Of a stretch of 64,000 nt of DNA, positions 1 through 64,000 are shown piece after piece (the stretch's first letter is position 1; each line of letters starts with the position of its first letter). The translations under genes and the position numbers were made by a program. Source of the DNA: an uncultured Cohaesibacter sp. (GTDB lineage Bacteria > Pseudomonadota > Alphaproteobacteria > Rhizobiales > Cohaesibacteraceae). The stretch is from positions 1,515,331-1,579,330 of the forward strand of contig NZ_OY762905.1 of NCBI RefSeq assembly GCF_963666525.1, written 5' to 3'. The notes beneath the pieces were generated by a model that was not told the origin of the DNA, ran no database searches, and saw only the letters and a program-made list of their open reading frames with translations.

Positions 1-27
1 CGTCCTAGACCACTAGACGAAGGGCGC
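1..27 (-). tRNA. tRNA-Glu, 5' part only (cut by window edge)
   Basis: The reverse complement reads GCGCCCTTCGTCTAGTGG and onward to the edge. This is the acceptor stem and D-arm of a tRNA-Glu-type molecule, with the same acceptor sequence as the complete tRNA-Glu at 1547-1621. The D-loop differs slightly between the two (TGGTCTAGG against CGGTTAGG). The anticodon lies outside the window, so the Glu identity rests on similarity to the complete copy. Confidence 0.75.
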
Positions 28-313
28 CTCTGATGCTTCCAGACGCGATAGAGGCAGCCAGACAACCGGCAGCTCCTCACTTTATGAAGCTTTTGTGATG
101 CCCGGCACGTTAAACCCGCAAGCTCTCTGTTTCAAACGGAAAAGCATGAGAAACCAGAGATTTAAACAACAATGCGAACAACAGTCGAGCACAGCCCCCT
201 TTTCCCGGTCGATTGAGCCGCATGACCCGGTAGCACCGCCGGGAAAGGGCGCTCTTCCCCGCGGAGGAAGAGGCGACGACGGAGCATCGCACATCGTCCG
301 TCACCGCTCGAAT
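28..313. other. Intergenic region, no gene seen
   Basis: This stretch separates the partial tRNA from the 3' end of the aldo/keto reductase gene. Open frames here show no recognisable protein. The only structure I see is an imperfect inverted repeat around 199-250 (CCCTTTTCCCGG against CCGGGAAAGGG), which could be a weak hairpin downstream of the reductase. It has no T-run, so I do not call it a terminator. Confidence 0.5.
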
Positions 314-1396
<1,083 letters not shown>

Positions 1397-1501
1397 CTAC
1401 ACCCTGCAGTGTTCCGGATTAGGCTGGCAATGTCGATAGGACTGATGAACCGCTTTCATGGGTTAGACGCCCGACACGGACGACCGTCATCCACAAATGA
1501 C

Positions 1502-1537
1502 AAAAGCCCTCGCAACCAAACAAGTTGCGAGGGCTTT
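1502..1537 (-). terminator. Intrinsic terminator of tRNA-Glu
   Basis: A 14-bp perfect inverted repeat (AAAGCCCTCGCAAC against GTTGCGAGGGCTTT) with a seven-base loop lies 10 bases past the tRNA 3' end. On the minus strand it ends in TTTT, so it should stop the tRNA transcript before the reductase gene. Confidence 0.8.
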
Positions 1538-1546
1538 GGTAAGGAT

Positions 1547-1621
1547 TGGTACGCCCTACGGGACTCGAACCCGTGTTACCGCCGTGAAAGGGCGGCGTCC
1601 TAACCGCTAGACGAAGGGCGC
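1547..1621 (-). tRNA. tRNA-Glu (anticodon TTC), CCA encoded
   Basis: The reverse complement folds as a 75-nt cloverleaf: 7-bp acceptor GCGCCCT/AGGGCGT (one G-T pair), anticodon stem CCGCC/GGCGG with loop CTTTCAC giving anticodon TTC, and T-arm GGGTTCGAGTCCC. The 3' CCA is encoded (plus-strand TGGT at 1547-1550). It decodes GAA and GAG. A second tRNA-Glu-type gene begins at the window edge on the same strand. Confidence 0.95.
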
Positions 1622-1697
1622 TTAGCAATCGGTGAGGCGGTTTATAGAAAGCTTTGTCTCAAAGCGCAAGAGACGAATTTGACGAACCTGTGAATAT

Positions 1698-2072
1698 TCA
1701 TTCGGCCTGTGGAATAAACTCGATCCGACGTGTCACTGCACCGGATTTCTTGTCCACCAGCATCAGCGATGTCATGTCCTTGCCGTCGACCAGAAGATAG
1801 ACCGTGCCATTCTCGACAAGCATTGAACGGATGCTCTCGCCTGCTTTCAGCTGATTGCCCGTTGCCACCACATTGGCTTGACCATTTCCGCCACTTTCAT
1901 TATTGGCTACGCTCTTGTAAACAATAACTCCAAGTATGGAAAAGATGCCAAGAACCATGATGAGGACCGAAGAGAGAACCATCATGCGTATCTTGCGCTG
2001 AACATCCAGCATTTCCGGGCTCTGAAAGGACTCATCGCCGGGCATTTGTTCGTCGTTGTTTTGTTGCACCAT
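1698..2072 (-). CDS. Small single-pass membrane protein (possibly DUF6476)
   Basis: This is a 124-residue protein with one transmembrane helix at about residues 30-53 (MVLSSVLIMVLGIFSILGVI), a short acidic N-terminus, and a C-terminal domain of about 70 residues outside the membrane containing VDGKDMTSLMLVDKKSG. The function is unknown. Its place beside rluD and its size recall the alphaproteobacterial DUF6476 family, which I could not verify. Its ATG overlaps the rluD ATG head to head in the tetramer CATG, so the two genes share a start region with no intergenic space; a weak AGTAGAG precedes the start. An alternative start is Met10. Confidence 0.75.
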   Translation of the reverse strand: MVQQNNDEQMPGDESFQSPEMLDVQRKIRMMVLSSVLIMVLGIFSILGVIVYKSVANNESGGNGQANVVATGNQLKAGESIRSMLVENGTVYLLVDGKDMTSLMLVDKKSGAVTRRIEFIPQAE

Positions 2073-3105
2073 GTCTGACTCTACTTCTGCTAGTGAAAAT
2101 GAAATCCTGACTTTCGATGTCGATGAAGCCGATGCCGGAAAGCGCCTGGACGCCTATATCGCCGAAAAGGAAGACCGCCACTCCCGCTCACGCCTCAAAA
2201 GCCTGATCAAGGAAGGCCAGGTTTCCATTGCCCGCCCGGATCAGCCGGAGCGGACGATACTGGAGCCGAACCAGCGGGTCAATGTGGGGGATCGTATAAC
2301 ACTGATCCTGCCCCCACCCGAGGATCCGACGCCGCTGGGCGAGGACATCCCGCTTGAGGTCATCTATGAGGACGACGAGCTGATTGTCATCAACAAGCCT
2401 GCTGGCCTTGTCGTTCACCCTGCGGCTGGCAACTGGACCGGCACGCTGGTCAACGCCCTTATCCATCATTGCGGCGACAGCCTCTCCGGCATTGGCGGCG
2501 TTAAGCGCCCCGGCATCGTCCATCGGCTGGACAAGGAAACCTCGGGTCTGCTGGTGGTTGCCAAGACTGACGCCGCCCACAAGGGGCTCAGCGACCAGTT
2601 TGCCGACCACGGACGCTCCGGGCCGCTGGTTCGTGCCTATCAGGCTCTCGTCTGGGGCCAGCTCAAGAGCAAGAAGGGCACCATCGACACCCAGATCGGC
2701 CGCTCACAGCACAATCGCCTCAAGCAGAAGGTGCTCAAGAATGGCGGCCGTCAGGCCATCACCCACTATCGGGTGCTGGAGGAATTCGCCTCGGAAGGCG
2801 AAGTGCTGGCCTCGCTGGTCGAATGCCGTCTGGAAACGGGACGCACCCATCAGATCCGCGTGCACATGGCCCACATCGGCCACCCGCTCATCGGCGACCC
2901 GGAATATGGCCAGGGCTTCAAGTCCAAGCTCAACAAGTTGCCCGACACGCTGGCCCGCCACATCGAGAAGAGAAAGCGACAGGCGTTGCACGCCGGTCTA
3001 CTCGGCTTCGCCCACCCCATCACGGGTGAAACCATGACATTTCAGAGCGAAATGCCGAAAGATTTACAAAATGTAATGAAAGCATTGAAAAAAATGTCGA
3101 ATTAA
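2071..3105 (+). CDS. rluD: 23S rRNA pseudouridine synthase, RluD/RluA family
   Basis: This enzyme isomerises uridines to pseudouridine in large-subunit rRNA (in E. coli RluD the targets are 1911, 1915 and 1917 of helix 69). An N-terminal S4 RNA-binding domain (KRLDAYIAEK and onward) is followed by the catalytic domain with HRLDKETSGLLVVAKT, whose Asp is the nucleophile, then the ETGRTHQIRVH motif. The length of about 344 residues is typical. I prefer the ATG at 2071 to the in-frame ATG at 2056; neither has a clear Shine-Dalgarno. The start overlaps that of the divergent membrane protein. rpoH follows about 110 bases downstream. Confidence 0.92.
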   Translation: MSDSTSASENEILTFDVDEADAGKRLDAYIAEKEDRHSRSRLKSLIKEGQVSIARPDQPERTILEPNQRVNVGDRITLILPPPEDPTPLGEDIPLEVIYEDDELIVINKPAGLVVHPAAGNWTGTLVNALIHHCGDSLSGIGGVKRPGIVHRLDKETSGLLVVAKTDAAHKGLSDQFADHGRSGPLVRAYQALVWGQLKSKKGTIDTQIGRSQHNRLKQKVLKNGGRQAITHYRVLEEFASEGEVLASLVECRLETGRTHQIRVHMAHIGHPLIGDPEYGQGFKSKLNKLPDTLARHIEKRKRQALHAGLLGFAHPITGETMTFQSEMPKDLQNVMKALKKMSN

Positions 3106-3216
3106 TCGAGTCGAGGCCCTGTAATTGTCGTAATTCTCTCTATATTGGGTATGTCCGCAGGCCTCCCGGCTGCGCAACTCGTCCTGCCGCATTGGGGGAT
3201 AAGAGGAGTAATTCAT

Positions 3217-4107
3217 ATGGCTAAAGATTCTACAGGTAATGTTCCAGTGCTCTCCTCTGAAGGAGGATTGAGCCGGTATCTTAACGAAATCCGACGTTTT
3301 CCCATGCTTGAGCCGCAGGAAGAATACATGCTGGCCAAGCGTTACGCCGATTATGGCGACAAGAATGCCGCACACAAGCTGGTGACCAGCCATTTGCGTC
3401 TGGTTGCCAAGATCGCCATGGGTTATCGCGGCTATGGTCTTCCCGTCAGTGAAGTCGTCTCCGAAGGCAACGTTGGCCTGATGCAGGCCGTCAAGCGCTT
3501 CGACGCAGACAAGGGCTTCCGCCTTGCCACCTATGCCATGTGGTGGATTCGCGCTTCCATTCAGGAATATATCCTGCGCTCCTGGTCCCTCGTCAAAATG
3601 GGTACAACCGCCAACCAGAAACGTCTGTTCTTCAACCTGCGCAAGGTGAAAGGCCAGATCCAGGCACTCGAAGACGGCGACCTCAAACCCGATCAGGTCG
3701 ATTATATCGCCGAGAAACTCGGTGTCAGCAACGAGGAAGTCATCTCCATGAACCGTCGCCTTTCGGGCGATGCCTCCCTGAACGCTCCACTCAAAGCCGA
3801 CGGAGAAAGCGGACAATGGCAGGATTGGTTGGTGGATGACAGTGACAGTCAGGAAACCGTTCTGGCCGACAAGGAAGAATATGATCACCGCATGGGTCTC
3901 CTGACCAACGCGCTGGATGTTCTCAACGACCGCGAACGGCGCATTTTCGAAGCCCGCCGTCTGGCAGAAAAGCCGGCAACCCTTGAAGAGCTGTCCGAAG
4001 AATTCAACGTCAGCCGCGAACGCATTCGTCAAATCGAGGTTCGCGCCTTCGAGAAGGTACAGAAAGAGGTTCAGGACGCAGCTGCAAAGGCGCTCGAAGA
4101 CGCCTGA
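3217..4107 (+). CDS. rpoH: RNA polymerase heat-shock sigma factor RpoH (sigma 32)
   Basis: This is a sigma-70 family factor of the heat-shock group, 296 residues. Region 2 contains the core-binding and -10 recognition stretch (DKGFRLATYAMWWIRASIQ, residues 98-116). The RpoH-specific box QKRLFFNLR at 134-142 separates it from RpoD. Region 4.2 carries the helix-turn-helix near the C-terminus (FNVSRERIRQIEVRAF). The start at 3217 has a strong AAGAGGAG site; upstream in-frame codons are not needed. RpoH regulates chaperones and proteases, and ftsH in this window is a protease that degrades RpoH in E. coli. Confidence 0.96.
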   Translation: MAKDSTGNVPVLSSEGGLSRYLNEIRRFPMLEPQEEYMLAKRYADYGDKNAAHKLVTSHLRLVAKIAMGYRGYGLPVSEVVSEGNVGLMQAVKRFDADKGFRLATYAMWWIRASIQEYILRSWSLVKMGTTANQKRLFFNLRKVKGQIQALEDGDLKPDQVDYIAEKLGVSNEEVISMNRRLSGDASLNAPLKADGESGQWQDWLVDDSDSQETVLADKEEYDHRMGLLTNALDVLNDRERRIFEARRLAEKPATLEELSEEFNVSRERIRQIEVRAFEKVQKEVQDAAAKALEDA

Positions 4108-4156
4108 TTGCCTTGCCCAAGCGACAATCGACGCCTACCGTCGGACTATTCCATTT

Positions 4157-4193
4157 AAAAAGCCTGCCGCAGATCTCCTGCAGCAGGCTTTTT
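4157..4193. terminator. Bidirectional intrinsic terminator
   Basis: AAAAAGCCTGC and GCAGGCTTTTT form a perfect inverted repeat with A-run and T-run on either side. It lies between convergent rpoH and the membrane protein gene and can terminate both. Confidence 0.88.
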
Positions 4194-4264
4194 GGTATCC
4201 TGGTCCGATCTGCCTTGGGACATACCCCGACAACCGGGATCTGCCTCCACAGCAAGAGGGGCCA

Positions 4265-5854
4265 TCACTGACCTGTCCAGGCCTCGATGGCATCGGTGAT
4301 CACCTTGTCGCCAGCATCCCCCTTCTCCAGCGTCAGGATCGCACGTCGCCCCGACTGATACTGGATGGGAATATCGATCCAGCCGCGCAGGTGCAGCAGT
4401 TCAAGATTATACCGCTCTTCCCGCTCGCCAGACGTCAGGGCAACCCAGTGCAGATCATCAGCGATGCGGATGGCCGCCCCGACAAGTCCTTCACCACGGC
4501 TCTGTTCCGTCGGCTTGAGAATGAGGCCCGGAATCTTGACAATCGCCCGAGAAGGATCCCCGTCTGCGCGCGAGGCAGATATTTCGATGAGGTGGGAAGC
4601 CGGCAACTCTGCATCCAGATTCTTCTTGATGGTGATGTCAAAGGACATGCTCCGATCTGGGATCGTCGCATCGATCCTCACGACAGCATCATCCCCGGTG
4701 CCTTCCAGCTTCCAGACCACTTCGCCACCACTGGCCGAGCCCGGTTGGCCATCGCTGCCGGGTTCTTCGTAGAGGATAGACCGCTGAGCCACCGGAATGC
4801 CGGCGTTGGAAGCGCTGGCATCATCAGCCGCGGTTCCATTTGCTGCAGTGTCGCCAGAGCCCGCAGGCGCAGTGGCAGCATCCGCTGCCGCGCCATCATC
4901 GGCGGCGGCGCCGTCGCCGGTTCCGGGCGGGGTCACCGTAATTGTTCTGACCGATTTGGCTTCCATGTCGGAAGCAGCACCGTCTTTTCCGGGGTCCGTC
5001 TTGCCAACGACCTGACCGGCACCGGCATTCGTATCGACGCGCTCAGTCACACTCTCCGAACCGGACGACAGAAAGGCATCCTTGTTGGCATAGAGCAGAT
5101 AGCCGCTGCCCGCCAGAACGCCAACGACGACCAGCACGACAGCGATCATGCCGAATTTCGGCTTCCTTGCCTCTTCGCCATCATCACTGGACGAATAGCC
5201 GCGGCGATCGGAAACGCCATCTTCAATGCTGGAGCGCTTGTATGTTTTTGATTGGGAAACCACCGCATCACCGAGTGTTGGCTCAATGCGGGCAGCCTCG
5301 CCACTGTCGCGTTCTTCGCCAACAGCGTCGGCAGCATCCCGTGCCTTGTTGACCGCCTTCTTGCTGGCTTCTCCCAACGCATTGGCGTCACGCACGGCAT
5401 TCTTGAGAACATCCTGCCCGGCCCGGCGCACAACCTTGTCGGAAGACGATCGAGGCTCCGGCGGCTCGGATTTCGGCCGCTCCTTTGGAGCCGATGGGGC
5501 AACAGAAGCCATCGGCGTGGCCGGAGCGGGCACACCCGTCTCAGCCCGAACAGCGGGCGCGGTATCCTGAACAGGTCCGCGCCCTGCATGTGTCTCTTCA
5601 GAGCCAGCAGAGACCTGAACCGGTTCGGCAGCCTTTTCGCTGCTTTCGCTCAAATCCCGCTCGACAGCCCTGATTGCCTCCTCCAGTGCCATGCGCTGTT
5701 TGGAGATATCGGCTGGGGCCAATGGCGGATCCATATTCTGAAGCTTCGTCAAAAGCGCCTTGCGCGCCTTGTCGTAGATCGTCTGGCGCTGTTCCCTTGT
5801 TTGGGATGGCACCGCCTCTACAGCCCGCTTCAAAATTGCGTAATAGTCCGCCAT
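4265..5854 (-). CDS. Ala/Pro-rich single-pass membrane protein, function unknown
   Basis: This is a 529-residue protein that I recognise only as a conserved hypothetical of Hyphomicrobiales, usually near purA. Residues 1-70 form a helical cytosolic domain (MADYYAILKRAVEAV, then LAPADISKQRMALEEAIRAVE). A low-complexity Pro/Ala/Glu/Ser region follows to about 235, then a transmembrane helix (FGMIAVVLVVVGVLAGSGYL). A second Asp/Ala/Gly-rich linker with repeated AADDGAAADA runs to about 365. A folded C-terminal domain of about 160 residues begins at VVWKLEGTG. It starts 80 bases after purA stops, on the same strand, with an AGGAA site, so cotranscription is possible. Confidence 0.8.
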   Translation of the reverse strand: MADYYAILKRAVEAVPSQTREQRQTIYDKARKALLTKLQNMDPPLAPADISKQRMALEEAIRAVERDLSESSEKAAEPVQVSAGSEETHAGRGPVQDTAPAVRAETGVPAPATPMASVAPSAPKERPKSEPPEPRSSSDKVVRRAGQDVLKNAVRDANALGEASKKAVNKARDAADAVGEERDSGEAARIEPTLGDAVVSQSKTYKRSSIEDGVSDRRGYSSSDDGEEARKPKFGMIAVVLVVVGVLAGSGYLLYANKDAFLSSGSESVTERVDTNAGAGQVVGKTDPGKDGAASDMEAKSVRTITVTPPGTGDGAAADDGAAADAATAPAGSGDTAANGTAADDASASNAGIPVAQRSILYEEPGSDGQPGSASGGEVVWKLEGTGDDAVVRIDATIPDRSMSFDITIKKNLDAELPASHLIEISASRADGDPSRAIVKIPGLILKPTEQSRGEGLVGAAIRIADDLHWVALTSGEREERYNLELLHLRGWIDIPIQYQSGRRAILTLEKGDAGDKVITDAIEAWTGQ

Positions 5855-5933
5855 TTCCTATTCCATTTGCTTGTCCGCCGGAACCATCTGAACACAAAAG
5901 ATCGCACCAACCAAGACAATAGGCAACCCCATG

Positions 5934-7229
5934 CTAGTCTTGATACGGATCCTGCACGAGAATCGTGTCTTCACGTTCAGGACTGGTCGAGAGCAGAGCA
6001 ACCGGCGCACCGATCAACTCTTCTACATGACGGACATATTTGACTGCCTGAGCCGGAAGCTCCTTCCAGCTGCGAGCGCCCGCAGTTGATTCAGACCAGC
6101 CTTCAAGGGTTTCATAAATCGGTTCCACCCGAGCCTGAGCCCCCTGCGAAGCAGGCAGATAATCGATTCGTTCGCCATCCAGCATATAGCCGACGCATAT
6201 CTTGATTTCTTCCAGCCCGTCAAGCACATCCAGTTTGGTCAGGGCAATGCCGGTGATACCGGAGGTGCAAACGGTCTGACGAACCAGCACCGCATCGAAC
6301 CAGCCACACCGGCGTTTACGGCCGGTGACCACGCCATACTCATGGCCCTTTTCGCCTAGGAAGGCACCAACTTCGTCAAACAACTCTGTCGGGAACGGCC
6401 CTTCGCCAACGCGCGTGGTGTAGGCCTTGGTGATACCCAGAACATAGTTGAGCGCTGAAGGCCCGATGCCAGAACCGGCAGCGGCCTGACCGGCAGAGGT
6501 GTGCGAGGAGGTCACGAACGGATAGGTGCCATGATCCACGTCGAGCAGAGCGCCCTGCGCTCCTTCGAACAGGATCCGTTTGCCAGCCTTGCGCGCCTGG
6601 TCGAGAAGACGCCAGCTCTGGTCCATGAACGGCAGCACCTGGTCGGCAACGCTCATCAGTTCTTCGAAGATGTCTTCACGCTTGATTTCTTCCACTCCGA
6701 GACCACGGCGCAGCGGGTTGTGGTGAGCAAGCAGACGGTCGATCTTCGCAGGCAGCGTATCAGGATCAGCAAGATCCATGACGCGCACGGCACGACGGCC
6801 AACCTTGTCTTCATATGCAGGGCCGATGCCGCGCTTGGTGGTGCCGATCTTGGTACCGGCAGAAGCGGCTTCCTCACGCATTGCATCAAGTTCACGGTGC
6901 AGCGACAGAATGAGGGTAGCATTTTCGGCAATGCGCAGATTGTCGCGAGAAACCTTGACGCCCTGAGCGCCCAGACGAGCGATCTCGGCAACCAGCGCAT
7001 GGGGATCAAGCACCACGCCGTTGCCAATCACACCCATGGTGCCGGGACGAACCACACCAGATGGCAGAAGGCTGAGCTTGTAGCTGACACCATCGATCAC
7101 CAGCGTATGGCCAGCGTTATGGCCGCCCTGAAAGCGCACCACGATATCGGCTCGCTCCGACAACCAGTCTACAATCTTGCCTTTTCCCTCGTCGCCCCAC
7201 TGCGACCCGACGACCACAACATTTGCCAT
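5934..7229 (-). CDS. purA: Adenylosuccinate synthetase
   Basis: This enzyme catalyses GTP-dependent joining of IMP and aspartate to adenylosuccinate, the first committed step to AMP, in the cytosol. The N-terminal signature [11 protein letters not shown] (residues 8-18) contains the catalytic Asp13, and GHNAGHT (36-42) contains His41. The IMP-binding and GTP-binding segments [23 protein letters not shown] and TKLDVLDGL are all present. The length of 431 is typical. The ATG at 7229 follows GGAGCTCGC. The two other purine genes in the window, purE and purK, lie about 50 kb away. Confidence 0.97.
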
Positions 7230-7630
7230 CGATGCGAGCTCCTTTAATCACGTTATGTTTGAGAGGGATCGGCCCGATTGCTTCACAAAAGCAGACTAGG
7301 AGATAACGGGAAATCAGGCCGGGGCAAACACACCGGCCAACCCAATCCCATGGAAACGCGCCTTATCTGACAAGGCACACCCCTTGATGACCGGGTTCCG
7401 CTACCACAGGGCAGAAACCACCTCACCAAGCGAGCTGGACTATAGACAATTCTTTGATGTGAAGCGAGTGGGAAACCGACTTTTCAAAGCCTTGAACACC
7501 ACTGATCCTACATATTTTTGCGCTTTTTGCTGCATTTGCACAGTAACGGACGGCCTGCACCCGGATATTGCCAGACCATGGCCATGAAACCGGCACGAAT
7601 CCACCCGCAAAGGACTCAGCCAGCCAAAGT
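7230..7630. other. Intergenic region upstream of purA
   Basis: About 400 bases lie between the purA start and the serA terminator. They should hold the purA promoter on the minus strand, but I cannot point to a clear -35/-10 pair. A 67-codon open frame at 7384-7587 on the plus strand has no recognisable domain or convincing ribosome site and is probably not a gene. I see no RNA gene here. Confidence 0.5.
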
Positions 7631-7668
7631 AAAAGGGCGTTCCGGACCCGACAGATCCAGAACGCCCT
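7631..7668 (-). terminator. Intrinsic terminator of serC-serA
   Basis: AGGGCGTTC and GAACGCCCT form a perfect 9-bp stem; on the minus strand it is followed by TTTT. It lies 43 bases past the serA stop codon. Confidence 0.82.
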
Positions 7669-7710
7669 CCTAATATCTTGCTCGCAGGGCCCTAAAGCCG
7701 GGCGATAATC

Positions 7711-9300
7711 CTAGACGGTGAACTTCAGGGCCTTGGCCTGAACCACGCCTTCCAGAGCCTCGATTTCGGCAATCACCTTATCGCTGATCGCGCCGTCGAT
7801 CTCGATCAGTGCGATGGCATCATCACCAGCCTGCTTGCGGCCCAGATTGAAGGTTGCGATGTTGAGCTCTGCCTTGCCAAGCAATGTGCCAAGACGGCCA
7901 ATGAAGCCCGGCTTGTCCTTGTTGGTGATGTAGAGCATGTTCTCGCCCAGCTCGGCTTCCATGTTGATGCCCTTGATCTGGATGATACGCGGCTTGGAAT
8001 CGCCAAACACCGTACCAGCCACAGAGCGTTCCTGGCGCTCGGTCACCAGCGTCAAACGGATGTAGTTTTCGTAGTTACCCTGCTGTTCGCGACGGGTTTC
8101 CTCGATGGTGACGCCCCGCTCCCGCGCAACAGCCGGAGCAGAGACCATGTTGACGGTCTGCAACAGCGGCTTGAGAACACCAGCCAGCACGACAGAGGTC
8201 AGCGCGCGGGTGTTCATCTCGGCAACATCGCCCTCATACTCGATGCGGATACCCTTGAGGCCGCTTTCGGTCAGCTGACCGGCAAAGGAGCCCAACTGAT
8301 CGGCCAGCTTGACGAACGGCGTCAGGCGCGGTGCTTCCTCAGCAGTGATCGACGGCATGTTGAGGGCATTGGAAACGGCCCCGTTGACCAGATAGTCAGC
8401 CATCTGCTCAGCCACCTGAATGGCAACATTCTCTTGAGCTTCCGACGTAGAAGCGCCAAGATGCGGTGTGCAGACCACGTTCGGCAGACCGAACAGCACG
8501 TTTTCCTTGGCTGGTTCATTGGTGAACACGTCAAAGGCGGCGCCAGCGACCTTGCCGGACTTGATGGCTTCGGCCAGAGCTTCTTCATCGACCAGACCGC
8601 CACGGGCGCAGTTGATGATGCGGACACCGTCCTTCATCTTGGTGATCGCCTCGGCGGAAACAATGTTGCGGGTCTTGTCGGTGAGCGGTGTATGCAGGGA
8701 AATGAAGTCGGCCCGCTTGAACAGATCTTCAAGTTCGACCTTCTCGACGCCCAGCTCAACGGCGCGCTCAGGCGACAGGAACGGATCGAACGCCAGAACC
8801 TTCATCTTGAGACCGACAGCGCGGGTGGCCACGATGCCCCCGATGTTGCCGCAGCCGATGATGCCAAGGGTCTTGGATGTGATCTCGACACCCATGAACT
8901 TGGATTTTTCCCATTTGCCAGCCTGTGTTGAAGCGTCGGCAGCCGGAATCTGGCGGGCAACGGCGAACATCATGGCAATGGCATGCTCTGCAGTGGTGAT
9001 GGAGTTACCGAACGGCGTGTTCATCACGATGATACCGCGCTGGGTGGCCTTCTCGATATCCACGTTGTCAACACCGATACCGGCGCGACCAATGACCTTG
9101 AGATTGTCGGCAGCAGCAATCACCTTTTCGGTTGCCTTGGTGGCAGAGCGGATGGCCAGACCGTCATACTGACCGATGATCTCGATCAGCTTGTCCTTGT
9201 CCTTGCCAAGGTCCGGCATGTAGTCGACCTCAACGCCCTTGTCCTTGAAGACCTGAACGGCGGTCGGAGACAGACTGTCGGAAATAAGCACTTTAGCCAT
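7711..9300 (-). CDS. serA: D-3-phosphoglycerate dehydrogenase
   Basis: This enzyme oxidises 3-phosphoglycerate to 3-phosphohydroxypyruvate with NAD, the first step of serine synthesis. At 529 residues it is the long form: a substrate/nucleotide-binding core with GIIGCGNIGG, the active-site NCARGGLVDE and the HLGAST histidine motif, then an intervening domain and a C-terminal ACT domain (from about residue 458, MLYITNKDKPGFIGRLG) that normally senses serine. I chose the ATG at 9300 because it is preceded by GAGGA and begins MAKVLISD; the in-frame ATG at 9387 lacks support. serC is 145 bases upstream on the same strand with a strong hairpin between. Confidence 0.96.
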   Translation of the reverse strand: MAKVLISDSLSPTAVQVFKDKGVEVDYMPDLGKDKDKLIEIIGQYDGLAIRSATKATEKVIAAADNLKVIGRAGIGVDNVDIEKATQRGIIVMNTPFGNSITTAEHAIAMMFAVARQIPAADASTQAGKWEKSKFMGVEITSKTLGIIGCGNIGGIVATRAVGLKMKVLAFDPFLSPERAVELGVEKVELEDLFKRADFISLHTPLTDKTRNIVSAEAITKMKDGVRIINCARGGLVDEEALAEAIKSGKVAGAAFDVFTNEPAKENVLFGLPNVVCTPHLGASTSEAQENVAIQVAEQMADYLVNGAVSNALNMPSITAEEAPRLTPFVKLADQLGSFAGQLTESGLKGIRIEYEGDVAEMNTRALTSVVLAGVLKPLLQTVNMVSAPAVARERGVTIEETRREQQGNYENYIRLTLVTERQERSVAGTVFGDSKPRIIQIKGINMEAELGENMLYITNKDKPGFIGRLGTLLGKAELNIATFNLGRKQAGDDAIALIEIDGAISDKVIAEIEALEGVVQAKALKFTV

Positions 9301-9386
9301 GGGATTATCCTCACTGGTTTGCAACGCGCGCCAACTCCCCGGCGCTGCAGGCTGCATGAAACAAAATGTGATAACGGGATCTTGCA

Positions 9387-9409
9387 ACGGCCCTGCCAGG
9401 CAGGGCCGT
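9387..9409 (-). promoter_or_regulatory. Strong hairpin between serC and serA
   Basis: ACGGCCCTGC and GCAGGGCCGT form a perfect 10-bp stem with a 3-base loop in the serC-serA gap. There is no T-run, so it may be a processing, stability or partial-termination element rather than a classic terminator. Confidence 0.5.
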
Positions 9410-9445
9410 CAATTCGGCCTTTGAGACACAAAGCCCCTGCTCTAA

Positions 9446-10609
9446 TCAGAGAGCTGCCTTTTCCTGGGCAAAAGCCCAGTCGAGCCAATGGGTCAGGGCT
9501 TCCAGATCGGAAGCCTCGATCGTGGCACCAGCCCAGATACGCAGACCGGTCGGCGCATCGCGATAGGCGCCGATATCATAGGCAACGCCTTCCTTTTCAA
9601 GGCGGGCAACCAGAGCCTTGGCGAATTTCGCCTGAGCATCGGCATCCAACGCAGCAACATCCTTGTCCTTGATGGTAAAGCACACGGAGGTGTTGGAGCG
9701 GATGGCCTTGTCCTTGGCGAGGAAGTCGATCCAGTCGGACTGGTCAGCCCACGCTTCCAAGGTGGCAAGGTTGGCGTTGGCCCGTTTCATCAGACCGTCA
9801 AGCCCGCCGATTTCCTTGGCCCATTTGAGCGCGTCGATATAGTCCTCGACGCAGAGCATGGAAGGCGTATTGATCGTTTCACCGCGGAAGATACCCTCGA
9901 TCAGCTTACCACCCTTGGTCATGCGGAAAATCTTCGGCATCGGCCATGCAGGGGTGTAGCTCTCAAGACGCTCGACAGCGCGTGGCGACAGGATCAGCAT
10001 GCCGTGAGCAGCTTCCCCACCCAGCACCTTCTGCCAGCTGTAGGTGACAACATCGAGCTTTTCCCAGTCAAGATCCTGGGCAAAGGCAGCAGAGGTGGCA
10101 TCGCAAATGGTCAGGCCTTCGCGGTCTGCTGCGATCCAGTCACCGTTTGGCACGCGCACACCAGAGGTGGTGCCGTTCCAGGTGAAGACAACGTCGCGGG
10201 AAAAATCAACCGCGCCGAGATCGGGGATCTGACCGTAGTCGGCCTTCATCACCCGCACATCGTCCAGCTTGAGCTGCTTGACAACGTCGGTTGCCCAGCC
10301 CGCACCAAAGCTTTCCCAGACGAGAATATCGGTACCGCGAGCCCCAAGCAGGGACCACAGGGCCATTTCGACGGCGCCGGTGTCGGACGCAGGCACAACG
10401 CCAATGCGATAGTCGGCGGGAACGCCAAGCACTTCGCGTGTCAGGTCGATGGATTCCTGCAGCTTGGATTTGCCAAGTTTTGCGCGGTGGGAGCGGCCCA
10501 GCGGCGCATCAGACAGGCTGTCGAAAGACCAACCTGGACGCTTGGAGCATGGGCCAGAAGAGAAATGGGTATTGTTCGGCCGCACGGCCGGTGTAGTCAT
10601 GTCGCTCAT
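9446..10609 (-). CDS. serC: Phosphoserine aminotransferase
   Basis: This is a class V, PLP-dependent aminotransferase converting 3-phosphohydroxypyruvate and glutamate to phosphoserine; it can also act in pyridoxal phosphate synthesis. It has about 387 residues. The PLP lysine is Lys194 in [15 protein letters not shown], and the cofactor-binding Asp170 lies in [21 protein letters not shown] near the N-terminus is typical of the alphaproteobacterial/archaeal-type SerC. The start at 10609 has GAGGGT about 8 bases upstream; a second ATG lies 9 bases further in. It is followed by serA in the same transcription unit and preceded by a structured leader. Confidence 0.95.
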
Positions 10610-10710
10610 GAAAGCTACCCTCACAGATAGTTGCCTCTCGTTGGGGAGAGGTGTCCCACAGACCGGATTACTCCCCTTTATGAGAGGCGTCAAACGGATT
10701 TTCTGTGTTG
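10610..10710 (-). promoter_or_regulatory. Structured serC leader RNA (serC-motif-like)
   Basis: Three nested complementary segments are visible in the 5' UTR. CACAGA/TCTGTG pairs 10702-10707 with 10622-10627. GCCTCTC/GAGAGGC pairs 10682-10688 with 10633-10639. GGGGAG/CTCCCC pairs 10671-10676 with 10643-10648. The outer helix ends directly before the GAGGGT ribosome site. A competing local hairpin CCTCTC-CCCAAC-GAGAGG reuses the same strand, so two folds exclude one another. A conserved serC RNA motif upstream of serC is known from alphaproteobacteria; I infer this is a member but could not compare it with the consensus. Confidence 0.6.
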
Positions 10711-10797
10711 ATCACCAGATTGCAGCAGCCGTTGCAGTTTTGGCGCACAATAGGGCATCACCAAGGCGACAATGGATCACCAAATGATCCTGAAATC

Positions 10798-10829
10798 GAA
10801 AAAGGCGTTCACCAGAAGATGAACGCCTT
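10798..10829 (-). terminator. Intrinsic terminator of the porin gene
   Basis: AAGGCGTTCA and TGAACGCCTT form a perfect 10-bp stem with an 8-base loop; on the minus strand the stem is followed by T5. It lies about 115 bases beyond the porin stop codon. Confidence 0.82.
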
Positions 10830-10944
10830 CATCGAGAGGAGCTTTCAGCAAACTGCCAGACTTCGTCCAGGACCGATTCCAACCCGATGACAAACAGCAT
10901 GTCGACACGGGCGAGCGCGGGACTGACAGGCAGCTCAGCTCATT

Positions 10945-11706
10945 CTAGTTCAGATCGTAGCGCAGACCGACGCGGAACTCATGTGCATAGAGATCCGAGA
11001 ACTTGACCGGATTCGTCTGGGCAGGATCCGACGAGTGGCCGGTTTCGGCGCGACCGAATGACATCAGGCGATAGTTCGCATCCAGTTTCATTCTGTCGCT
11101 GATATCGAAGGCGGCACCAGCCATCACGTTCCATGCAAAATTGAACTTGGCGTGGTTGCCGAAGATCTGGGTGGTCGGATCAGAGCTGTTGTAATCGGTT
11201 GCTCTGAGATAGGCCACACCGGCACCGGCGCCGACATAAGGCGTGATGGAATTCCAGTGACCGAAGTCATAGTAGCCGTTCAACATCAGCGTCCAGGCAC
11301 TGAACTTGACCGTTTCGGTGGTGGCAGCAAGGGCATTACAGCCGACGTTGGTGCAAATCGCGTCGCCGGTGTATTTTGCCTTGCCATGATAATCGAGGGT
11401 TATGTCACCGCGAAGCTTGTCGGTGAAATAATAACCGGCACCAATCCCGGCCAACCAGCCGTTATTGATCTTTTCATTATAGAACTTGGGATCACTCCCC
11501 GCAGAAGGAAGCCAGGATCCATTGCCACCAGCATAGGCAGCAACACCAAGGTCTCCACGCAGATACCATCCTGAACCAATTTCAACGACGGCTTCGGGTT
11601 CGTATTCAATGACCGGCGGCGCAGGCAAATCCGCTGCAAAAGCAACAGAAGCTGACATAGCGGCCCCGAACACACTCAAAAACAGATTTTTTTTGAGGCT
11701 GCTCAT
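10945..11706 (-). CDS. Outer membrane beta-barrel protein, Omp25/Omp31-type
   Basis: This is a 253-residue outer membrane protein of the small eight-stranded barrel group common in Hyphomicrobiales. The first 24 or so residues are a signal peptide (LFLSVFGAAMSASVAFA), cleaved before ADLPAPP, a typical mature N-terminus for the family. Alternating hydrophobic strands such as WYLRGDLGVAAYAG, AGIGAGYYFTDKLRGDITLDY and FRVGLRYDLN follow. The start at 11706 has a GAGGAAAAGAG site; the in-frame ATG at 11754 is not needed. It has its own terminator and a long AT-rich upstream region, consistent with strong independent expression. Confidence 0.88.
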   Translation of the reverse strand: MSSLKKNLFLSVFGAAMSASVAFAADLPAPPVIEYEPEAVVEIGSGWYLRGDLGVAAYAGGNGSWLPSAGSDPKFYNEKINNGWLAGIGAGYYFTDKLRGDITLDYHGKAKYTGDAICTNVGCNALAATTETVKFSAWTLMLNGYYDFGHWNSITPYVGAGAGVAYLRATDYNSSDPTTQIFGNHAKFNFAWNVMAGAAFDISDRMKLDANYRLMSFGRAETGHSSDPAQTNPVKFSDLYAHEFRVGLRYDLN

Positions 11707-12045
11707 CTCTTTTCCTCTCGACACAAAGGTTTGAACGTGAATTGGAGATTTCACTCAAGAGAAAAGATCACAGAATTTTCTTAATACTGGATTAACTACG
11801 ATTATTAAACATAAATACATCAAGAAATGGTGATGAGAGTAATTTGGGGTAGATAAATTTATGCAAATTGCAAATTTTATTCTTAATAAAGTATTACCGC
11901 ACCGAAAGCCACCTGAACATCCCTCCCCTGAGAGCCGCGACGAAAGGTGCACTATACATCCATTTTGGCCGCAATCCCTTGCCAACGCCGGGCGCAAACC
12001 GCTATAGCCTGTGCAGCACCCTCCTTTACGGATTTCCGGGCAATC
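11707..12045. other. AT-rich divergent promoter region, porin / EamA permease
   Basis: The first half (11750-11900) is far richer in A and T than its surroundings and should carry the porin promoter on the minus strand. ATGCAAATTGCAAATTT near 11861 is a short near-symmetrical sequence that could be a protein site. A long minus-strand open frame at 11755-12249 has no recognisable domain and overlaps the permease, so I leave it out. Confidence 0.45.
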
Positions 12046-12960
12046 ATGCAGACACATTCCATCCGCCACTGGCTCATTCTGGCCTTTCTCATCCTTTGCT
12101 GGGCATCGGCCATCATCCTGACGCGTGTCATCGCCACTGAACTCACTCCGATCTGGCTGACTGCGGCGCGGGTAAGCTCGGGTGCGGTCGCTCTCATCCT
12201 CTATCGCGTGCTGATCGTCAAGAAGCCGTGGTCGCTGGGTCGACATCACATCCCATGGGTCATCTGGCTGGCCCTCATCAGCTCCGCCGTACCCTTTGTC
12301 TTTCTGGCCTGGGGATCACAATATACCAGCTCGGCCATCGCCGGCATCCTCATAGGAACGGTGCCGCTGTCGGTTCTGGGGCTGGCTCACTTCCTTCTGC
12401 CGGACGAGAGGATGACCCGCAGCAAAGCCCTGGGGTTTCTCATCGGTTTTGCCGGTCTTGTGCTGATTATCAAGCCTGAAACTGGCCCGAGCTCTTCCGA
12501 ACACACCCTGCAACTGCTCGGTGAACTGGCAATCTTCTTCTGCAGCCTGTGTTACGCCATGAACACGGTGTCCTCGCGAATGATCCCTCCTGCGGACAAT
12601 CTGGATAAGGCAACCGCTGTCGTTGCGACCTCTTCCCTGTTGCTGCTGATCGCCGGGCTGGTTCTCGAGCCGATCGACACCCTGCTCGCCGCTCCTGCGC
12701 ACCTGTGGCTGATCCTCATCTATCTGGGCATCGTGCCAACGGCACTGGCGACCCTCATGGTGTTCGTGCTGCTATCGCAAACCACGGCAACCTTTCTGGC
12801 CACCAGCAACTATCTGATCCCAGTCGCCACGGCGCTTGGTGGCATCCTGTTTCTTGGGGAAAGCCTCACCTGGGTCGTCTGGCTTGGCTTTGTCATCATC
12901 CTCGCAGGTGTGGCCATCAGCAGCCGCCCCGGCAGACGAGCAAGCAAACAGCAGGCCTGA
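12046..12960 (+). CDS. EamA/DMT-family permease
   Basis: This is an inner-membrane transporter of the drug/metabolite superfamily, 304 residues, built of two EamA repeats of about five helices each (residues 7-135 and about 150-295). The second-repeat motif AIFFCSLCYAMNTVSSR and the closing LGFVIILAGVAISSRPGRR are typical. Such proteins export metabolites, amino acids or drugs; the substrate is not predictable. The start at 12046 begins the first membrane helix; no strong ribosome site is seen, and an upstream in-frame ATG at 11947 would add an unlikely Cys-rich extension. It is a single-gene unit convergent with glmM. Confidence 0.88.
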   Translation: MQTHSIRHWLILAFLILCWASAIILTRVIATELTPIWLTAARVSSGAVALILYRVLIVKKPWSLGRHHIPWVIWLALISSAVPFVFLAWGSQYTSSAIAGILIGTVPLSVLGLAHFLLPDERMTRSKALGFLIGFAGLVLIIKPETGPSSSEHTLQLLGELAIFFCSLCYAMNTVSSRMIPPADNLDKATAVVATSSLLLLIAGLVLEPIDTLLAAPAHLWLILIYLGIVPTALATLMVFVLLSQTTATFLATSNYLIPVATALGGILFLGESLTWVVWLGFVIILAGVAISSRPGRRASKQQA

Positions 12961-12992
12961 AAGCCGCTTGAACCAAACTGATCGCAGAATCA

Positions 12993-13025
12993 GAAAAGCC
13001 GCCCGGACAACCGCAGCGGCTTTTC
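12993..13025. terminator. Bidirectional intrinsic terminator
   Basis: GAAAAGCCGC and GCGGCTTTTC form a perfect 10-bp inverted repeat between the convergent EamA permease gene and glmM. Confidence 0.85.
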
Positions 13026-13075
13026 TTCTATCGGCAATGAACGCAAGACCCAATTGAAGACCCGGCCCTTCGTGT

Positions 13076-14422
13076 CTAGGAGGCGCTGACCTTGCGCACC
13101 TCACCGCAAATGTCATCAACCACCTGTTCGACCAGATCGAAGTCGTCACCTTCCGCCATTACGCGGATGAGCGGCTCGGTGCCGGATTTGCGGATGACCA
13201 GTCGGCCATTGCTACCCAGCTTGCTTTCGCCGGCTTCAATCGCCTTTTTGACCGCCTCGGTTTCCAGCGGCGCGCCTTCCTGGAAGCGCACATTCTTGAG
13301 CAATTGCGGAACGGCCTCGAACCGGTTGCACACCTCGCTGACTGGCTTGCCCATCTTCACGACCACGGCCAGTATCTGCAGGGCAGCAATCAAGCCGTCA
13401 CCGGTGGTGGAATAGTCGCTCAGCACGATGTGGCCGGACTGCTCGCCACCCACATTGTAATGATGCTTGCGCATATGCTCGACCACATAACGGTCCCCGA
13501 CCTTGGTGCGCACCAGCGAAAGCTTGAGGCTCTTGAGATAGCGCTCGAGACCAAGGTTCGACATCACGGTTGCGACGATGCCCGGCGCCGTCAGCAGTCC
13601 TTCCCGGAACCAGCTTTCGGCAACAACGGCCATCAGCTGATCGCCATCCACCACCGTGCCGGTTTCATCAACGATGATCACCCGGTCGGCGTCGCCATCG
13701 AGCGCAATGCCGATATCGGCGCGAACTTCCCGCACCTTGGACACCAGCGCCCCGACTGAGGTCGAGCCACAGTTGTCATTGATGTTGAAGCCATTGGGAT
13801 CGACACCGATCTTGACCACTTCGGCACCCAGCTCCCACAGTGCATCAGGCGCCACACGATAGGCCGCCCCGTTGGCACAATCGATAACCACGCGAAGCCC
13901 TTCCAGCGACAGATCCTTTGGCATGGTGCGCTTGGCAAATTCGATATAGCGGTCATAGACACTGTCGATGCGCTTGGTGCGGCCCAGCCGCTCCGGATTC
14001 ACCAGACTGCTCAGCATGTCGGTTTCGATCAGTTCCTCGATCTCCGCCTCGATCGCGTCAGACAGCTTGTAGCCGTCCGGGCCAAACAGCTTGATGCCGT
14101 TGTCCTGATAGGGATTGTGCGAAGCGGAAATCATCACACCAAGATCCGCCCGCAGGGAGCGGGTCAACATGGCAACGCCCGGCGTCGGTACCGGCCCCAG
14201 AAGGAAGACATCCATGCCCATCGCCGTCAGCCCAGCGGTAAGTGCGGGCTCCAGCATGTAGCCGGACAGCCGCGTGTCCTTCCCGATCACAACACGATGG
14301 CGGAAGTCCCCCCGCCGGAAGATCTTGCCAGTCGCCATACCGACCTTCATTGCAATTTCCGGCGTCATTGGAAAACGATTGGCGCAGCCTCGAATACCGT
14401 CCGTTCCGAAATATTTAGCCAT
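13076..14422 (-). CDS. glmM: Phosphoglucosamine mutase
   Basis: This enzyme interconverts glucosamine-6-phosphate and glucosamine-1-phosphate, feeding UDP-GlcNAc for peptidoglycan and lipid A. It has 448 residues with the four alpha-D-phosphohexomutase domains. The phosphorylated Ser101 lies in [15 protein letters not shown], the Mg site is DGDADR (about 245), and the phosphate-binding loop is [12 protein letters not shown] near the C-terminus. I chose the ATG at 14422, where [12 protein letters not shown] begins. It is downstream of ftsH on the same strand, as in many proteobacteria, but a terminator separates them. Confidence 0.96.
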
Positions 14423-14705
14423 CAGTCTCAACAAACCTTTCAAGCGGCAAAAATTGGCCGACCGCACACGCGCTCCGCTCACGAAGCCCCCGGGGTGCCA
14501 GCCGTTCAATAAACATCCTGTAGCCAAGCGACTATACGGGAGGACTCTCTAAGGTCCCGTAAATGCTTCGCCAACCTCGGTTTCTTTATACGGCAATTCG
14601 GGCTGGAATTCAGGTTCGCTTATTCAATCTTTGTTTCCTGTTGTTACATCTTGCCGAACCCTGCCAACGCCCCTTGAAGCCACAACAGCACAGCAACAAG
14701 GCAAC
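14423..14705. other. Upstream region of glmM
   Basis: About 280 bases lie between the glmM start and the ftsH terminator. Since ftsH has its own terminator, a glmM promoter on the minus strand must lie here, but I see no clear consensus boxes. No gene is seen. Confidence 0.45.
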
Positions 14706-14732
14706 AAAAAAGCGCCCTCGAAGGGGCGCTTT
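14706..14732 (-). terminator. Intrinsic terminator of ftsH
   Basis: AAAGCGCC and GGGCGCTTT pair around a short CTTCGA-type loop, followed on the minus strand by T6. It lies 22 bases beyond the ftsH stop codon. Confidence 0.85.
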
Positions 14733-14754
14733 CCTGTCTGTTGGTCTTGATCAA

Positions 14755-16683
<1,929 letters not shown>

Positions 16684-16937
16684 ATGTTATCCCTTGGTTC
16701 CTCAGAAAGAGGATCGCTCTGTTCCAGAAAACGACCCTTCTCTCTCTTCTGACTGGCCCGCAGTGAGCGCCTTGAAGCTTTCACACCACCCTCCGTCAGG
16801 CCAGAATTTCGCGGCAGCCAGAGAATTTCGTAAAATCCCGTCCGGCGCCCTTGATTATTCTTCGATGAATTTAGGGTCTCGATGGGAACTTGCCAAGGCA
16901 AGTCCCCCCCTTTTCTGCACTAATATAGTAATAAGAT

Positions 16938-18353
16938 TTACTCTATCGTTTCATTTGACCCGAATTTTGCATCTTTTTCCTCAAATTCCAACTCGATGCC
17001 TTCGATTGGTTCACCATTGGTCCAGTCCTTGACATGAACGGGTCGACCGGCCAGCCATACGGAAGGAAGCGCCTCAAGCGCCCCTCTGGGCACGGATGAC
17101 ACCCCGAACGCCTCAGCACAGAACCCGTGACCTTCTTTCACCAACCACCGACGCCCCTCCGCACCCAGCGGCCTCAGCACGAGCCGCATTGAAGCGTCCA
17201 CATCACAATTGCCGGAAATCCTTACGCTATAAAGCCCTAGCCAGTTCACTTCTTCGTCAACCGATAGCGGCACCGCCTGAAGCTCCCTTCCCAGCTCGCG
17301 ATACACCCACAACAGGCCGCCGACAGTCTCGAAACAGCAGCCACCAACGGTTCGCTTACCCGGCAGGCCCGTTTCTTGCGAGCCACAAAGTCCCTGCTCC
17401 GGTTTTTGGCACAAGGCCTCATCCAGCGCCATCAGCTTCTCTTCCCGCGGCGGATAGGAGGGCCCGGCCACGAAGCCGAGCACGGCCCGCAACAGGCGCA
17501 ACCTGATTTCCTCCGGCTGGCCCCGCAGATCGGCCAGCGGCAGATAGAGGGAATGCCCCGGCCCTGCCGAAACAAAACGCCGGTAGAAATTCTGCACCAT
17601 GCCGTCGAGCGCATCTTCCGCCCGTTGCAGACGGCGGGCCGTCGCGGCCAGACGGGCAGAATCACAGCCCTCGGCGGCAAACATCGGCAGCATCGAGCGC
17701 ACCCGCGTCCGCAGATAGCCCGGGCTGCGATTGCTCGGATCCTCGGCCCAAGTGATGGATCGGGCGACCAGACTGGCCACAAGCCGCGCCTTGGGAAAGC
17801 CCAACAGGGGCCGCAACAGGGTCACCGCCCCGAACGGCTGTACCGGTCGCATCGCCGACAGCCCCGTTACCCCGCTGCCGCGCAACAGGCGCATGATCAG
17901 CGTTTCCGCCTGATCATCCTGATGGTGGGCAATCGCGATATGACCACAGTCGATGGAACGGGCATGGTCGGAGAGCAACCGGTAGCGCGCCTCGCGCGCC
18001 AAGCCCTGCACATTGGAATGAGATTTTTCCCCTTCCCAGACGAGTGTCTGGTGGGGAAGGCCTCGTTCGGCGGCAAGGCGGGCCACATAGGCGCATTCAT
18101 CCGCCGCCTCTGGTCGCAAGCGATGATCAACACTGGCCACGAACAATTGGATTGGAAGCCGGTTCCGCTGCACCCATTCATGGCACAGAACCATCAGTGA
18201 GAGGGAGTCGGCACCACCGGACACCGCAAGCAACACCCGCCCAGTCACCGGACGGGCGCTCGCGTGCGGCGTCCGCGTGCCTGTCGGCGGGCAATCATCG
18301 GAAAAAGGAAAAACAGTCGAAAAGGCCGCGTCCAACTCGTCGTTGGTCAGCAC
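16938..18353 (-). CDS. tilS: tRNA(Ile)-lysidine synthetase
   Basis: This enzyme attaches lysine to C34 of the tRNA-Ile that reads AUA, changing both its codon and amino acid identity. The PP-loop ATP-binding motif AVSGGADSLSL and the following VDHRLRPEAADE are diagnostic of the N-terminal N-type ATP pyrophosphatase domain; the C-terminal half is the less conserved tRNA-binding part. I place the start at the GTG at 18353 (VLTNDELDAAF) because GGGGGTGAA precedes it and it leaves 22 bases after the cpoB stop codon. An ATG at 18434 would add 27 residues and overlap cpoB by about 59 bases. Confidence 0.9.
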   Translation of the reverse strand: MLTNDELDAAFSTVFPFSDDCPPTGTRTPHASARPVTGRVLLAVSGGADSLSLMVLCHEWVQRNRLPIQLFVASVDHRLRPEAADECAYVARLAAERGLPHQTLVWEGEKSHSNVQGLAREARYRLLSDHARSIDCGHIAIAHHQDDQAETLIMRLLRGSGVTGLSAMRPVQPFGAVTLLRPLLGFPKARLVASLVARSITWAEDPSNRSPGYLRTRVRSMLPMFAAEGCDSARLAATARRLQRAEDALDGMVQNFYRRFVSAGPGHSLYLPLADLRGQPEEIRLRLLRAVLGFVAGPSYPPREEKLMALDEALCQKPEQGLCGSQETGLPGKRTVGGCCFETVGGLLWVYRELGRELQAVPLSVDEEVNWLGLYSVRISGNCDVDASMRLVLRPLGAEGRRWLVKEGHGFCAEAFGVSSVPRGALEALPSVWLAGRPVHVKDWTNGEPIEGIELEFEEKDAKFGSNETIE

Positions 18354-18375
18354 TTCACCCCCTGCGGAGTGGTCT

Positions 18376-19401
18376 TCAGCATTTGGCACTTTGAATCTCA
18401 GCCCGAACTTTCTGGCGGATGGCTGAAGAAGCATTGGGGAATTTCTTCAACAGTTCTTCATAGGTTGCACAAGCCGCATCGCGCTCGTTGATCTGGCGCA
18501 GTGCCATGCCGGTTCTCAGCAGCATATCAGGCGACTTTTGGGCGTTGGGATACTTGGAATAGGCATCCAGAAACACCTGGATGGCATCCCGATATTTGCC
18601 CTGCTGGAACTTGGCTTCGCCCAGCCAGTAGAACCCATCCGGTGCGCGGCGATCCTGGCCATAGACGCTGACAAACTGCTGAAAGGCCTGTTCGGCAGCA
18701 ATATAGTCGCTCTGCAGCATATAGCCGTAGGCCAGATCATAGTCGGAATTCGGGTCGCCAGTCAGCCCGCCCGATGGGCCTTGACCAAAAGAACCGTTAT
18801 CAGCCGGCGGATTGACCGCACCACCAAGCATCGATGACAGGTCGATAGGTGCCGAGCCGTTGACCCCGGGAGCCTGACCGATCAGATCGGTACCGGCTCC
18901 GCCGTTGCCCTGAGGCAACTGATTCTGGGGCATCTGGTTCTGGGACAGGCTACCAAGATTTTGCGGTGGCGTGCCAAGCTGGTCAAACTGCTGGGGAGCT
19001 GGCTGGCTCGGCGCTGTCTGGTTGCTGGACTGGCGACGAGGCTTTTTGCCCCCTTCCAGATCCTGGAAGCGGAATTCGCTGTCTTCCTGAAAACGCTGCA
19101 GCTGCTCCTGCAACTGACGAATGCGGAAATTGAGTTCCTCAATCTGGCCGTTATACTGACGCATCTGCTCTTCGAGCCGATCCACCCGGACCACGAGATC
19201 GGCGGCCGACTGGGCCACCTGGATGCGGTTTTCTGACTGTGCAATCGGCATCGGCGGCATGGGAACCCCATGATTGGACGCCTGCGTTTCCAGAGCTCCG
19301 ACCCGTTCGGCCAGTCCGTTGAGAGAAAAGTTGCTGGACGCAAAAGCGGCTCCGTTTCCGCTCACGATCAGAGCCACCACGGCAACCAAAAACCTGTTCA
19401 T
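18376..19401 (-). CDS. cpoB: Cell division coordinator CpoB (YbgF), Tol-Pal associated
   Basis: This periplasmic protein couples Tol-Pal constriction with peptidoglycan synthesis by PBP1B in E. coli. It has 341 residues: a signal peptide (MNRFLVAVVALIVSGNGAAFA), a coiled coil at about 55-105 that trimerises (VDRLEEQMRQYNGQIEELNFR), a Gln/Pro/Asn-rich linker, and C-terminal TPRs from about 225 (DYDLAYGYMLQSDYIAAEQAF). I chose the ATG at 19401 because AGGACT lies 6 bases upstream. It closes the tol-pal block, 340 bases after pal, and precedes tilS by 22 bases. Confidence 0.93.
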   Translation of the reverse strand: MNRFLVAVVALIVSGNGAAFASSNFSLNGLAERVGALETQASNHGVPMPPMPIAQSENRIQVAQSAADLVVRVDRLEEQMRQYNGQIEELNFRIRQLQEQLQRFQEDSEFRFQDLEGGKKPRRQSSNQTAPSQPAPQQFDQLGTPPQNLGSLSQNQMPQNQLPQGNGGAGTDLIGQAPGVNGSAPIDLSSMLGGAVNPPADNGSFGQGPSGGLTGDPNSDYDLAYGYMLQSDYIAAEQAFQQFVSVYGQDRRAPDGFYWLGEAKFQQGKYRDAIQVFLDAYSKYPNAQKSPDMLLRTGMALRQINERDAACATYEELLKKFPNASSAIRQKVRAEIQSAKC

Positions 19402-19626
19402 GAAAGTCCTCATAAAATCAAATGTGAACGACTGCCCATACTCGGCGCAGCGCCTCCACGATCAAAACAGCCAGACCAGACAAGCCCGACATCTTCCCGA
19501 GGCCACCACCATCCGATATCCGGACACCGGCCACCACAGCCCGCATATCCATCAGGCAAACATGTCAGCTACACACATAAAGTGTGCCTGCAAATATAGG
19601 AAAATGTGTGGCGCCATGCAATGAAA
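19402..19626. other. Intergenic region upstream of cpoB
   Basis: This stretch lies between the pal terminator and cpoB. It should contain the cpoB promoter on the minus strand. ACACATAAAGTGTGC near 19571 is a small partial palindrome. I see no gene. Confidence 0.4.
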
Positions 19627-19656
19627 CAAAAAGGACCGGCGAGAAAACCGGTCCTT
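19627..19656 (-). terminator. Intrinsic terminator of pal
   Basis: AAGGACCGG and CCGGTCCTT form a perfect 9-bp stem, followed on the minus strand by T5. It lies about 85 bases beyond the pal stop codon and shows that pal and cpoB can be transcribed separately. Confidence 0.82.
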
Positions 19657-19741
19657 CCATACAATTGCTTCAAGCTGCCCATTGGCCAGCCAGATCCTGC
19701 TCTCGATGAAAAGCGGCACACCGCCCTTCCTTGAGCCGCCC

Positions 19742-20221
19742 TTAATTGGCCAGAGTGGTAACCGCGCGGCGGTTCTGGGACCAGCAGGAAATGTCGTTGC
19801 AGACGGCAACCGGACGTTCCTTGCCATAGGACTTGGTGGTCATCCGGTTGGACTGGATGCCCTTGGATACGAGATAGTTGCGGACAGCGTTGGCGCGCCG
19901 TGCCCCAAGAGCGATGTTGTATTCGCGTGTACCGCGTTCGTCGGCGTGTCCTTCAATCGCAATGCGATAGTTCGGATACTGCTGCAGCCATGTAGATTGC
20001 TTGTCCAGCGTTGCCTGGGCGGAATAGTTCAGATCGGAACTGTCCGTTTCAAAGAAGACGCGGTCGCCGATATTGACCACGAAATCCTGAGCCGAGCCAG
20101 GGGTTGCCGAATTCAGCCCCTCGCCGCCCAATTTGCTTGGCGTCGAAGAACAGGCTGCCAATGCAGTCAGCAGTGCGACGCCGAATACAACACGAATGGA
20201 AGTTTTTGCACGATTTGACAT
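19742..20221 (-). CDS. pal: Peptidoglycan-associated lipoprotein Pal
   Basis: This outer-membrane lipoprotein binds peptidoglycan and TolB, tethering the outer membrane and accumulating at the division site. It has 159 residues: a lipoprotein signal with lipobox LAAC (Cys23), a short linker, then the OmpA-like domain with YRIAIEGHADERGTREYNIALGARRANAVRNYL, where the Asp and Arg bind diaminopimelate. The ATG at 20221 has AAGGACAATCAG upstream. A terminator after tolB and about 400 bases of non-coding DNA precede it, so it probably has its own promoter. Confidence 0.96.
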   Translation of the reverse strand: MSNRAKTSIRVVFGVALLTALAACSSTPSKLGGEGLNSATPGSAQDFVVNIGDRVFFETDSSDLNYSAQATLDKQSTWLQQYPNYRIAIEGHADERGTREYNIALGARRANAVRNYLVSKGIQSNRMTTKSYGKERPVAVCNDISCWSQNRRAVTTLAN

Positions 20222-20310
20222 CTGATTGTCCTTCGAGATTTAGTCTGAGATCGTTACTCTTCGGCGGCCATAATAAAAAATTTAGGTTAACCGCCCGTTC
20301 GCAAACATGG

Positions 20311-20325
20311 TTACCAAACTGTTAA
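20311..20325 (-). promoter_or_regulatory. Near-consensus CtrA-type box upstream of pal
   Basis: On the minus strand this reads TTAA-CAGTTTG-GTAA, seven of eight positions of the CtrA consensus TTAA-N7-TTAA. It lies about 90 bases upstream of the pal start inside a 7-bp hairpin-forming sequence (ATGGTTA/TAACCAT, 20307-20332). The call rests on the motif alone, in an AT-rich stretch. Confidence 0.3.
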
Positions 20326-20332
20326 TAACCAT

Positions 20333-20556
20333 TTTGTCTTAACCAACCTGATCCTCTGATCGAATCAAATCATGGCCACACTGAGGCGCAACCGCGCCAA
20401 CCGGCCCTTTGCAGCCCTGCCAAATTGCGCGTCCACAGCAATCCTACGCTCTTTTGCACCGCAGAACCGATTGAGCACCACAATCCTGCCCCGCAAGGGC
20501 AGAGCCGGCGGGTCATCCACCCGGTATCAGCCAACCGAACGGCACAAGGCGGCCAC
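20333..20556. other. Intergenic region between tolB terminator and pal
   Basis: About 225 bases show no recognisable gene. Short open frames on both strands here have no domain or ribosome site. The pal promoter is expected in or next to this stretch. Confidence 0.4.
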
Positions 20557-20595
20557 AAAAAATCTCCGGGACAACCGTCAGGCTGCCCCGGAGAT
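20557..20595 (-). terminator. Intrinsic terminator of tolQRAB
   Basis: ATCTCCGGG and CCCGGAGAT form a stem around a 16-base loop, followed on the minus strand by T6. It lies 28 bases beyond the tolB stop codon. Confidence 0.82.
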
Positions 20596-20622
20596 GAAAA
20601 CAGGACCAGTTTTGCGACCGTA

Positions 20623-21933
20623 TCAGTCGATCAGTGGCGACCAGGCCGGGTCGGACCCGAAGGCTGGCGTCGGAACCTGGAACTTGTTGCGGCCGGTGAG
20701 ATCGATGGAATAGAGCTTCGGACCGCCGTTTGCACCACCGCTATCGGAGAAGAACATCAGGACCCGACCGTTTGGAGCCCAGGTCGGACCCTCGTTGTGG
20801 AAGCCGCTGACCAGCGTGCGTTCACGCGACCCGTCGGTCTGCATCACGCCGATCTGGAATTCACCCTTGTATTGCTTGGTGAAGGCGATGAGGTCGCCGC
20901 GCGGAGACCAGACCGGAGTGGAATAGCTGCCATCCCCGAAGCTGATGCGCTGCACATTGGACCCGTCAGAGCCCATCACATAAATCTGCTGCTTGCCGCC
21001 ACGGTCACTCTCGAAGGTGATGTAGCGCCCGTCCGGAGAGAAACTCGGGCTGGTGTCAATGGACGCCGAGTTGGTCAGACGGGTAATCTTGCCGTTGCGC
21101 AGATCCATCCGGTAGATGTTGGCATCGCCCCCCTGCTGCAGGCTCAGAACGATGCTCTGGCCATCCGGCGAGAAGCGCGAGGAAAAGCTCATGCCGGGGA
21201 ACTGGCCCACGACGGAGCGACGGCCGGTCTCGATATTGAGCAGATAGGCACGCGGCTCGCCGTTCTCCAGCGCCATATAGGTGACTTCCTGCTTGGTGGG
21301 AGAAAAGCGTGGCGTCAGCACCAGGTCGCGGCCATCGGTCAGATAGCGCACGTTGGCACCATCCTGATCCATGATCGCCAGCTTCTTGACGCGAGCGTCT
21401 TTCGGGCCGCTTTCATCGACAAACACGATGCGCGTGTCGAAATAGCCCTTTTCGCCGGTCAGCCGTTCGTAAATGGCGTCGGAAATGATATGCGCAACCC
21501 GGCGCCAGTTCTGCGGCGAGGTGAAGAACTGCTGCCCAGTCATCTGTTTGCCGGCATAGACGTCCCACAGGCGGAACTCGGCTTTCAGACGACCATCGGC
21601 TTCCTGGCTTACGGTACCGGTCACCAGCGCCTGAGCATTGATCACCGTCCAGTTGGGAAAGGAAGGAACCGTCGAGGAGGACAGGTTCTTCTGCAGGAAA
21701 GTATTGCGATCAAGCGGAGAAAACAGCCCGGACCGCTGCAAATCGGCTTCAACGACCTTGGAAATCTCCACGCCCTGCCCAACACCGTCAAAGTCGGTTA
21801 TGGCGATCGGCATCGGCTGAATGTTGCCGCGAGTGATATCGATTTCGATCAAGGCATAGCTGGGGCGCACCATGGCCATGCTGGACAGAATGGCAACCGC
21901 CAGCAATGGCAGCAAGAAGGTTTTCACAGTCAT
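20623..21933 (-). CDS. tolB: Tol-Pal system periplasmic protein TolB
   Basis: This periplasmic beta-propeller protein links TolA with Pal. The first 27 or so residues are a signal peptide ([17 protein letters not shown], cleaved after PSYA). An N-terminal alpha/beta domain ([15 protein letters not shown]) is followed by the six-bladed propeller with repeated SPDG blades, for example [35 protein letters not shown] and [14 protein letters not shown]. The start is uncertain: the ATG at 21933 gives the best signal peptide, while an ATG at 21981 gives a longer N-terminus; neither has a good ribosome site. It follows tolA by 155 bases. Confidence 0.94.
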
Positions 21934-22088
21934 ATGGCATATGAGGCGCCGGATGGGCCCGGCATGTCGAAGCTGTTTCATCTCTATAATTGTCCTGTCC
22001 TGTCCAGACCGCTGACGGCCTGTCTGATGAATGAACATCCTGATAGTCTTTGGGTCGGAAAGGCTCGCGTCTCCCCGGCAAATGGGTC

Positions 22089-23096
22089 CTAGAACATGTC
22101 ACTTGGATCAAAATTGATCCGGACACGACGCCATGCATCATATTTGTCTGCAGGCAGCGTGTAAGGCGCACATCGACGCACGGCACGCATGGCGCTCTCG
22201 ACAGCGGCAACGCCGAACTGGCTCGCCGGATACTCGATCGGCTGCGGGCCCCAGTTCACATTGCCCTGCTGATCAAGGCCGAACTCTATCTTTACAGCCA
22301 ATTGTGACGCATCCGCGGCACCAACCGGAGGCGACCAGCACTGCGCGATCTGCGCCCTCAAGGCATCGAGCTCGCTCTGGGTCATGGCAGCCGCGTCCTT
22401 GCCATTTCTGGAACCGAAGGAGGCGTCCTGATCCTGTGCGCCGCTCTGTGTCGGCTGGGCACTGTCGGCCTGATTGGCCAGAGCCTTGAGAGAATCGACG
22501 TCAAACTTGCGCTTTTCTTCCGCTGGCTTCTGGGGCTTTGGCGGTGCCTTCGGCTTGATCTTGGGCAACGCCGCCACCGGCTTCGGAGCCGCTTCCTTGG
22601 GCTCTTCCGGCGTTGGCTCGGGTTGCGGCTTTTCCTCTGCCTTTGGCGTCGGTTCCGGCTGCGGCTCGACCTTCTTCTCAGGCTCCACTTTCGGGGCCGG
22701 TTCCGGCTTTGGCGCAGGTTCCGGTTTGGGTGACGGCTCGGGCTTCGGAGCCGGCTCCACCTTCGGTGCTGGCTCCGGCTTTGCCTTGGGCTGCTCTGGC
22801 TCGGCCTGTTTCTGCGGCTCAGCCTGTTTGGGCTTCGGAGCAACCTTTGGCGCTGGCTCGGGCTTTTTCTCTTCCGGCTGCGGCGCCTTGCGGGTTGCTT
22901 CCTGCACCTTCTTCTGGACCTTGGCCGTCGACTGGCCCTTGACCACATCGGTCACATCCGACACGGACACCAGCTCAATCGGCAGGATCTCGAGATCGCT
23001 CACGTCATGGGCACCCGGCGACGGCAGGCTGATCAGAGCCCACGCCAACACCGCAGCATGCCCAACACTCGACGCAACAAGTCCGACATTCTTCAA
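22089..23096 (-). CDS. tolA: Cell envelope integrity protein TolA
   Basis: This inner-membrane protein spans the periplasm and transmits proton-motive-force energy from TolQR to TolB/Pal. It has 335 residues: one N-terminal transmembrane helix ([21 protein letters not shown]), then a long Lys/Pro/Glu/Ala-rich region at about 60-195 made of degenerate [13 protein letters not shown] units, then a C-terminal domain of about 90 residues ([25 protein letters not shown]). The repeat region is Pro-rich rather than the helical Ala/Lys type of E. coli, as is common in alphaproteobacteria. It starts 2 bases after tolR stops. Confidence 0.93.
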
Positions 23097-23098
23097 GG

Positions 23099-23551
23099 TT
23101 AACGAAGCTCCTCGGTGCTAACCAGCCCGATCTTCTTGAAACCGGCGCGATTCATCGCTCCCATCACACGCATGATGGAACCATAATCAGCATCCTTGTC
23201 CCCGCGTACGAAAATGCGTTCCTCGTAGCCATTCTTGGCGACACCAAGCAGCGTTTCGACGAGTTTGTCGAACTCGACCGGCTGGTCCTGCAGATAGACG
23301 CTGCCGTCCTTGCGAATGGAAAGGGTCAGAGGCTGTGTCTGGCTCGACAGCGGATTGGCCGCACTCTCGGGCAGATCAAGCGGCACACCCACTGTCATCA
23401 TCGGAGCCGACACCATGAAAATGATGAGCAGCACCAACATGACGTCGACCATTGGCGTCACGTTGATTTCCGCCACCGGCCGGTGACGAATGGCCCTGCG
23501 CGCGCCACGTCTGCGCGAGCCGCCCGGTGTTCCCATTGAGCCCATACCCAT
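23099..23551 (-). CDS. tolR: Proton channel protein TolR
   Basis: This is the ExbD/TolR family partner of TolQ. It has 150 residues: a basic cytosolic N-terminus, a single helix with the proton-carrying Asp in INVTPMVDVMLVLLIIFMV, and a periplasmic dimerisation domain (IRKDGSVYLQDQPVEFDKL and onward). It lies between tolQ and tolA with gaps of 3 and 2 bases, so translation is probably coupled. Together TolQ and TolR harvest proton motive force for outer-membrane constriction. Confidence 0.95.
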   Translation of the reverse strand: MGMGSMGTPGGSRRRGARRAIRHRPVAEINVTPMVDVMLVLLIIFMVSAPMMTVGVPLDLPESAANPLSSQTQPLTLSIRKDGSVYLQDQPVEFDKLVETLLGVAKNGYEERIFVRGDKDADYGSIMRVMGAMNRAGFKKIGLVSTEELR

Positions 23552-23554
23552 AGA

Positions 23555-24265
23555 CTAGCCCCTTTCGTCCATCAGACGCGACAGGATCGCGGAGAACTCA
23601 TCGGCAAAGCCTTCAAGACGCATTGCATGCTGGGAGGCAATGGAGGCCAGCTTGTTATAGGCAATAACGGCAGGAATGGCCGCAACAAGGCCAATTGCAG
23701 TGGCAAACAGGGCCTCGGCGATACCGGGCGCCACAACGGCAAGAGACGTGTTCTTGGAGGCTGCGATGCCCTGGAACGAGCTCATGATGCCCCAGACCGT
23801 ACCGAACAGGCCGACGAAGGGAGCGGCAGAACCGACGGTCGCCAGAAACAGCAGACGCTTTTCCAGACGGTCCACTTCCCGCGACAGGGTCACGTCAAGC
23901 ACCTTCTCAAGACGGCCCGGCAGACCGGCAACCGAGCGGGCATGGCCCTCAAAGCTGCGCTTCCACTCGCGCATCGCCGCAACGAACAGGGCAGCCATGG
24001 CATGATTGGGGCGTCCCGACAGCGTCTGATACAGATCTTCAAGAGACTGACCAGACCAGAACACCTTCTCGAACCGGTCCATCTGGCGCTTGGTCCGCGT
24101 GTAGAGCAGGCTCTTGTCGATGATGATCGCCCACGACCAGACCGACGCAGACAAGAGGCCAATCATCACGATCTTGACCACGATGTGAGCCTGCATGAAC
24201 AGGGTCCACAACGAAACATCGGCGGTGGCACTGGCCAGGGCTGTTTGCACAACCTCATTGGGCAT
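23555..24265 (-). CDS. tolQ: Proton channel protein TolQ
   Basis: This is a MotA/TolQ/ExbB channel protein of 236 residues. Its three transmembrane helices lie at about 28-48 ([19 protein letters not shown]), 138-160 ([20 protein letters not shown]) and 175-198 ([21 protein letters not shown]), with the large cytosolic loop between the first two, as expected. The GTVWGIM and [12 protein letters not shown] motifs are conserved across the family. It is the first gene of tolQRAB; the promoter is likely in the 320 bases after ybgC. Confidence 0.95.
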
Positions 24266-24585
24266 GAAACTTAGTCCTTTCTAGCGCACGGCCCGGACTG
24301 CAGCGGGAGGACTGCGAGCGGACCAATGCATAAAACTGGGGCCTTGAGCATGTTCGGCAGGAAAATCTGCTGCCGTCCTTGCCGTGGACCATTTCAAACA
24401 GACACAACCAGCCGGCCCCCGGATTGACTCATTGCGACAGCATTTGTCAGCAGATTTTGTCAAAACTAGGGTCGGCGAAGACGTGCAAACACAAAGAACG
24501 CACTCTTTGACAAGGCACGATTATGGTTAATGAAAGTTTAAGTAAAGTGAACAGAGCCGAAAGGAAAAGCCCTGTTGCAACGATT
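24266..24585. other. Intergenic region between ybgC and tolQ
   Basis: About 320 bases show no gene. In many proteobacteria ybgC and tolQ are adjacent; here the gap suggests tolQRAB has its own promoter. A minus-strand open frame at 24281-24463 is Cys/Ala-rich with no domain and is left out. Confidence 0.45.
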
Positions 24586-25053
24586 TCACACGCAAGGCGT
24601 CAAAATATTGCGCATTTTGTCGGGCAGTCGGCGCGGCTTGCCATCACGGGTGATGGCAACGACCGTCACGCGCGCGGTGAACAGGACATCCTCCCCGCGC
24701 AGGATCTGCTGATCGAGGATCATCCGTGCGCCCTTGATGGTGTTGACGCGGGTCTCCACCTTGAGAATATCGTCAATGTGAGCGGAGCGGAGAAAGTTGA
24801 TATCCATATGGCGCACGGCCAGTGCCAGACGCTCGCCCTCTTCGCCACTGTCAAGCACACTGTGCTCGATGCCAAGCAGCCGGATATAGTCCGACCGGCC
24901 CCGCTCAATGAAGCGCAGGTAGGAGGCGTGATAAACGATACCGGAAAAGTCAGTGTCTTCGTAATAGACCCGGATCATCTGCTGGTGTCCGTAGTCTGTA
25001 AGGCGACCAGCCAGATCCGGCCAGTCGCTTTCATTGCGATGCTCAGGCATCAT
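24586..25053 (-). CDS. ybgC: Tol-Pal-associated acyl-CoA thioesterase YbgC
   Basis: This is a hotdog-fold thioesterase of about 155 residues, acting on short- or long-chain acyl-CoA/ACP, with a role near phospholipid synthesis. The signature [29 protein letters not shown] contains the catalytic Asp of the 4-hydroxybenzoyl-CoA thioesterase group. The start ATGATG at 25053 is inside the ruvB stop region (ATGATGCCTGA) and has GAAGGA upstream, so it is translationally coupled to ruvB. A further in-frame start at 25152 inside ruvB is unlikely. Confidence 0.93.
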
Positions 25054-26095
25054 CAATTCCTTCAGCAAACAGGCCCATTTGTGGAGGAGTGTCTTTCCGA
25101 GGCACAGCCAACCCAAGATGGGCAAAAGCCTTGGACGCCAGCAGGCGCCCACGCGGAGTGCGCTGGATGAAACCCTGCTGGATCAGGTAAGGCTCTATAA
25201 TTTCTTCAATTGCGTCCCGGGGTTCCGAGAGCGCAGCGGCTATGGTCTCTACTCCAACCGGCCCGCCACCAAAGGAGGTTGCGATCAAGGTCAGGTAACG
25301 TCTGTCTAGGGCGTCGAGCCCCTCGTTGTCAACTTCGAGCATCTGCAGTGCCCGGTCGGCCAATTCGCGGCTGATTTCGCCCCCGGCCTGAACGATGGCC
25401 ACATCGCGCACCCGGCGCAGAAGTCTGCCAGCAATGCGGGGAGTGCCGCGCGAGCGGCGGGCAATCTCGACGGCCCCGTCACGGGTGATCGAAACCCCCA
25501 TCAGGCGGGCCCCACGTGTGACAATATACTCCAGTTCGTCCACAGTATAAAAATTGAGCCGCACCGGAATCCCGAAACGGTCACGCAACGGCGTGGTCAG
25601 CAGCCCAAGCCGTGTCGTCGCCGCGACAAGGGTGAATTTCGCCAGATCGATCTTCACCGAGCGTGCAGCCGGCCCTTCGCCGATGATCAGGTCGAGCTGG
25701 AAATCCTCCATCGCCGGATAGAGAATTTCCTCGACCGCCGGATTGAGACGGTGGATCTCGTCGATGAACAGGACGTCATTCTCTTCCAGATTGGTCAGCA
25801 GCGCCGCCAGATCGCCAGCCTTGGCGATCACCGGCCCTGAGGTGGACTTGAAATTCACCCCCAGTTCGCGGGAAACGATCTGCGCCAGTGTGGTCTTGCC
25901 AAGCCCCGGAGGGCCGACAAACAACACATGGTCCAGCGCTTCCTTGCGGGTCCGCGCCGCCTCGATGAAAATCGCCAGGTTGGCGCGCGCCTGCGCCTGC
26001 CCGACGAAATCGTCCAGCATCTGTGGCCTCAGCGCCCGATCTGTGTCCTCTTCGCGAATGGCCGCGGAAACGAGCCGGTCTTCATCCCCAATCAT
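25043..26095 (-). CDS. ruvB: Holliday junction branch migration helicase RuvB
   Basis: This is an AAA+ motor that drives branch migration with RuvA. It has 350 residues: Walker [10 protein letters not shown] (about 61-69), Walker [11 protein letters not shown], sensor [18 protein letters not shown], and a C-terminal winged-helix DNA-binding domain ([17 protein letters not shown]). Its ATG overlaps the ruvA stop as ATGA, and its stop overlaps the ybgC start. RuvA, RuvB and RuvC are contiguous here. Confidence 0.97.
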
Positions 26096-26709
26096 TGACT
26101 AAGCTCCTTGAGCGCATGACGAATGAGTGCCGCCGTCCCGAGCCCGTCACCTTCGCGTTTGATCACAGTGGCCACCGCAGCGCTGGCCTGCACCTGGGCA
26201 TAGCCGAGGTTGGTAAGGGCGGATACCGCCTCGGCCATGGCCTTGGGCGCACCGACCGCGTCGATCTCGGCCTGCAGGTTGGCCACCGCCTTGTCGGTTG
26301 CGGCAAGGCTCGGGGTCTTGTCCTTCAGCTCCGAGACAATGCGCTGGGCAACCTTGGGGCCGACGCCGGGCGTACGGGCAACCATCGCCTTGTCCTGCAG
26401 GGCAATGGCAGAAGTCAGTTCGGAAATCTTGAGGGTGGAAAGGATTGCCAGAGCCACCTTCTGGCCAACGCCCTGAACGGTCGTCAGCAGCCGGAACCAG
26501 TCGCGCTCAAGCGAGGAGGCAAAGCCGAACAGCTTGATCTGGTCTTCCCGCACATGGGTTTCGATGAGAACCGTCGCCGCCTCACCCACCGGAGGCAGGG
26601 ATTGCAGGGTCTGGTTCGAACAATAGACCTCGTAACCGACACCACCAACATCCACGATGACATAGCCATCGGCATATTCATCAATCAACCCCTTGAGCTT
26701 CCCGATCAT
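26092..26709 (-). CDS. ruvA: Holliday junction DNA helicase subunit RuvA
   Basis: RuvA tetramers bind four-way junctions and load RuvB. It has 205 residues: an N-terminal OB fold ([28 protein letters not shown]), a helix-hairpin-helix domain ([16 protein letters not shown], then [19 protein letters not shown]), and a C-terminal domain that contacts RuvB ([19 protein letters not shown]). It lies 22 bases after ruvC and overlaps ruvB by 4 bases. Confidence 0.96.
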
Positions 26710-26731
26710 CGGCCTGCGTCCTTATCTTCAA

Positions 26732-27235
26732 CTAAGCAATCTTGTAGGCCTTGTGGCCACGCTGATGGGCATGGCAAATGGCAATGGCAAGCGCATCGGC
26801 AGCGTCTTCGCTATCGAAGGTCGCCTTGGGCAGCAGCATCTTGACCATCACCTGAACCTGTTTCTTGTCCGCGTGTCCCACGCCAACCACCGTCTTCTTG
26901 ACCGCGTTCGGCGCATACTCAGAAACCGGCAGCCCAAGCTGCGCCGGCGCCAGCAGCGAAACCGCGCGGGCATGGCCCAGCTTCAGGGTCGCCGTCGCGT
27001 CCTTGTTGACGAAGGTCTGTTCCACCGCCACTTCCTGTGGCTCATAGCGTTGCAACACACCCATGACGCCATTGTGCAGCTCCAGCAGACGGGACGCCAG
27101 ATCCTTTGTGCCATCGGACGTGATCAGGCCCGACCCGACGAAAATCAGCCGGTTGCTGATCACATCGATCGCGCCCCAGCCGGTCTTGCGCAGGCCCGGG
27201 TCAAACCCGACGATTCTTGTAGGATGCTCTATCAT
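26732..27235 (-). CDS. ruvC: Crossover junction endodeoxyribonuclease RuvC
   Basis: This is the Holliday junction resolvase. It has 167 residues with an RNase H-like fold; catalytic acids are visible as Asp11 in [15 protein letters not shown], Glu in [14 protein letters not shown], and the pair in [16 protein letters not shown] chose the ATG at 27235, with AAGGAAG upstream, over one at 27277. It is the first gene of ruvCAB-ybgC and is divergent from the LysE-type exporter. Confidence 0.95.
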
Positions 27236-27375
27236 GCTTTCTTCCTTACCGAAGAAATATGAACAATACCAGAACAAACTAAGGGTTCAAACAGGATTTG
27301 ACAAATTCGGCAACCATGAGATGATGCCCTTCCCCCAGCGTCCGATCTGCTGGCATCTCTTCAGGATCCACCCCG

Positions 27376-28008
27376 ATGACCGACATCAATCTGCCTCTCA
27401 TCATGGGCGCTGCCCTCGTTGCCATGGCCAGCCCCGGACCGGCGACCCTCGCCATCGCCAGCACATCGATGACCAATGGCCGTCGATATGGCCTTGCCCT
27501 GGCCTCTGGCGTAACCTCCGGCTCGCTGTTCTGGTCACTCGCCGCAGCGCTTGGCATGGGTGGCGTGATGGCCACCAACGCCTGGCTGTTCGAGATCCTG
27601 CGCTATTGCGGTGCGGCCTATCTCCTGTATCTGGCAATCAAGTCGGCCCGTTCTGCTCTCGGAAGCGGCAAGGAAGCACCAGCGATCGACACCCCGCGGC
27701 GCCTCACCCTGCGCAAGACCTATTTCAAGGGGCTGGCCATCCACCTGTCCAACCCCAAGGCCATCCTGTTCATCGGCTCGATCTATGCACTCGGCCTGCC
27801 CCGTGACGCATCTGTTGCCGACCTCGCCACGGTCGTACTGGCGCTCGGTCTGCAGAGCGCTGCGATCTGCCATCTTTACGCGATGCTGTTCGCCAGCACG
27901 CCGATCGTTGCCGGCTATCGCAAGATGCGCCGGGCGCTCGATGGTCTGTTCGCCATGCTGTTCGGTCTTGCCAGCATCAAGATCCTGACCGCCTCGATCA
28001 ACCAGTGA
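27376..28008 (+). CDS. LysE/RhtB-family amino-acid exporter
   Basis: This is a 210-residue inner-membrane exporter with about six helices. The N-terminal ASPGPATLAIASTSMTNGRR matches the conserved GPN/GPG segment of the LysE superfamily (RhtB-like), and HLSNPKAILFIGSIYALGL matches the second conserved region. Members export amino acids such as homoserine, threonine, lysine or cysteine; the substrate is not readable. The start at 27376 is preceded by a weak GGAT. It stands alone, divergent from ruvC and convergent with yebC. Confidence 0.9.
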   Translation: MTDINLPLIMGAALVAMASPGPATLAIASTSMTNGRRYGLALASGVTSGSLFWSLAAALGMGGVMATNAWLFEILRYCGAAYLLYLAIKSARSALGSGKEAPAIDTPRRLTLRKTYFKGLAIHLSNPKAILFIGSIYALGLPRDASVADLATVVLALGLQSAAICHLYAMLFASTPIVAGYRKMRRALDGLFAMLFGLASIKILTASINQ

Positions 28009-28021
28009 ATAAGCCAACAAA

Positions 28022-28050
28022 AAACCCCGCATGGCAACCATGCGGGGTTT
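28022..28050. terminator. Bidirectional intrinsic terminator
   Basis: AAACCCCGCATGG and CCATGCGGGGTTT form a near-perfect inverted repeat with a 3-base loop, between the convergent exporter gene and yebC. Confidence 0.88.
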
Positions 28051-28075
28051 CGTTTGACTTCAGGCCCTCAAAAGG

Positions 28076-28825
28076 TCACCCCTCGAGGGAAGCGGCCACT
28101 TCATCGCTCATGGTGAAGTTGGAATAGACGTTCTGCACGTCGTCATCATCTTCCAGAGCGTTGATGAGCTTCATGATCTTTTCAGCCTTTTCGACGTCGA
28201 CATCGATCTCGTTCTGCGGCTTCCAGATGGCTTTCTGGGATTCCGGCTCCTTGCCAAGAGCGTCTTCCAGCGCCTTGCCAACTTCGATCATGTCTTCGAA
28301 CGTGGTGTAGATGGTGTGCGATTCTTCGTCGCTGACCACGTCATCGGCACCAGCCTCGATTGCAGCTTCCAGAATATCGTCGGCTTCGCCTGCGTCCGCC
28401 GGATAGACCAGTTCGCCCACACGGTCGAACATGAACGCGACAGAGCCGGTTTCACCCAGTGAACCACCGTTCTTGGTGAAGGCTGCGCGCACGTTGGACG
28501 CGGTGCGGTTGCGGTTGTCGGTCAGGGCCTCGACCACAACAGCGGTGCCACCCGGGCCGTAACCTTCATACCGGACTTCATCGAAGTTGCCTTCATCACC
28601 GGCTTCAGCCTTCTTGATGGCGCGGTCGATATTGTCCTTCGGCATGGACTGGCCACGGGCGTTCTGAATGGCCAGACGCAGACGAGCGTTGGAATCCGCA
28701 TCAGAACCGCCCATTTTTGCGGCAACTGTGATTTCCTTGGAAAGTTTGGAGAACAGCTTTGATCGCTTCGCATCCTGTGCGCCTTTGCGATACATGATGT
28801 TCTTGAATTTTGAATGGCCTGCCAT
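28076..28825 (-). CDS. YebC/PmpR-family DNA-binding or ribosome-associated regulator
   Basis: This is a 249-residue protein of the TACO1/YebC family, opening with the invariant [21 protein letters not shown]. Family members have been described as transcriptional regulators (PmpR) and more recently as translation factors that relieve ribosome stalling. All three domains are present: [23 protein letters not shown] in the middle and acidic [15 protein letters not shown] at the end. In many bacteria it precedes ruvC; here it lies next to, but is convergent with, that block. Confidence 0.93.
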
Positions 28826-28950
28826 ATCCTACAATCCGTCTGTATTTTGGTCGTCGCGCGTCCCACGCAATATTTGCAGCCGGTCATGCCACAAACAGGC
28901 GACAAAGATCAAGTGACCTGTTAAGCGGACGTCGATTAGTTGCATCAATT

Positions 28951-29778
28951 TCAGCGATTTTCCCAGAAAGTCGGGATATGCTGGGACAATTGGCCACCGA
29001 TCCGGACCGGTTCGGCAACAACGGCTAGCCCCGTGCGATCATCGGTATCAACCGCAAAACCGCAAAGCGTGGCCTCGCCAAGCGCCGGTGTAAAGCGTGA
29101 GGAGGACACTTTGCGCAGGAATCGCTGCACCGGCTCTTCCTTGTCCATGCCCAGCACGGAGTCATAATCGCCGCACATCCCGGCATCGGTCATATAGGCC
29201 GTTCCGGCGGGCAGAATGCGGTGATCCGAGGTCGGCGTATGGGTATGGGTGCCCACCACCATGCTGACCCGTCCATCCAGAAAATAGCCCATGGCCTGCT
29301 TCTCCGAGGTCGCTTCAGCGTGAAAGTCGAGAATGATCGCATCGGCAAAATCGCCCATAGGACAGGCGTCGAGCTCCTTCTCCACCGCATGGAACGGGCA
29401 ATCAAGCGCATCCATATAGACGCGCCCCATGGCATTCATCACCAGAACGGATGCACCGTTGCGGGCATGATAGAGATTGGCTCCCTTGCCGGGGACGCCG
29501 GATGGAAAGTTGACGGGGCGCAGAAAAGCCGGCTGACGCTCACAATAGACCATGGCATCCCGCTGATCCCAAACATGGTTGCCTGTGGTGATGACATCCG
29601 CCCCTGCGTCAATGAGATCCTGCACGATGGTCTCGGTGATGCCGAAGCCGCCAGCGGCATTCTCGCCATTGATCACGACAAAATCGAGACGGTATTTCTC
29701 GATCAGACCCGGCAATTTCTCTTCGACGATGGCCCGCCCGGACCGTCCCACAATATCCCCAACAAACAGCAGTCGCAT
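28951..29778 (-). CDS. YmdB-family metallophosphoesterase
   Basis: This is a 275-residue di-metal phosphoesterase of the TIGR00282/YmdB group. The metal-binding sites are visible as GDIVGRSGR, NGENAAGGFG, TGNHVWD, DFHAEATSEK and GTHTHTPTSD. In Bacillus subtilis YmdB is a 2',3'-cyclic-nucleotide phosphodiesterase affecting biofilm and sporulation; the role here is not known. The length and order of motifs are complete. It lies 36 bases downstream of fau on the same strand, so the two may be cotranscribed. Confidence 0.9.
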   Translation of the reverse strand: MRLLFVGDIVGRSGRAIVEEKLPGLIEKYRLDFVVINGENAAGGFGITETIVQDLIDAGADVITTGNHVWDQRDAMVYCERQPAFLRPVNFPSGVPGKGANLYHARNGASVLVMNAMGRVYMDALDCPFHAVEKELDACPMGDFADAIILDFHAEATSEKQAMGYFLDGRVSMVVGTHTHTPTSDHRILPAGTAYMTDAGMCGDYDSVLGMDKEEPVQRFLRKVSSSRFTPALGEATLCGFAVDTDDRTGLAVVAEPVRIGGQLSQHIPTFWENR

Positions 29779-29814
29779 GAATTCCCGCTCAATCTAACCG
29801 GCACAACCGCTTGG

Positions 29815-30408
29815 TCAGGCCGGAACAATTATTTCTTTTTCCGTGAAAATGGCGTCTAGCGGAAGGTCATACTCTCCAACCGGTATCTTGTCCAGTTGTT
29901 GCAGGGCAAAAGCCAGACCGACAAGATAGGGGCGGGAATTCTGGATGATGCGCTCGGAAATGTAGCGATCATAATGGCCGGCGCCATAGCCGAGCCGGTT
30001 ACATTGGGAATCGAAAGCCAGTAGCGGCATCAACAGGCAATCCGGAAGGACCTCTTCGGCATCCGCTTTCGGCCCCACAGTGCCAAATCCGGCATCCACC
30101 AACCCGGCATCCCTGTTCCATAGACGAAAGATCATGCCCGTTGCACCAACAGTCACCGGAAGGGCAAGGCGATAGCCACGCGCACGCAGGGGCTCGGAGA
30201 GCGCCGTGATGTCGACTTCGGATTTGACCGGACAGAACATGCCAATACAGGCCCTGTCAGGCAGGGCTTTCCAGTCCATGAACTGCAGAAGATTGTCGCA
30301 AATGGCGGCGCTGGCCGCCGCATGCTCCTGAGGCGGCAGGGCATTTCGAAGGGCGCGCATGTTGCGCCTTGTTTCCTGCTTGAGCGTTCGTGTTGCGACG
30401 TCGTCCAT
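29815..30408 (-). CDS. fau: 5-formyltetrahydrofolate cyclo-ligase
   Basis: This enzyme converts 5-formyl-THF to 5,10-methenyl-THF with ATP, recycling a stable folate by-product. It has about 197 residues. The family motif is visible as LLMPLLAFDSQCNRLGYGAGHYDRYI, and the N-terminal KQETRRNMRALRNALPP is typical. I chose the ATG at 30408; a longer in-frame start at 30468 would run through the terminator hairpin upstream. The zapA / 6S RNA / fau order is a recognised proteobacterial arrangement. Confidence 0.92.
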   Translation of the reverse strand: MDDVATRTLKQETRRNMRALRNALPPQEHAAASAAICDNLLQFMDWKALPDRACIGMFCPVKSEVDITALSEPLRARGYRLALPVTVGATGMIFRLWNRDAGLVDAGFGTVGPKADAEEVLPDCLLMPLLAFDSQCNRLGYGAGHYDRYISERIIQNSRPYLVGLAFALQQLDKIPVGEYDLPLDAIFTEKEIIVPA

Positions 30409-30429
30409 TGATCGATACCAGCCAATTGT

Positions 30430-30464
30430 AAAAGAGCGGCAGACCCGGAAAAGGATCGCCGCTC
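30430..30464 (-). terminator. Intrinsic terminator upstream of fau
   Basis: On the minus strand GAGCGGC and GCCGCTC pair around an 18-base loop and are followed by TTTT. It sits 22 bases before the fau start codon, so it ends a transcript arising between zapA and fau rather than a protein-coding one. Confidence 0.7.
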
Positions 30465-30600
30465 CCAAACAGAAAGCCGCAACGACCGTCGATGCTTTTC
30501 AGATCCTGGGACACCTGTAATACAGGGGGGTGCCAGTTGAAACGGACCACGGTCCAGATCAGCGCCAGCTCCCATTCGGATCTTTAAGGCCCCGAGGAAA
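30430..30600 (-). ncRNA. ssrS: Candidate 6S RNA
   Basis: The 270-base gap between zapA and fau carries no gene, ends in an intrinsic terminator, and lies where 6S RNA is commonly found in proteobacteria, including alphaproteobacteria. 6S RNA binds the housekeeping RNA polymerase in stationary phase. On the minus strand the stretch begins TCCTCGGGGCCTTAAAG and contains perfect small hairpins (GGACC-GT-GGTCC; CCTGTA-T-TACAGG) and a longer-range pairing AGATCC/GGATCT that could close a central bulge. The 5' end is not defined. I infer 6S from synteny and general form; covariance-model confirmation is lacking. Confidence 0.45.
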
Positions 30601-30680
30601 AGTTGCATCTAACGCGAAGTGCAGCAAGCTTTCCATATATAAAGTATCCGCAATGAGATTTCCAGCCCGATTCTCGGAGA

Positions 30681-31040
30681 TCAACTCTCAAGCAGCACTT
30701 TCGACAGGCGCTCCAGCTCTTCGGCGGCCTTGTCGATCCGCCTGGCCAGTACCTCCTGATCCCCTTCGGACTTTTCCAGCACTGCTGAGCGGGCATCCCG
30801 CAGGGCGGAAATTTCTTCATTGAGATGCTTCACCCTGCCATCGGCCTCCGCCAAGAGGTCCATGGCCATGATCCCGGCCATCACCGTTAGCCGCTGATCG
30901 CCGATTTCACCGAAATTTTCCTTGAGCTGGGCAATCATGCCGTCAAATCGCCGGGCCAATGCCTGCAGATGCTCCTCCTGACCATCCTCGCAGGCCATTC
31001 GGTAAGCACGCCCATTGATGCTGACACTGACTTGAACCAT
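30681..31040 (-). CDS. zapA: Cell division protein ZapA
   Basis: ZapA binds FtsZ and bundles its filaments at the Z ring. It has 119 residues: an N-terminal beta-rich head (MVQVSVSINGRAYRMACEDGQ, HLQALARRFDGMI) and a C-terminal coiled coil (about 75-117, VKHLNEEISALRD and onward). The conserved VMAGIMAMDLLAEA segment is present. It is 37 bases downstream of the DUF4164 gene on the same strand and probably cotranscribed with it. Confidence 0.92.
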   Translation of the reverse strand: MVQVSVSINGRAYRMACEDGQEEHLQALARRFDGMIAQLKENFGEIGDQRLTVMAGIMAMDLLAEADGRVKHLNEEISALRDARSAVLEKSEGDQEVLARRIDKAAEELERLSKVLLES

Positions 31041-31077
31041 GTGTTACTCCAGCCAATCCGGTGGCTGACCCATTCTG

Positions 31078-31359
31078 TCACCCACCATGCCGGTCCAGAA
31101 CAGCCCGGACCGATTCCATTGCAGCGCCCAGTCGGCGGGACACTTCTTCATTGGCCCCTTCCAGCTTCTCTGCACGAGCCTTTTCCTTCTCCAGCGACCC
31201 CGTTAGATCCGAGCGTTCCCGGGTCATGCGTTGCAGGTCGTCCTGCATGGCCTTGACCGACAGGTCTCTGGTCTGCCGCTTGTCGATCGACTGCGACAGC
31301 CCCGCAATCGCCGCATCCAGTCTGGACAACGCCATCTCTACCCGCGTCTTGTCATTCAT
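31078..31359 (-). CDS. DUF4164 coiled-coil protein
   Basis: This is a 93-residue protein that is almost entirely coiled coil (MALSRLDAAIAGL, then MTRERSDLTGSLEKEKARAEKLE), matching the DUF4164 family found next to zapA in Hyphomicrobiales. No enzymatic motif is present. The position suggests a structural partner in cell division, which is an inference. I chose the ATG at 31359 (GGGGGCT upstream) over one at 31440. Confidence 0.82.
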   Translation of the reverse strand: MNDKTRVEMALSRLDAAIAGLSQSIDKRQTRDLSVKAMQDDLQRMTRERSDLTGSLEKEKARAEKLEGANEEVSRRLGAAMESVRAVLDRHGG

Positions 31360-31993
31360 GTAGCCCCCAAATCTCGCAAGAGACGGCTTTTCATTTCCAT
31401 TCCACGCGTGGCATACCGGCCAGATCTGTCCAGACGTCATGCAACACCAGTATCTGTCATTGGCCCATCACTTGGACCGAACTGTGTCAAATCTCGTCAA
31501 GAAATACCCGGATTTCCGCTTTTTCCAATAGCCTTGTGCCACAAACGCCGCGCACCATCGCGAAAATCGCTGGCGTGAGTAGGCCACACGAACAGGCCAG
31601 AGGACAAATTTCAACACGAAAGATGCATGAGCCGACAGAATCAAGACGCTGATTCACGCAAGATTCTTCATTCCCGCCAAATCTAGGAGACATAATCGAA
31701 CTTCGTCAATGGCACCTGTTCGTCAACAGTTCAAGTCCACAGGGAATGAAACTTGGCCCGTATATCATGCAGATTCTGCTGTTTTGGGTGTTTGCCCCAT
31801 TCGGGCGGATTGACTCTGCGAGCCCTGATGATAAATGTCAGGTCGTTTATAAAACGCCTCTGTCTGCCGGGCTTGCTAAGTGGCAAGGCAGTTCCTGTCT
31901 AACCAGATTGCGTTCAAATGTTAAAACCGACAATGGGCAGTTTCAGACGATTTCCAGGTCGATGGCATAGGACAATATCCAGAAGCAGAGTTC
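31360..31993. other. Long intergenic region, divergent promoters for tkt and DUF4164-zapA
   Basis: About 630 bases contain no recognisable gene. A possible plus-strand promoter for tkt is TTGACT at about 31811 with a TAAATG-like -10 some 16-17 bases on. TTTATAAAACG near 31848 is another AT-rich candidate. The region is long for this compact genome and may hold operator sites for the tkt-gap-pgk cluster, but I could not identify one. Confidence 0.4.
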
Positions 31994-33979
31994 ATGAACA
32001 ACATGGATAAACAGACCCGCATGGCGCATGCGATCCGCTTTCTTTCAATGGACGCCGTTGAGAAAGCAAACTCCGGACACCCCGGCCTTCCAATGGGTGC
32101 CGCGGACGTTGCTACCGTACTCTTCACCAAATTCATGCGATTCGACCCGACCAGCCCGAAGTGGGCTGACCGCGACCGTTTCGTGATGTCTGGTGGCCAC
32201 GGCTCGATGCTGCTCTATTCCCTGCTGCATCTGCTGGGATACGAGGACATGTCCATCGAAGATCTGGCAAACTTCCGCCAGCTGGGCGCCAAGACCGCCG
32301 GCCATCCCGAATATGGTCATGCCGCCGGCATCGAAACAACAACCGGCCCCTTGGGTCAGGGCATTGCCAACGCCGTCGGCATGGCAATCACCGAAAAGCT
32401 ACTGGCTGCCAAGTTCGGCGACGATCTGGTTGACCACCGCACTTATGTTCTGGCTGGCGATGGCTGCCTCATGGAAGGCATCTCGCAGGAAGCCATCGCT
32501 CTGGCAGGTCACCTCAAGCTCAACAAGCTGACCCTGCTCTGGGACGACAACAACATCACCATCGACGGCAATGTCAGCGTGTCCGATTCCACCGATCAGC
32601 ACGCCCGCTTCAAGGCCTGCAACTGGAACACCATGAGTGTTGACGGCCACGATCAGGCTGCCATTGCAGCGGCCCTCGAAGCTGCAGAGAAGAGCGACAA
32701 GCCAACCATGATCGCCTGCAAGACGGTCATCGGCTTCGGTTCTCCGAACAAGGCCGGCACCAACAAGGTGCATGGCGCGCCGCTTGGTGCTGAAGAAATC
32801 GCAGCAACCCGTGAAGCGCTTGGCTGGGATAGCGCACCGTTCGAGATCCCTGCCGACATCCGTGATGCATGGCGCATTGCCGGCCTCAACGCCGCTCAGG
32901 CCCACAAGGAATGGCAGAAGCGCCTTGAAGCTGCCGATCCGGAACTGCGCGCCGAGTTCGAACGCCGCATGCGTGGCGATCTGCCAGCCGGCTTCGAAGA
33001 AGCCATGGCCGAATACAAGAAGTCCCTGGCAGCAGACCCCAAGAAAGTGGCAACCCGCAAGGCTTCCGAAATGGCGCTCAACGTCATCACCGAAGTTGTG
33101 CCGGAAACCATTGGCGGTTCCGCCGACCTGACCGGGTCCAACAACACCAAGACCCCGTCAACCGTTTCTGTCACACCGGACGACTTCTCCGGCCGTTACA
33201 TGAACTGGGGCATCCGCGAACATGGCATGGCCTCTGCAATGAACGGCATGGCCCTGCATGGTGGAGTCATTCCTTACGGCGGCACTTTCCTGGTCTTTGC
33301 CGACTACATGCGCGGCGCAATGCGCCTGTCCGCCCTCATGGAACAGCGGGTCATCTACGTCCTGACCCACGACTCCATCGGCCTTGGCGAAGATGGCCCG
33401 ACCCATCAGCCGGTTGAAACCCTCGCATCGTTGCGCGCTATCCCGAACATGCTGGTCTTCCGTCCGGCTGACGCGATGGAAACCGCAGAGTGCTGGGAAA
33501 TCGCCATCTTGTCAAAGAGCAACCCGAGCTCCATGGCGCTCACACGCCAGAACCTCACCCCGTATCGCATCGAGTATTCCGAAGAGAACCTCTGTGCACG
33601 CGGCGCCTACCTGCTCTCCGATTGCGACGGCGATGCCGATGTCTCGATCTTTGCATCGGGCTCGGAAGTCGAGATCGCAATGGCCGCCAAGGACGCTCTG
33701 GCCGAACAGGACATTCTGGCTCGCGTTGTATCTGTTCCGTGCTTTGAGCTTTTCGAAGCGCAATCGGAAGAGTATAAGAAAGAGATCCTGGGTGAAGCCA
33801 AGGTCAATGTCGGCATCGAAGCTGCCCTGCGCATGGGTTGGGATCGCTTCATCGGCTCTGATGGCGTCTTCATCGGCATGAACAGCTTCGGCGCTTCAGG
33901 CCCATATCAGGAACTCTATGAGAAATTCGGCATCACCTCAGACAATGTTGTCGCAAAGGTTGTCGAACGCCTAAAATAG
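31994..33979 (+). CDS. tkt: Transketolase
   Basis: This thiamine-diphosphate enzyme moves two-carbon units between sugar phosphates in the pentose phosphate pathway. It has 661 residues. Motifs include [14 protein letters not shown] near the N-terminus, the ThDP/Mg site [13 protein letters not shown], and [20 protein letters not shown] (about 465-484) in the pyrimidine-binding domain, then the C-terminal domain. The start is supported by [25 protein letters not shown]; the ribosome site is weak (GCAGAG). It precedes gap and pgk, each with its own leader and terminator. Confidence 0.97.
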
Positions 33980-34004
33980 GCGTAAACACTTATCGCGCAC
34001 TTGC

Positions 34005-34040
34005 AATTGGCAGGGAAAATCCGATTTTTTCTGCCAATTT
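34005..34040 (+). terminator. Probable terminator of tkt
   Basis: AATTGGCAG and CTGCCAATT form a perfect 9-bp stem 25 bases past the tkt stop codon. The T-run after the stem is poor (TTGCTTGG), and T6 lies inside the loop, so termination may be partial. Confidence 0.5.
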
Positions 34041-34059
34041 GCTTGGCAGCGATGTTGAA

Positions 34060-34073
34060 TTGTCATACGACAA
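34060..34073. promoter_or_regulatory. Palindrome upstream of gap
   Basis: TTGTC-ATAC-GACAA is a perfect 5-bp inverted repeat with a 4-base spacer, followed by a related TTGTCT at about 34080. It lies about 140 bases before the gap start and could be an operator for a dimeric regulator of the glycolytic genes. Confidence 0.35.
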
Positions 34074-34207
34074 AAGTATATTGTCTACCTAAAATGAGAT
34101 CGATCAAGGCGCGGACGTAAACCCTCTATTATCACGCGTTCAACAATTTGATCTAAGTGCAAGACCGGCCCGACAGAATGAAGTGCCGGCTAAATCAGGA
34201 GAAAGTC

Positions 34208-35218
34208 ATGACTGTAAAAGTGGCGATCAATGGTTTCGGTCGTATTGGCCGTAACGTGCTTCGTGCTATCATCGAATCCGGCCGTACCGACATCGAAGTT
34301 GTTGCAATCAACGACCTGGGCCCTGTTGAAACCAACGCTCACCTGGTCCGCTTCGACTCTGTCCATGGCAAATTCCCTGGCACCGTTACCGTTGACGGCG
34401 ACACCATTGACGTGGGCCGCGGCCCGATCAAGGTAACCGCCATCCGCAACCCTGAAGAACTGCCTTGGGGCGAACTGGGTATCGACGTTGCTATGGAATG
34501 CACCGGTATCTTCACTGCCAAGGAAAAAGCTTCCATGCACCTGACCGCTGGTGCAAAACGCGTTCTGGTTTCCGCTCCTGCTGACGGCGCTGACAAAACC
34601 ATCGTTTACGGCGTCAACCACGACACCCTGACTGCAGACGACCTGGTTGTTTCCAACGCTTCCTGCACCACCAACTGCCTGTCTCCGGTTGCTTATGCCC
34701 TGAACAAGGCTGTTGGCATCGAAAAAGGCTTCATGACCACCATTCACTCCTACACTGGTGACCAGCCTACCCTCGATACCATGCACAAAGACCTGTATCG
34801 CGCTCGCGCAGCAGCTCTGTCCATGATCCCGACTTCTACCGGTGCTGCAAAAGCTGTTGGTCTGGTTCTGCCTGAACTGGCTGGCAAGCTGGACGGCGTT
34901 GCAATCCGCGTACCGACCCCGAACGTATCTGTTGTCGACCTGGTGTTCATCGCTCAGAAAGACACCACCGTTGCTGAAATCAACGCAGCAATCCGCGAAG
35001 CAGCAGACGGCGAACTCAAAGGCGTCCTCGGCTACACCGATCTGCCGAACGTTTCCTCTGACTTCAACCATGACAGCCACTCTTCCGTCTTCCACATGGA
35101 TCAGACCAAAGTCATGGACGGCCGCATGGTTCGTATCCTGAGCTGGTACGACAACGAATGGGGCTTCTCCAACCGCATGGGCGACACTGCAGTTGCCATG
35201 GCTAAACTCATCAAGTAA
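34208..35218 (+). CDS. gap: Glyceraldehyde-3-phosphate dehydrogenase, type I
   Basis: This enzyme oxidises glyceraldehyde-3-phosphate to 1,3-bisphosphoglycerate. It has 336 residues: NAD-binding [14 protein letters not shown] at the start, the active-site Cys in [13 protein letters not shown] and the catalytic His in HSYTGDQ. NAIND-type NAD preference is suggested by [16 protein letters not shown]. The ATG at 34208 has AGGAG. Codon choice differs from neighbours: Ala is often GCT, Val GTT and Lys AAA, where adjacent genes favour GCC and AAG. This is the usual mark of very high expression. A terminator follows. Confidence 0.97.
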
Positions 35219-35267
35219 TGATGACAGCCTGCCCTGCCGGACCACTCCGGCGGGGTGCCAAGTCTTC

Positions 35268-35329
35268 AAAGGCGCTGTTTTTGAGACAAAACCGGACAAG
35301 CGGGTTTTGCTCCGGGAACAGCGCCTTTT
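35268..35329 (+). terminator. Branched intrinsic terminator of gap
   Basis: AAAGGCGCTGTT and AACAGCGCCTTT form a perfect 12-bp outer stem enclosing a second hairpin (AAAACC/GGTTTT), followed by TTTTC. It separates gap from pgk, whose start is about 175 bases further on. Confidence 0.75.
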
Positions 35330-35504
35330 CTACTTCATGACCCCGGACGAGACGCGATGCCCTGCCCCGGCAACCGGCAACGCTCCGACGGGCCGCGTGA
35401 AGTCGAGAATCCGACCTGAAGCCAGACTCTCCCGATGAGACCGGACGGCTTTGAACAGACACACAACCGGCAGACAGATGTCGGCCAGACTGTAGGATCA
35501 TCCA

Positions 35505-36698
35505 ATGGCAAATTTCAAAACCCTTGATGACGTTGATGTAAGCGGCAAACGCGTACTCGTTCGCGTTGACCTCAACGTTCCGATGAAAGACGGCGAAGTC
35601 ACTGATACCACCCGTATCGATCGCATCGTGCCAACCCTTTCCGAAATTTCCGAAAAGGGCGGCAAGGTTATTATCCTCGCGCACTTCGGCCGCCCCAAGG
35701 GCGAAAAGAACCCGGCCATGAGCCTCAAGCAGGTTGTTCCGGCGCTTTCCAAGGCCCTCAACATGCCGGTTGGCTTCGCTGAAGACTGCATCGGCGATGT
35801 TGCCAAGGCTGCCATCGACAACATGGCAAACGGTGACGTTCTGGTGCTGGAAAACACCCGTTTCTACAAGGGCGAAGAAAAGAACGATCCGGAATTTGCC
35901 GCTCAGCTGGGCGCCAACGGCGACCTGCTGGTTGCTGACGCATTCTCCGTTTCCCACCGCGCCCACGTTTCCACCGAAGGCCTCTGCCATCACATGCCAG
36001 CTGTTGCCGGTCGCACCATGCAGCAGGAACTGGAAGCCCTCGATTCCGCACTGGGCACCCCGAACCGTCCGGTTCTGGCTGTTGTTGGCGGCGCCAAGGT
36101 TTCCACCAAGATCGACCTTCTCGAAAACCTTGTCACCAAGGTTGACGGTCTGGTCATCGGCGGCGGCATGGCAAACACCTTCCTGGCCGCTCTGGGCAAG
36201 GATGTTGGCAAATCCCTTTGCGAGCATGATCTGGCCGAAACCGCAAAACGCATCATGACTGCTGCCGAGAAGGCTGGCTGCGAGATCGTTCTGCCGACCG
36301 ATGCTCTGGTTGCCAAGGAATTCGCAGCCAACGCGCCTTACGAAGTCTGCGACGTTGACAGCGTTCCTTCCGACGGCATGATGCTGGACGTTGGACCGAA
36401 ATCCGTTGAAGCCGTTGTTGCCTGGATCGAAAAGGCCAACACCGTTGTCTGGAACGGCCCGCTCGGCGCCTTCGAAATCACCCCGTTCGACACCGCAACC
36501 GTTGCTGCCGCAAAGGCTGCTGCCGCCAAGACCAAGGCTGGCAAGCTGACCTCCGTTGCCGGTGGTGGCGACACCGTGGCCGCCCTCAACCATGCTGGTG
36601 TTTACGAAGACTTCTCCTACATCTCCACCGCTGGCGGTGCATTCCTCGAATGGATGGAAGGCAAGGCTCTTCCGGGTGTGGAAGTCCTCAAGGCCTGA
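35505..36698 (+). CDS. pgk: Phosphoglycerate kinase
   Basis: This enzyme transfers phosphate from 1,3-bisphosphoglycerate to ADP, giving ATP and 3-phosphoglycerate, the SerA substrate. It has 397 residues: the substrate-binding [15 protein letters not shown], then [10 protein letters not shown], the hinge-region [14 protein letters not shown], and the nucleotide loop [11 protein letters not shown] near the C-terminus. The order tkt-gap-pgk is the usual Hyphomicrobiales cluster. No fructose-bisphosphate aldolase follows, although one often does in relatives. Confidence 0.97.
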
Positions 36699-36737
36699 TG
36701 GCAGGACCGTCAGGTCCCCTCATGCTTCATCAAAAGG

Positions 36738-36768
36738 TGCGCCAATCAGCAGATTGGCGCATTTTTTA
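36738..36768 (+). terminator. Intrinsic terminator of pgk
   Basis: TGCGCCAATC and GATTGGCGCA form a perfect 10-bp stem with a 4-base loop, followed by T6. It lies 40 bases past the pgk stop codon. Confidence 0.9.
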
Positions 36769-36861
36769 TTGCCCGCCGGTCTCCTGCCCTTGCAACCGGA
36801 CCGCTTTTGCGAGATATGAGAGCAAAGCGAACCAAGCCCCCAATCATCGATAGGTCACATC

Positions 36862-37500
36862 ATGGAGCCAACCCAGATTTATCTCGTCACCCCGCGGCAC
36901 ATTGATCTGGAAACTTTCCCGCCCCAATTGCAAGCAGCCATGGATGGAGGCGAAATCGCAGCCCTGCTGATCGATAGCGAAACCGCCAATGACAACGAGC
37001 TGCAGAAGATCGCCCAGACCATCGCCCCGATGGCCCAGAAGAACGATATCGCCGTCGTGTTGCGCGGTGACTCCCGCGTCGCCGGACGCACCAAATGCGA
37101 CGGCCTTCATCTCGATGGCGACCTGACGGACATCCAGAACAACGTCGAGGATTTGTCGAACCGCTTCATGCTCGGCGCCGAAGGGGGCAACAAGCGCCAC
37201 TCGGCCATGGAAATCGGCGAGAGCGGCATCGACTACATCATGTTCGGACGTCTCGACGCCCCGACCGCAGACACCATCCACGAGAAATCCCTCGAGATGG
37301 CAGAATGGTGGTCGGCCTTGTTCGAAGTGCCTGCCGTCATCATCGGCGGCATGGATCTTGGTGAGTGCGCCAAGGTGTCGGCAATGGGTATCGAGTTCAT
37401 CGCCCTGAGGGAAGCCATCTGGGATCATGAAGCCGGACCTCAGGTTGCAGTTCGCGAGGCCGTATCGCTTCTGGCGGAAGGCGCAGCAAGCGCCGAATAA
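36862..37500 (+). CDS. ThiE-like TIM-barrel protein (divergent thiamine phosphate synthase)
   Basis: This is a 212-residue protein of the ThiE/TenI fold. The start IYLVTPRHIDLETF matches the first strand of the barrel, GRTKCDGLHLDGDL the second conserved region, and VPAVIIGGMDLGECAKVSAMGIEFIALR the phosphate-binding end. The ThiE motif around the pyrophosphate site (GPVFxTxTK) is replaced by YIMFGRLDAPTAD, so true thiamine phosphate synthase activity is doubtful. It lacks other thi genes nearby and sits downstream of pgk, where relatives also carry a ThiE-like gene. Confidence 0.75.
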   Translation: MEPTQIYLVTPRHIDLETFPPQLQAAMDGGEIAALLIDSETANDNELQKIAQTIAPMAQKNDIAVVLRGDSRVAGRTKCDGLHLDGDLTDIQNNVEDLSNRFMLGAEGGNKRHSAMEIGESGIDYIMFGRLDAPTADTIHEKSLEMAEWWSALFEVPAVIIGGMDLGECAKVSAMGIEFIALREAIWDHEAGPQVAVREAVSLLAEGAASAE

Positions 37501-37670
37501 TGCAGAAGCATCCTCGTGCCATTCATACCGAAGGATCGACAATCCGACCATAGAATGGCCGGAATTGCTTGCCAGAACATATGAGAGAACGATGATTGAC
37601 CGGGCATAGGCACGTCCCGGAGATCAATGCCAAAAAATGATGCCAGAGACTGAAGTCAGAATACAGGGTC

Positions 37671-38897
37671 ATGTTTTCAAGCAAAGTTAGAACGCCCGTG
37701 GCGATCCCGCAGCAGCATGCAAGGCCATTTCGGCATCGGCTCAAAGACTGGCGTCTCGGGCTCGGCCTCGCCGTGGCATGGACGGCAATTGCGGGAGCGA
37801 ACCTCAGTGCCGATCTCGCAATTGCGCAGCCCCAGATACAGCCTGCAGCCGCAGCCCCTCCAGCCAGGGCGGTCAGCGATCCGGCCCCTCAGTCTGCCTT
37901 GGACGGCAGCGCCGCATCCGACAGTGAAGCGGCCGATCAGACTCCGGAAAGCGCAGCAACTGGAGCAACCGCCGAAGACGATGCGGACGGGACGCCCGAC
38001 CCGACCCTCAATCCGCCGGCAGCCATAACCGACCCATCCAATCCATTCGATGTGCCGCGTTTCGTGCTCAAATCGACGTCTGCCTATTCAGCCTATCAGC
38101 GCGGCTTCTATCTCACCGCCTTTGCCCTTGCCACCAAGCTTGCTGGCCTTGGCGATGTCCCCTCGCAGACTCTGCTCGGCAATCTCTATCTCGACGGCTC
38201 CGGCATTCCGCAGGACTTCAAGGAAGCGGCCAACTGGTTCGCTCTCGCCGCAGATCAGGGCGACAGGGAAGCACAGTTCAGCCTCGGCATGCTCTATGCC
38301 CGGGGGCAGGGCGTCGACAAGGATTTGCAGAAGGCGCTTGGCTGGTTCGAGAAGGCCGCAGCACAGGATCAAAAGAACGCCCAGTTCAATCTGGGCCTGC
38401 TCTATCTGCAAGGGCAGCTGGTGGAGCAGGATACCACCAAGGCACTGGACTTGCTGACCAAGGCGGCCAATCAGGGCGTTGCAGAGGCGCAATACACGCT
38501 GGCCAATCTCTATCAGTCGGATTATTTCCCGACCCCCAATCTGGATCAGGCAGCCTACTGGATGCAGCTGGCAGCCCAGAACGGCTTTCTCGACGCCCAG
38601 CTGGAATTCGGCCTGATGCTGTTTCAGGGCAAGGGTGTCGCGCAGGACTTCGCCGCGGCTCGCGCCTGGATCAAGCAGGCCGCTGATGCCGGCAGCATTC
38701 TGGCCCAGAACCGCCTCGCCCGCATCCTCGCTCGCGGCTATGGCGAGCCCCCAGCTCCGGTCGATGCCGCCAAATATTATCTGCTCTCCAAGCGGGCAGG
38801 CAAGACGGACGACTGGCTTGAAAAATTCTTCAAGGAACTGCCCGACGCGGAAAAGCAGCTGGCAATCAAGGAACTCAGCAGCCGTACATTCTGGTAG
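37671..38897 (+). CDS. Sel1-like repeat (TPR) exported protein
   Basis: This is a 408-residue protein with an N-terminal hydrophobic segment at about 30-50 (LGLGLAVAWTAIAGANLSA), probably a signal anchor or signal peptide. An Ala/Pro-rich linker to about 120 follows, then about six Sel1 repeats of 36 residues each. Examples are DVPSQTLLGNLYLDGSGIPQ, EAQFSLGMLYARGQGVDKDL and NAQFNLGLLYLQGQL. Sel1 proteins act as scaffolds in envelope or signalling complexes; the partner is unknown. It lies 170 bases after the ThiE-like gene. A terminator lies about 130 bases downstream. Confidence 0.88.
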   Translation: MFSSKVRTPVAIPQQHARPFRHRLKDWRLGLGLAVAWTAIAGANLSADLAIAQPQIQPAAAAPPARAVSDPAPQSALDGSAASDSEAADQTPESAATGATAEDDADGTPDPTLNPPAAITDPSNPFDVPRFVLKSTSAYSAYQRGFYLTAFALATKLAGLGDVPSQTLLGNLYLDGSGIPQDFKEAANWFALAADQGDREAQFSLGMLYARGQGVDKDLQKALGWFEKAAAQDQKNAQFNLGLLYLQGQLVEQDTTKALDLLTKAANQGVAEAQYTLANLYQSDYFPTPNLDQAAYWMQLAAQNGFLDAQLEFGLMLFQGKGVAQDFAAARAWIKQAADAGSILAQNRLARILARGYGEPPAPVDAAKYYLLSKRAGKTDDWLEKFFKELPDAEKQLAIKELSSRTFW

Positions 38898-39027
38898 CTT
38901 TTTTCCCTTTTTCTGCAGCCAGCGCGCGGCCCAAAGGTTAGCAACTTAAGTATTTCGGCAGTTTTACGCCGGAAAATCAGCCAAAAGCCTTGCAAAAGAA
39001 CCCTGAATATGGTCCTACAAGGCACCC

Positions 39028-39070
39028 GCCCCGAAGGCTGCTCTTTGCTTGGCCTCTGCGGGGCCTTTTT
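39028..39070 (+). terminator. Terminator between Sel1 protein gene and efp
   Basis: GCCCCG and CGGGGC pair around a loop of about 25 bases that can itself fold (AAGGC/GCCT), followed by T5. It lies 130 bases past the Sel1 gene and 70 bases before efp, so it could also act as an attenuator in the efp leader. Confidence 0.6.
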
Positions 39071-39139
39071 CACCCTATGGCATTATTACAGGATCGCAGC
39101 TGCCTTTGGTTCCGCGTCCTGTCAGCAAGATGGCTTGTT

Positions 39140-39703
39140 ATGAAAATCAATGGTAACGAAATCCGGCCTGGCAACGTGATCGAACATCAGGGCACGATCT
39201 GGGCTGCAGTCAAGGTGAATGCAGTGAAACCCGGTAAGGGTGGTGCATTCGCTCAGGTTGAGCTGAAGAACCTGCTCGACGGCCGCAAGCTCAACGAACG
39301 CTTCCGTGCATCGGAAACCGTTGAGCGCGTGCGTCTGGAGCAGAAGGATTTCACGTTCCTTTATGAAGAAGGCGAGAACCTTGTCTTCATGGATACCGAA
39401 TCCTATGAACAGCTTGAACTCAACAAGGATTTCGTCGGCGAGCGCGCTGCGTTCCTGCAGGACGGCATGTCTGTTGTGGTCGAACTCTACGAAGAACGCC
39501 CGATCGGCATCGATCTGCCGGATCAGGTCACGCTGGAAGTGACGGAAACCGAACCGACCATCAAGGGCCAGACCCAGTCGTCTTCCTACAAGCCGGCAAT
39601 GCTTGAAAATGGCGTTCGCTGCATGGTGCCTCCGTTCATCACCACCGGTGAGCGGATCGTCGTCGACACCAACGAAATCGAATATGTGAAGCGCGCCGAC
39701 TAG
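39140..39703 (+). CDS. efp: Elongation factor P
   Basis: EF-P relieves ribosome stalling at polyproline. It has 187 residues with three beta-barrel domains. The tip loop reads VKPGKGGAF, with Lys33 in the place of the lysine that EpmA/EpmB modify in E. coli, so a lysylated form is possible; the modification genes are not in this window. The C-terminal domain shows the conserved [19 protein letters not shown] chose the ATG at 39140 because [16 protein letters not shown] is the canonical start; upstream in-frame ATGs are not conserved. Confidence 0.96.
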
Positions 39704-39901
39704 GCCCTTCACTCCCGGACGACCGGTTCGTCTGGCTTATCAAGTTTCATGGCGCGTCGATGAATGGCTTTTTCGTTGACGCGCCTTGTTTTACCCTTGC
39801 GGCGCTCCCTTGCATCATCGATCATACGGGGAGGTTCGCGTCCGTCCGTATATCAAGGCTCGTTTGGTCAAGCCCCGCTCTATTTAGGAACGTCAACGAA
39901 A

Positions 39902-40687
39902 ATGGCACGCTCAGCTCTCCTCAACGTCATGGTACAGGCCGCACTCAAGGCAGGCCGCAAGCTTGCTCGCGATTTCGGTGAATTGGAAAACCTTCAGGTC
40001 TCTCGCAAGGGACCGGGCGATTTTGTCACCAACGCCGATCTGCAGGCAGAAAAGACCCTGACCGACGAGCTGCGCAAGGCACGCCCGAACTTCGGCTTCC
40101 TGAGGGAAGAATCCGGAGCCGAGGAAGGTCTCGACACGAGCCATCGCTGGATCATCGATCCGCTGGATGGCACCACCAACTTCCTGCACGGCATTCCCAT
40201 TTTCTCCATTTCCATCGCACTGGAACATGAAGGCCGCATCATTGCCGGTGTGATCTACAACCCGGCCACCGACGACCTTTTCACTGCCGAACGGGGCCGT
40301 GGCGCGTTCCACAACGACCGCCGCATGCGCGTTGCCGCCCGCGATGACATCCATGATTGCGTCATCGGCACCGGTGTCCCTCATCTGGGCCGTGGCAAGC
40401 ACAAGCCTTATCTGGCCCATCTGGAAAATGTCATGGCCGAAGTATCAGGCATCCGTCGCCTCGGCTCGGCCGCCCTCGACATGGCCTACGTGGCATCGGG
40501 CCGCTTTGACGGTTTCTGGGAAGAATCCATCAACGCCTGGGACATTGCCGCAGGGGTTCTGATGGTGCGTGAAGCAGGTGGCTTCGTGACCGATATGGAA
40601 GGTGGCGACAAGATGCTGGAAATCGGCTCTGTCATTGCAGGCAACGAGCTGATTCGCATGCGTCTGGAAAAAATTCTGAAGAAATAG
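39902..40687 (+). CDS. suhB: Inositol-1-monophosphatase family protein (SuhB-like)
   Basis: This is a Mg-dependent, Li-sensitive phosphatase of 261 residues. The metal sites are visible: Glu in FLREESGAEEG, the signature WIIDPLDGTTNFLHGIP, and WDIAAGVLMVREAGG near the C-terminus. It hydrolyses inositol phosphates and, in E. coli, SuhB also joins the rRNA antitermination complex. I chose the ATG at 39902 (AGGAA upstream) over one at 39764. It follows efp, as in other Hyphomicrobiales, and ends in a terminator. Confidence 0.93.
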   Translation: MARSALLNVMVQAALKAGRKLARDFGELENLQVSRKGPGDFVTNADLQAEKTLTDELRKARPNFGFLREESGAEEGLDTSHRWIIDPLDGTTNFLHGIPIFSISIALEHEGRIIAGVIYNPATDDLFTAERGRGAFHNDRRMRVAARDDIHDCVIGTGVPHLGRGKHKPYLAHLENVMAEVSGIRRLGSAALDMAYVASGRFDGFWEESINAWDIAAGVLMVREAGGFVTDMEGGDKMLEIGSVIAGNELIRMRLEKILKK

Positions 40688-40710
40688 GCCTACCGGCTTG
40701 TCGAAGCGTT

Positions 40711-40746
40711 TTAAGGAGATCGTCCACCCGGCGGTCTCCTTTTTTG
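40711..40746 (+). terminator. Intrinsic terminator of suhB
   Basis: AAGGAGA and TCTCCTT pair around a 15-base loop that can itself form a small hairpin, followed by T6. It lies about 25 bases beyond the stop codon. Confidence 0.82.
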
Positions 40747-40899
40747 TCTGAGACCACCGCACCGCTACGCTGTGCTTTTGCCTGTATACAGCCCTTCAGG
40801 AGGCCACAAGGCTGTATCTTCGCTGCCATACTGAGCAACAGCATTCTCCTGAGCTCGCACGCTGCAGCAATTCTTACCCCAAATCCGGCTGTCTATATA

Positions 40900-40975
40900 C
40901 ATATATTCGAAATTCGCAAAATATCTGTCAATTCGCTCGTAAATTTGACTTAAGTCGAATATATGAAAGTATAAG
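40900..40975 (+). promoter_or_regulatory. Promoter and candidate operator of the YeeE/YedE operon
   Basis: CATATATTCGA (40900-40910) and TCGAATATATG (40955-40965) form a perfect 11-bp inverted repeat separated by 44 bases. A -35 TTGACT (40945-40950) and a -10-like TATAAG (40970-40975), 19 bases apart, straddle the second arm. An ATTC/GAAT-rich operator overlapping the promoter is the layout used by ArsR-type sulfide sensors (BigR/SqrR) that control YeeE-type genes in alphaproteobacteria; the regulator is not in this window. The rest of 40747-41047 has no gene. Confidence 0.45.
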
Positions 40976-41047
40976 AAGAGTATGCTCCTCCCGTCCTGAC
41001 AGGATCTGTCCTGTCCCGGCATCCTTCCGTTTCGTGGAGTTTATCAA

Positions 41048-41464
41048 GTGACCGCATTCACCCCCCTTGTTTCCTATGCTGGCGGCATGCTGATCGGCCT
41101 TGCAGCAGTTCTGCTGATGCTGTTCTGGGGTCGCATCGCCGGCATGACCGGCATTCTGGCAGGCATCCTGCCGCCTCTCGGAAGCGACGCGCGCTGGAAG
41201 GCAAGCTTTCTGGCCGGCGCCATACTCGCTCCCCTCCTCTATCAATTGACCGTCGCCGACGTTGACTACCAGATGCCCATTTCCTCCGCGGAACTCATCG
41301 TTGGTGGCATCATCACCGGTATCGGCGTGACCTTCGGCTCCGGCTGCACATCCGGCCACGGCGTCTGCGGCCTCGCCCGCTTTTCGCGTCGGTCGGCCGT
41401 GGCTGTGATCATGTTCATGAGCTTTGCCTTCCTGACCGTCTTCGTGACCCGCCATATCGTATAA
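41048..41464 (+). CDS. YeeE/YedE-family sulfur transporter, first half
   Basis: This is a 138-residue membrane protein with about four helices, beginning at a GTG with TGGAG upstream. The family signature is present as GVTFGSGCTSGHGVCGL with its conserved cysteines, which in YeeE conduct thiosulfate through transient contacts. It forms a pair with the next gene, 11 bases away; the two halves together correspond to one full-length YeeE. A role in thiosulfate or sulfide-derived sulfur uptake is likely. Confidence 0.88.
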   Translation: MTAFTPLVSYAGGMLIGLAAVLLMLFWGRIAGMTGILAGILPPLGSDARWKASFLAGAILAPLLYQLTVADVDYQMPISSAELIVGGIITGIGVTFGSGCTSGHGVCGLARFSRRSAVAVIMFMSFAFLTVFVTRHIV

Positions 41465-41475
41465 GGACTTCCATC

Positions 41476-41967
41476 ATGCGCTATATCGTCGTTGGACTGA
41501 TCGGGGCGATCTTCGGCCTCGGCATCATTACATCCGGCATGGGCAATCCAGCCAAGGTGCTTAATTTCTTCGATCTGGCTGGCAGCTTTGACCCCAGCCT
41601 AGCCTTTGTCATGGCGGGGGCCCTGACCGTTGCCGTGCCCGGTTACGCCTTCATATTCCGCAAAGTGCGCAAGCCTGTCTTCACCTCCGACTTCAACGTG
41701 CCAACCAACCGCAAGATCGACCGCAAGCTGGTCATCGGCTCTTCCATCTTCGGAATCGGCTGGGGTATTGGCGGCTTCTGCCCCGGAGCCTCCCTGCCCG
41801 CACTGGGTTTGGGGCACCTCTCCAGCTACATTTTCGTGCTGGCTCTCGTCACAGGAATCATCCTTGCACAACTGATTCAAAAAGCGAAAATCTTCGACCT
41901 CTCCTCCCGCGCCGTGCGCAGAATCGCGCTCAACGGCGATACCGGAGAATTACAGGACAGGGCATAA
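41476..41967 (+). CDS. YeeE/YedE-family sulfur transporter, second half (DUF6691-type)
   Basis: This is a 163-residue membrane protein with about four helices, the partner of the preceding gene. The opposing signature is GIGWGIGGFCPGASLPALG with its conserved Cys. The N-terminus (MRYIVVGLIGAIFGLGIITSGMGNPAKVLNFFD) is typical of this half. In several alphaproteobacteria such split pairs lie in the BigR regulon with a persulfide dioxygenase; none is present here. The ribosome site is AAGGA. Confidence 0.88.
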   Translation: MRYIVVGLIGAIFGLGIITSGMGNPAKVLNFFDLAGSFDPSLAFVMAGALTVAVPGYAFIFRKVRKPVFTSDFNVPTNRKIDRKLVIGSSIFGIGWGIGGFCPGASLPALGLGHLSSYIFVLALVTGIILAQLIQKAKIFDLSSRAVRRIALNGDTGELQDRA

Positions 41968-42011
41968 CCTCCCGCCAGCGTCATCTTTCTGCCCCTGATT
42001 GCGTGTATAGT

Positions 42012-42086
42012 CCACAAGCCCCCTTTTCCTATTGGACGAAATTGGGCAAAGTTCTGGGGCTTGTGGTTAACAAATCCTCAAGCCCC
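42012..42086 (+). promoter_or_regulatory. Leader with competing hairpins upstream of the MotA/ExbB-like gene
   Basis: CCACAAGCCCC (42012-42022) and GGGGCTTGTGG (42056-42066) form a perfect 11-bp inverted repeat. The same GGGGCTTG can instead pair with CAAGCCCC at 42079-42086, 30 bases before the start codon. A 10-base direct repeat GCCCCTGATT occurs at 41991-42000 and 42082-42091. Two exclusive hairpins in a leader suggest attenuation or a DNA operator; there is no T-run, so classical termination is unlikely. Confidence 0.45.
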
Positions 42087-42115
42087 TGATTTGCTTTACG
42101 CGTAACCGGAATCGG

Positions 42116-43153
42116 ATGATGTCTAGCGAACTCGATCCTTACAAGCTTTCAAGCCCACAACGCTATTTGTGGCGCATGCTCATTTTCATCGGCGCGGCAG
42201 CCTTTGTTCCCATCATCCTTTACCGACAGATCCTGCAGGCCTTCTGGAGCAACCCGCTTCTGAACTCCATGATCTTCTTCGTGCTGGCGATCGGCATCTT
42301 CCTGGCCATGCGGCAGGTGGTGCGGCTCTTCCGGGAAGTCAAATGGGTCAACAATTTCCGCCTCGGCGACCCCGGCCTCGAGGTTGACCGCCCCCCGATC
42401 CTGCTGGCGCCCATGGCAACCCTGCTTGGCGACCGGGTCGGTCGCATGGCGATCAACACCTCGACCATGCGCTCCATTCTGGAATCCGTCGGCATGCGCC
42501 TCGACGAAGCCCGCGACATGTCCCGCTATTTCACCGGCCTTCTGGTGTTCCTGGGCCTTCTGGGCACCTTCTGGGGCCTGTTGCAGACCGTGAGCTCGGT
42601 TGGCGACGTCATCAGCTCGCTCTCGGTTGCCTCCAGCGATGTCGGCGTGATCTTCGAAGACCTCAAGCAGGGTCTGGAAGCGCCATTGCAGGGCATGGGC
42701 ACCGCCTTTTCATCCTCTCTTTTCGGTCTTTCCGGCTCGCTGGTCCTGGGCTTCCTTGATCTGCAGGCCAGCCAGGCCCAGACCCGCTTCTTCACCAATC
42801 TTGAAGACTGGCTGTCAACGGTCACCGACATCAACTTTGAAGCACTGGACAGCGGCTACGGCGAAGCACTGGGCAACGGCGACAACGAACAGCTCGTTGC
42901 AGTTCTTGACCAGCTCTCGCGCAAGATCGATCAGGTCGGCGCGGACAGCAAGACCGGCAGCGGTCGCAGCGCCACCTCCGCCATGGCCAATCTTGCCGAG
43001 GGCATTCAGGGGCTGGTGCAGCATCTGAGGTCCGAACAGCAGCTGATGCGCGAATGGGCAGACCAGCAGGCCACCCAGCAGGAAGAGGTCAAGGAGGTTC
43101 TTGTCAAGCTCAACAACGTCCTGACCCTTGCCACCAAGAACCGGCAAGACTAG
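42116..43153 (+). CDS. MotA/TolQ/ExbB-like proton channel protein
   Basis: This is a 345-residue inner-membrane protein with helices at about 20-42 (MLIFIGAAAFVPIILYRQI), 52-70 (MIFFVLAIGIFLAMRQ), 140-165 (FTGLLVFLGLLGTFWGLLQT) and 195-220 (AFSSSLFGLSGSLVLGFLDL). The last two match the conserved channel helices of the MotA/TolQ/ExbB family. The C-terminal 100 residues are polar and partly coiled coil. It lies 86 bases before a MotB-like gene; the pair probably forms a proton-driven envelope motor distinct from flagellar stators, ExbBD and TolQR. Its task is unknown. Confidence 0.85.
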   Translation: MMSSELDPYKLSSPQRYLWRMLIFIGAAAFVPIILYRQILQAFWSNPLLNSMIFFVLAIGIFLAMRQVVRLFREVKWVNNFRLGDPGLEVDRPPILLAPMATLLGDRVGRMAINTSTMRSILESVGMRLDEARDMSRYFTGLLVFLGLLGTFWGLLQTVSSVGDVISSLSVASSDVGVIFEDLKQGLEAPLQGMGTAFSSSLFGLSGSLVLGFLDLQASQAQTRFFTNLEDWLSTVTDINFEALDSGYGEALGNGDNEQLVAVLDQLSRKIDQVGADSKTGSGRSATSAMANLAEGIQGLVQHLRSEQQLMREWADQQATQQEEVKEVLVKLNNVLTLATKNRQD

Positions 43154-43239
43154 ACCATCAGCTCATGGGCCGCTCATCGGCCAACTCATAAGAGGGGCTT
43201 CCAGTCCCTCAATGCCAATTTGATTTGTGAGGAACGACA

Positions 43240-44268
43240 ATGGGCCTGTCCCGGAACCGACGCAGCGAACAGAGAGCCGACTATTGGCCCGGGTTTGTCG
43301 ATGCCATGGCAACGCTGTTGCTCGTGCTCATCTTTCTGCTCACAGTCTTCATGGTGGCCCAGTTCTTTCTCAGCCAGGAAATCTCGGGCAAGGACACGGC
43401 TCTCAACAAGCTCAACAGCCAGATTGCCGAGCTGACCGAGCTGCTGGCGCTGGAACGCGCCAAGGGGCAGGACATGGAAAGCTCGCTGGTGACCCTGCAG
43501 GCGAGCCTGTCGAGTGCTGAAGCCGCCCGTGACCGCTTTGCCCTGCAGATCGAAAGCCAGAAAGGCGATCAGGACACCCAGGGCGGCCAGATCGCCAGCC
43601 TGACCAGCAAGCTGGAGAGCGAGAAGGCCATTTCCCAGCGTGCCCTTGCGCAGGTGGAATTGCTCAATCAGCAGATCTCCGCTCTGCGCCGTCAGATCGC
43701 CGCACTGGAAGATGCCCTTGAGGCCTCCGAAAGCCGCGACAAGGAAAGCCAGACCAAGATTGCCAGCCTCGGCAAGCGCCTCAACATCGCCCTCGCCCAG
43801 CGCGTGCAGGAGCTGTCGCGCTATCGCTCGGACTTCTTCGGCCGTCTGAGGGAAATTCTCTCGCAGCGCTCCGATATCCGCGTGGTTGGTGACCGCTTCG
43901 TGTTCCAGTCCGAAGTCCTGTTCTCATCGGGTGAAGACCGCATGAAAGCGGAGGGCGAGCAGGAACTCGACCATGTGGCAGACGCCATCATGGAACTCAT
44001 TCAGGACATTCCCGAGGAAATCGATTGGGTGCTGCGCGTCGACGGCCATACGGACAACCGGCCGATCAACAGCGCCCGCTTCCCTTCCAACTGGGAGCTG
44101 TCATCGGCCCGCGCCATTTCGGTGGTCAAATATCTGATTTCGAAGGGCGTGCCGCCCAAGCGTCTGGTGGCCGCCGGGTTTGGCGAATTCCAACCCCTGG
44201 AAGAAGGCGACAGCGAAGACGCTCTGCGCAAGAACCGCCGCATCGAGTTCAAGCTCACCCAGCGCTAG
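43240..44268 (+). CDS. MotB-like protein with coiled coil and OmpA peptidoglycan-binding domain
   Basis: This is a 342-residue protein with one transmembrane helix (about 19-45, FVDAMATLLLVLIFLLTVFM) holding Asp21 at the position of the proton-carrying Asp of MotB. A coiled coil of about 130 residues follows (LNKLNSQIAELTELLALER and onward). The OmpA-like domain contains VLRVDGHTDNRPI and SSARAISVVKYLISKGV, which should bind peptidoglycan. It is paired with the channel protein upstream. Its last 14 bases overlap the convergent ABC exporter gene. The long coiled coil is unlike flagellar MotB. Confidence 0.87.
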   Translation: MGLSRNRRSEQRADYWPGFVDAMATLLLVLIFLLTVFMVAQFFLSQEISGKDTALNKLNSQIAELTELLALERAKGQDMESSLVTLQASLSSAEAARDRFALQIESQKGDQDTQGGQIASLTSKLESEKAISQRALAQVELLNQQISALRRQIAALEDALEASESRDKESQTKIASLGKRLNIALAQRVQELSRYRSDFFGRLREILSQRSDIRVVGDRFVFQSEVLFSSGEDRMKAEGEQELDHVADAIMELIQDIPEEIDWVLRVDGHTDNRPINSARFPSNWELSSARAISVVKYLISKGVPPKRLVAAGFGEFQPLEEGDSEDALRKNRRIEFKLTQR

Positions 44269-46075
44269 GATCGGGCAGCCCTTCATAGGGCCCGGACTCA
44301 TCATCCAGTGCATCCATGCTGAATTGCAGCCGAGCCAGTCGCGCATAAAGCCCGCCCTCGGCCACGAGACTTTCGTGGCTGCCCTGCTCCACCAGCGCTC
44401 CCTTGTCCAGCACCAGCAACCGGTCAGCCTTCTTGACGGTTGCCAGACGATGGGCGATGACGATCGTCGTCCGCCCCTTCATCAGGTCGGCCAGCGCCAG
44501 CTGCACAAAGCGCTCACTCTCGGCATCCAGCGCGCTGGTCGCCTCGTCGAGAAGCAGAATCGGCGCATCCTTGAGGATGGCCCGGGCAATCGCCAGCCGT
44601 TGCCGCTGACCACCGGAAAGCGTCACACCACGTTCCCCGACCATGGTGTCATAGCCCTCGGGCATTGCCGCAATAAAGTCATGAGCATGGGCAGCCTTGG
44701 CCGCTTCGACAACATCATCCCGGCGCGCCCCAGTGCGCCCCATGGCGATATTGTCGGCGATTGACATGGCAAAGATCACCGGCTCCTGCGGCACCAGCGC
44801 AATGGCCTTGCGCAGCTCGGCAAGGGCAAGCTGGTCAACCGGTTGCCCACCGAGCAGGATCTGCCCGTTCTCCGGATCATAGAAGCGCATCAGCAACTGG
44901 AACACGGTCGTCTTGCCGGCGCCTGACGGCCCGACGATGGCCACGGTCTCGCCAGCCTTGATCGCAAAGGAAAGGGCCGAGAGCACCGGGCTCCGGGTGG
45001 AAGACGGATAATGGAAATCCACATCGCTGAACTGTACCGACAGACTGGTCGCGCTACCAAGGCGCGACACCCGATCGGCACTTTTCACCAGCACCGTCTC
45101 ATCAAGCAGCTCGAACAGCCGCTCGGCAGAACCGGAGGCTTGCGAAATTTCGCCCCAGACCTCGCTCATTCCTCCAAGACCGGCAGCTGCCATGGTCGAA
45201 TAGATCACGAACTGGCTGAGCGCCCCGGCACTGAGCCGGCCGGAAGTCACATCCTGCGCCGCATACCACAGAACACCGACGATCGAGGCAAAGATCACGA
45301 AGAAGGCAAAGGCCGTCAACACGGCTCTGGCCCGTACCGAAGCCCTTGCGGCACCGAAAGCGGCCTCGATGCTGCCGCTGAACACGGAGCGGGCACGCTC
45401 TTCCTGCGTGAAGGCCTGCAGGATCCGCATCGCCCCAATCGCTTCTGTCGCAAAGGCCGAGCTGTCTGCCAGCCGGTCCTGGGCAAAGCGCTGTTTCCGG
45501 CGCACCCAGCGCCCCAGAAAGACCAGCGGCAACACGATGAAGGGAATGGCCCCGAGTACCAGAAGCGACATGCGCGGACTGGTGACCACCATCATCACCG
45601 CGGCCCCGGAGAACAGCAGGAAGTTGCGCAGGGCCAAAGACGCCGAAGCCCCCACGGCCGAGCGGATCTGGGTGGCATCTGCCGTCAGGCGAGAAACAAT
45701 CTCGCCGCTGCGCACCCGGTCATAGAATTCCGGCGACAGCAGGGTCAGCTTGGCAAAGACATCCGTGCGCAGATCATTGACCACGCGCTCCCCCAGAATG
45801 ATGACAAAATAGTAGCGACTCGCCGACATCAGAGCCAGCAGGACCACGGCCACGATGAGCAGCCCCGTGAAGTGGTTCACTGATGCAACATCATTGTCCG
45901 AGATGCCCTGATCGACGAAACCCCTGACGAGAATCGGCAGCGACAGGGTCGCCAGCGAGGCAAGGACCAGAGAGACGAGCGCCGCCAGAACCAGCCCCCG
46001 GTATTTTAAGGCATAGGGTGCCAGCCGTGACAGAGGCTGAAAACGGACCCTGGAGGGAGAATTGGATTCGGTCAT
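44255..46075 (-). CDS. ABC exporter, ATP-binding and membrane fused (MsbA-like)
   Basis: This is a half-transporter of 606 residues: an N-terminal membrane domain of six helices (about 25-320) and a C-terminal nucleotide-binding domain. Walker A is GPSGAGKTTV, the Q-loop region EPVIF, the signature LSGGQRQRLAIARAIL, Walker B ILLLDEATSALD and the H-loop IAHRLATV. Such homodimers export lipids, drugs or peptides; the substrate is not predictable. I chose the ATG at 46075 (GGAG upstream) over one at 46102. It converges with and overlaps the MotB-like gene by 14 bases. Confidence 0.92.
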   Translation of the reverse strand: MTESNSPSRVRFQPLSRLAPYALKYRGLVLAALVSLVLASLATLSLPILVRGFVDQGISDNDVASVNHFTGLLIVAVVLLALMSASRYYFVIILGERVVNDLRTDVFAKLTLLSPEFYDRVRSGEIVSRLTADATQIRSAVGASASLALRNFLLFSGAAVMMVVTSPRMSLLVLGAIPFIVLPLVFLGRWVRRKQRFAQDRLADSSAFATEAIGAMRILQAFTQEERARSVFSGSIEAAFGAARASVRARAVLTAFAFFVIFASIVGVLWYAAQDVTSGRLSAGALSQFVIYSTMAAAGLGGMSEVWGEISQASGSAERLFELLDETVLVKSADRVSRLGSATSLSVQFSDVDFHYPSSTRSPVLSALSFAIKAGETVAIVGPSGAGKTTVFQLLMRFYDPENGQILLGGQPVDQLALAELRKAIALVPQEPVIFAMSIADNIAMGRTGARRDDVVEAAKAAHAHDFIAAMPEGYDTMVGERGVTLSGGQRQRLAIARAILKDAPILLLDEATSALDAESERFVQLALADLMKGRTTIVIAHRLATVKKADRLLVLDKGALVEQGSHESLVAEGGLYARLARLQFSMDALDDESGPYEGLPDPSAG

Positions 46076-46405
46076 AACGACGCTCCGGTGAAAGAAATGC
46101 ACCCGACATGCTGAAAATCGTAAGGCGAATAAGCTTTTTTACTCCCCAATATGGGGAACAGGCTTGTATATCTCTACGCACTGCGGTATACGGACGCAAA
46201 TTATTTTGATGGCTGTGTGGCTAGCCCGCCCGCAGCCAAGCTTTTTGGACCTTGGTGATCGACAGGCAATTGCCTCGATCATTATGGTTCCATTGAATAT
46301 GGTGGCCGGTTTCAGCCAGGCATATTCCGAAACCCACTTTTGATCGGCCACGTGTTCGAGGCTCACCTTGTCACTGGTTGATTGACCGCTAAGGACGTCC
46401 TGACG
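46076..46405. other. Divergent promoter region, ABC exporter / rpmE
   Basis: About 330 bases contain no gene. The only distinct element is the palindrome TCCCC-AATAT-GGGGA at 46143-46157, about 70 bases before the ABC exporter start, which could be an operator. The rpmE promoter should be in the right half. Confidence 0.4.
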
Positions 46406-46630
46406 ATGAAAAAAGAACTCCATCCTGACTATCACATGATCAAAGTTGTCATGACCGATGGCACCGAATTCATGACCCGCTCCACCTATGGTTCCGAGGG
46501 CGAAACCCTGAACCTGGATATCGACCCGACTTCTCATCCGGCCTGGACTGGTTCCACCAACCAGCTGCTGGACCGTGGCGGTCGCGTATCCCGCTTCAAG
46601 GACAAGTTTGCTGGCTTCCTGGGCGCCTAA
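46406..46630 (+). CDS. rpmE: 50S ribosomal protein L31
   Basis: This is a 74-residue large-subunit protein that bridges to the 30S head. [20 protein letters not shown] and [21 protein letters not shown] are characteristic. The four zinc-binding cysteines of the C+ form are absent, so this is the zinc-independent C- form, as is usual in alphaproteobacteria. I chose the ATG at 46406 over one 24 bases upstream. A strong terminator follows. Confidence 0.95.
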
Positions 46631-46656
46631 GCCCCACGACCACAGCTTGCTGTTTT

Positions 46657-46692
46657 CAAAAAACCCGGTGTCCACGACATCGGGTTTTTTTG
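46657..46692 (+). terminator. Intrinsic terminator of rpmE
   Basis: AAAACCCGGTGT and ACATCGGGTTTT pair (one G-T) with a 5-base loop, followed by T7 in total. It lies about 27 bases past the rpmE stop codon. Confidence 0.88.
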
Positions 46693-46755
46693 TGCCTCGC
46701 AGTGGTTACCATTAAACAGAAGACCATCGGAACCGAGCCTTTGCCTGAACAAAAC

Positions 46756-46783
46756 AAAAAGGGGTGCCAAAATGACACCCCTC
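46756..46783 (-). terminator. Intrinsic terminator of rcdA
   Basis: On the minus strand AGGGGTGTC and GGCACCCCT pair around ATTTT and are followed by T5. It lies about 30 bases past the rcdA stop codon. Confidence 0.85.
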
Positions 46784-46811
46784 GCGTTTCTCTTCTAATG
46801 GCTCGGAAGGC

Positions 46812-47360
46812 TCAGTCGGCCGCTCTTGCTGCAAAGGCGTTGGCAATCATGCCGATCTGATCGCCAACCGGGTTGGCCTGCAGCGGAACGTCCCGACTTT
46901 CATCGGTAGCCCGCTTGGAATAGATCACTTCATCGAGGTGACGAATGCGTTTCTGCATATGCATGGACTGTTCAATGAGGTCACGCAGGCGAACCGGCAG
47001 TTCGTCCCACCCCGGGCTCTCCTTGGAGGAAGAAAGCCCGTGCAGACGCACCTTGTTCTTTTCCTGCCCGGCCTGTTCCAGCGTCATTTCGCCTTCATTG
47101 ACAGCACGTTGCAGCAGCAGCCACGAAGCCATCTGCATCAACCGTGTTGTGAGGCGCATGGATTCGGTCGCATAGGCAAGCGAGGCGACCCGTGGCAGAC
47201 TTTTCGCCTCGGCGCGCCCTTCCCCGTCAAGATAGTCGGCAGCTTCTTCAACCAGCGCCATACCATCCCTGAACAGGGTCTTGAAACTATCGGAATCCGC
47301 AAGTTTCGCCCCAAAGGATACCGGGGTGGAACTGTGGGTATGCTTTCGCTTGTCGTTCAT
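46812..47360 (-). CDS. rcdA: RcdA-family protease adaptor (DUF1465)
   Basis: This is a 182-residue helical protein of DUF1465, the family of Caulobacter RcdA, which works with CpdR and PopA to deliver CtrA and other substrates to ClpXP at the G1-S transition. The three-helix core is visible (TLFRDGMALVEEAADYL, SLAYATESMRLTTRLMQMASWLL, DLIEQSMHMQKRIRHLDEVIY) with a long flexible N-terminus. A strong GGAGG precedes the ATG at 47360. Cell-cycle function is inferred from the family. The intergenic region upstream holds CtrA-type boxes and a small-RNA candidate. Confidence 0.88.
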   Translation of the reverse strand: MNDKRKHTHSSTPVSFGAKLADSDSFKTLFRDGMALVEEAADYLDGEGRAEAKSLPRVASLAYATESMRLTTRLMQMASWLLLQRAVNEGEMTLEQAGQEKNKVRLHGLSSSKESPGWDELPVRLRDLIEQSMHMQKRIRHLDEVIYSKRATDESRDVPLQANPVGDQIGMIANAFAARAAD

Positions 47361-47842
47361 GTGACCTCCAAATGCCTGGCCATGCCTACCATGTCCGATG
47401 TGCCAAATTCAAACAGACATTGCACCAAATTTTCATTTCGGAGAATAACAAGCACAAACCATGCCATTGACGAAATGCAATATTGACAGATGCTCCTGCA
47501 GCTTGAAAGCTGCCAGATTGGTCAGGTTAATGCGAGACATTATCAGAAATGGAGGCCAAGAGCCAACGTTTCCGGGCCAGCTTGCCAAAACATGTGAAGC
47601 AAATATGTTGCGGTGAGCGAACCAGCGCCCCAGACCAATACATCAGAGCCCCATTTTGATACAAATTGCCGCCGGCTTCGGCAAAGGAATTTCCGCTCCG
47701 AAACGGCAGGAACCATCCAGTTGGTTAACAATTTCCTAACAGCGGGGTACATCTGACGCGACAGACACCATCAGAGGTTCGACCGTCGAGCATCGTAAGA
47801 ACGGGGGGCTATCCGGCCTCGTTTACTCCTGTCTCCTCGTGC
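47361..47842. other. Upstream region of rcdA
   Basis: About 480 bases with no convincing gene; a 69-codon minus-strand frame at 47543-47752 has no domain or ribosome site. One near-consensus CtrA-type box, TTAA-CAATTTC-CTAA, lies at 47725-47739. The rcdA promoter is expected on the minus strand here. Confidence 0.4.
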
Positions 47843-47941
47843 AAAAAAAGAGCCGCACCAGCGGCTCTCAGGAGTTAACAGGGAGGCGTCAAACAGAGTG
47901 ACAGGAGTCACTCGAAATCCAAAAGTTTGGATAGTCTAATT
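47843..47941 (-). ncRNA. Candidate trans-acting small RNA, about 100 nt
   Basis: No protein gene lies on the minus strand between here and 48178, yet a strong intrinsic terminator stands at 47843-47868 (AGAGCCGC/GCGGCTCT plus T7). Upstream on the minus strand are a perfect hairpin GAGTGAC-TCCT-GTCACTC (47896-47913), a small hairpin CCAAA-CT-TTTGG, and single-stranded GCCTCCC and ACTCC. A promoter ending at 47948 predicts a start near 47941. Exposed CUCC motifs that can pair with ribosome-binding sites are the hallmark of several alphaproteobacterial sRNA families (for example AbcR-like and CcsR-like), so a translational repressor is likely. No family assignment was possible. Confidence 0.6.
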
Positions 47942-47947
47942 AACGCA

Positions 47948-47976
47948 AATAATAATTAATTTTTCATTAAAGACAA
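47948..47976 (-). promoter_or_regulatory. Promoter of the sRNA candidate with perfect CtrA-type box
   Basis: On the minus strand TTGTCT (47976-47971), a 17-base spacer and ATTATT (47953-47948) make a good sigma-70 promoter. The spacer contains a perfect TTAA-N7-TTAA CtrA-type site at 47956-47970. A site between the -35 and -10 boxes would suit repression by CtrA. The area is very AT-rich, so chance occurrence must be kept in mind. The remaining bases to 48178 form the AT-rich upstream region of the quinone oxidoreductase gene and show no gene. Confidence 0.45.
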
Positions 47977-48178
47977 AGAAAGATTGAAATATTCAAAATA
48001 CAAACACAATTTAAACATAAATATACAAAATTTTGATTACAATTTACACGGAACAATAAAAAATTTACCTATATATACTTGAAGTCACCACCGGCCACAC
48101 AGCCCCACAGACAGACAGAATATCATTAAGCCATTGAGCGCATTCCCTTAACCGGGTTTTTCGGCTAGAAATGACGCA

Positions 48179-49207
48179 ATGTCAGAAAACTCCAGCCAGA
48201 CAGGTATGATCATGCAGATAGCAACAGAAATGAGAGCAATCGTGGCCCCCGAGCCGGGAGGACCGGAAAAGCTTCAAATCATCACGCGCCCTGTTCCCAC
48301 ACCTTCGGACGATGAAGTGCTGATCAAGGTCAAGGCCGCAGGCGTCAACCGCCCGGATTGCATCCAGCGCGCTGGCAACTACCCGCCGCCTCCAGGCGCA
48401 TCCGACATTCTGGGACTGGAAGTCGCCGGCGAGATCGTAAAGGTTGGCGCCAACGTCAAGACCTGGAAAGTCGGAGACAAGGCAACTGCTCTGGTGTCCG
48501 GCGGCGGCTATGCCGAATATTGCGTCGCCCATGCCGGCAGTGTTCTCGAGATCCCCAAGAACTGGAGCTTCACGGAAGCAGCCAGCGTACCGGAAAACAT
48601 CTTCACCGTCTGGCACAATGTCTTCCAGCGCGGCAAGTTGCGCCCCGAGGAAACCCTGCTGGTCCATGGCGGCTCGTCAGGCATCGGCCTCACGGCCGTG
48701 CAGCTGGGCAAGGCGTTCGGAGCCAAGGTTGCGGTTACCGCCGGCAGCGAGGAAAAGTGCAAGGCCTGCCTCGATCTGGGGGCGGATCTGGCCATCAATT
48801 ACAAGACACAGGACTTCGTTACCGAGATCAAGAACTGGACCAACAAGAAGGGCGTCAATGTCATTCTGGACATGGTTGGTGGCGACTATATTTCCAAGAA
48901 TTATGTCATTGCCGCGGAAGACGGCCGCATTGTCCAGATTGCCTTCCTGAATGGCGGCGTTGCCGAAGTCGATTTCCGCCGACTGATGATGAAACGCCTG
49001 ACCCACACCGGTTCGACCCTGCGCGCCCGCTCCCATGAGGTGAAGGCAGAAATCGCTGCGGATCTGAGAAAGGAAGTCTGGCAGCTTCTCTCCTGCGGCC
49101 TGATCAAACCCCAAGTCTACAAGGTCTTTCCGTTCGAGGAAGCCGCAAAGGCACACGAGCTGATGGAAAGCTCGAGCCATATCGGCAAGATCATGCTGGA
49201 ACTGTGA
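48179..49207 (+). CDS. NAD(P)H:quinone oxidoreductase, zeta-crystallin type
   Basis: This is a medium-chain dehydrogenase/reductase of 342 residues without the zinc ligands of alcohol dehydrogenases, as in the PIG3/QOR group that reduces quinones with NADPH. The GroES-like N-terminal domain contains GVNRPDCIQRAGNYPPPPGA; the Rossmann motif is HGGSSGIGLTAVQLGKAFGA. The start is uncertain: 48179, 48209 and 48230 (MRAIVAPEPGG, the usual family start) are all in frame and none has a clear ribosome site. A hairpin overlaps the stop codon. Confidence 0.9.
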   Translation: MSENSSQTGMIMQIATEMRAIVAPEPGGPEKLQIITRPVPTPSDDEVLIKVKAAGVNRPDCIQRAGNYPPPPGASDILGLEVAGEIVKVGANVKTWKVGDKATALVSGGGYAEYCVAHAGSVLEIPKNWSFTEAASVPENIFTVWHNVFQRGKLRPEETLLVHGGSSGIGLTAVQLGKAFGAKVAVTAGSEEKCKACLDLGADLAINYKTQDFVTEIKNWTNKKGVNVILDMVGGDYISKNYVIAAEDGRIVQIAFLNGGVAEVDFRRLMMKRLTHTGSTLRARSHEVKAEIAADLRKEVWQLLSCGLIKPQVYKVFPFEEAAKAHELMESSSHIGKIMLEL

Positions 49208-49222
49208 GGGCACGGCCCTCAC
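49204..49222 (+). terminator. Possible terminator overlapping the oxidoreductase stop codon
   Basis: GTGAGGGC and GCCCTCAC form a perfect 8-bp stem with a 3-base loop; TGA of the gene lies inside the stem. The following bases (GTCTTGTATTT) are only moderately T-rich. Confidence 0.45.
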
Positions 49223-49403
49223 GTCTTGTATTTCCAATCAGACAAACTTCATCTTAATTGTTTGTTTAGCCCAAATTGAGGAAGGCGGCAGCACAAGTAA
49301 AAACGCGAAGATACGAAATGAATTGGTAAGGCAAATCCTGTTGAATAGGGAAAATATTTTTTTGCCCAGAGGACGTCCCTGCGGCGTCCATACAGGATCT
49401 GCC

Positions 49404-51008
49404 ATGCGCATTGTCTCGCATCTCATTTCACGCGTTCGCTCACGCAAGTCGCCGTCTTCCACCCGATCGGATAATATCGGCGATTGCGCCAATGCGGAAA
49501 AGCGGTCCTTCCTGCATGATGAAAGCGGAGCGATTGCGATCATCCTCGCCGTGGCAATCATTCCCATCATCCTCATGCTGGGCGCGGCGGTCGACTATGC
49601 CCGCATCTCCCTTGCCCGCTCCGAAGCGCAGGACGCGCTTGACGCAGCAACGTTGGCAGCCGTCAAACAGGTTGGCAAGCTGACCGACAGTGAAATCCGG
49701 AGCATGATCGAAGCCTATGTGGACGCGAATGGCCCAAGCGGCAGCACCGTCAACATCGATCTGGTGCAAATCGAACAAAACCCCACCTCCCTGAAGGTCT
49801 GGGCATCCGGCTCAACACCAATGACCTTCATGCAGTTGGCGCATGTCGAATCGTCCGATTTTTCCATCGTCTCCAAGACAGTGGCTGGCAACAAGACGCT
49901 GGAAATCGTCATGGTGCTCGACAACTCCGGCTCCATGGCCTCCTCGGCAGGCACCAAGACCCGCATTCAGGCCCTCAAGGACGCAGCCACCGAACTGGTC
50001 GACATTCTGGATGAGAAAAAGCAGGACGACGAAGCCCTAAGCTTTGGCATCGTCCCCTTCACGCAGCTGGTGCGCCTGCCAGCGGGTCTGGAAGACTCCG
50101 AGTGGCTTGATCAGAATGCTGTTTCCTCTGTTCATCACAACAACCTGCCCCCCAACTCAAATCGCTTTGATTTGTTGGCCACGTTGAAAGATCCCTACAC
50201 CCGCCAGTCGCAGGAATGGGCAGGGTGCGTGGAAGCGCGCCCGCATCCGTTTGACATCGAAGACACCACGCCGGGGTCAGCAAGACCGGACAGCTATTTC
50301 GTCCCCTTCTTCCATCCCGATAGGCGCGAAGAAAACAATAACCATTACAATTATTGGGGCCGAGACTACTATCTGCCCAATACATATGTTCGCAACCTGA
50401 CCACCGAACAGAAGAACACCTACGGCATTTATTACAGGCAAACCATCAACACCAGCGGCTACAGCCCCAATTACTGGTGTGACATGCCGCGCATCAAGCC
50501 GCTGACCCATGACACCGCCTCCATCAAGACCCACATCACGACCATGCGGGCCAATGGTGCCACCAACATTCACATGGGCACGATCTGGGGACTGCGCCTG
50601 CTCTCGCCACAGGCCCCCTTCACCGAAGGCCGTGGCTATGATGACGAAGAGAATATCAAGGCCATGATCATCATGACCGATGGTGACAACACCTATTACA
50701 GCGACTATTACCACGCCTATGGCTGGTATGATGACGGCCGTATTTCGGGCTCTTCGTCAGTTGTTACCGAAATGAACAAACGCACTGTTGAAGCCTGCGA
50801 AGCCGCCAAGGACGCCATCGCCGACAGCAGCCGGAAGATCAAGATCTTCACGATCTTCTTCGGTACCCCGTCCGTGTCTTCTGCCAACATGCTCAAGAGT
50901 TGCGCCAGCAAGGAAGAATGGTACAAGAGCGTCAACAATGCCGACGAATTATCCGAGGTATTCCAGAACATTGCGTCCGAGCTGAGCAACCTCCGCCTCG
51001 TCGAATAG
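49404..51008 (+). CDS. Tad/TadG-like protein with von Willebrand A domain
   Basis: This is a 534-residue protein with a TadE/G-type N-terminus: a polar leader, then a hydrophobic helix at about 44-65 (GAIAIILAVAIIPIILMLGA) and the conserved VDYARISLARSEAQDALDAATLAAV. A vWA domain begins near 160 with the MIDAS DxSxS in VMVLDNSGSMASS and continues past an insertion rich in Tyr and Asn (HYNYWGRDYYLPNTY) to MIIMTDGDNTYYSDYY. TadG proteins associate with Flp pilus machinery; no other tad or cpa gene is present here. The start has an AGGAT site. An orphan terminator-bounded unit. Confidence 0.87.
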   Translation: MRIVSHLISRVRSRKSPSSTRSDNIGDCANAEKRSFLHDESGAIAIILAVAIIPIILMLGAAVDYARISLARSEAQDALDAATLAAVKQVGKLTDSEIRSMIEAYVDANGPSGSTVNIDLVQIEQNPTSLKVWASGSTPMTFMQLAHVESSDFSIVSKTVAGNKTLEIVMVLDNSGSMASSAGTKTRIQALKDAATELVDILDEKKQDDEALSFGIVPFTQLVRLPAGLEDSEWLDQNAVSSVHHNNLPPNSNRFDLLATLKDPYTRQSQEWAGCVEARPHPFDIEDTTPGSARPDSYFVPFFHPDRREENNNHYNYWGRDYYLPNTYVRNLTTEQKNTYGIYYRQTINTSGYSPNYWCDMPRIKPLTHDTASIKTHITTMRANGATNIHMGTIWGLRLLSPQAPFTEGRGYDDEENIKAMIIMTDGDNTYYSDYYHAYGWYDDGRISGSSSVVTEMNKRTVEACEAAKDAIADSSRKIKIFTIFFGTPSVSSANMLKSCASKEEWYKSVNNADELSEVFQNIASELSNLRLVE

Positions 51009-51034
51009 GCCAAAGAACAAGCGCATAAACAGTC

Positions 51035-51068
51035 AAAAACGCCCCAAAACAACAAAAGGGGCGTTTTC
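51035..51068 (+). terminator. Intrinsic terminator of the Tad/vWA gene
   Basis: AAAACGCCCC and GGGGCGTTTT form a perfect 10-bp stem with a 13-base loop, followed by TTTTCTT. Confidence 0.86.
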
Positions 51069-51183
51069 TTGTTTGCGCATTGCGCCCAATGCAAGTATAG
51101 TCCGACTATTCCCTGTCAATTCAAACGAGTCTTGAGAGGCTGATCTGGAAAAAACCCAGGTCAAGCTACAATGAGGATGTACC

Positions 51184-51903
51184 ATGTCGAATGCACCATT
51201 GATGCCGAAAGCAACCGCAGTCTGGCTGGTCGATAACACTGCGTTGTCTTTTGACCAGATTGCTGCTTTCTGCAAACTGCATCCATTGGAAATCAAAGCG
51301 ATTGCAGACGGAGAGGCCGCCCAGGGTATCAAGGGCCAGGACCCCGTCATGACCGGTCAGTTGACCCGTGAAGAAATCGAGAAGGCGCAGAAAGACCCGA
51401 AACACCGCCTGAAGCTGGCACCACCGAAGGTGACTGTGCCGGAAGCAAAGCGTCGTGGCCCGCGCTACACCCCGGTTTCCAAACGGCAGGATCGCCCGAA
51501 CGCCATTCTGTGGCTGGTGCGCAATCATCCCGAATTGAAAGACCAGCAGATCGTTCGTCTGGTTGGCACCACCAAGCCAACCATCGAAGCCATCCGCAAC
51601 CGGACACACTGGAATTCGGGACAGTTGACCCCAATGGATCCGGTCACGCTGGGCATCTGCAAGCAGATCGACCTTGACCTTGAAGTCAAGAAATCAGCCG
51701 CCGACGCTCCCGCACAGCAGGAGTATCAGGAAGATCCGACCTTGCTGTCGCCAGAAGAATCCCTGGCAACGACCCCGGCCGATCCGTTTGGCAACTTCAA
51801 GCCGACCCAGAAGCCGATCGACGACGACGACATTATTCCGGACGCTGCGTCGGTCTTCGCCAACTTCCAGTCGTCATCCAAGGATGATGACGACGAGGAT
51901 TGA
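51184..51903 (+). CDS. trcR: DUF1013 protein, TrcR-type cell-cycle transcriptional regulator
   Basis: This is a 239-residue protein of DUF1013, nearly confined to alphaproteobacteria, which is annotated as cell cycle transcriptional regulator TrcR. Two helix-turn-helix-like parts are visible: TAVWLVDNTALSFDQIAAFCKLHPLEIKAI near the N-terminus and NAILWLVRNHPELKDQQIVRLVGTTKPTIEAIR (about 108-140). The C-terminal 60 residues are acidic and disordered, ending in DDDDED. GAGGAT precedes the ATG. It lies 4 kb from rcdA. DNA binding is inferred from the family. Confidence 0.87.
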   Translation: MSNAPLMPKATAVWLVDNTALSFDQIAAFCKLHPLEIKAIADGEAAQGIKGQDPVMTGQLTREEIEKAQKDPKHRLKLAPPKVTVPEAKRRGPRYTPVSKRQDRPNAILWLVRNHPELKDQQIVRLVGTTKPTIEAIRNRTHWNSGQLTPMDPVTLGICKQIDLDLEVKKSAADAPAQQEYQEDPTLLSPEESLATTPADPFGNFKPTQKPIDDDDIIPDAASVFANFQSSSKDDDDED

Positions 51904-51929
51904 TGACCTGACGTCACGTCAAGAGCTCA

Positions 51930-51960
51930 AAAAAGGCCGGGTTTTTCAACCCGGCCTTTT
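51930..51960. terminator. Bidirectional intrinsic terminator
   Basis: AAAAGGCCGGGTT and AACCCGGCCTTTT form a perfect 13-bp stem with a 4-base loop, between convergent trcR and prpE. Confidence 0.9.
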
Positions 51961-51998
51961 CTATTTTCAGCGACTGGCCCCCGGCCATCAGTTCCCGC

Positions 51999-53900
51999 TC
52001 AGATGCCATGCTCGCGCAGGGCGTCCTCGATTTCGCTGAGGATGGCAGGATCATCGATCGTCGCAGGCATCTTGTATTCTTCATGGTCTGCAATGGCGCG
52101 CATGGTGCCGCGCAGGATCTTGCCGGAACGGGTCTTGGGCAGGCGATCCACCGTGACAGCAATCTTGAAGGCCGCCACCGGACCGATCTTGTCACGCACC
52201 AGCTTGATAAGCTCCTTCTCGATCTCCATCGGCGCCCGGTCGACCCCGGATTTCAAGACCACAAAGCCGGCAGGCAGCTGGCCCTTGAGCTTGTCCGAAA
52301 TACCGATCACGGCACATTCGGCCACATCAGGATGCCCCGCCAAGACCTCTTCCATGGCCCCGGTCGAGAGACGGTGCCCGGCGACGTTGATGATGTCATC
52401 GGTGCGGGACATGATGTAGAGATAGCCATTCTCGTCCATATAGCCCGCATCACCGGTCTGGTAGTAGCCCGGAAACTCTTCGAGATAGCTGGACTTGAAG
52501 CGCGCATCATTTTGCCACAGCCCTGGCAGGTTGCCCGGCGCCAACGGCAGCTTGATCACGATATTGCCCATCTCGTTGGCTGCCACCGGATGACCGTCAG
52601 CCCCGACGATCTGCACGTCATAGCCGGGCATCGCCACGGTTGGTGAGCCGTGAACCACAGGCAACAACTCGATCCCCACCGGATTGGCGGCAATCGCCCA
52701 GCCGGTCTCGGTCTGCCACCAGTGATCGATGACCGGAACCTTCAGCATGTCCTCGGCCCATTTCACCGTGTCCGGGTCGGCACGTTCGCCGGCAAGGAAC
52801 AGGGTCCGCAACGACGAAAGATCGTATTTGCCGATGAATGTGCCGTTGGGGTCTTCCTTCTTGATGGCGCGGAAAGCCGTTGGAGCGGTGAACAACGCAA
52901 CGACCTTGTGCTCGTTGATCACCCGCCAGAAAGTGCCCGCATCGGGCGTGCCCACCGGCTTGCCTTCAAACACCACCGTGGTCGCACCGAACAGCAGCGG
53001 CGCATAGACGATGTAGGAGTGGCCAACCACCCAGCCTACGTCGGACGCGGCCCAGAAAACCTCTCCGGGCTTGATGCCATAGAGATTCTCCATGCTCCAG
53101 TGCAGCGCCACCATGTGGCCGCCGTTGTCGCGCACGACGCCCTTGGGCTGGCCGGTGGTACCTGAGGTGTACAGGATATACAGCGGGTCGGTCGCCATCA
53201 CCGGCACACAGTCGACAACGCGCTTGCGCTCGATCTCGTCGACAATGGCGGCGTGATAGTTGATGTCGCGCCCCGCGGTGAGATCGCACACCAGTTCCTT
53301 GCGCTGGAACACAATGCATTTCTCAGGCTTGTGCGTCGCCAGCTCGATTGCCTCGTCCAGCAGCGGTTTGTAGGCGACAATACGATTGGGCTCGACACCG
53401 CAGGATGCGGAAATGATCACCTTGGGCTTGGCGTCATTGAGGCGCGTGGCCAGCTCGTTGGCAGCAAATCCGCCGAACACGACCGAGTGCACCGCACCGA
53501 TACGGGCGCAGGCGAGCATGGCAAACACCGCCTGCGGTATCATCGGCATATAGACGATCACGCGATCACCCTTCTCGACACCACTGTCCAGCAGCACGGC
53601 TGCCAGCGCCTGAACCTGCAGCTTCACATCGAGATAGGTATAGGTTTCCTTGTGCCCGGTAATGGGGCTGTCGTAGATGAGCGCATCACGCTGCCCGTGT
53701 CCAGCTTCAACATGGCGATCAACCGCATTGTAGCAGGTATTGCATTCCGCTCCGGTAAACCAGCGGCCGTAAGTTCCTGCATCGGGATCAAAAATCTTGC
53801 TTGCGGGCTTCACCCAGTCGATTCTTTTGGCTTCATGAGCCCAAAATTCTTCCGGATTGCTCTTCCATCCCTCATAGACTTCCTTGTAAGCTGCTGCCAT
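51999..53900 (-). CDS. prpE: Propionyl-CoA synthetase (acyl-CoA synthetase, PrpE-type)
   Basis: This is an AMP-forming ligase activating propionate (and often acetate) to the CoA ester. It has 633 residues: the acetyl-CoA synthetase N-terminal domain (EEFWAHEAKRIDWVKPASKIFD), the P-loop YTSGTTGQPKGVVRDNGGH, which with its RDNGG is typical of PrpE, the A5 region WWQTETGWAI, and the C-terminal lysine in RLPKTRSGKILRGTMR that is commonly acetylated for control. It is a single-gene unit on the minus strand, with no 2-methylcitrate genes alongside. Confidence 0.92.
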   Translation of the reverse strand: MAAAYKEVYEGWKSNPEEFWAHEAKRIDWVKPASKIFDPDAGTYGRWFTGAECNTCYNAVDRHVEAGHGQRDALIYDSPITGHKETYTYLDVKLQVQALAAVLLDSGVEKGDRVIVYMPMIPQAVFAMLACARIGAVHSVVFGGFAANELATRLNDAKPKVIISASCGVEPNRIVAYKPLLDEAIELATHKPEKCIVFQRKELVCDLTAGRDINYHAAIVDEIERKRVVDCVPVMATDPLYILYTSGTTGQPKGVVRDNGGHMVALHWSMENLYGIKPGEVFWAASDVGWVVGHSYIVYAPLLFGATTVVFEGKPVGTPDAGTFWRVINEHKVVALFTAPTAFRAIKKEDPNGTFIGKYDLSSLRTLFLAGERADPDTVKWAEDMLKVPVIDHWWQTETGWAIAANPVGIELLPVVHGSPTVAMPGYDVQIVGADGHPVAANEMGNIVIKLPLAPGNLPGLWQNDARFKSSYLEEFPGYYQTGDAGYMDENGYLYIMSRTDDIINVAGHRLSTGAMEEVLAGHPDVAECAVIGISDKLKGQLPAGFVVLKSGVDRAPMEIEKELIKLVRDKIGPVAAFKIAVTVDRLPKTRSGKILRGTMRAIADHEEYKMPATIDDPAILSEIEDALREHGI

Positions 53901-54083
53901 TCACGCCTCCCAGCGGTTAAACCATTTCGCTTATGATTACCTGCGGCCAAGAGTTGGGTCTATTCGGCGAAAGAAGGGTTTAGTCTTTAATTTTGTTCGA
54001 CTTTTTGATGTACCCGCGCTATAACGATACAATCGCACCGCATAGCGACCCAATCAACCTCGAAGCCATCGTACCATCCCACC

Positions 54084-54839
54084 ATGATCACTGATCCATC
54101 CTTCTATTTCGCGGCCATAACGGCCATCATTCTCGTGGGCGTTGCCAAAGGTGGCTTCTGCACGCCGCTTGCGATGCTAGGGGTTCCTATTCTGTCCCTC
54201 GTCATTTCACCAATTCAGGCTGCGGCCATCCTGCTGCCCATTCTCATCTGCATGGATTTTGTCGGCCTTGTCGCCTATCGCGGCAATGCCAACTGGAGCA
54301 TCCTCAAAAGCATGTTGCCCTATGCGTTGATCGGCATCGGACTCGGCTGGTTTCTGGCGGGTTACCTCAACGAGCACATCATCAAGTTTCTTGTCGGTTT
54401 GACGGCCCTTGCCTTTGTCGCCGACTACACATGGCGAACATTGCGAAAGAAGGCCATAGCCACCCGCGGACCGATCTCTGCAGCGGTGTGGGGGACGATA
54501 ACCGGGCTGACCAGCTTCATCGCCCATGCCGGTGGTCCTCCCTACCAGATCCACACCCTGCCACTTGGCATGAAGCCGTTGGTCTTTGCCGCAACCTCGG
54601 TCTATTTCTTCACCACCATGAACACGGTGAAGCTGATCCCCTATTTCGCTCTCGGCCAGTTCTCGACGCAGAATCTCTGGACCACCCTCGTACTCGTCCC
54701 GTTTGCGCCGGTCGGTACGATGATCGGCATTTTCCTGGTCAAGCGCATCAGCCAGAACGCCTTCTACCGCATTTCCTATGCGGCTATGTTCCTCATTGCC
54801 ATCAAGCTGTGCTTTGACAGCTTCAGCGAGCTTCTCTGA
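54084..54839 (+). CDS. TauE/SafE (TSUP) family permease
   Basis: This is a 251-residue inner-membrane protein with about eight helices. The two TSUP repeats open with AITAIILVGVAKGGFCTPLAMLGVPIL and AAVWGTITGLTSFIAHAGGPPYQI. Family members export sulfite, sulfoacetate or related anions, or take up organosulfur compounds; the substrate cannot be told here. It stands alone between prpE (divergent) and the acyl-CoA ligase gene. No good ribosome site precedes the ATG at 54084. Confidence 0.88.
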   Translation: MITDPSFYFAAITAIILVGVAKGGFCTPLAMLGVPILSLVISPIQAAAILLPILICMDFVGLVAYRGNANWSILKSMLPYALIGIGLGWFLAGYLNEHIIKFLVGLTALAFVADYTWRTLRKKAIATRGPISAAVWGTITGLTSFIAHAGGPPYQIHTLPLGMKPLVFAATSVYFFTTMNTVKLIPYFALGQFSTQNLWTTLVLVPFAPVGTMIGIFLVKRISQNAFYRISYAAMFLIAIKLCFDSFSELL

Positions 54840-54883
54840 GCCATTCCAGAGCACTCCTGGCCACACCCATCTCCCCCTCCCCA

Positions 54884-54909
54884 AAGCGCCCTTCATCGAG
54901 AGGGCGCTT
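54884..54909 (+). terminator. Probable terminator of the TSUP permease gene
   Basis: AAGCGCCCT and AGGGCGCTT form a perfect 9-bp stem with an 8-base loop 45 bases past the stop codon. No T-run follows (AGAGGG), so it may be an attenuated or Rho-assisted stop. The rest of the 270 bases to the next gene shows nothing else. Confidence 0.5.
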
Positions 54910-55109
54910 AGAGGGCCGTTGCATCCATATTCAAGCCCACTCCGACCCGGAGAACGAAATCGCGCCCGGAGCAAGCGGTAAAAGCGACCGGTGCAGGGCA
55001 AGGAGACTACCAACAAATCCCAATGGCCAATTGAAACTATTGCATTCCTCCGCTTTGATGGTTTTCAGGGGACGACTTCAAGGAACCGGTAATCAGGAGG
55101 AACGAGGAC

Positions 55110-56738
55110 ATGACGGGCAAACGCTTTTCAACGCATCTTGACCAGAATGCAGCCAACTATGTGCCGCTCTCCCCAATCTCGTTTCTGGAGCGAGCCGCCC
55201 TCGTCCATCCCGACCGCACGGCGTGGGTGCACGGCGAAGACCGCAAGAGCTATCGCGACTTTTTCAACCGCTGCCGACAGCTGGCCTCGGCTCTTGATGC
55301 GCGAGGTATCGAGCAGGGCGATGTCGTCTCCGTCATGCTCCCCAATGTCCCACCGATGCTGGAAGTCCACTATGGCGTCCCCATGCTGGGGGCTGTGCTG
55401 CACACGGTCAACACCCGGCTTGATGCGGCGCTGATCGCCTTCCAGCTGGAACATGCGGGCACCAGGCTCGTCATTGTCGACACAGAATTTGCCGAGGTGA
55501 TGCGAGCAGCCATCGAAATCGCCGAGATCGACCCGGTCATCGTGCAATATCAGGATGCGCAATACCCGGTCGAAGGCCCCTTCATCGGTGAGCTGGACTA
55601 TGAGAACCTGCTGAACGAAGGCGATCCGGCATTCAAATGGCCGGGCGTTCTGGATGAATGGGACGCCATCGCCCTCAACTACACCTCCGGCACGACAGGC
55701 GACCCCAAGGGCGTGGTCTACCATCACCGTGGCGCCTATCTGATGGGGATGTCCAACGCCCTGACGGCCGAGCTCGGGCGGCATCCGGTCTATCTGTGGA
55801 CCCTGCCCATGTTCCACTGCAACGGCTGGTCCTTCCCGTGGGCGCTGTCGCTCGTGGCCGGCACCCACATTTGCCTCAGGCAGGTGCGGGCCGCTCAGAT
55901 TTTCGATGCCATCGAGAAGGAGAAAGTCACCCACCTGTGCGGCGCACCGGTGGTCATGACCATTCTTCTTGCTGCCGAAGAAACCGAAAAGCGGTTATTG
56001 CCCCAGCCGATCCATTTCATCACCTCCGCCGCTCCGCCTCCCAGAGAGGTTCAGGAGGGGATGCGGGCGCTTGGCTTCAGACTGTCTCATGTCTATGGCC
56101 TCACGGAAACCTACGGTCCGTCCGTGATTAACGAATGGAGCGAAGACTGGGATGCCCTTCCCGCCCCGGAACGCGCCAGCAGGATGATGCGGCAGGGTGT
56201 CCGTTATCCGGTGCTTGAAGACATGGCCGTGATGCTGCCTCACACCATGCAGCCAGTGCCCGCCGATGGCGAAACCCCCGGCGAAGTCATGTTCAGGGGC
56301 AACACCATCATGAAGGGCTACCTTCAGAATGAAGGCGCAACCCATCAGGTCTTCTATGACGGCTGGTTCCACTCCGGTGACCTGGCGGTGATGCATCCGG
56401 ACGGCTATCTGGAACTGCGCGACCGTTCAAAGGAAATCATCATATCGGGAGGCGAGAACATTTCTTCCACCGAGGTTGAGGATGCGCTCTACAAGCATCC
56501 CGATGTGGAGGCCGCAGCGGTGGTGGCCATGGCAGACGAGAAGTGGGGAGAACGCCCTTGCGCCTTCGTCGAACTGACCGATGGACACGAGGCCAGCGAA
56601 GCCGATCTGATTGCCTGGTGCCGCGAACATCTGGCCCATTACAAGGTGCCGGAACGGATCGTGTTCGGAGACCTGCCAAAGACAACGACGGGCAAGATCA
56701 AGAAGTATGTCCTGCGCAAAAAGGCAAAGGCTCTGTAA
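55110..56738 (+). CDS. AMP-binding acyl-CoA ligase, medium-chain type
   Basis: This is a 542-residue AMP-forming acyl-CoA synthetase. The P-loop is NYTSGTTGDPKGVVYHHRGA, the A5 motif is LTETYGP, the adenylate hinge is YDGWFHSGDLAVMHPDGYLELRDRSKEIIISGGENIS, and the catalytic lysine is in PKTTTGKIKKYVLR. The N-terminal NYVPLSPISFLERAALVHPDR is typical of the group that includes methylmercaptopropionate-CoA ligase DmdB, so activation of medium-chain or DMSP-derived acids is possible. AGGAGGAACG precedes the ATG at 55110. Confidence 0.9.
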   Translation: MTGKRFSTHLDQNAANYVPLSPISFLERAALVHPDRTAWVHGEDRKSYRDFFNRCRQLASALDARGIEQGDVVSVMLPNVPPMLEVHYGVPMLGAVLHTVNTRLDAALIAFQLEHAGTRLVIVDTEFAEVMRAAIEIAEIDPVIVQYQDAQYPVEGPFIGELDYENLLNEGDPAFKWPGVLDEWDAIALNYTSGTTGDPKGVVYHHRGAYLMGMSNALTAELGRHPVYLWTLPMFHCNGWSFPWALSLVAGTHICLRQVRAAQIFDAIEKEKVTHLCGAPVVMTILLAAEETEKRLLPQPIHFITSAAPPPREVQEGMRALGFRLSHVYGLTETYGPSVINEWSEDWDALPAPERASRMMRQGVRYPVLEDMAVMLPHTMQPVPADGETPGEVMFRGNTIMKGYLQNEGATHQVFYDGWFHSGDLAVMHPDGYLELRDRSKEIIISGGENISSTEVEDALYKHPDVEAAAVVAMADEKWGERPCAFVELTDGHEASEADLIAWCREHLAHYKVPERIVFGDLPKTTTGKIKKYVLRKKAKAL

Positions 56739-56913
56739 AAGTCCTCTTCGAGCAGCACGAAGGAAATAGAGAATCCCGTTGGGAAGATATTCATTCGACT
56801 TTTGAAGTATCAAACGGATCATTTCTGCATGAACGACAAGTCTCATCGCTGAAACCTGCGCTAAAAGAGCGCATGGGTCGCACTTTGCGGACAACAGCAA
56901 GCAAAAAGGCAAC

Positions 56914-56942
56914 AAAAAAGCCGCGGCAAATGTCCGCGGCTT
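56914..56942 (-). terminator. Intrinsic terminator of the first DUF465 gene
   Basis: On the minus strand AAGCCGCGG and CCGCGGCTT pair around a 7-base loop and are followed by T6. It lies 24 bases past the DUF465 gene and could also end the plus-strand acyl-CoA ligase transcript weakly. Confidence 0.8.
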
Positions 56943-56966
56943 GATCAATCGAGAAGATTGGCTGGA

Positions 56967-57137
56967 TCAGCTGGCAGTCCTGAGCTGCGCGATCTCGTCC
57001 TTCATACTCAATTTTCGCCGTTTCATCTCCGCTATCTCAAGGTCATCAATAGAAGGGTGGGTAATAGCTTCCTCAATTTCCTTATCCAATTCATCATGCT
57101 TGCGCTGCAATTCTTGGATCCGAGAATCTAACGACAT
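56967..57137 (-). CDS. DUF465 (YdcH-like) small coiled-coil protein
   Basis: This is a 56-residue helical hairpin: IQELQRKHDELDKEIEEAI, a turn at THPSIDDL, then EIAEMKRRKLSMKDEIAQL, matching the DUF465/YdcH pattern. The start at 57137 is chosen because GGAGG lies 8 bases upstream; an ATG 12 bases earlier is also in frame. The function of the family is unknown. A second DUF465 gene lies divergently 200 bases away. Confidence 0.85.
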   Translation of the reverse strand: MSLDSRIQELQRKHDELDKEIEEAITHPSIDDLEIAEMKRRKLSMKDEIAQLRTAS

Positions 57138-57339
57138 TAACACCTCCATGGGTTCGGTTGAGACACTTCGATTGTGTCATACATATTACATACTGTCGAC
57201 TCTCTATTTTTTAAACAGATAGGCCAAAATTAATTTTTACGATTGATTACATCTTTAGATGTAGCATATCGTCTCGCTTGCATTTTATTTTCAATTAATT
57301 TATTGAAATGACTGGATTTTATCAAATCGGCGCAAAACA

Positions 57340-57546
57340 ATGACACCTGAAAAAGAAGCTCAGATCCGCACCAAGATCACCCACCTGAGAACAGAGCATG
57401 GCGACCTTGATCTGGCCATTCAGGCCCTTGAAGTACGGCCCGGCGGAAATGCATTGCCCATACAGCGGATGAAGAAGAAAAAACTCCTTTTGAAGGACGA
57501 AATCGAGCGTCTGGAGAACGAACTTTTTCCCGACATTATCGCCTGA
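57340..57546 (+). CDS. DUF465 (YdcH-like) small coiled-coil protein, second copy
   Basis: This is a 68-residue helical hairpin of the same family as its divergent neighbour: IRTKITHLRTEHGDLDLAIQAL, then a turn at RPGGNALP, then IQRMKKKKLLLKDEIERLE. The two copies are clearly different in sequence, so duplication is old. The AT-rich 200 bases between them must contain both promoters. Ribosome site weak. Function unknown. Confidence 0.82.
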   Translation: MTPEKEAQIRTKITHLRTEHGDLDLAIQALEVRPGGNALPIQRMKKKKLLLKDEIERLENELFPDIIA

Positions 57547-57875
57547 TTGCGACGGCTCGACCGCGCCTGCGCTGCTATCAGCAGAGCATCATTCCACAGC
57601 TTTTTGTACACATATTTCGACTTGTTCCGCAAATGAACTTGTCTATACTGCGCGACTTCTGATCCACACGGGCCAATAATGGACCATGCATGAGCCAGAC
57701 ACGGGCAATTTCCCGCACTGACTCCAGCTCCGGATCATCACAGACGCTGACACTTTCGAGTGGGCGCGACCGGCCAACCCTTCGCTCATCCGGCACTTGC
57801 GCCCGATGCAGTGGCCATGATCCGGCCGGATGCGCGCCAGAACAGACCGTGCAATCGCTTTGGGGAGGCCCTTTC
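57547..57875. other. Upstream region of purE
   Basis: About 330 bases show no convincing gene. An in-frame extension of purE to 57690 exists but is Ser/Arg/Cys-rich and unlike any PurE; a minus-strand frame at 57578-57910 is also unrecognisable. The purEK promoter should be here. Confidence 0.45.
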
Positions 57876-58376
57876 ATGGCAAACTCTGACAAACCCGTCG
57901 CCATCATCATGGGCAGTCAATCGGACTGGTCGACCATGAAGAATGCCGCCGACATTCTCGACACCCTCGGGGTTGGCTATGAGGCCAAGATCATTTCCGC
58001 ACACAGGACGCCCGACCGCATGGCAGATTTCGCAAAATCAGCCCGTGCAAACGGCTTCAAGGTCATCATCGCAGGCGCTGGTGGCGCGGCACATCTTCCC
58101 GGCATGACAGCTGCCATGACCTCCCTGCCAGTCCTCGGCGTCCCCGTGCAGTCCAAGGCGCTGAGCGGACAGGATTCCCTTCTCTCCATCGTTCAGATGC
58201 CCGCTGGCATTCCGGTCGGAACGCTGGCCATTGGCCGCGCCGGTGCCGTCAACGCCGGGCTTATGGCTGCGGCCATTCTGGCAACCCACGACGACGCCCT
58301 TGCCAGCCGACTTGATGCATGGCGGCAGGAGCAGACAGACTCCATCGCTCTCACCCCGGTCGACGAAGACAATTAA
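57876..58376 (+). CDS. purE: N5-carboxyaminoimidazole ribonucleotide mutase
   Basis: This enzyme moves the carboxyl group of N5-CAIR to give CAIR in purine synthesis. It has 166 residues. Active-site motifs are [22 protein letters not shown] with the catalytic His, and [13 protein letters not shown] chose the ATG at 57876 because GGGGAGG is 8 bases upstream and the upstream frame is not conserved. purK follows at 46 bases, so PurE and PurK act as a consecutive pair. Confidence 0.96.
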
Positions 58377-58422
58377 GCCTCTAGGGGTCAAGCGCAACAG
58401 GTTCAATCAGAAGGCAAACGAC

Positions 58423-59505
58423 ATGCTCAACCCAGGTGATACAATCGGCATTCTCGGCGGCGGACAGTTGGGCCGCATGATGGCTCTGGCAGCCAGCAGA
58501 CTGGGGCTCAAGACGCATATCTTCTGCCCGGATCCGGACAGCCCGGCATTCGATGTCACAGCCTTCCACACCTGCGCCGACTATGAGGACGAAGACGCCC
58601 TCACCGCCTTTGCAGAAGCCGTGCAGTGCGTCACCTACGAGTTCGAGAACATCCCTGCCCCGACCGTCGACTTCCTCAAGAAGCGTCTGCCGGTGCTCCC
58701 GGATGAAACGGTCCTAAGAACCTCTCAGGACCGTCTCGTCGAAAAGACCTTCTTCCAGTCGATTGGTATCCAGACAGCCAACTTCAAGGAAGTCTCCTCT
58801 CAGGAAGAACTGATGGAAGCAGTCGAGGCTGTCGGATTGCCCGGCCTGCTCAAGACACGCAGATTTGGCTATGATGGCAAGGGCCAGGTCTTCCTGAAGA
58901 AGATCGAGGATCTTGACGGCGCGTTCGAGGCCATTGGTGCCCAACCGGCGATTCTCGAAGCCTTTGTTCCCTTCGAGCGGGAAATCTCCGTAATCGCAGC
59001 GCGCAACGCTCAGGGCCAGATCGTTTCCTATGACATTGCCGAGAATGTTCACAAGAGCCAGATCCTCAACACCACGACGGTGCCAGCCGACATCAGCGAG
59101 GGAATCGCTGCCGAAGCCCGCAAAATTGGCGAGCTGGTGGCTGAAAAGCTCAATTATGTCGGCGTTCTGGCCGTCGAACTGTTCCTGCTGCCGGAAACCT
59201 TTGAAAAGCGCCTGATTGCCAACGAGATGGCCCCGCGCGTTCACAACTCCGGTCACTGGACCGAAAGCGCCTGTCTGGTGTCCCAGTTCGAACAGCATAT
59301 CCGTGCCGTCGCCGGATGGCCGCTTGGCGACACGACTCGCCACAGTGACGTCGTCATGACCAATCTCATCGGCTACGACATCGAAAGGCGCGAAGAGCTG
59401 CTTTCCAGCCCCGCAACCTCCTTCCATTCCTACGGCAAGGCAGAGACACGGGACGGTCGCAAAATGGGTCACGCCAACCATATAACCCCCATTAAGGGCA
59501 GCTAA
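58423..59505 (+). CDS. purK: 5-(carboxyamino)imidazole ribonucleotide synthase
   Basis: This is an ATP-grasp enzyme of 360 residues making N5-CAIR from AIR, bicarbonate and ATP for PurE. The N-terminal GILGGGQLGRMMALAASRLGLK, the ATP-binding LLKTRRFGYDGKGQVFLK and the metal-binding LIANEMAPRVHNSGHWT are all in place. The start at 58423 follows AAGG; the in-frame ATG at 58231 lies inside purE and is not used. A rpsU gene follows after 157 bases. Confidence 0.95.
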   Translation: MLNPGDTIGILGGGQLGRMMALAASRLGLKTHIFCPDPDSPAFDVTAFHTCADYEDEDALTAFAEAVQCVTYEFENIPAPTVDFLKKRLPVLPDETVLRTSQDRLVEKTFFQSIGIQTANFKEVSSQEELMEAVEAVGLPGLLKTRRFGYDGKGQVFLKKIEDLDGAFEAIGAQPAILEAFVPFEREISVIAARNAQGQIVSYDIAENVHKSQILNTTTVPADISEGIAAEARKIGELVAEKLNYVGVLAVELFLLPETFEKRLIANEMAPRVHNSGHWTESACLVSQFEQHIRAVAGWPLGDTTRHSDVVMTNLIGYDIERREELLSSPATSFHSYGKAETRDGRKMGHANHITPIKGS

Positions 59506-59662
59506 TGTCAGACTTTTCGGTGTTTTTTCCTCAAAACAGGCCACTTGCTATGGACAAGCATTCAAGGGTCTGGTAGAACGCCGACCAAAGTTCGGGCGCT
59601 GCCAAGGCGGTGACCGATTTTTTTTCAAATAATCCAGACATCACGAACTTAGGGATTGACGC

Positions 59663-59890
59663 GTGCAGGTACTCGTCCGCGATAACAATGTTGATCAAGC
59701 CTTGAAGGCGCTGAAAAAGAAACTCCAGCGTGAAGGCGTATTCCGCGAAATGAAAATGCGGAATTTCTACGAAAAACCATCCGAGAAGAAGGCCCGTGAA
59801 AAAGCTGAAGCTGTGCGTCGCGCACGCAAGCTGGCTCGCAAACGCCTTCAGCGCGAAGGTTTGCTTCCGTCCAAAGGCCGTGGTCATTGA
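59663..59890 (+). CDS. rpsU: 30S ribosomal protein S21
   Basis: This is a 75-residue basic small-subunit protein starting at a GTG with AGGGA 7 bases upstream. [22 protein letters not shown] and the Arg/Lys-rich tail ([18 protein letters not shown]) are typical; the sequence is longer at the C-terminus than E. coli S21, as in other alphaproteobacteria. S21 helps the 3' end of 16S rRNA with initiation. A terminator lies about 140 bases downstream. Confidence 0.95.
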
Positions 59891-60028
59891 TATCCTTGCG
59901 CGGAGACTTCTCTGCGCAATGCGATAGACCCAGTCTTCATCGGATAGGCGTCCCTCTTCAGGAGCGCCGGCAGAGCTGTCTCAGCCTGACTTGTGCAATC
60001 TTGCCAGTCACAGGTTTGATGAATCGAA

Positions 60029-60058
60029 ATCAGGTCCCCGCAGGGGCCTGATCTCGTT
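60029..60058 (+). terminator. Intrinsic terminator of rpsU
   Basis: ATCAGG-TCCCC and GGGG-CCTGAT form a stem of 10-11 bp around a short GCA loop, followed by CTCGTTTTATT. It lies about 140 bases past the rpsU stop codon; the rest of 59891-60260 shows no gene. Confidence 0.7.
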
Positions 60059-60260
60059 TTATTGTGTTGACTGTTGGATTGGAACAAGGCTTGATGATCA
60101 AGGCTCGGCCCATTCGGCCCACATCTCGAAATTTGTCGTTGAATTCTTGTCGATGACATATTTTTCCGAAAAGTCTGCCGCAATTTGAACAGACTGGCTT
60201 GCGAGACACGGAACCGAAGCGACAACTGTCTGATTTGCGAACACTGAATGAGGTCTCAAA

Positions 60261-61097
60261 ATGATTAGCAAGCAACAAACCAAGTCGTTCCTTGCCGTCA
60301 CAAGCCTCTGCTTTGCACTCGCAGCTTGTCAGACTGCCGGAATGCAGAACGGTGCCGATTTCGATCGCAACGCTGGCACGGCAGACAACATCGCCTCGCT
60401 CAATCAGGTGGTTGCCAAGAGCCCGAGCGACCCGAATGCCTATAACATTCGCGGGACAGCCTATGGCCGGTCCGGACAGTATGATCTTGCCCTGCAGGAC
60501 TACACCCGCGCCATCCAGCTCAATCCGAACTTCCATCAGGCCTACGCAAACCGTGCCCTCATCTACAAGAAGATGGGCAACATGCAGGCAGCACTGGCTG
60601 ACTACAATCAGGCAATCGCACTCGATCCGACCTATGACGTTGCGCTTATCGGGCGTGGCGACATCTACCGCGTTGCCAATCAGCTGTCTCAGGCGGTTTC
60701 GGATTACAATCAGGCGATCATCGCCAAGACACGTGATCCGCGTGCCTATTATCACCGCGGCCTGATCTACCAACAGCAGCGCAATCATGCGCAGGCCATC
60801 GAAGATTTCACCTTTGCCCTCAGCCTTGATGCATCCAACCCCGATGCGTTTAACTCACGCGGCGTCAGCTATCTCGCCCAGGGCGACATGCGCGGTGCAC
60901 TCGGAGACTTCTCCAACGCAGTAAGAATGGATCGTGAGAACTATCGCGCCTGGACCAATCAGGGCATCGCCCTTGAAAAGGCCGGTGACTACGAGAAGGC
61001 CTATGATTCCTTCTCCCGTGCGAAGTTCATCAATCCCAATTACGAGCCCGCGGTCAACGGCATGAACCGTACCCGCAAGCTCAGGAATCGGTCCTGA
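60261..61097 (+). CDS. TPR-repeat lipoprotein (NlpI-like)
   Basis: This is a 278-residue exported protein with a lipoprotein signal (VTSLCFALAACQ, lipobox LAAC with Cys23). Six or so tetratricopeptide repeats run from about 45 to 270, for example AYNIRGTAYGRSGQYDLALQDYTRAIQLNP and AYANRALIYKKMGNMQAALADYNQAI. NlpI of E. coli is an adaptor for peptidoglycan hydrolases; the role here is inferred from form only. GAGGTCTC precedes the ATG. It is followed by the convergent coxIV gene. Confidence 0.9.
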   Translation: MISKQQTKSFLAVTSLCFALAACQTAGMQNGADFDRNAGTADNIASLNQVVAKSPSDPNAYNIRGTAYGRSGQYDLALQDYTRAIQLNPNFHQAYANRALIYKKMGNMQAALADYNQAIALDPTYDVALIGRGDIYRVANQLSQAVSDYNQAIIAKTRDPRAYYHRGLIYQQQRNHAQAIEDFTFALSLDASNPDAFNSRGVSYLAQGDMRGALGDFSNAVRMDRENYRAWTNQGIALEKAGDYEKAYDSFSRAKFINPNYEPAVNGMNRTRKLRNRS

Positions 61098-61248
61098 TCT
61101 TCCCAAAATGCAGGATATGAAGGCAGGATCTGCTGATCACGCCTTCAGGGTATTTTTTCCAGAAACTAAGTTTGTGTCGGCAACAGATGGTTGCCCTTCT
61201 CCCGGCACGGCCATTGCTGCCACTCTGTGCCGTTGAAGACTTGCACCG

Positions 61249-61383
61249 CTAGAGTAGAAAAATCGCCATCAAAGCAACGATGACGATGCTCGCAATCGCG
61301 CCATATTTCACCAGACCGGTGAAGAGATCGTAGGTGTGATAGTGCTCCGCATAGTCCATCACCGGGTTTTCCTTGTTGGCCAT
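61249..61383 (-). CDS. aa3-type cytochrome c oxidase subunit IV
   Basis: This is a 44-residue membrane protein: MANKENPVMDYAEHYHTYDLF, then a single transmembrane helix (GAIASIVIVALMAIFLL). It matches the small subunit IV of alphaproteobacterial aa3 oxidase, which starts with MDY/MADHxxH and a Phe-rich turn. GAGGAGGAT precedes the ATG at 61383, which I prefer to an ATG at 61449. The other oxidase subunits are not in the window. Confidence 0.82.
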   Translation of the reverse strand: MANKENPVMDYAEHYHTYDLFTGLVKYGAIASIVIVALMAIFLL

Positions 61384-61549
61384 TGATATCCTCCTCTTCA
61401 TCAAGCAACTTCTGCAGGCTAACACAGGATACGGGATTTTACTATCCACTGAAAAATTGTCGCATATTGAATGCCTGTTTTATTGGCGACCCTGTTCGTT
61501 TTTTGGTCTTACGCAACAAAAACCCACTTTTGGTGATCGTTACATATAG

Positions 61550-61608
61550 GGTCAAATTGCAATATATGGGTATTTTCACTTAGGTCAATTTTGCCAAGGT
61601 CAATTTTT
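61550..61608 (+). promoter_or_regulatory. Repeated GGTCAA elements upstream of the chemoreceptor gene
   Basis: AGGTCAATTTT occurs at 61582-61592 and again at 61598-61608, 16 bases apart, and GGTCAAATT occurs at 61550. The stretch from 61384 to 61714 otherwise has no gene. The repeats lie about 105-165 bases before the chemoreceptor start and could be sites for a regulator of that gene. Confidence 0.35.
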
Positions 61609-61714
61609 AGGCAATTTCGCAGATTCAGCTCCGAAACAGGGTTAGGAAAAAATTAATCTGCCCCTGAAAAGCATATCTCAATCAATGAGATAAGAATGTG
61701 TTCAGAGAACCCTA

Positions 61715-63661
61715 ATGAAAATTTCTTCCAAACTTGCCTTTATTGTTGCCCTGCTCATGATCCCGACAATCATGCTGGCCTACATGTTCATCAATCAGAG
61801 CAACAAGGAAATTGCCTTTGCCTCGAAGGAATTCGACGGCGATCAATATTTGAAGTCGATCTGGCCTGTGCTCGAAGGCCTGACGCACACAATCGCCGAC
61901 AACAAGCCGGTGGCAACGCCAGCCCTGAAGGAAGCAACGCTGGCCTACGGAACACGGATGAGTTCCGAACAGCAAGCCTCGGACCTGGCGACGGAACTTG
62001 AAAGAGGCTCCGATCCGACGGCCCTTCTGGCATCGACCATCGATCTGATCACCCGGGTCGGCAACGAATCCAACCTCATTCTCGACCCCGATCTCGACAG
62101 CTATTACGCAATGGACGTGATCGTGGTGAAATTGCCAAGCCTGCTCAAACTGTCAACCGAGCTCTATCTCAGCAACAAGGCACTGGAATCGGACTACAGC
62201 GAACAGAACCGCCGCCAGCTCGCCGCCAAGCTGGGCGCATTGCAGGACATTGTTGACGGCACCTTTGCCTCACTTGCGACAATCTACGAACATCAGGGCA
62301 CAACCGACCGCCGTGCGGCCCTGTCTGCCGCGGCCTCCGGGCTCAAGAATGCCGCCGCCCAGTATCTGGCTCTTGCCAACAAGAGCCTCGATTATTCCGA
62401 TGGCGTCCCAAAAGAATCCGTCCCCCTTGTCTCCAAGGCAAGAGCAGACTTTGTCGCCGCTTCCGATGCCCTCTGGCAGAAAACGGTCGTTGAGCTTGAT
62501 GACATGCTCCAGATCCGTATTGACGGATTTGAAAGCAGACTCTGGCGTCTGGCGTCAATCGCGGCTTTCTTTGCCCTTTCAGCCCTCGCCCTGGCGATCT
62601 ATCTCGGCCGCAGCATTTCACGGGCCATTCATCGCTCGGTAGGCGAAATGAAGGAATTGGCATCCGGACGCCTTGACATCACGGTGACCGGAGAGGACAG
62701 AAAGGATGAGATCGGCGAAGTGGCCAGAGCTCTTGTCGTCTTCAAGAGCAATGCCGTGCAGAAGGCCGAGTATGAACAGAACCAGAAGCAGCACGAAGCG
62801 CGCGAGCGTGACATCAAGGCCAGAGAGGCAACCGAAATTGCCGAACGCTTCCGCAAGGTCATCGGCGGCATTTCCGAGACCCTGATCCAGCGTGCACAAG
62901 CCATGGAAGACGCCGCTGTGGTTGTCACGGGAAGCTCGGAAGAAACCTGTGTTCAGGCAACGGCAGTAACCAGGGCTTCCGAAGAAACCAACATCTCGGT
63001 CCGCTCGGTTGCCAACGCAAGCGAAAGCCTCAGCCAGTCCATCGGCGCCATCAGCCACCAGATCGACCTGTCGGCACAAAAGGCACGGGAAGCCGTATCC
63101 GCAGCGGATAGCACGATCACCCGGATCAAGGCCCTGACTGAAGCAGCCAAACGCATCGGTGCGATTGTCGTGCTCATTCAGGAGATCGCCGACCAGACCA
63201 ATCTGCTCGCCCTCAACGCAACCATTGAAGCTGCCCGGGCAGGCGAATCCGGCAAGGGTTTTGCCGTGGTGGCCTCCGAGGTCAAGAACCTCGCCACCCA
63301 GACAGCCAAGGCGACCACGGAAATCAGCACCCAGATTGCCGACATCCAGAGCGCCACCGAGCAGAGCGCCGAGGCCATTGATGCCATCGCCCAGACCAAC
63401 CGGGCTCTCGATGAGATCGTCACACAGATATCCGCAGGCATCGCCGAGCAGGCCGACGCAACCCGCGTCATTGCCGATGGTGTCAACAGCGCTGCCGACG
63501 GCGTCTTCTCAGTGACCAACAATATCGAAGGTGTCTCCAAGGCTGCCGAGCAGTCCACACAGGTGGCGAGCGATGTCAGACGGTCGGCAAGCGACCTTCT
63601 CGCCGAGGCCCGTCATCTCACCGTCGAGGTCGACGGTTTCGTCAAGTCGCTGACGGCATAG
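61715..63661 (+). CDS. Methyl-accepting chemotaxis protein
   Basis: This is a 648-residue transmembrane chemoreceptor. Helix 1 is at about 7-26 ([19 protein letters not shown]) and helix 2 at about 281-301 ([18 protein letters not shown]), enclosing a periplasmic helical sensing domain of about 250 residues. A HAMP domain follows ([22 protein letters not shown]), then the signalling domain with the hairpin tip [33 protein letters not shown]. It lacks the C-terminal CheR-binding pentapeptide. The ligand is unknown. The ribosome site is weak. Confidence 0.95.
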
Positions 63662-63687
63662 CACCGCCATCAAAGCATCGTGCAAAT

Positions 63688-63728
63688 AAAAGGCCCCTGC
63701 AGAACCGAAACTCTGCGGGGGCCTTTTG
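63688..63728. terminator. Bidirectional intrinsic terminator
   Basis: AAAAGGCCCCTGCAGA and TCTGCGGGGGCCTTTT form a 16-bp stem with one G-T pair, between the chemoreceptor gene and the convergent UbiB-family gene. Confidence 0.9.
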
Positions 63729-63781
63729 CATCTGCGTTGCCACATCACAAACCACCGGGTGCACAGACCAGACGGCCTGTC

Positions 63782-64000
63782 TCAGGCGGCAGCGGGACCA
63801 AAGGACGGATCAAACTGTTGGGGAGCCGCCGGTAACGACCGGCGCGCAATGCTCACTCGCTCTTCACTGAAGTCCTCGATCTGTTCGTTGAACAGGCGAT
63901 AGAAATTGAGCTCCGCACCCAGATGCAGGAAGACGCCACCAAGCCCGATCGCCGCCCGGTCCATGAAAACAAACTCGCGCGGCACCGTAATTGGCCCAAG
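63782..64000 (-). CDS. AarF/ABC1/UbiB kinase family protein, C-terminal end only
   Basis: The last 73 codons of a gene that continues past the window edge. The reading frame runs unbroken to position 64000 and shows LGPITVPREFVFMDRAAIGLGGVFLHLGAELNFYRLFNEQIEDF, which matches the C-terminal end of the alphaproteobacterial ABC1/UbiB-like kinases. These are atypical protein kinase-like ATPases tied to ubiquinone or lipid homeostasis. The kinase motifs lie outside the window, so the assignment depends on the C-terminal signature alone. Confidence 0.75.
   Translation of the reverse strand, partial: LGPITVPREFVFMDRAAIGLGGVFLHLGAELNFYRLFNEQIEDFSEERVSIARRSLPAAPQQFDPSFGPAAA

Follow-up and report, generated by a model that had tools for sequence, protein, structure and literature searches.

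The window, by which we mean the whole 64,000-nucleotide stretch of DNA analysed here, carries on its minus strand a gene of the known small RNA family RF02356 (BjrC1505). We put at roughly 0.75 the probability that this gene specifies a CtrA-activated, trans-acting small RNA with a CCUCCC anti-Shine-Dalgarno seed. The features on which this reading is built are collected in Table 1.

Table 1. Features of the small RNA locus and its neighbours in the window
Feature	Positions	Strand	Basis
CtrA-type box TTAATGAAAAATTAA (perfect TTAA-N7-TTAA), presumed overlap with the -35 region	47956..47970	(-)	letters and comparison
Predicted -10 hexamer GTTAAT (family TATNAY at box positions 27-32)	47939..47944	(-)	promoter logo
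Small RNA, RF02356 (BjrC1505), about 91 nt	47843..47933	(-)	Rfam match; 5' end predicted
5' hairpin ATCCAA-ACTT-TTGGAT	47917..47932	(-)	fold and covariation
Second hairpin GAGTGAC-TCCT-GTCACTC	47896..47913	(-)	fold and covariation
Conserved seed TTTGACGCCTCCCTGTTAAC, including CCTCCC (47886-47881), anti-Shine-Dalgarno	47874..47893	(-)	family alignment
Intrinsic terminator, stem 47869-47848, seven T to 47843	47843..47869	(-)	letters, fold, covariation
Second CtrA-type site TTAG-N7-TTAA (7/8), between terminator and rcdA	47725..47739	(-)	counterparts in several genus members
rcdA (DUF1465, PF07323), adaptor for CtrA proteolysis; conserved downstream neighbour	46812..47360	(-)	synteny
qor-like zinc-type dehydrogenase; conserved divergent neighbour	48209..49207	(+)	synteny

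The small RNA gene and its family

Membership in the family is directly observed. The Rfam match extends from 47977 to 47843 and is complete over model positions 1-140, with 92.9 bits against a gathering cut-off of 50. The initial annotation had proposed an undescribed small RNA: the small RNA gene is borne out by structure and covariation, but the match to RF02356 is full length, and 'undescribed' is therefore wrong. The search with covariance models that it recommended returned RF02356 as the sole family at this site, with no match to any other up to E = 1. The sequence elements it had claimed on the minus strand are all present at their places. A short open reading frame in the ORF list (47771-47911, minus strand, 46 aa, GTG start) overlaps the RNA. 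Elsewhere in the window, Rfam matches mark a serC leader (10610-10661), 6S RNA (30470-30630) and a tRNA (1550-1621, minus).

A search with the Rfam model finds the family in 37 of 41 genomes, in single copy in 36 of those 37. The BjrC RNAs were reportedly defined by Madhugiri and others in 2012. Within the open-licence literature we found no function for BjrC1505, its only mention being a Herbaspirillum table of Rfam predictions, and no mention of RF02356 by accession; the main texts of that literature, as far as they are available, state neither CtrA control nor a link to rcdA for this family.

The structure is equally well supported. The RNA from 47943 to 47843 folds at -35.5 kcal/mol (z = -6.29), a value matched by 0 of 200 shuffles. 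Across 75 distinct family members, both partners have changed in 13 of the 20 base pairs; the alignment cells with both sides changed number 69 against a shuffled mean of 13.7, which 0 of 500 shuffles equalled. The named 20-pair structure has 94.0% standard pairs in these members, and on each of five measures all 500 shuffles fall short of the observed value. The terminator helix is paired in 93.1% of cells of the same alignment, and, among the matches listed, all 161 loci whose sequence extends far enough have a run of at least four T after it. The most constant part of the RNA is the core TTTGACGCCTCCCTGTT, between the second hairpin and the terminator. This invariance is partly by construction, because most loci were selected by their core letters; loci found with the Rfam model also carry the core, with small changes.

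A CtrA-type box in the promoter

The promoter was compared across 150 loci, 30 obtained with the Rfam model (the window included) and at least 120 through exact matches to a 22-base segment of the RNA. Five loci with a short upstream flank were left out, which leaves 145. Since the Rfam model includes the promoter, its 30 loci (L001-L030) are circular for a test of the box, and the remainder (L031-L150) were counted apart. All counts in this and the next paragraph refer to the matches listed. At one fixed place, the box has 8/8 bases in 63 of the 145 loci, 7/8 in 78, 6/8 in 3 and 5/8 in 1, as against 8/8 in 0 and 7/8 in 2 for a control region of equal length. Where loci were found by RNA letters alone, the perfect TTAA-N7-TTAA that the initial annotation had pointed out at 47956-47970 is kept with at least 7/8 bases in 111 of 115 (42 with all eight, 69 with seven), and the control in 1 of 115 (0 at 8/8, 1 at 7/8). 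Removal of similar promoters leaves the box in 86 of 90 loci and the control in 2 of 90, Rfam-found loci included.

The family logo reads TT(A/T)AC-N5-(A/G)TTAAGCTTTC followed by TATNAY at positions 27-32. A match to TATAAT of at least 4/6 occurs in 111 of 144 loci, as opposed to 19 of 144 in the control, and the best -10 match lies at position 27 or 28 in 109 of 144. The box and the -10 are thus conserved by direct count, and their arrangement, a TTAA-N7-TTAA site in the promoter with a suitably spaced -10, is that of a CtrA-activated promoter. From it we infer activation by CtrA and, with the box at 47970-47956 and the -10 at 47944-47939, a start site near 47933. The 5' end of the RNA was derived from this family logo together with the 100-nt length listed for SmelC671 of Sinorhizobium meliloti in the available part of its source (PMC2873474). 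The promoter proposed initially was a different one, TTGTCT (47976-47971) paired with ATTATT (47953-47948). Both sets of letters are there, but relatives conserve the box, CTTTC in place of ATTATT, and TATNAY at 27-32, and the six bases before the box, where TTGTCT would be a conserved -35, carry 0.05-0.47 bits each over 144 aligned loci. The pair is probably wrong, because the TATNAY -10 follows the box.

If the start site is right, promoter DNA makes up the 5' third of the Rfam model. The first 45 or so positions of RF02356, which are drawn as paired, match the promoter with its CtrA-type box and in this differ from the window's RNA, which otherwise shares the model's core and terminator over a full-length covariance match. 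Several of the pairs in this promoter-like part are broken in the window, and the family boundary looks too long.

Hairpins, box and terminator are kept in relatives, where the initial annotation had advised looking for them, and the comparative evidence reaches far beyond the genus. It was extended with R1, a covariance model built from the RNA with the promoter excluded; of its 75 training sequences, 14 came from genomes in an earlier search set. Of 385 genomes sampled across the class, 72 have R1 matches. Left out before counting were L243, L244 and L252, in which the core is not recognisable, and, from the counts by score, L192, from the same order. At 35 bits or more, a box of at least 7/8 is present in 31 of 36 loci (controls, 1/36 upstream and 3/35 downstream); between 30.5 and 35 bits, in 15 of 19 (0/19 and 0/19); and below 30.5 bits, in 7 of 15. 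Because some of these loci were Rfam-found and helped to train R1, genomes without an earlier Rfam hit were counted apart. These are mostly labelled as the same class, not the same order, and include some from outside the earlier Rfam search set; they have the box in 22 of 29 loci at 30.5 bits or more (controls, 0/29 and 1/29) and in 5 of 11 below. The CtrA-type reading of the box thus appears better supported than the sequence of the window alone could show.

The many box-less R1 matches at low scores speak against CtrA activation of the RNA. Several of them (L238, L239, L245, L246, L250, L253) were rejected as family members, since they resemble other C-rich RNAs. As an observation in its own right, the weak matches L238, L239, L245, L257 and L246, L250, L253, L256 have no box of 7/8 or better; the cores of the box-less weak matches are ACGTCTCCCAGACGTGAAGCCTCCCTG-like or GGGCGTTTCCTCCCT-like, and perhaps represent one or two other C-rich small RNA families. 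In two genomes, two or three model matches are clustered or sit at the ends of contigs (G418, C6:79514-79805; G250, C10:36-327 and C15:29-120). Four genomes of one family (f60) have qor, a box (7/8) and the RNA; their rcdA match, about 1 kb further on, is weak.

The rcdA neighbourhood

The link to rcdA that the initial annotation had noted in the window proves to be a lasting one. Synteny was examined in the 163 loci with the exact core, 16 of L001-L179 being left out for lack of it, and the following counts are among the matches listed. In 145 of 163, rcdA follows the RNA on the same strand, with 172-614 bases (median 263) between seed and rcdA match. The other 18 comprise seven that end within 300 bases of the seed, at a contig or record end, L068, and ten with no rcdA match despite at least 791 bases downstream. 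Upstream and divergent, qor is present in 112 of 163; it is absent in 48, 18 of which have less than 1 kb of upstream sequence. In L068, the RNA has the opposite orientation relative to rcdA and qor, as if inverted in place. We propose that the RNA adjoins rcdA because RNA and adaptor belong to one CtrA-linked locus.

It is possible, if unlikely, that the box and promoter belong to rcdA itself, the RNA being the 5' leader of rcdA, the terminator an attenuator and the short RNA a by-product. The shared strand and the short distance to rcdA would suit such an arrangement, as would the fact that most loci have no second box: among the matches listed, a site of at least 7/8 between terminator and rcdA occurs in 36 of 145. 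The same figure can be read the other way, as shuffles give about 4.5%, and the rcdA-proximal boxes of S. meliloti and Shinella are perfect. A leader would also have to account for the conserved trans-type seed, for a terminator of the RNA's own with its well-paired helix and constant T run, and for L068, whose RNA is oriented away from rcdA. In Caulobacter, rcdA is known to be under CtrA control, according to the accessible parts of PMC4287350 and PMC4433202; Rfam and the S. meliloti surveys, in what is available of them, list a discrete small RNA.

S. meliloti offers the closest comparison with published data. In strain Ak57, the interval from a DUF1192 gene to rcdA contains a perfect box TTAACCGCAAATTAA, then an RNA that is homologous but diverged, with a terminator; the second perfect box lies after the terminator and before rcdA. 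The homologue scores 31.5 bits with R1 and 27.2 bits, below the cut-off, with Rfam; it keeps a CTCCCTGTTTTACCTTGAGAGCCGC core and the terminator, and of the family core only CTCCCTGTT. 6S RNA lies about 13 kb from rcdA in this strain, and the distance to it differs by about 1.3 kb between S. meliloti strains. We take SMc03989 to be the DUF1465 gene, from a gene count starting at the genes tkt and gap; no confirmation was found in the open-licence literature. As far as the sources extend, Sm84/SmelC671 is placed in the region SMc03988>/SMc03989> on the plus strand, with apparently about 80 nt detected and 100 nt listed (PMC2573895, PMC2873474), and counting 100 nt from box position 38 in Ak57 leads to the end of the T run, in agreement with the length that PMC2873474 gives in its available part. 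By gene order, strand and length, the Ak57 homologue is very probably Sm84/SmelC671; with the gene count unconfirmed and the 6S distance different between strains, the grade stops short of proof. Likeness to the window's RNA extends to the place before rcdA, the strand, the size of about 80-100 nt, the core and the terminator; the hairpins are diverged, and the identity is by position and length only.

In S. meliloti, a CtrA ChIP-seq signal is reported at the rcdA promoter region with rcdA unchanged on CtrA depletion (PMC4433202), and a CtrA motif is predicted upstream of an rcdA start site (PMC3616915); this motif may be the second, rcdA-proximal box. Three agrobacterial lineages have multiple rcdA start sites with possible CtrA sites upstream (PMC10469942), and in Hyphomonas neptunium CtrA is reported not to regulate rcdA (PMC7200025). 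These data fit a small RNA promoter that has been read as part of the rcdA promoter. The RNA could explain CtrA binding without an rcdA response in S. meliloti; the rcdA-proximal box could be an alternative source of that binding.

Possible targets and a proposed place in the CtrA circuit

A second reading, also improbable in our judgement, is that the seed covers the start region of rcdA, CtrA thereby delaying its own adaptor. Complementarity of the seed to rcdA starts is raised among the matches listed, with a mean of 17.3 at 144 loci compared with 14.3 at 255 other ORFs, and scores of at least 22 in 16.7% compared with 3.5%. Many Bradyrhizobium-like loci have GAGGCGTTAA before the rcdA start, which pairs with UUGACGCCUC. 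The top scores come largely from these related loci, the match in the window's genus is an ordinary Shine-Dalgarno sequence, and the mean duplex energy of -18.6 falls inside the shuffled-seed range of -19.8 to -15.6 (average -17.6). As a target, rcdA is thus weak and clade-bound, raised mainly in Bradyrhizobium-like loci.

A different regulator may use the same TTAA-N7-TTAA site. Very improbable is an AT-rich accident beside an ordinary sigma-70 promoter without CtrA, a possibility that the initial annotation had allowed for and that the very AT-rich upstream bases of the window invite: perfect sites number three in the 64 kb against 0.09 expected, the box keeps its place in GC-richer relatives with the -10 mostly at 27-28, control stretches fail, and these counts refute a chance origin of the box. 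The other two perfect sites lie at 11781-11795, immediately upstream of an ORF of outer-membrane type on the minus strand (10945-11754), and at 24527-24541, near ORFs that resemble ybgC, tolQ and tolR in translation.

For the preferred reading, a CtrA-activated RNA acting in trans, ctrA and gcrA were considered as targets. A simple run score at -30..+10, rather than a full interaction model, gave means of 13.8 for 27 ctrA loci (without three weaker matches, L406-L408) and 15.8 for 30 gcrA loci (30 of 33 matches), close to the 14.3 of other ORFs, and a score of at least 22 in 0 of 57. Over a wider -150..+15 region, one ctrA (L379, 27) and one gcrA (L373, 22) reach that score. Neither gene is supported as a target, their complementarity being near that of other ORFs. 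In the window's own genome, ACAGGGAGG sites at starts number 10, with 0 for the reversed pattern; nine of the downstream proteins were searched and include two transport components and two FGGY sugar kinases. By spacer letters only, such sites do not look shared across the genus. Over about 11 kb of the window's own genome (G000:C1:680235-691653), ACAGGGAGG returns at intervals of mostly 540 bases, forming a large tandem repeat that is perhaps one giant repetitive gene.

Other C-rich small RNAs with exposed anti-Shine-Dalgarno motifs are alpha-r14/NfeR1, CcsR and AbcR; unlike RF02356, none of them has an Rfam match at the site up to E = 1. Caulobacter CcnA (CCNA_R0094), the sole small RNA treated in depth as CtrA-activated in the available portions of the open-licence literature, is similar by description in its presumed activation by CtrA, C-rich loop and cell-cycle circuit (PMC8959179). 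It differs in its location in the replication origin and its length of 182 nt (PMC4287350), and targets ctrA and gcrA, pairing that is not supported here. EcpR1 of S. meliloti, in what is accessible of PMC4414408, is likewise a conserved Rhizobiales small RNA with a cell-cycle link; its locus (divK-pleD), loop sequence and stringent-response regulon are different. Its published loop UCCGCCGCAUCU is absent from the sRNA strand of the 3.1-kb locus around the RNA, and loop and locus together rule out identity with EcpR1.

In the mechanism that we propose, phosphorylated CtrA would bind the box overlapping the -35 region and activate transcription from the TATNAY-type -10, as conservation and position suggest. 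The transcript of about 91 nt would stop at its own intrinsic terminator. It would contain two hairpins and, where pairing is weak, the CCUCCC seed. While CtrA is active, the seed would probably act in trans by blocking Shine-Dalgarno sequences of target mRNAs, and the RNA would be made where the factor that ends CtrA activity is also encoded.

The RNA family itself was already known; what appears new, on comparative grounds, is CtrA-type control and the constant tie to rcdA. A functionally uncharacterised family thereby gains a seed and a constant partner in the genome, along with a likely regulator and a likely site of transcription start, and a published puzzle gains a proposed answer, namely that CtrA is found upstream of S. 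meliloti rcdA and yet rcdA does not respond to CtrA depletion. CtrA circuits have been studied mainly as protein networks. The chances seem to us even that a CtrA-activated anti-Shine-Dalgarno RNA next to rcdA is an ancient component of the alphaproteobacterial cell-cycle circuit throughout the class, and that in many species the CtrA-bound 'rcdA promoter' serves mainly to produce this RNA and not rcdA. The conserved box and the rcdA neighbourhood suggest that the bacterial cell-cycle circuit has an RNA arm which has been overlooked.
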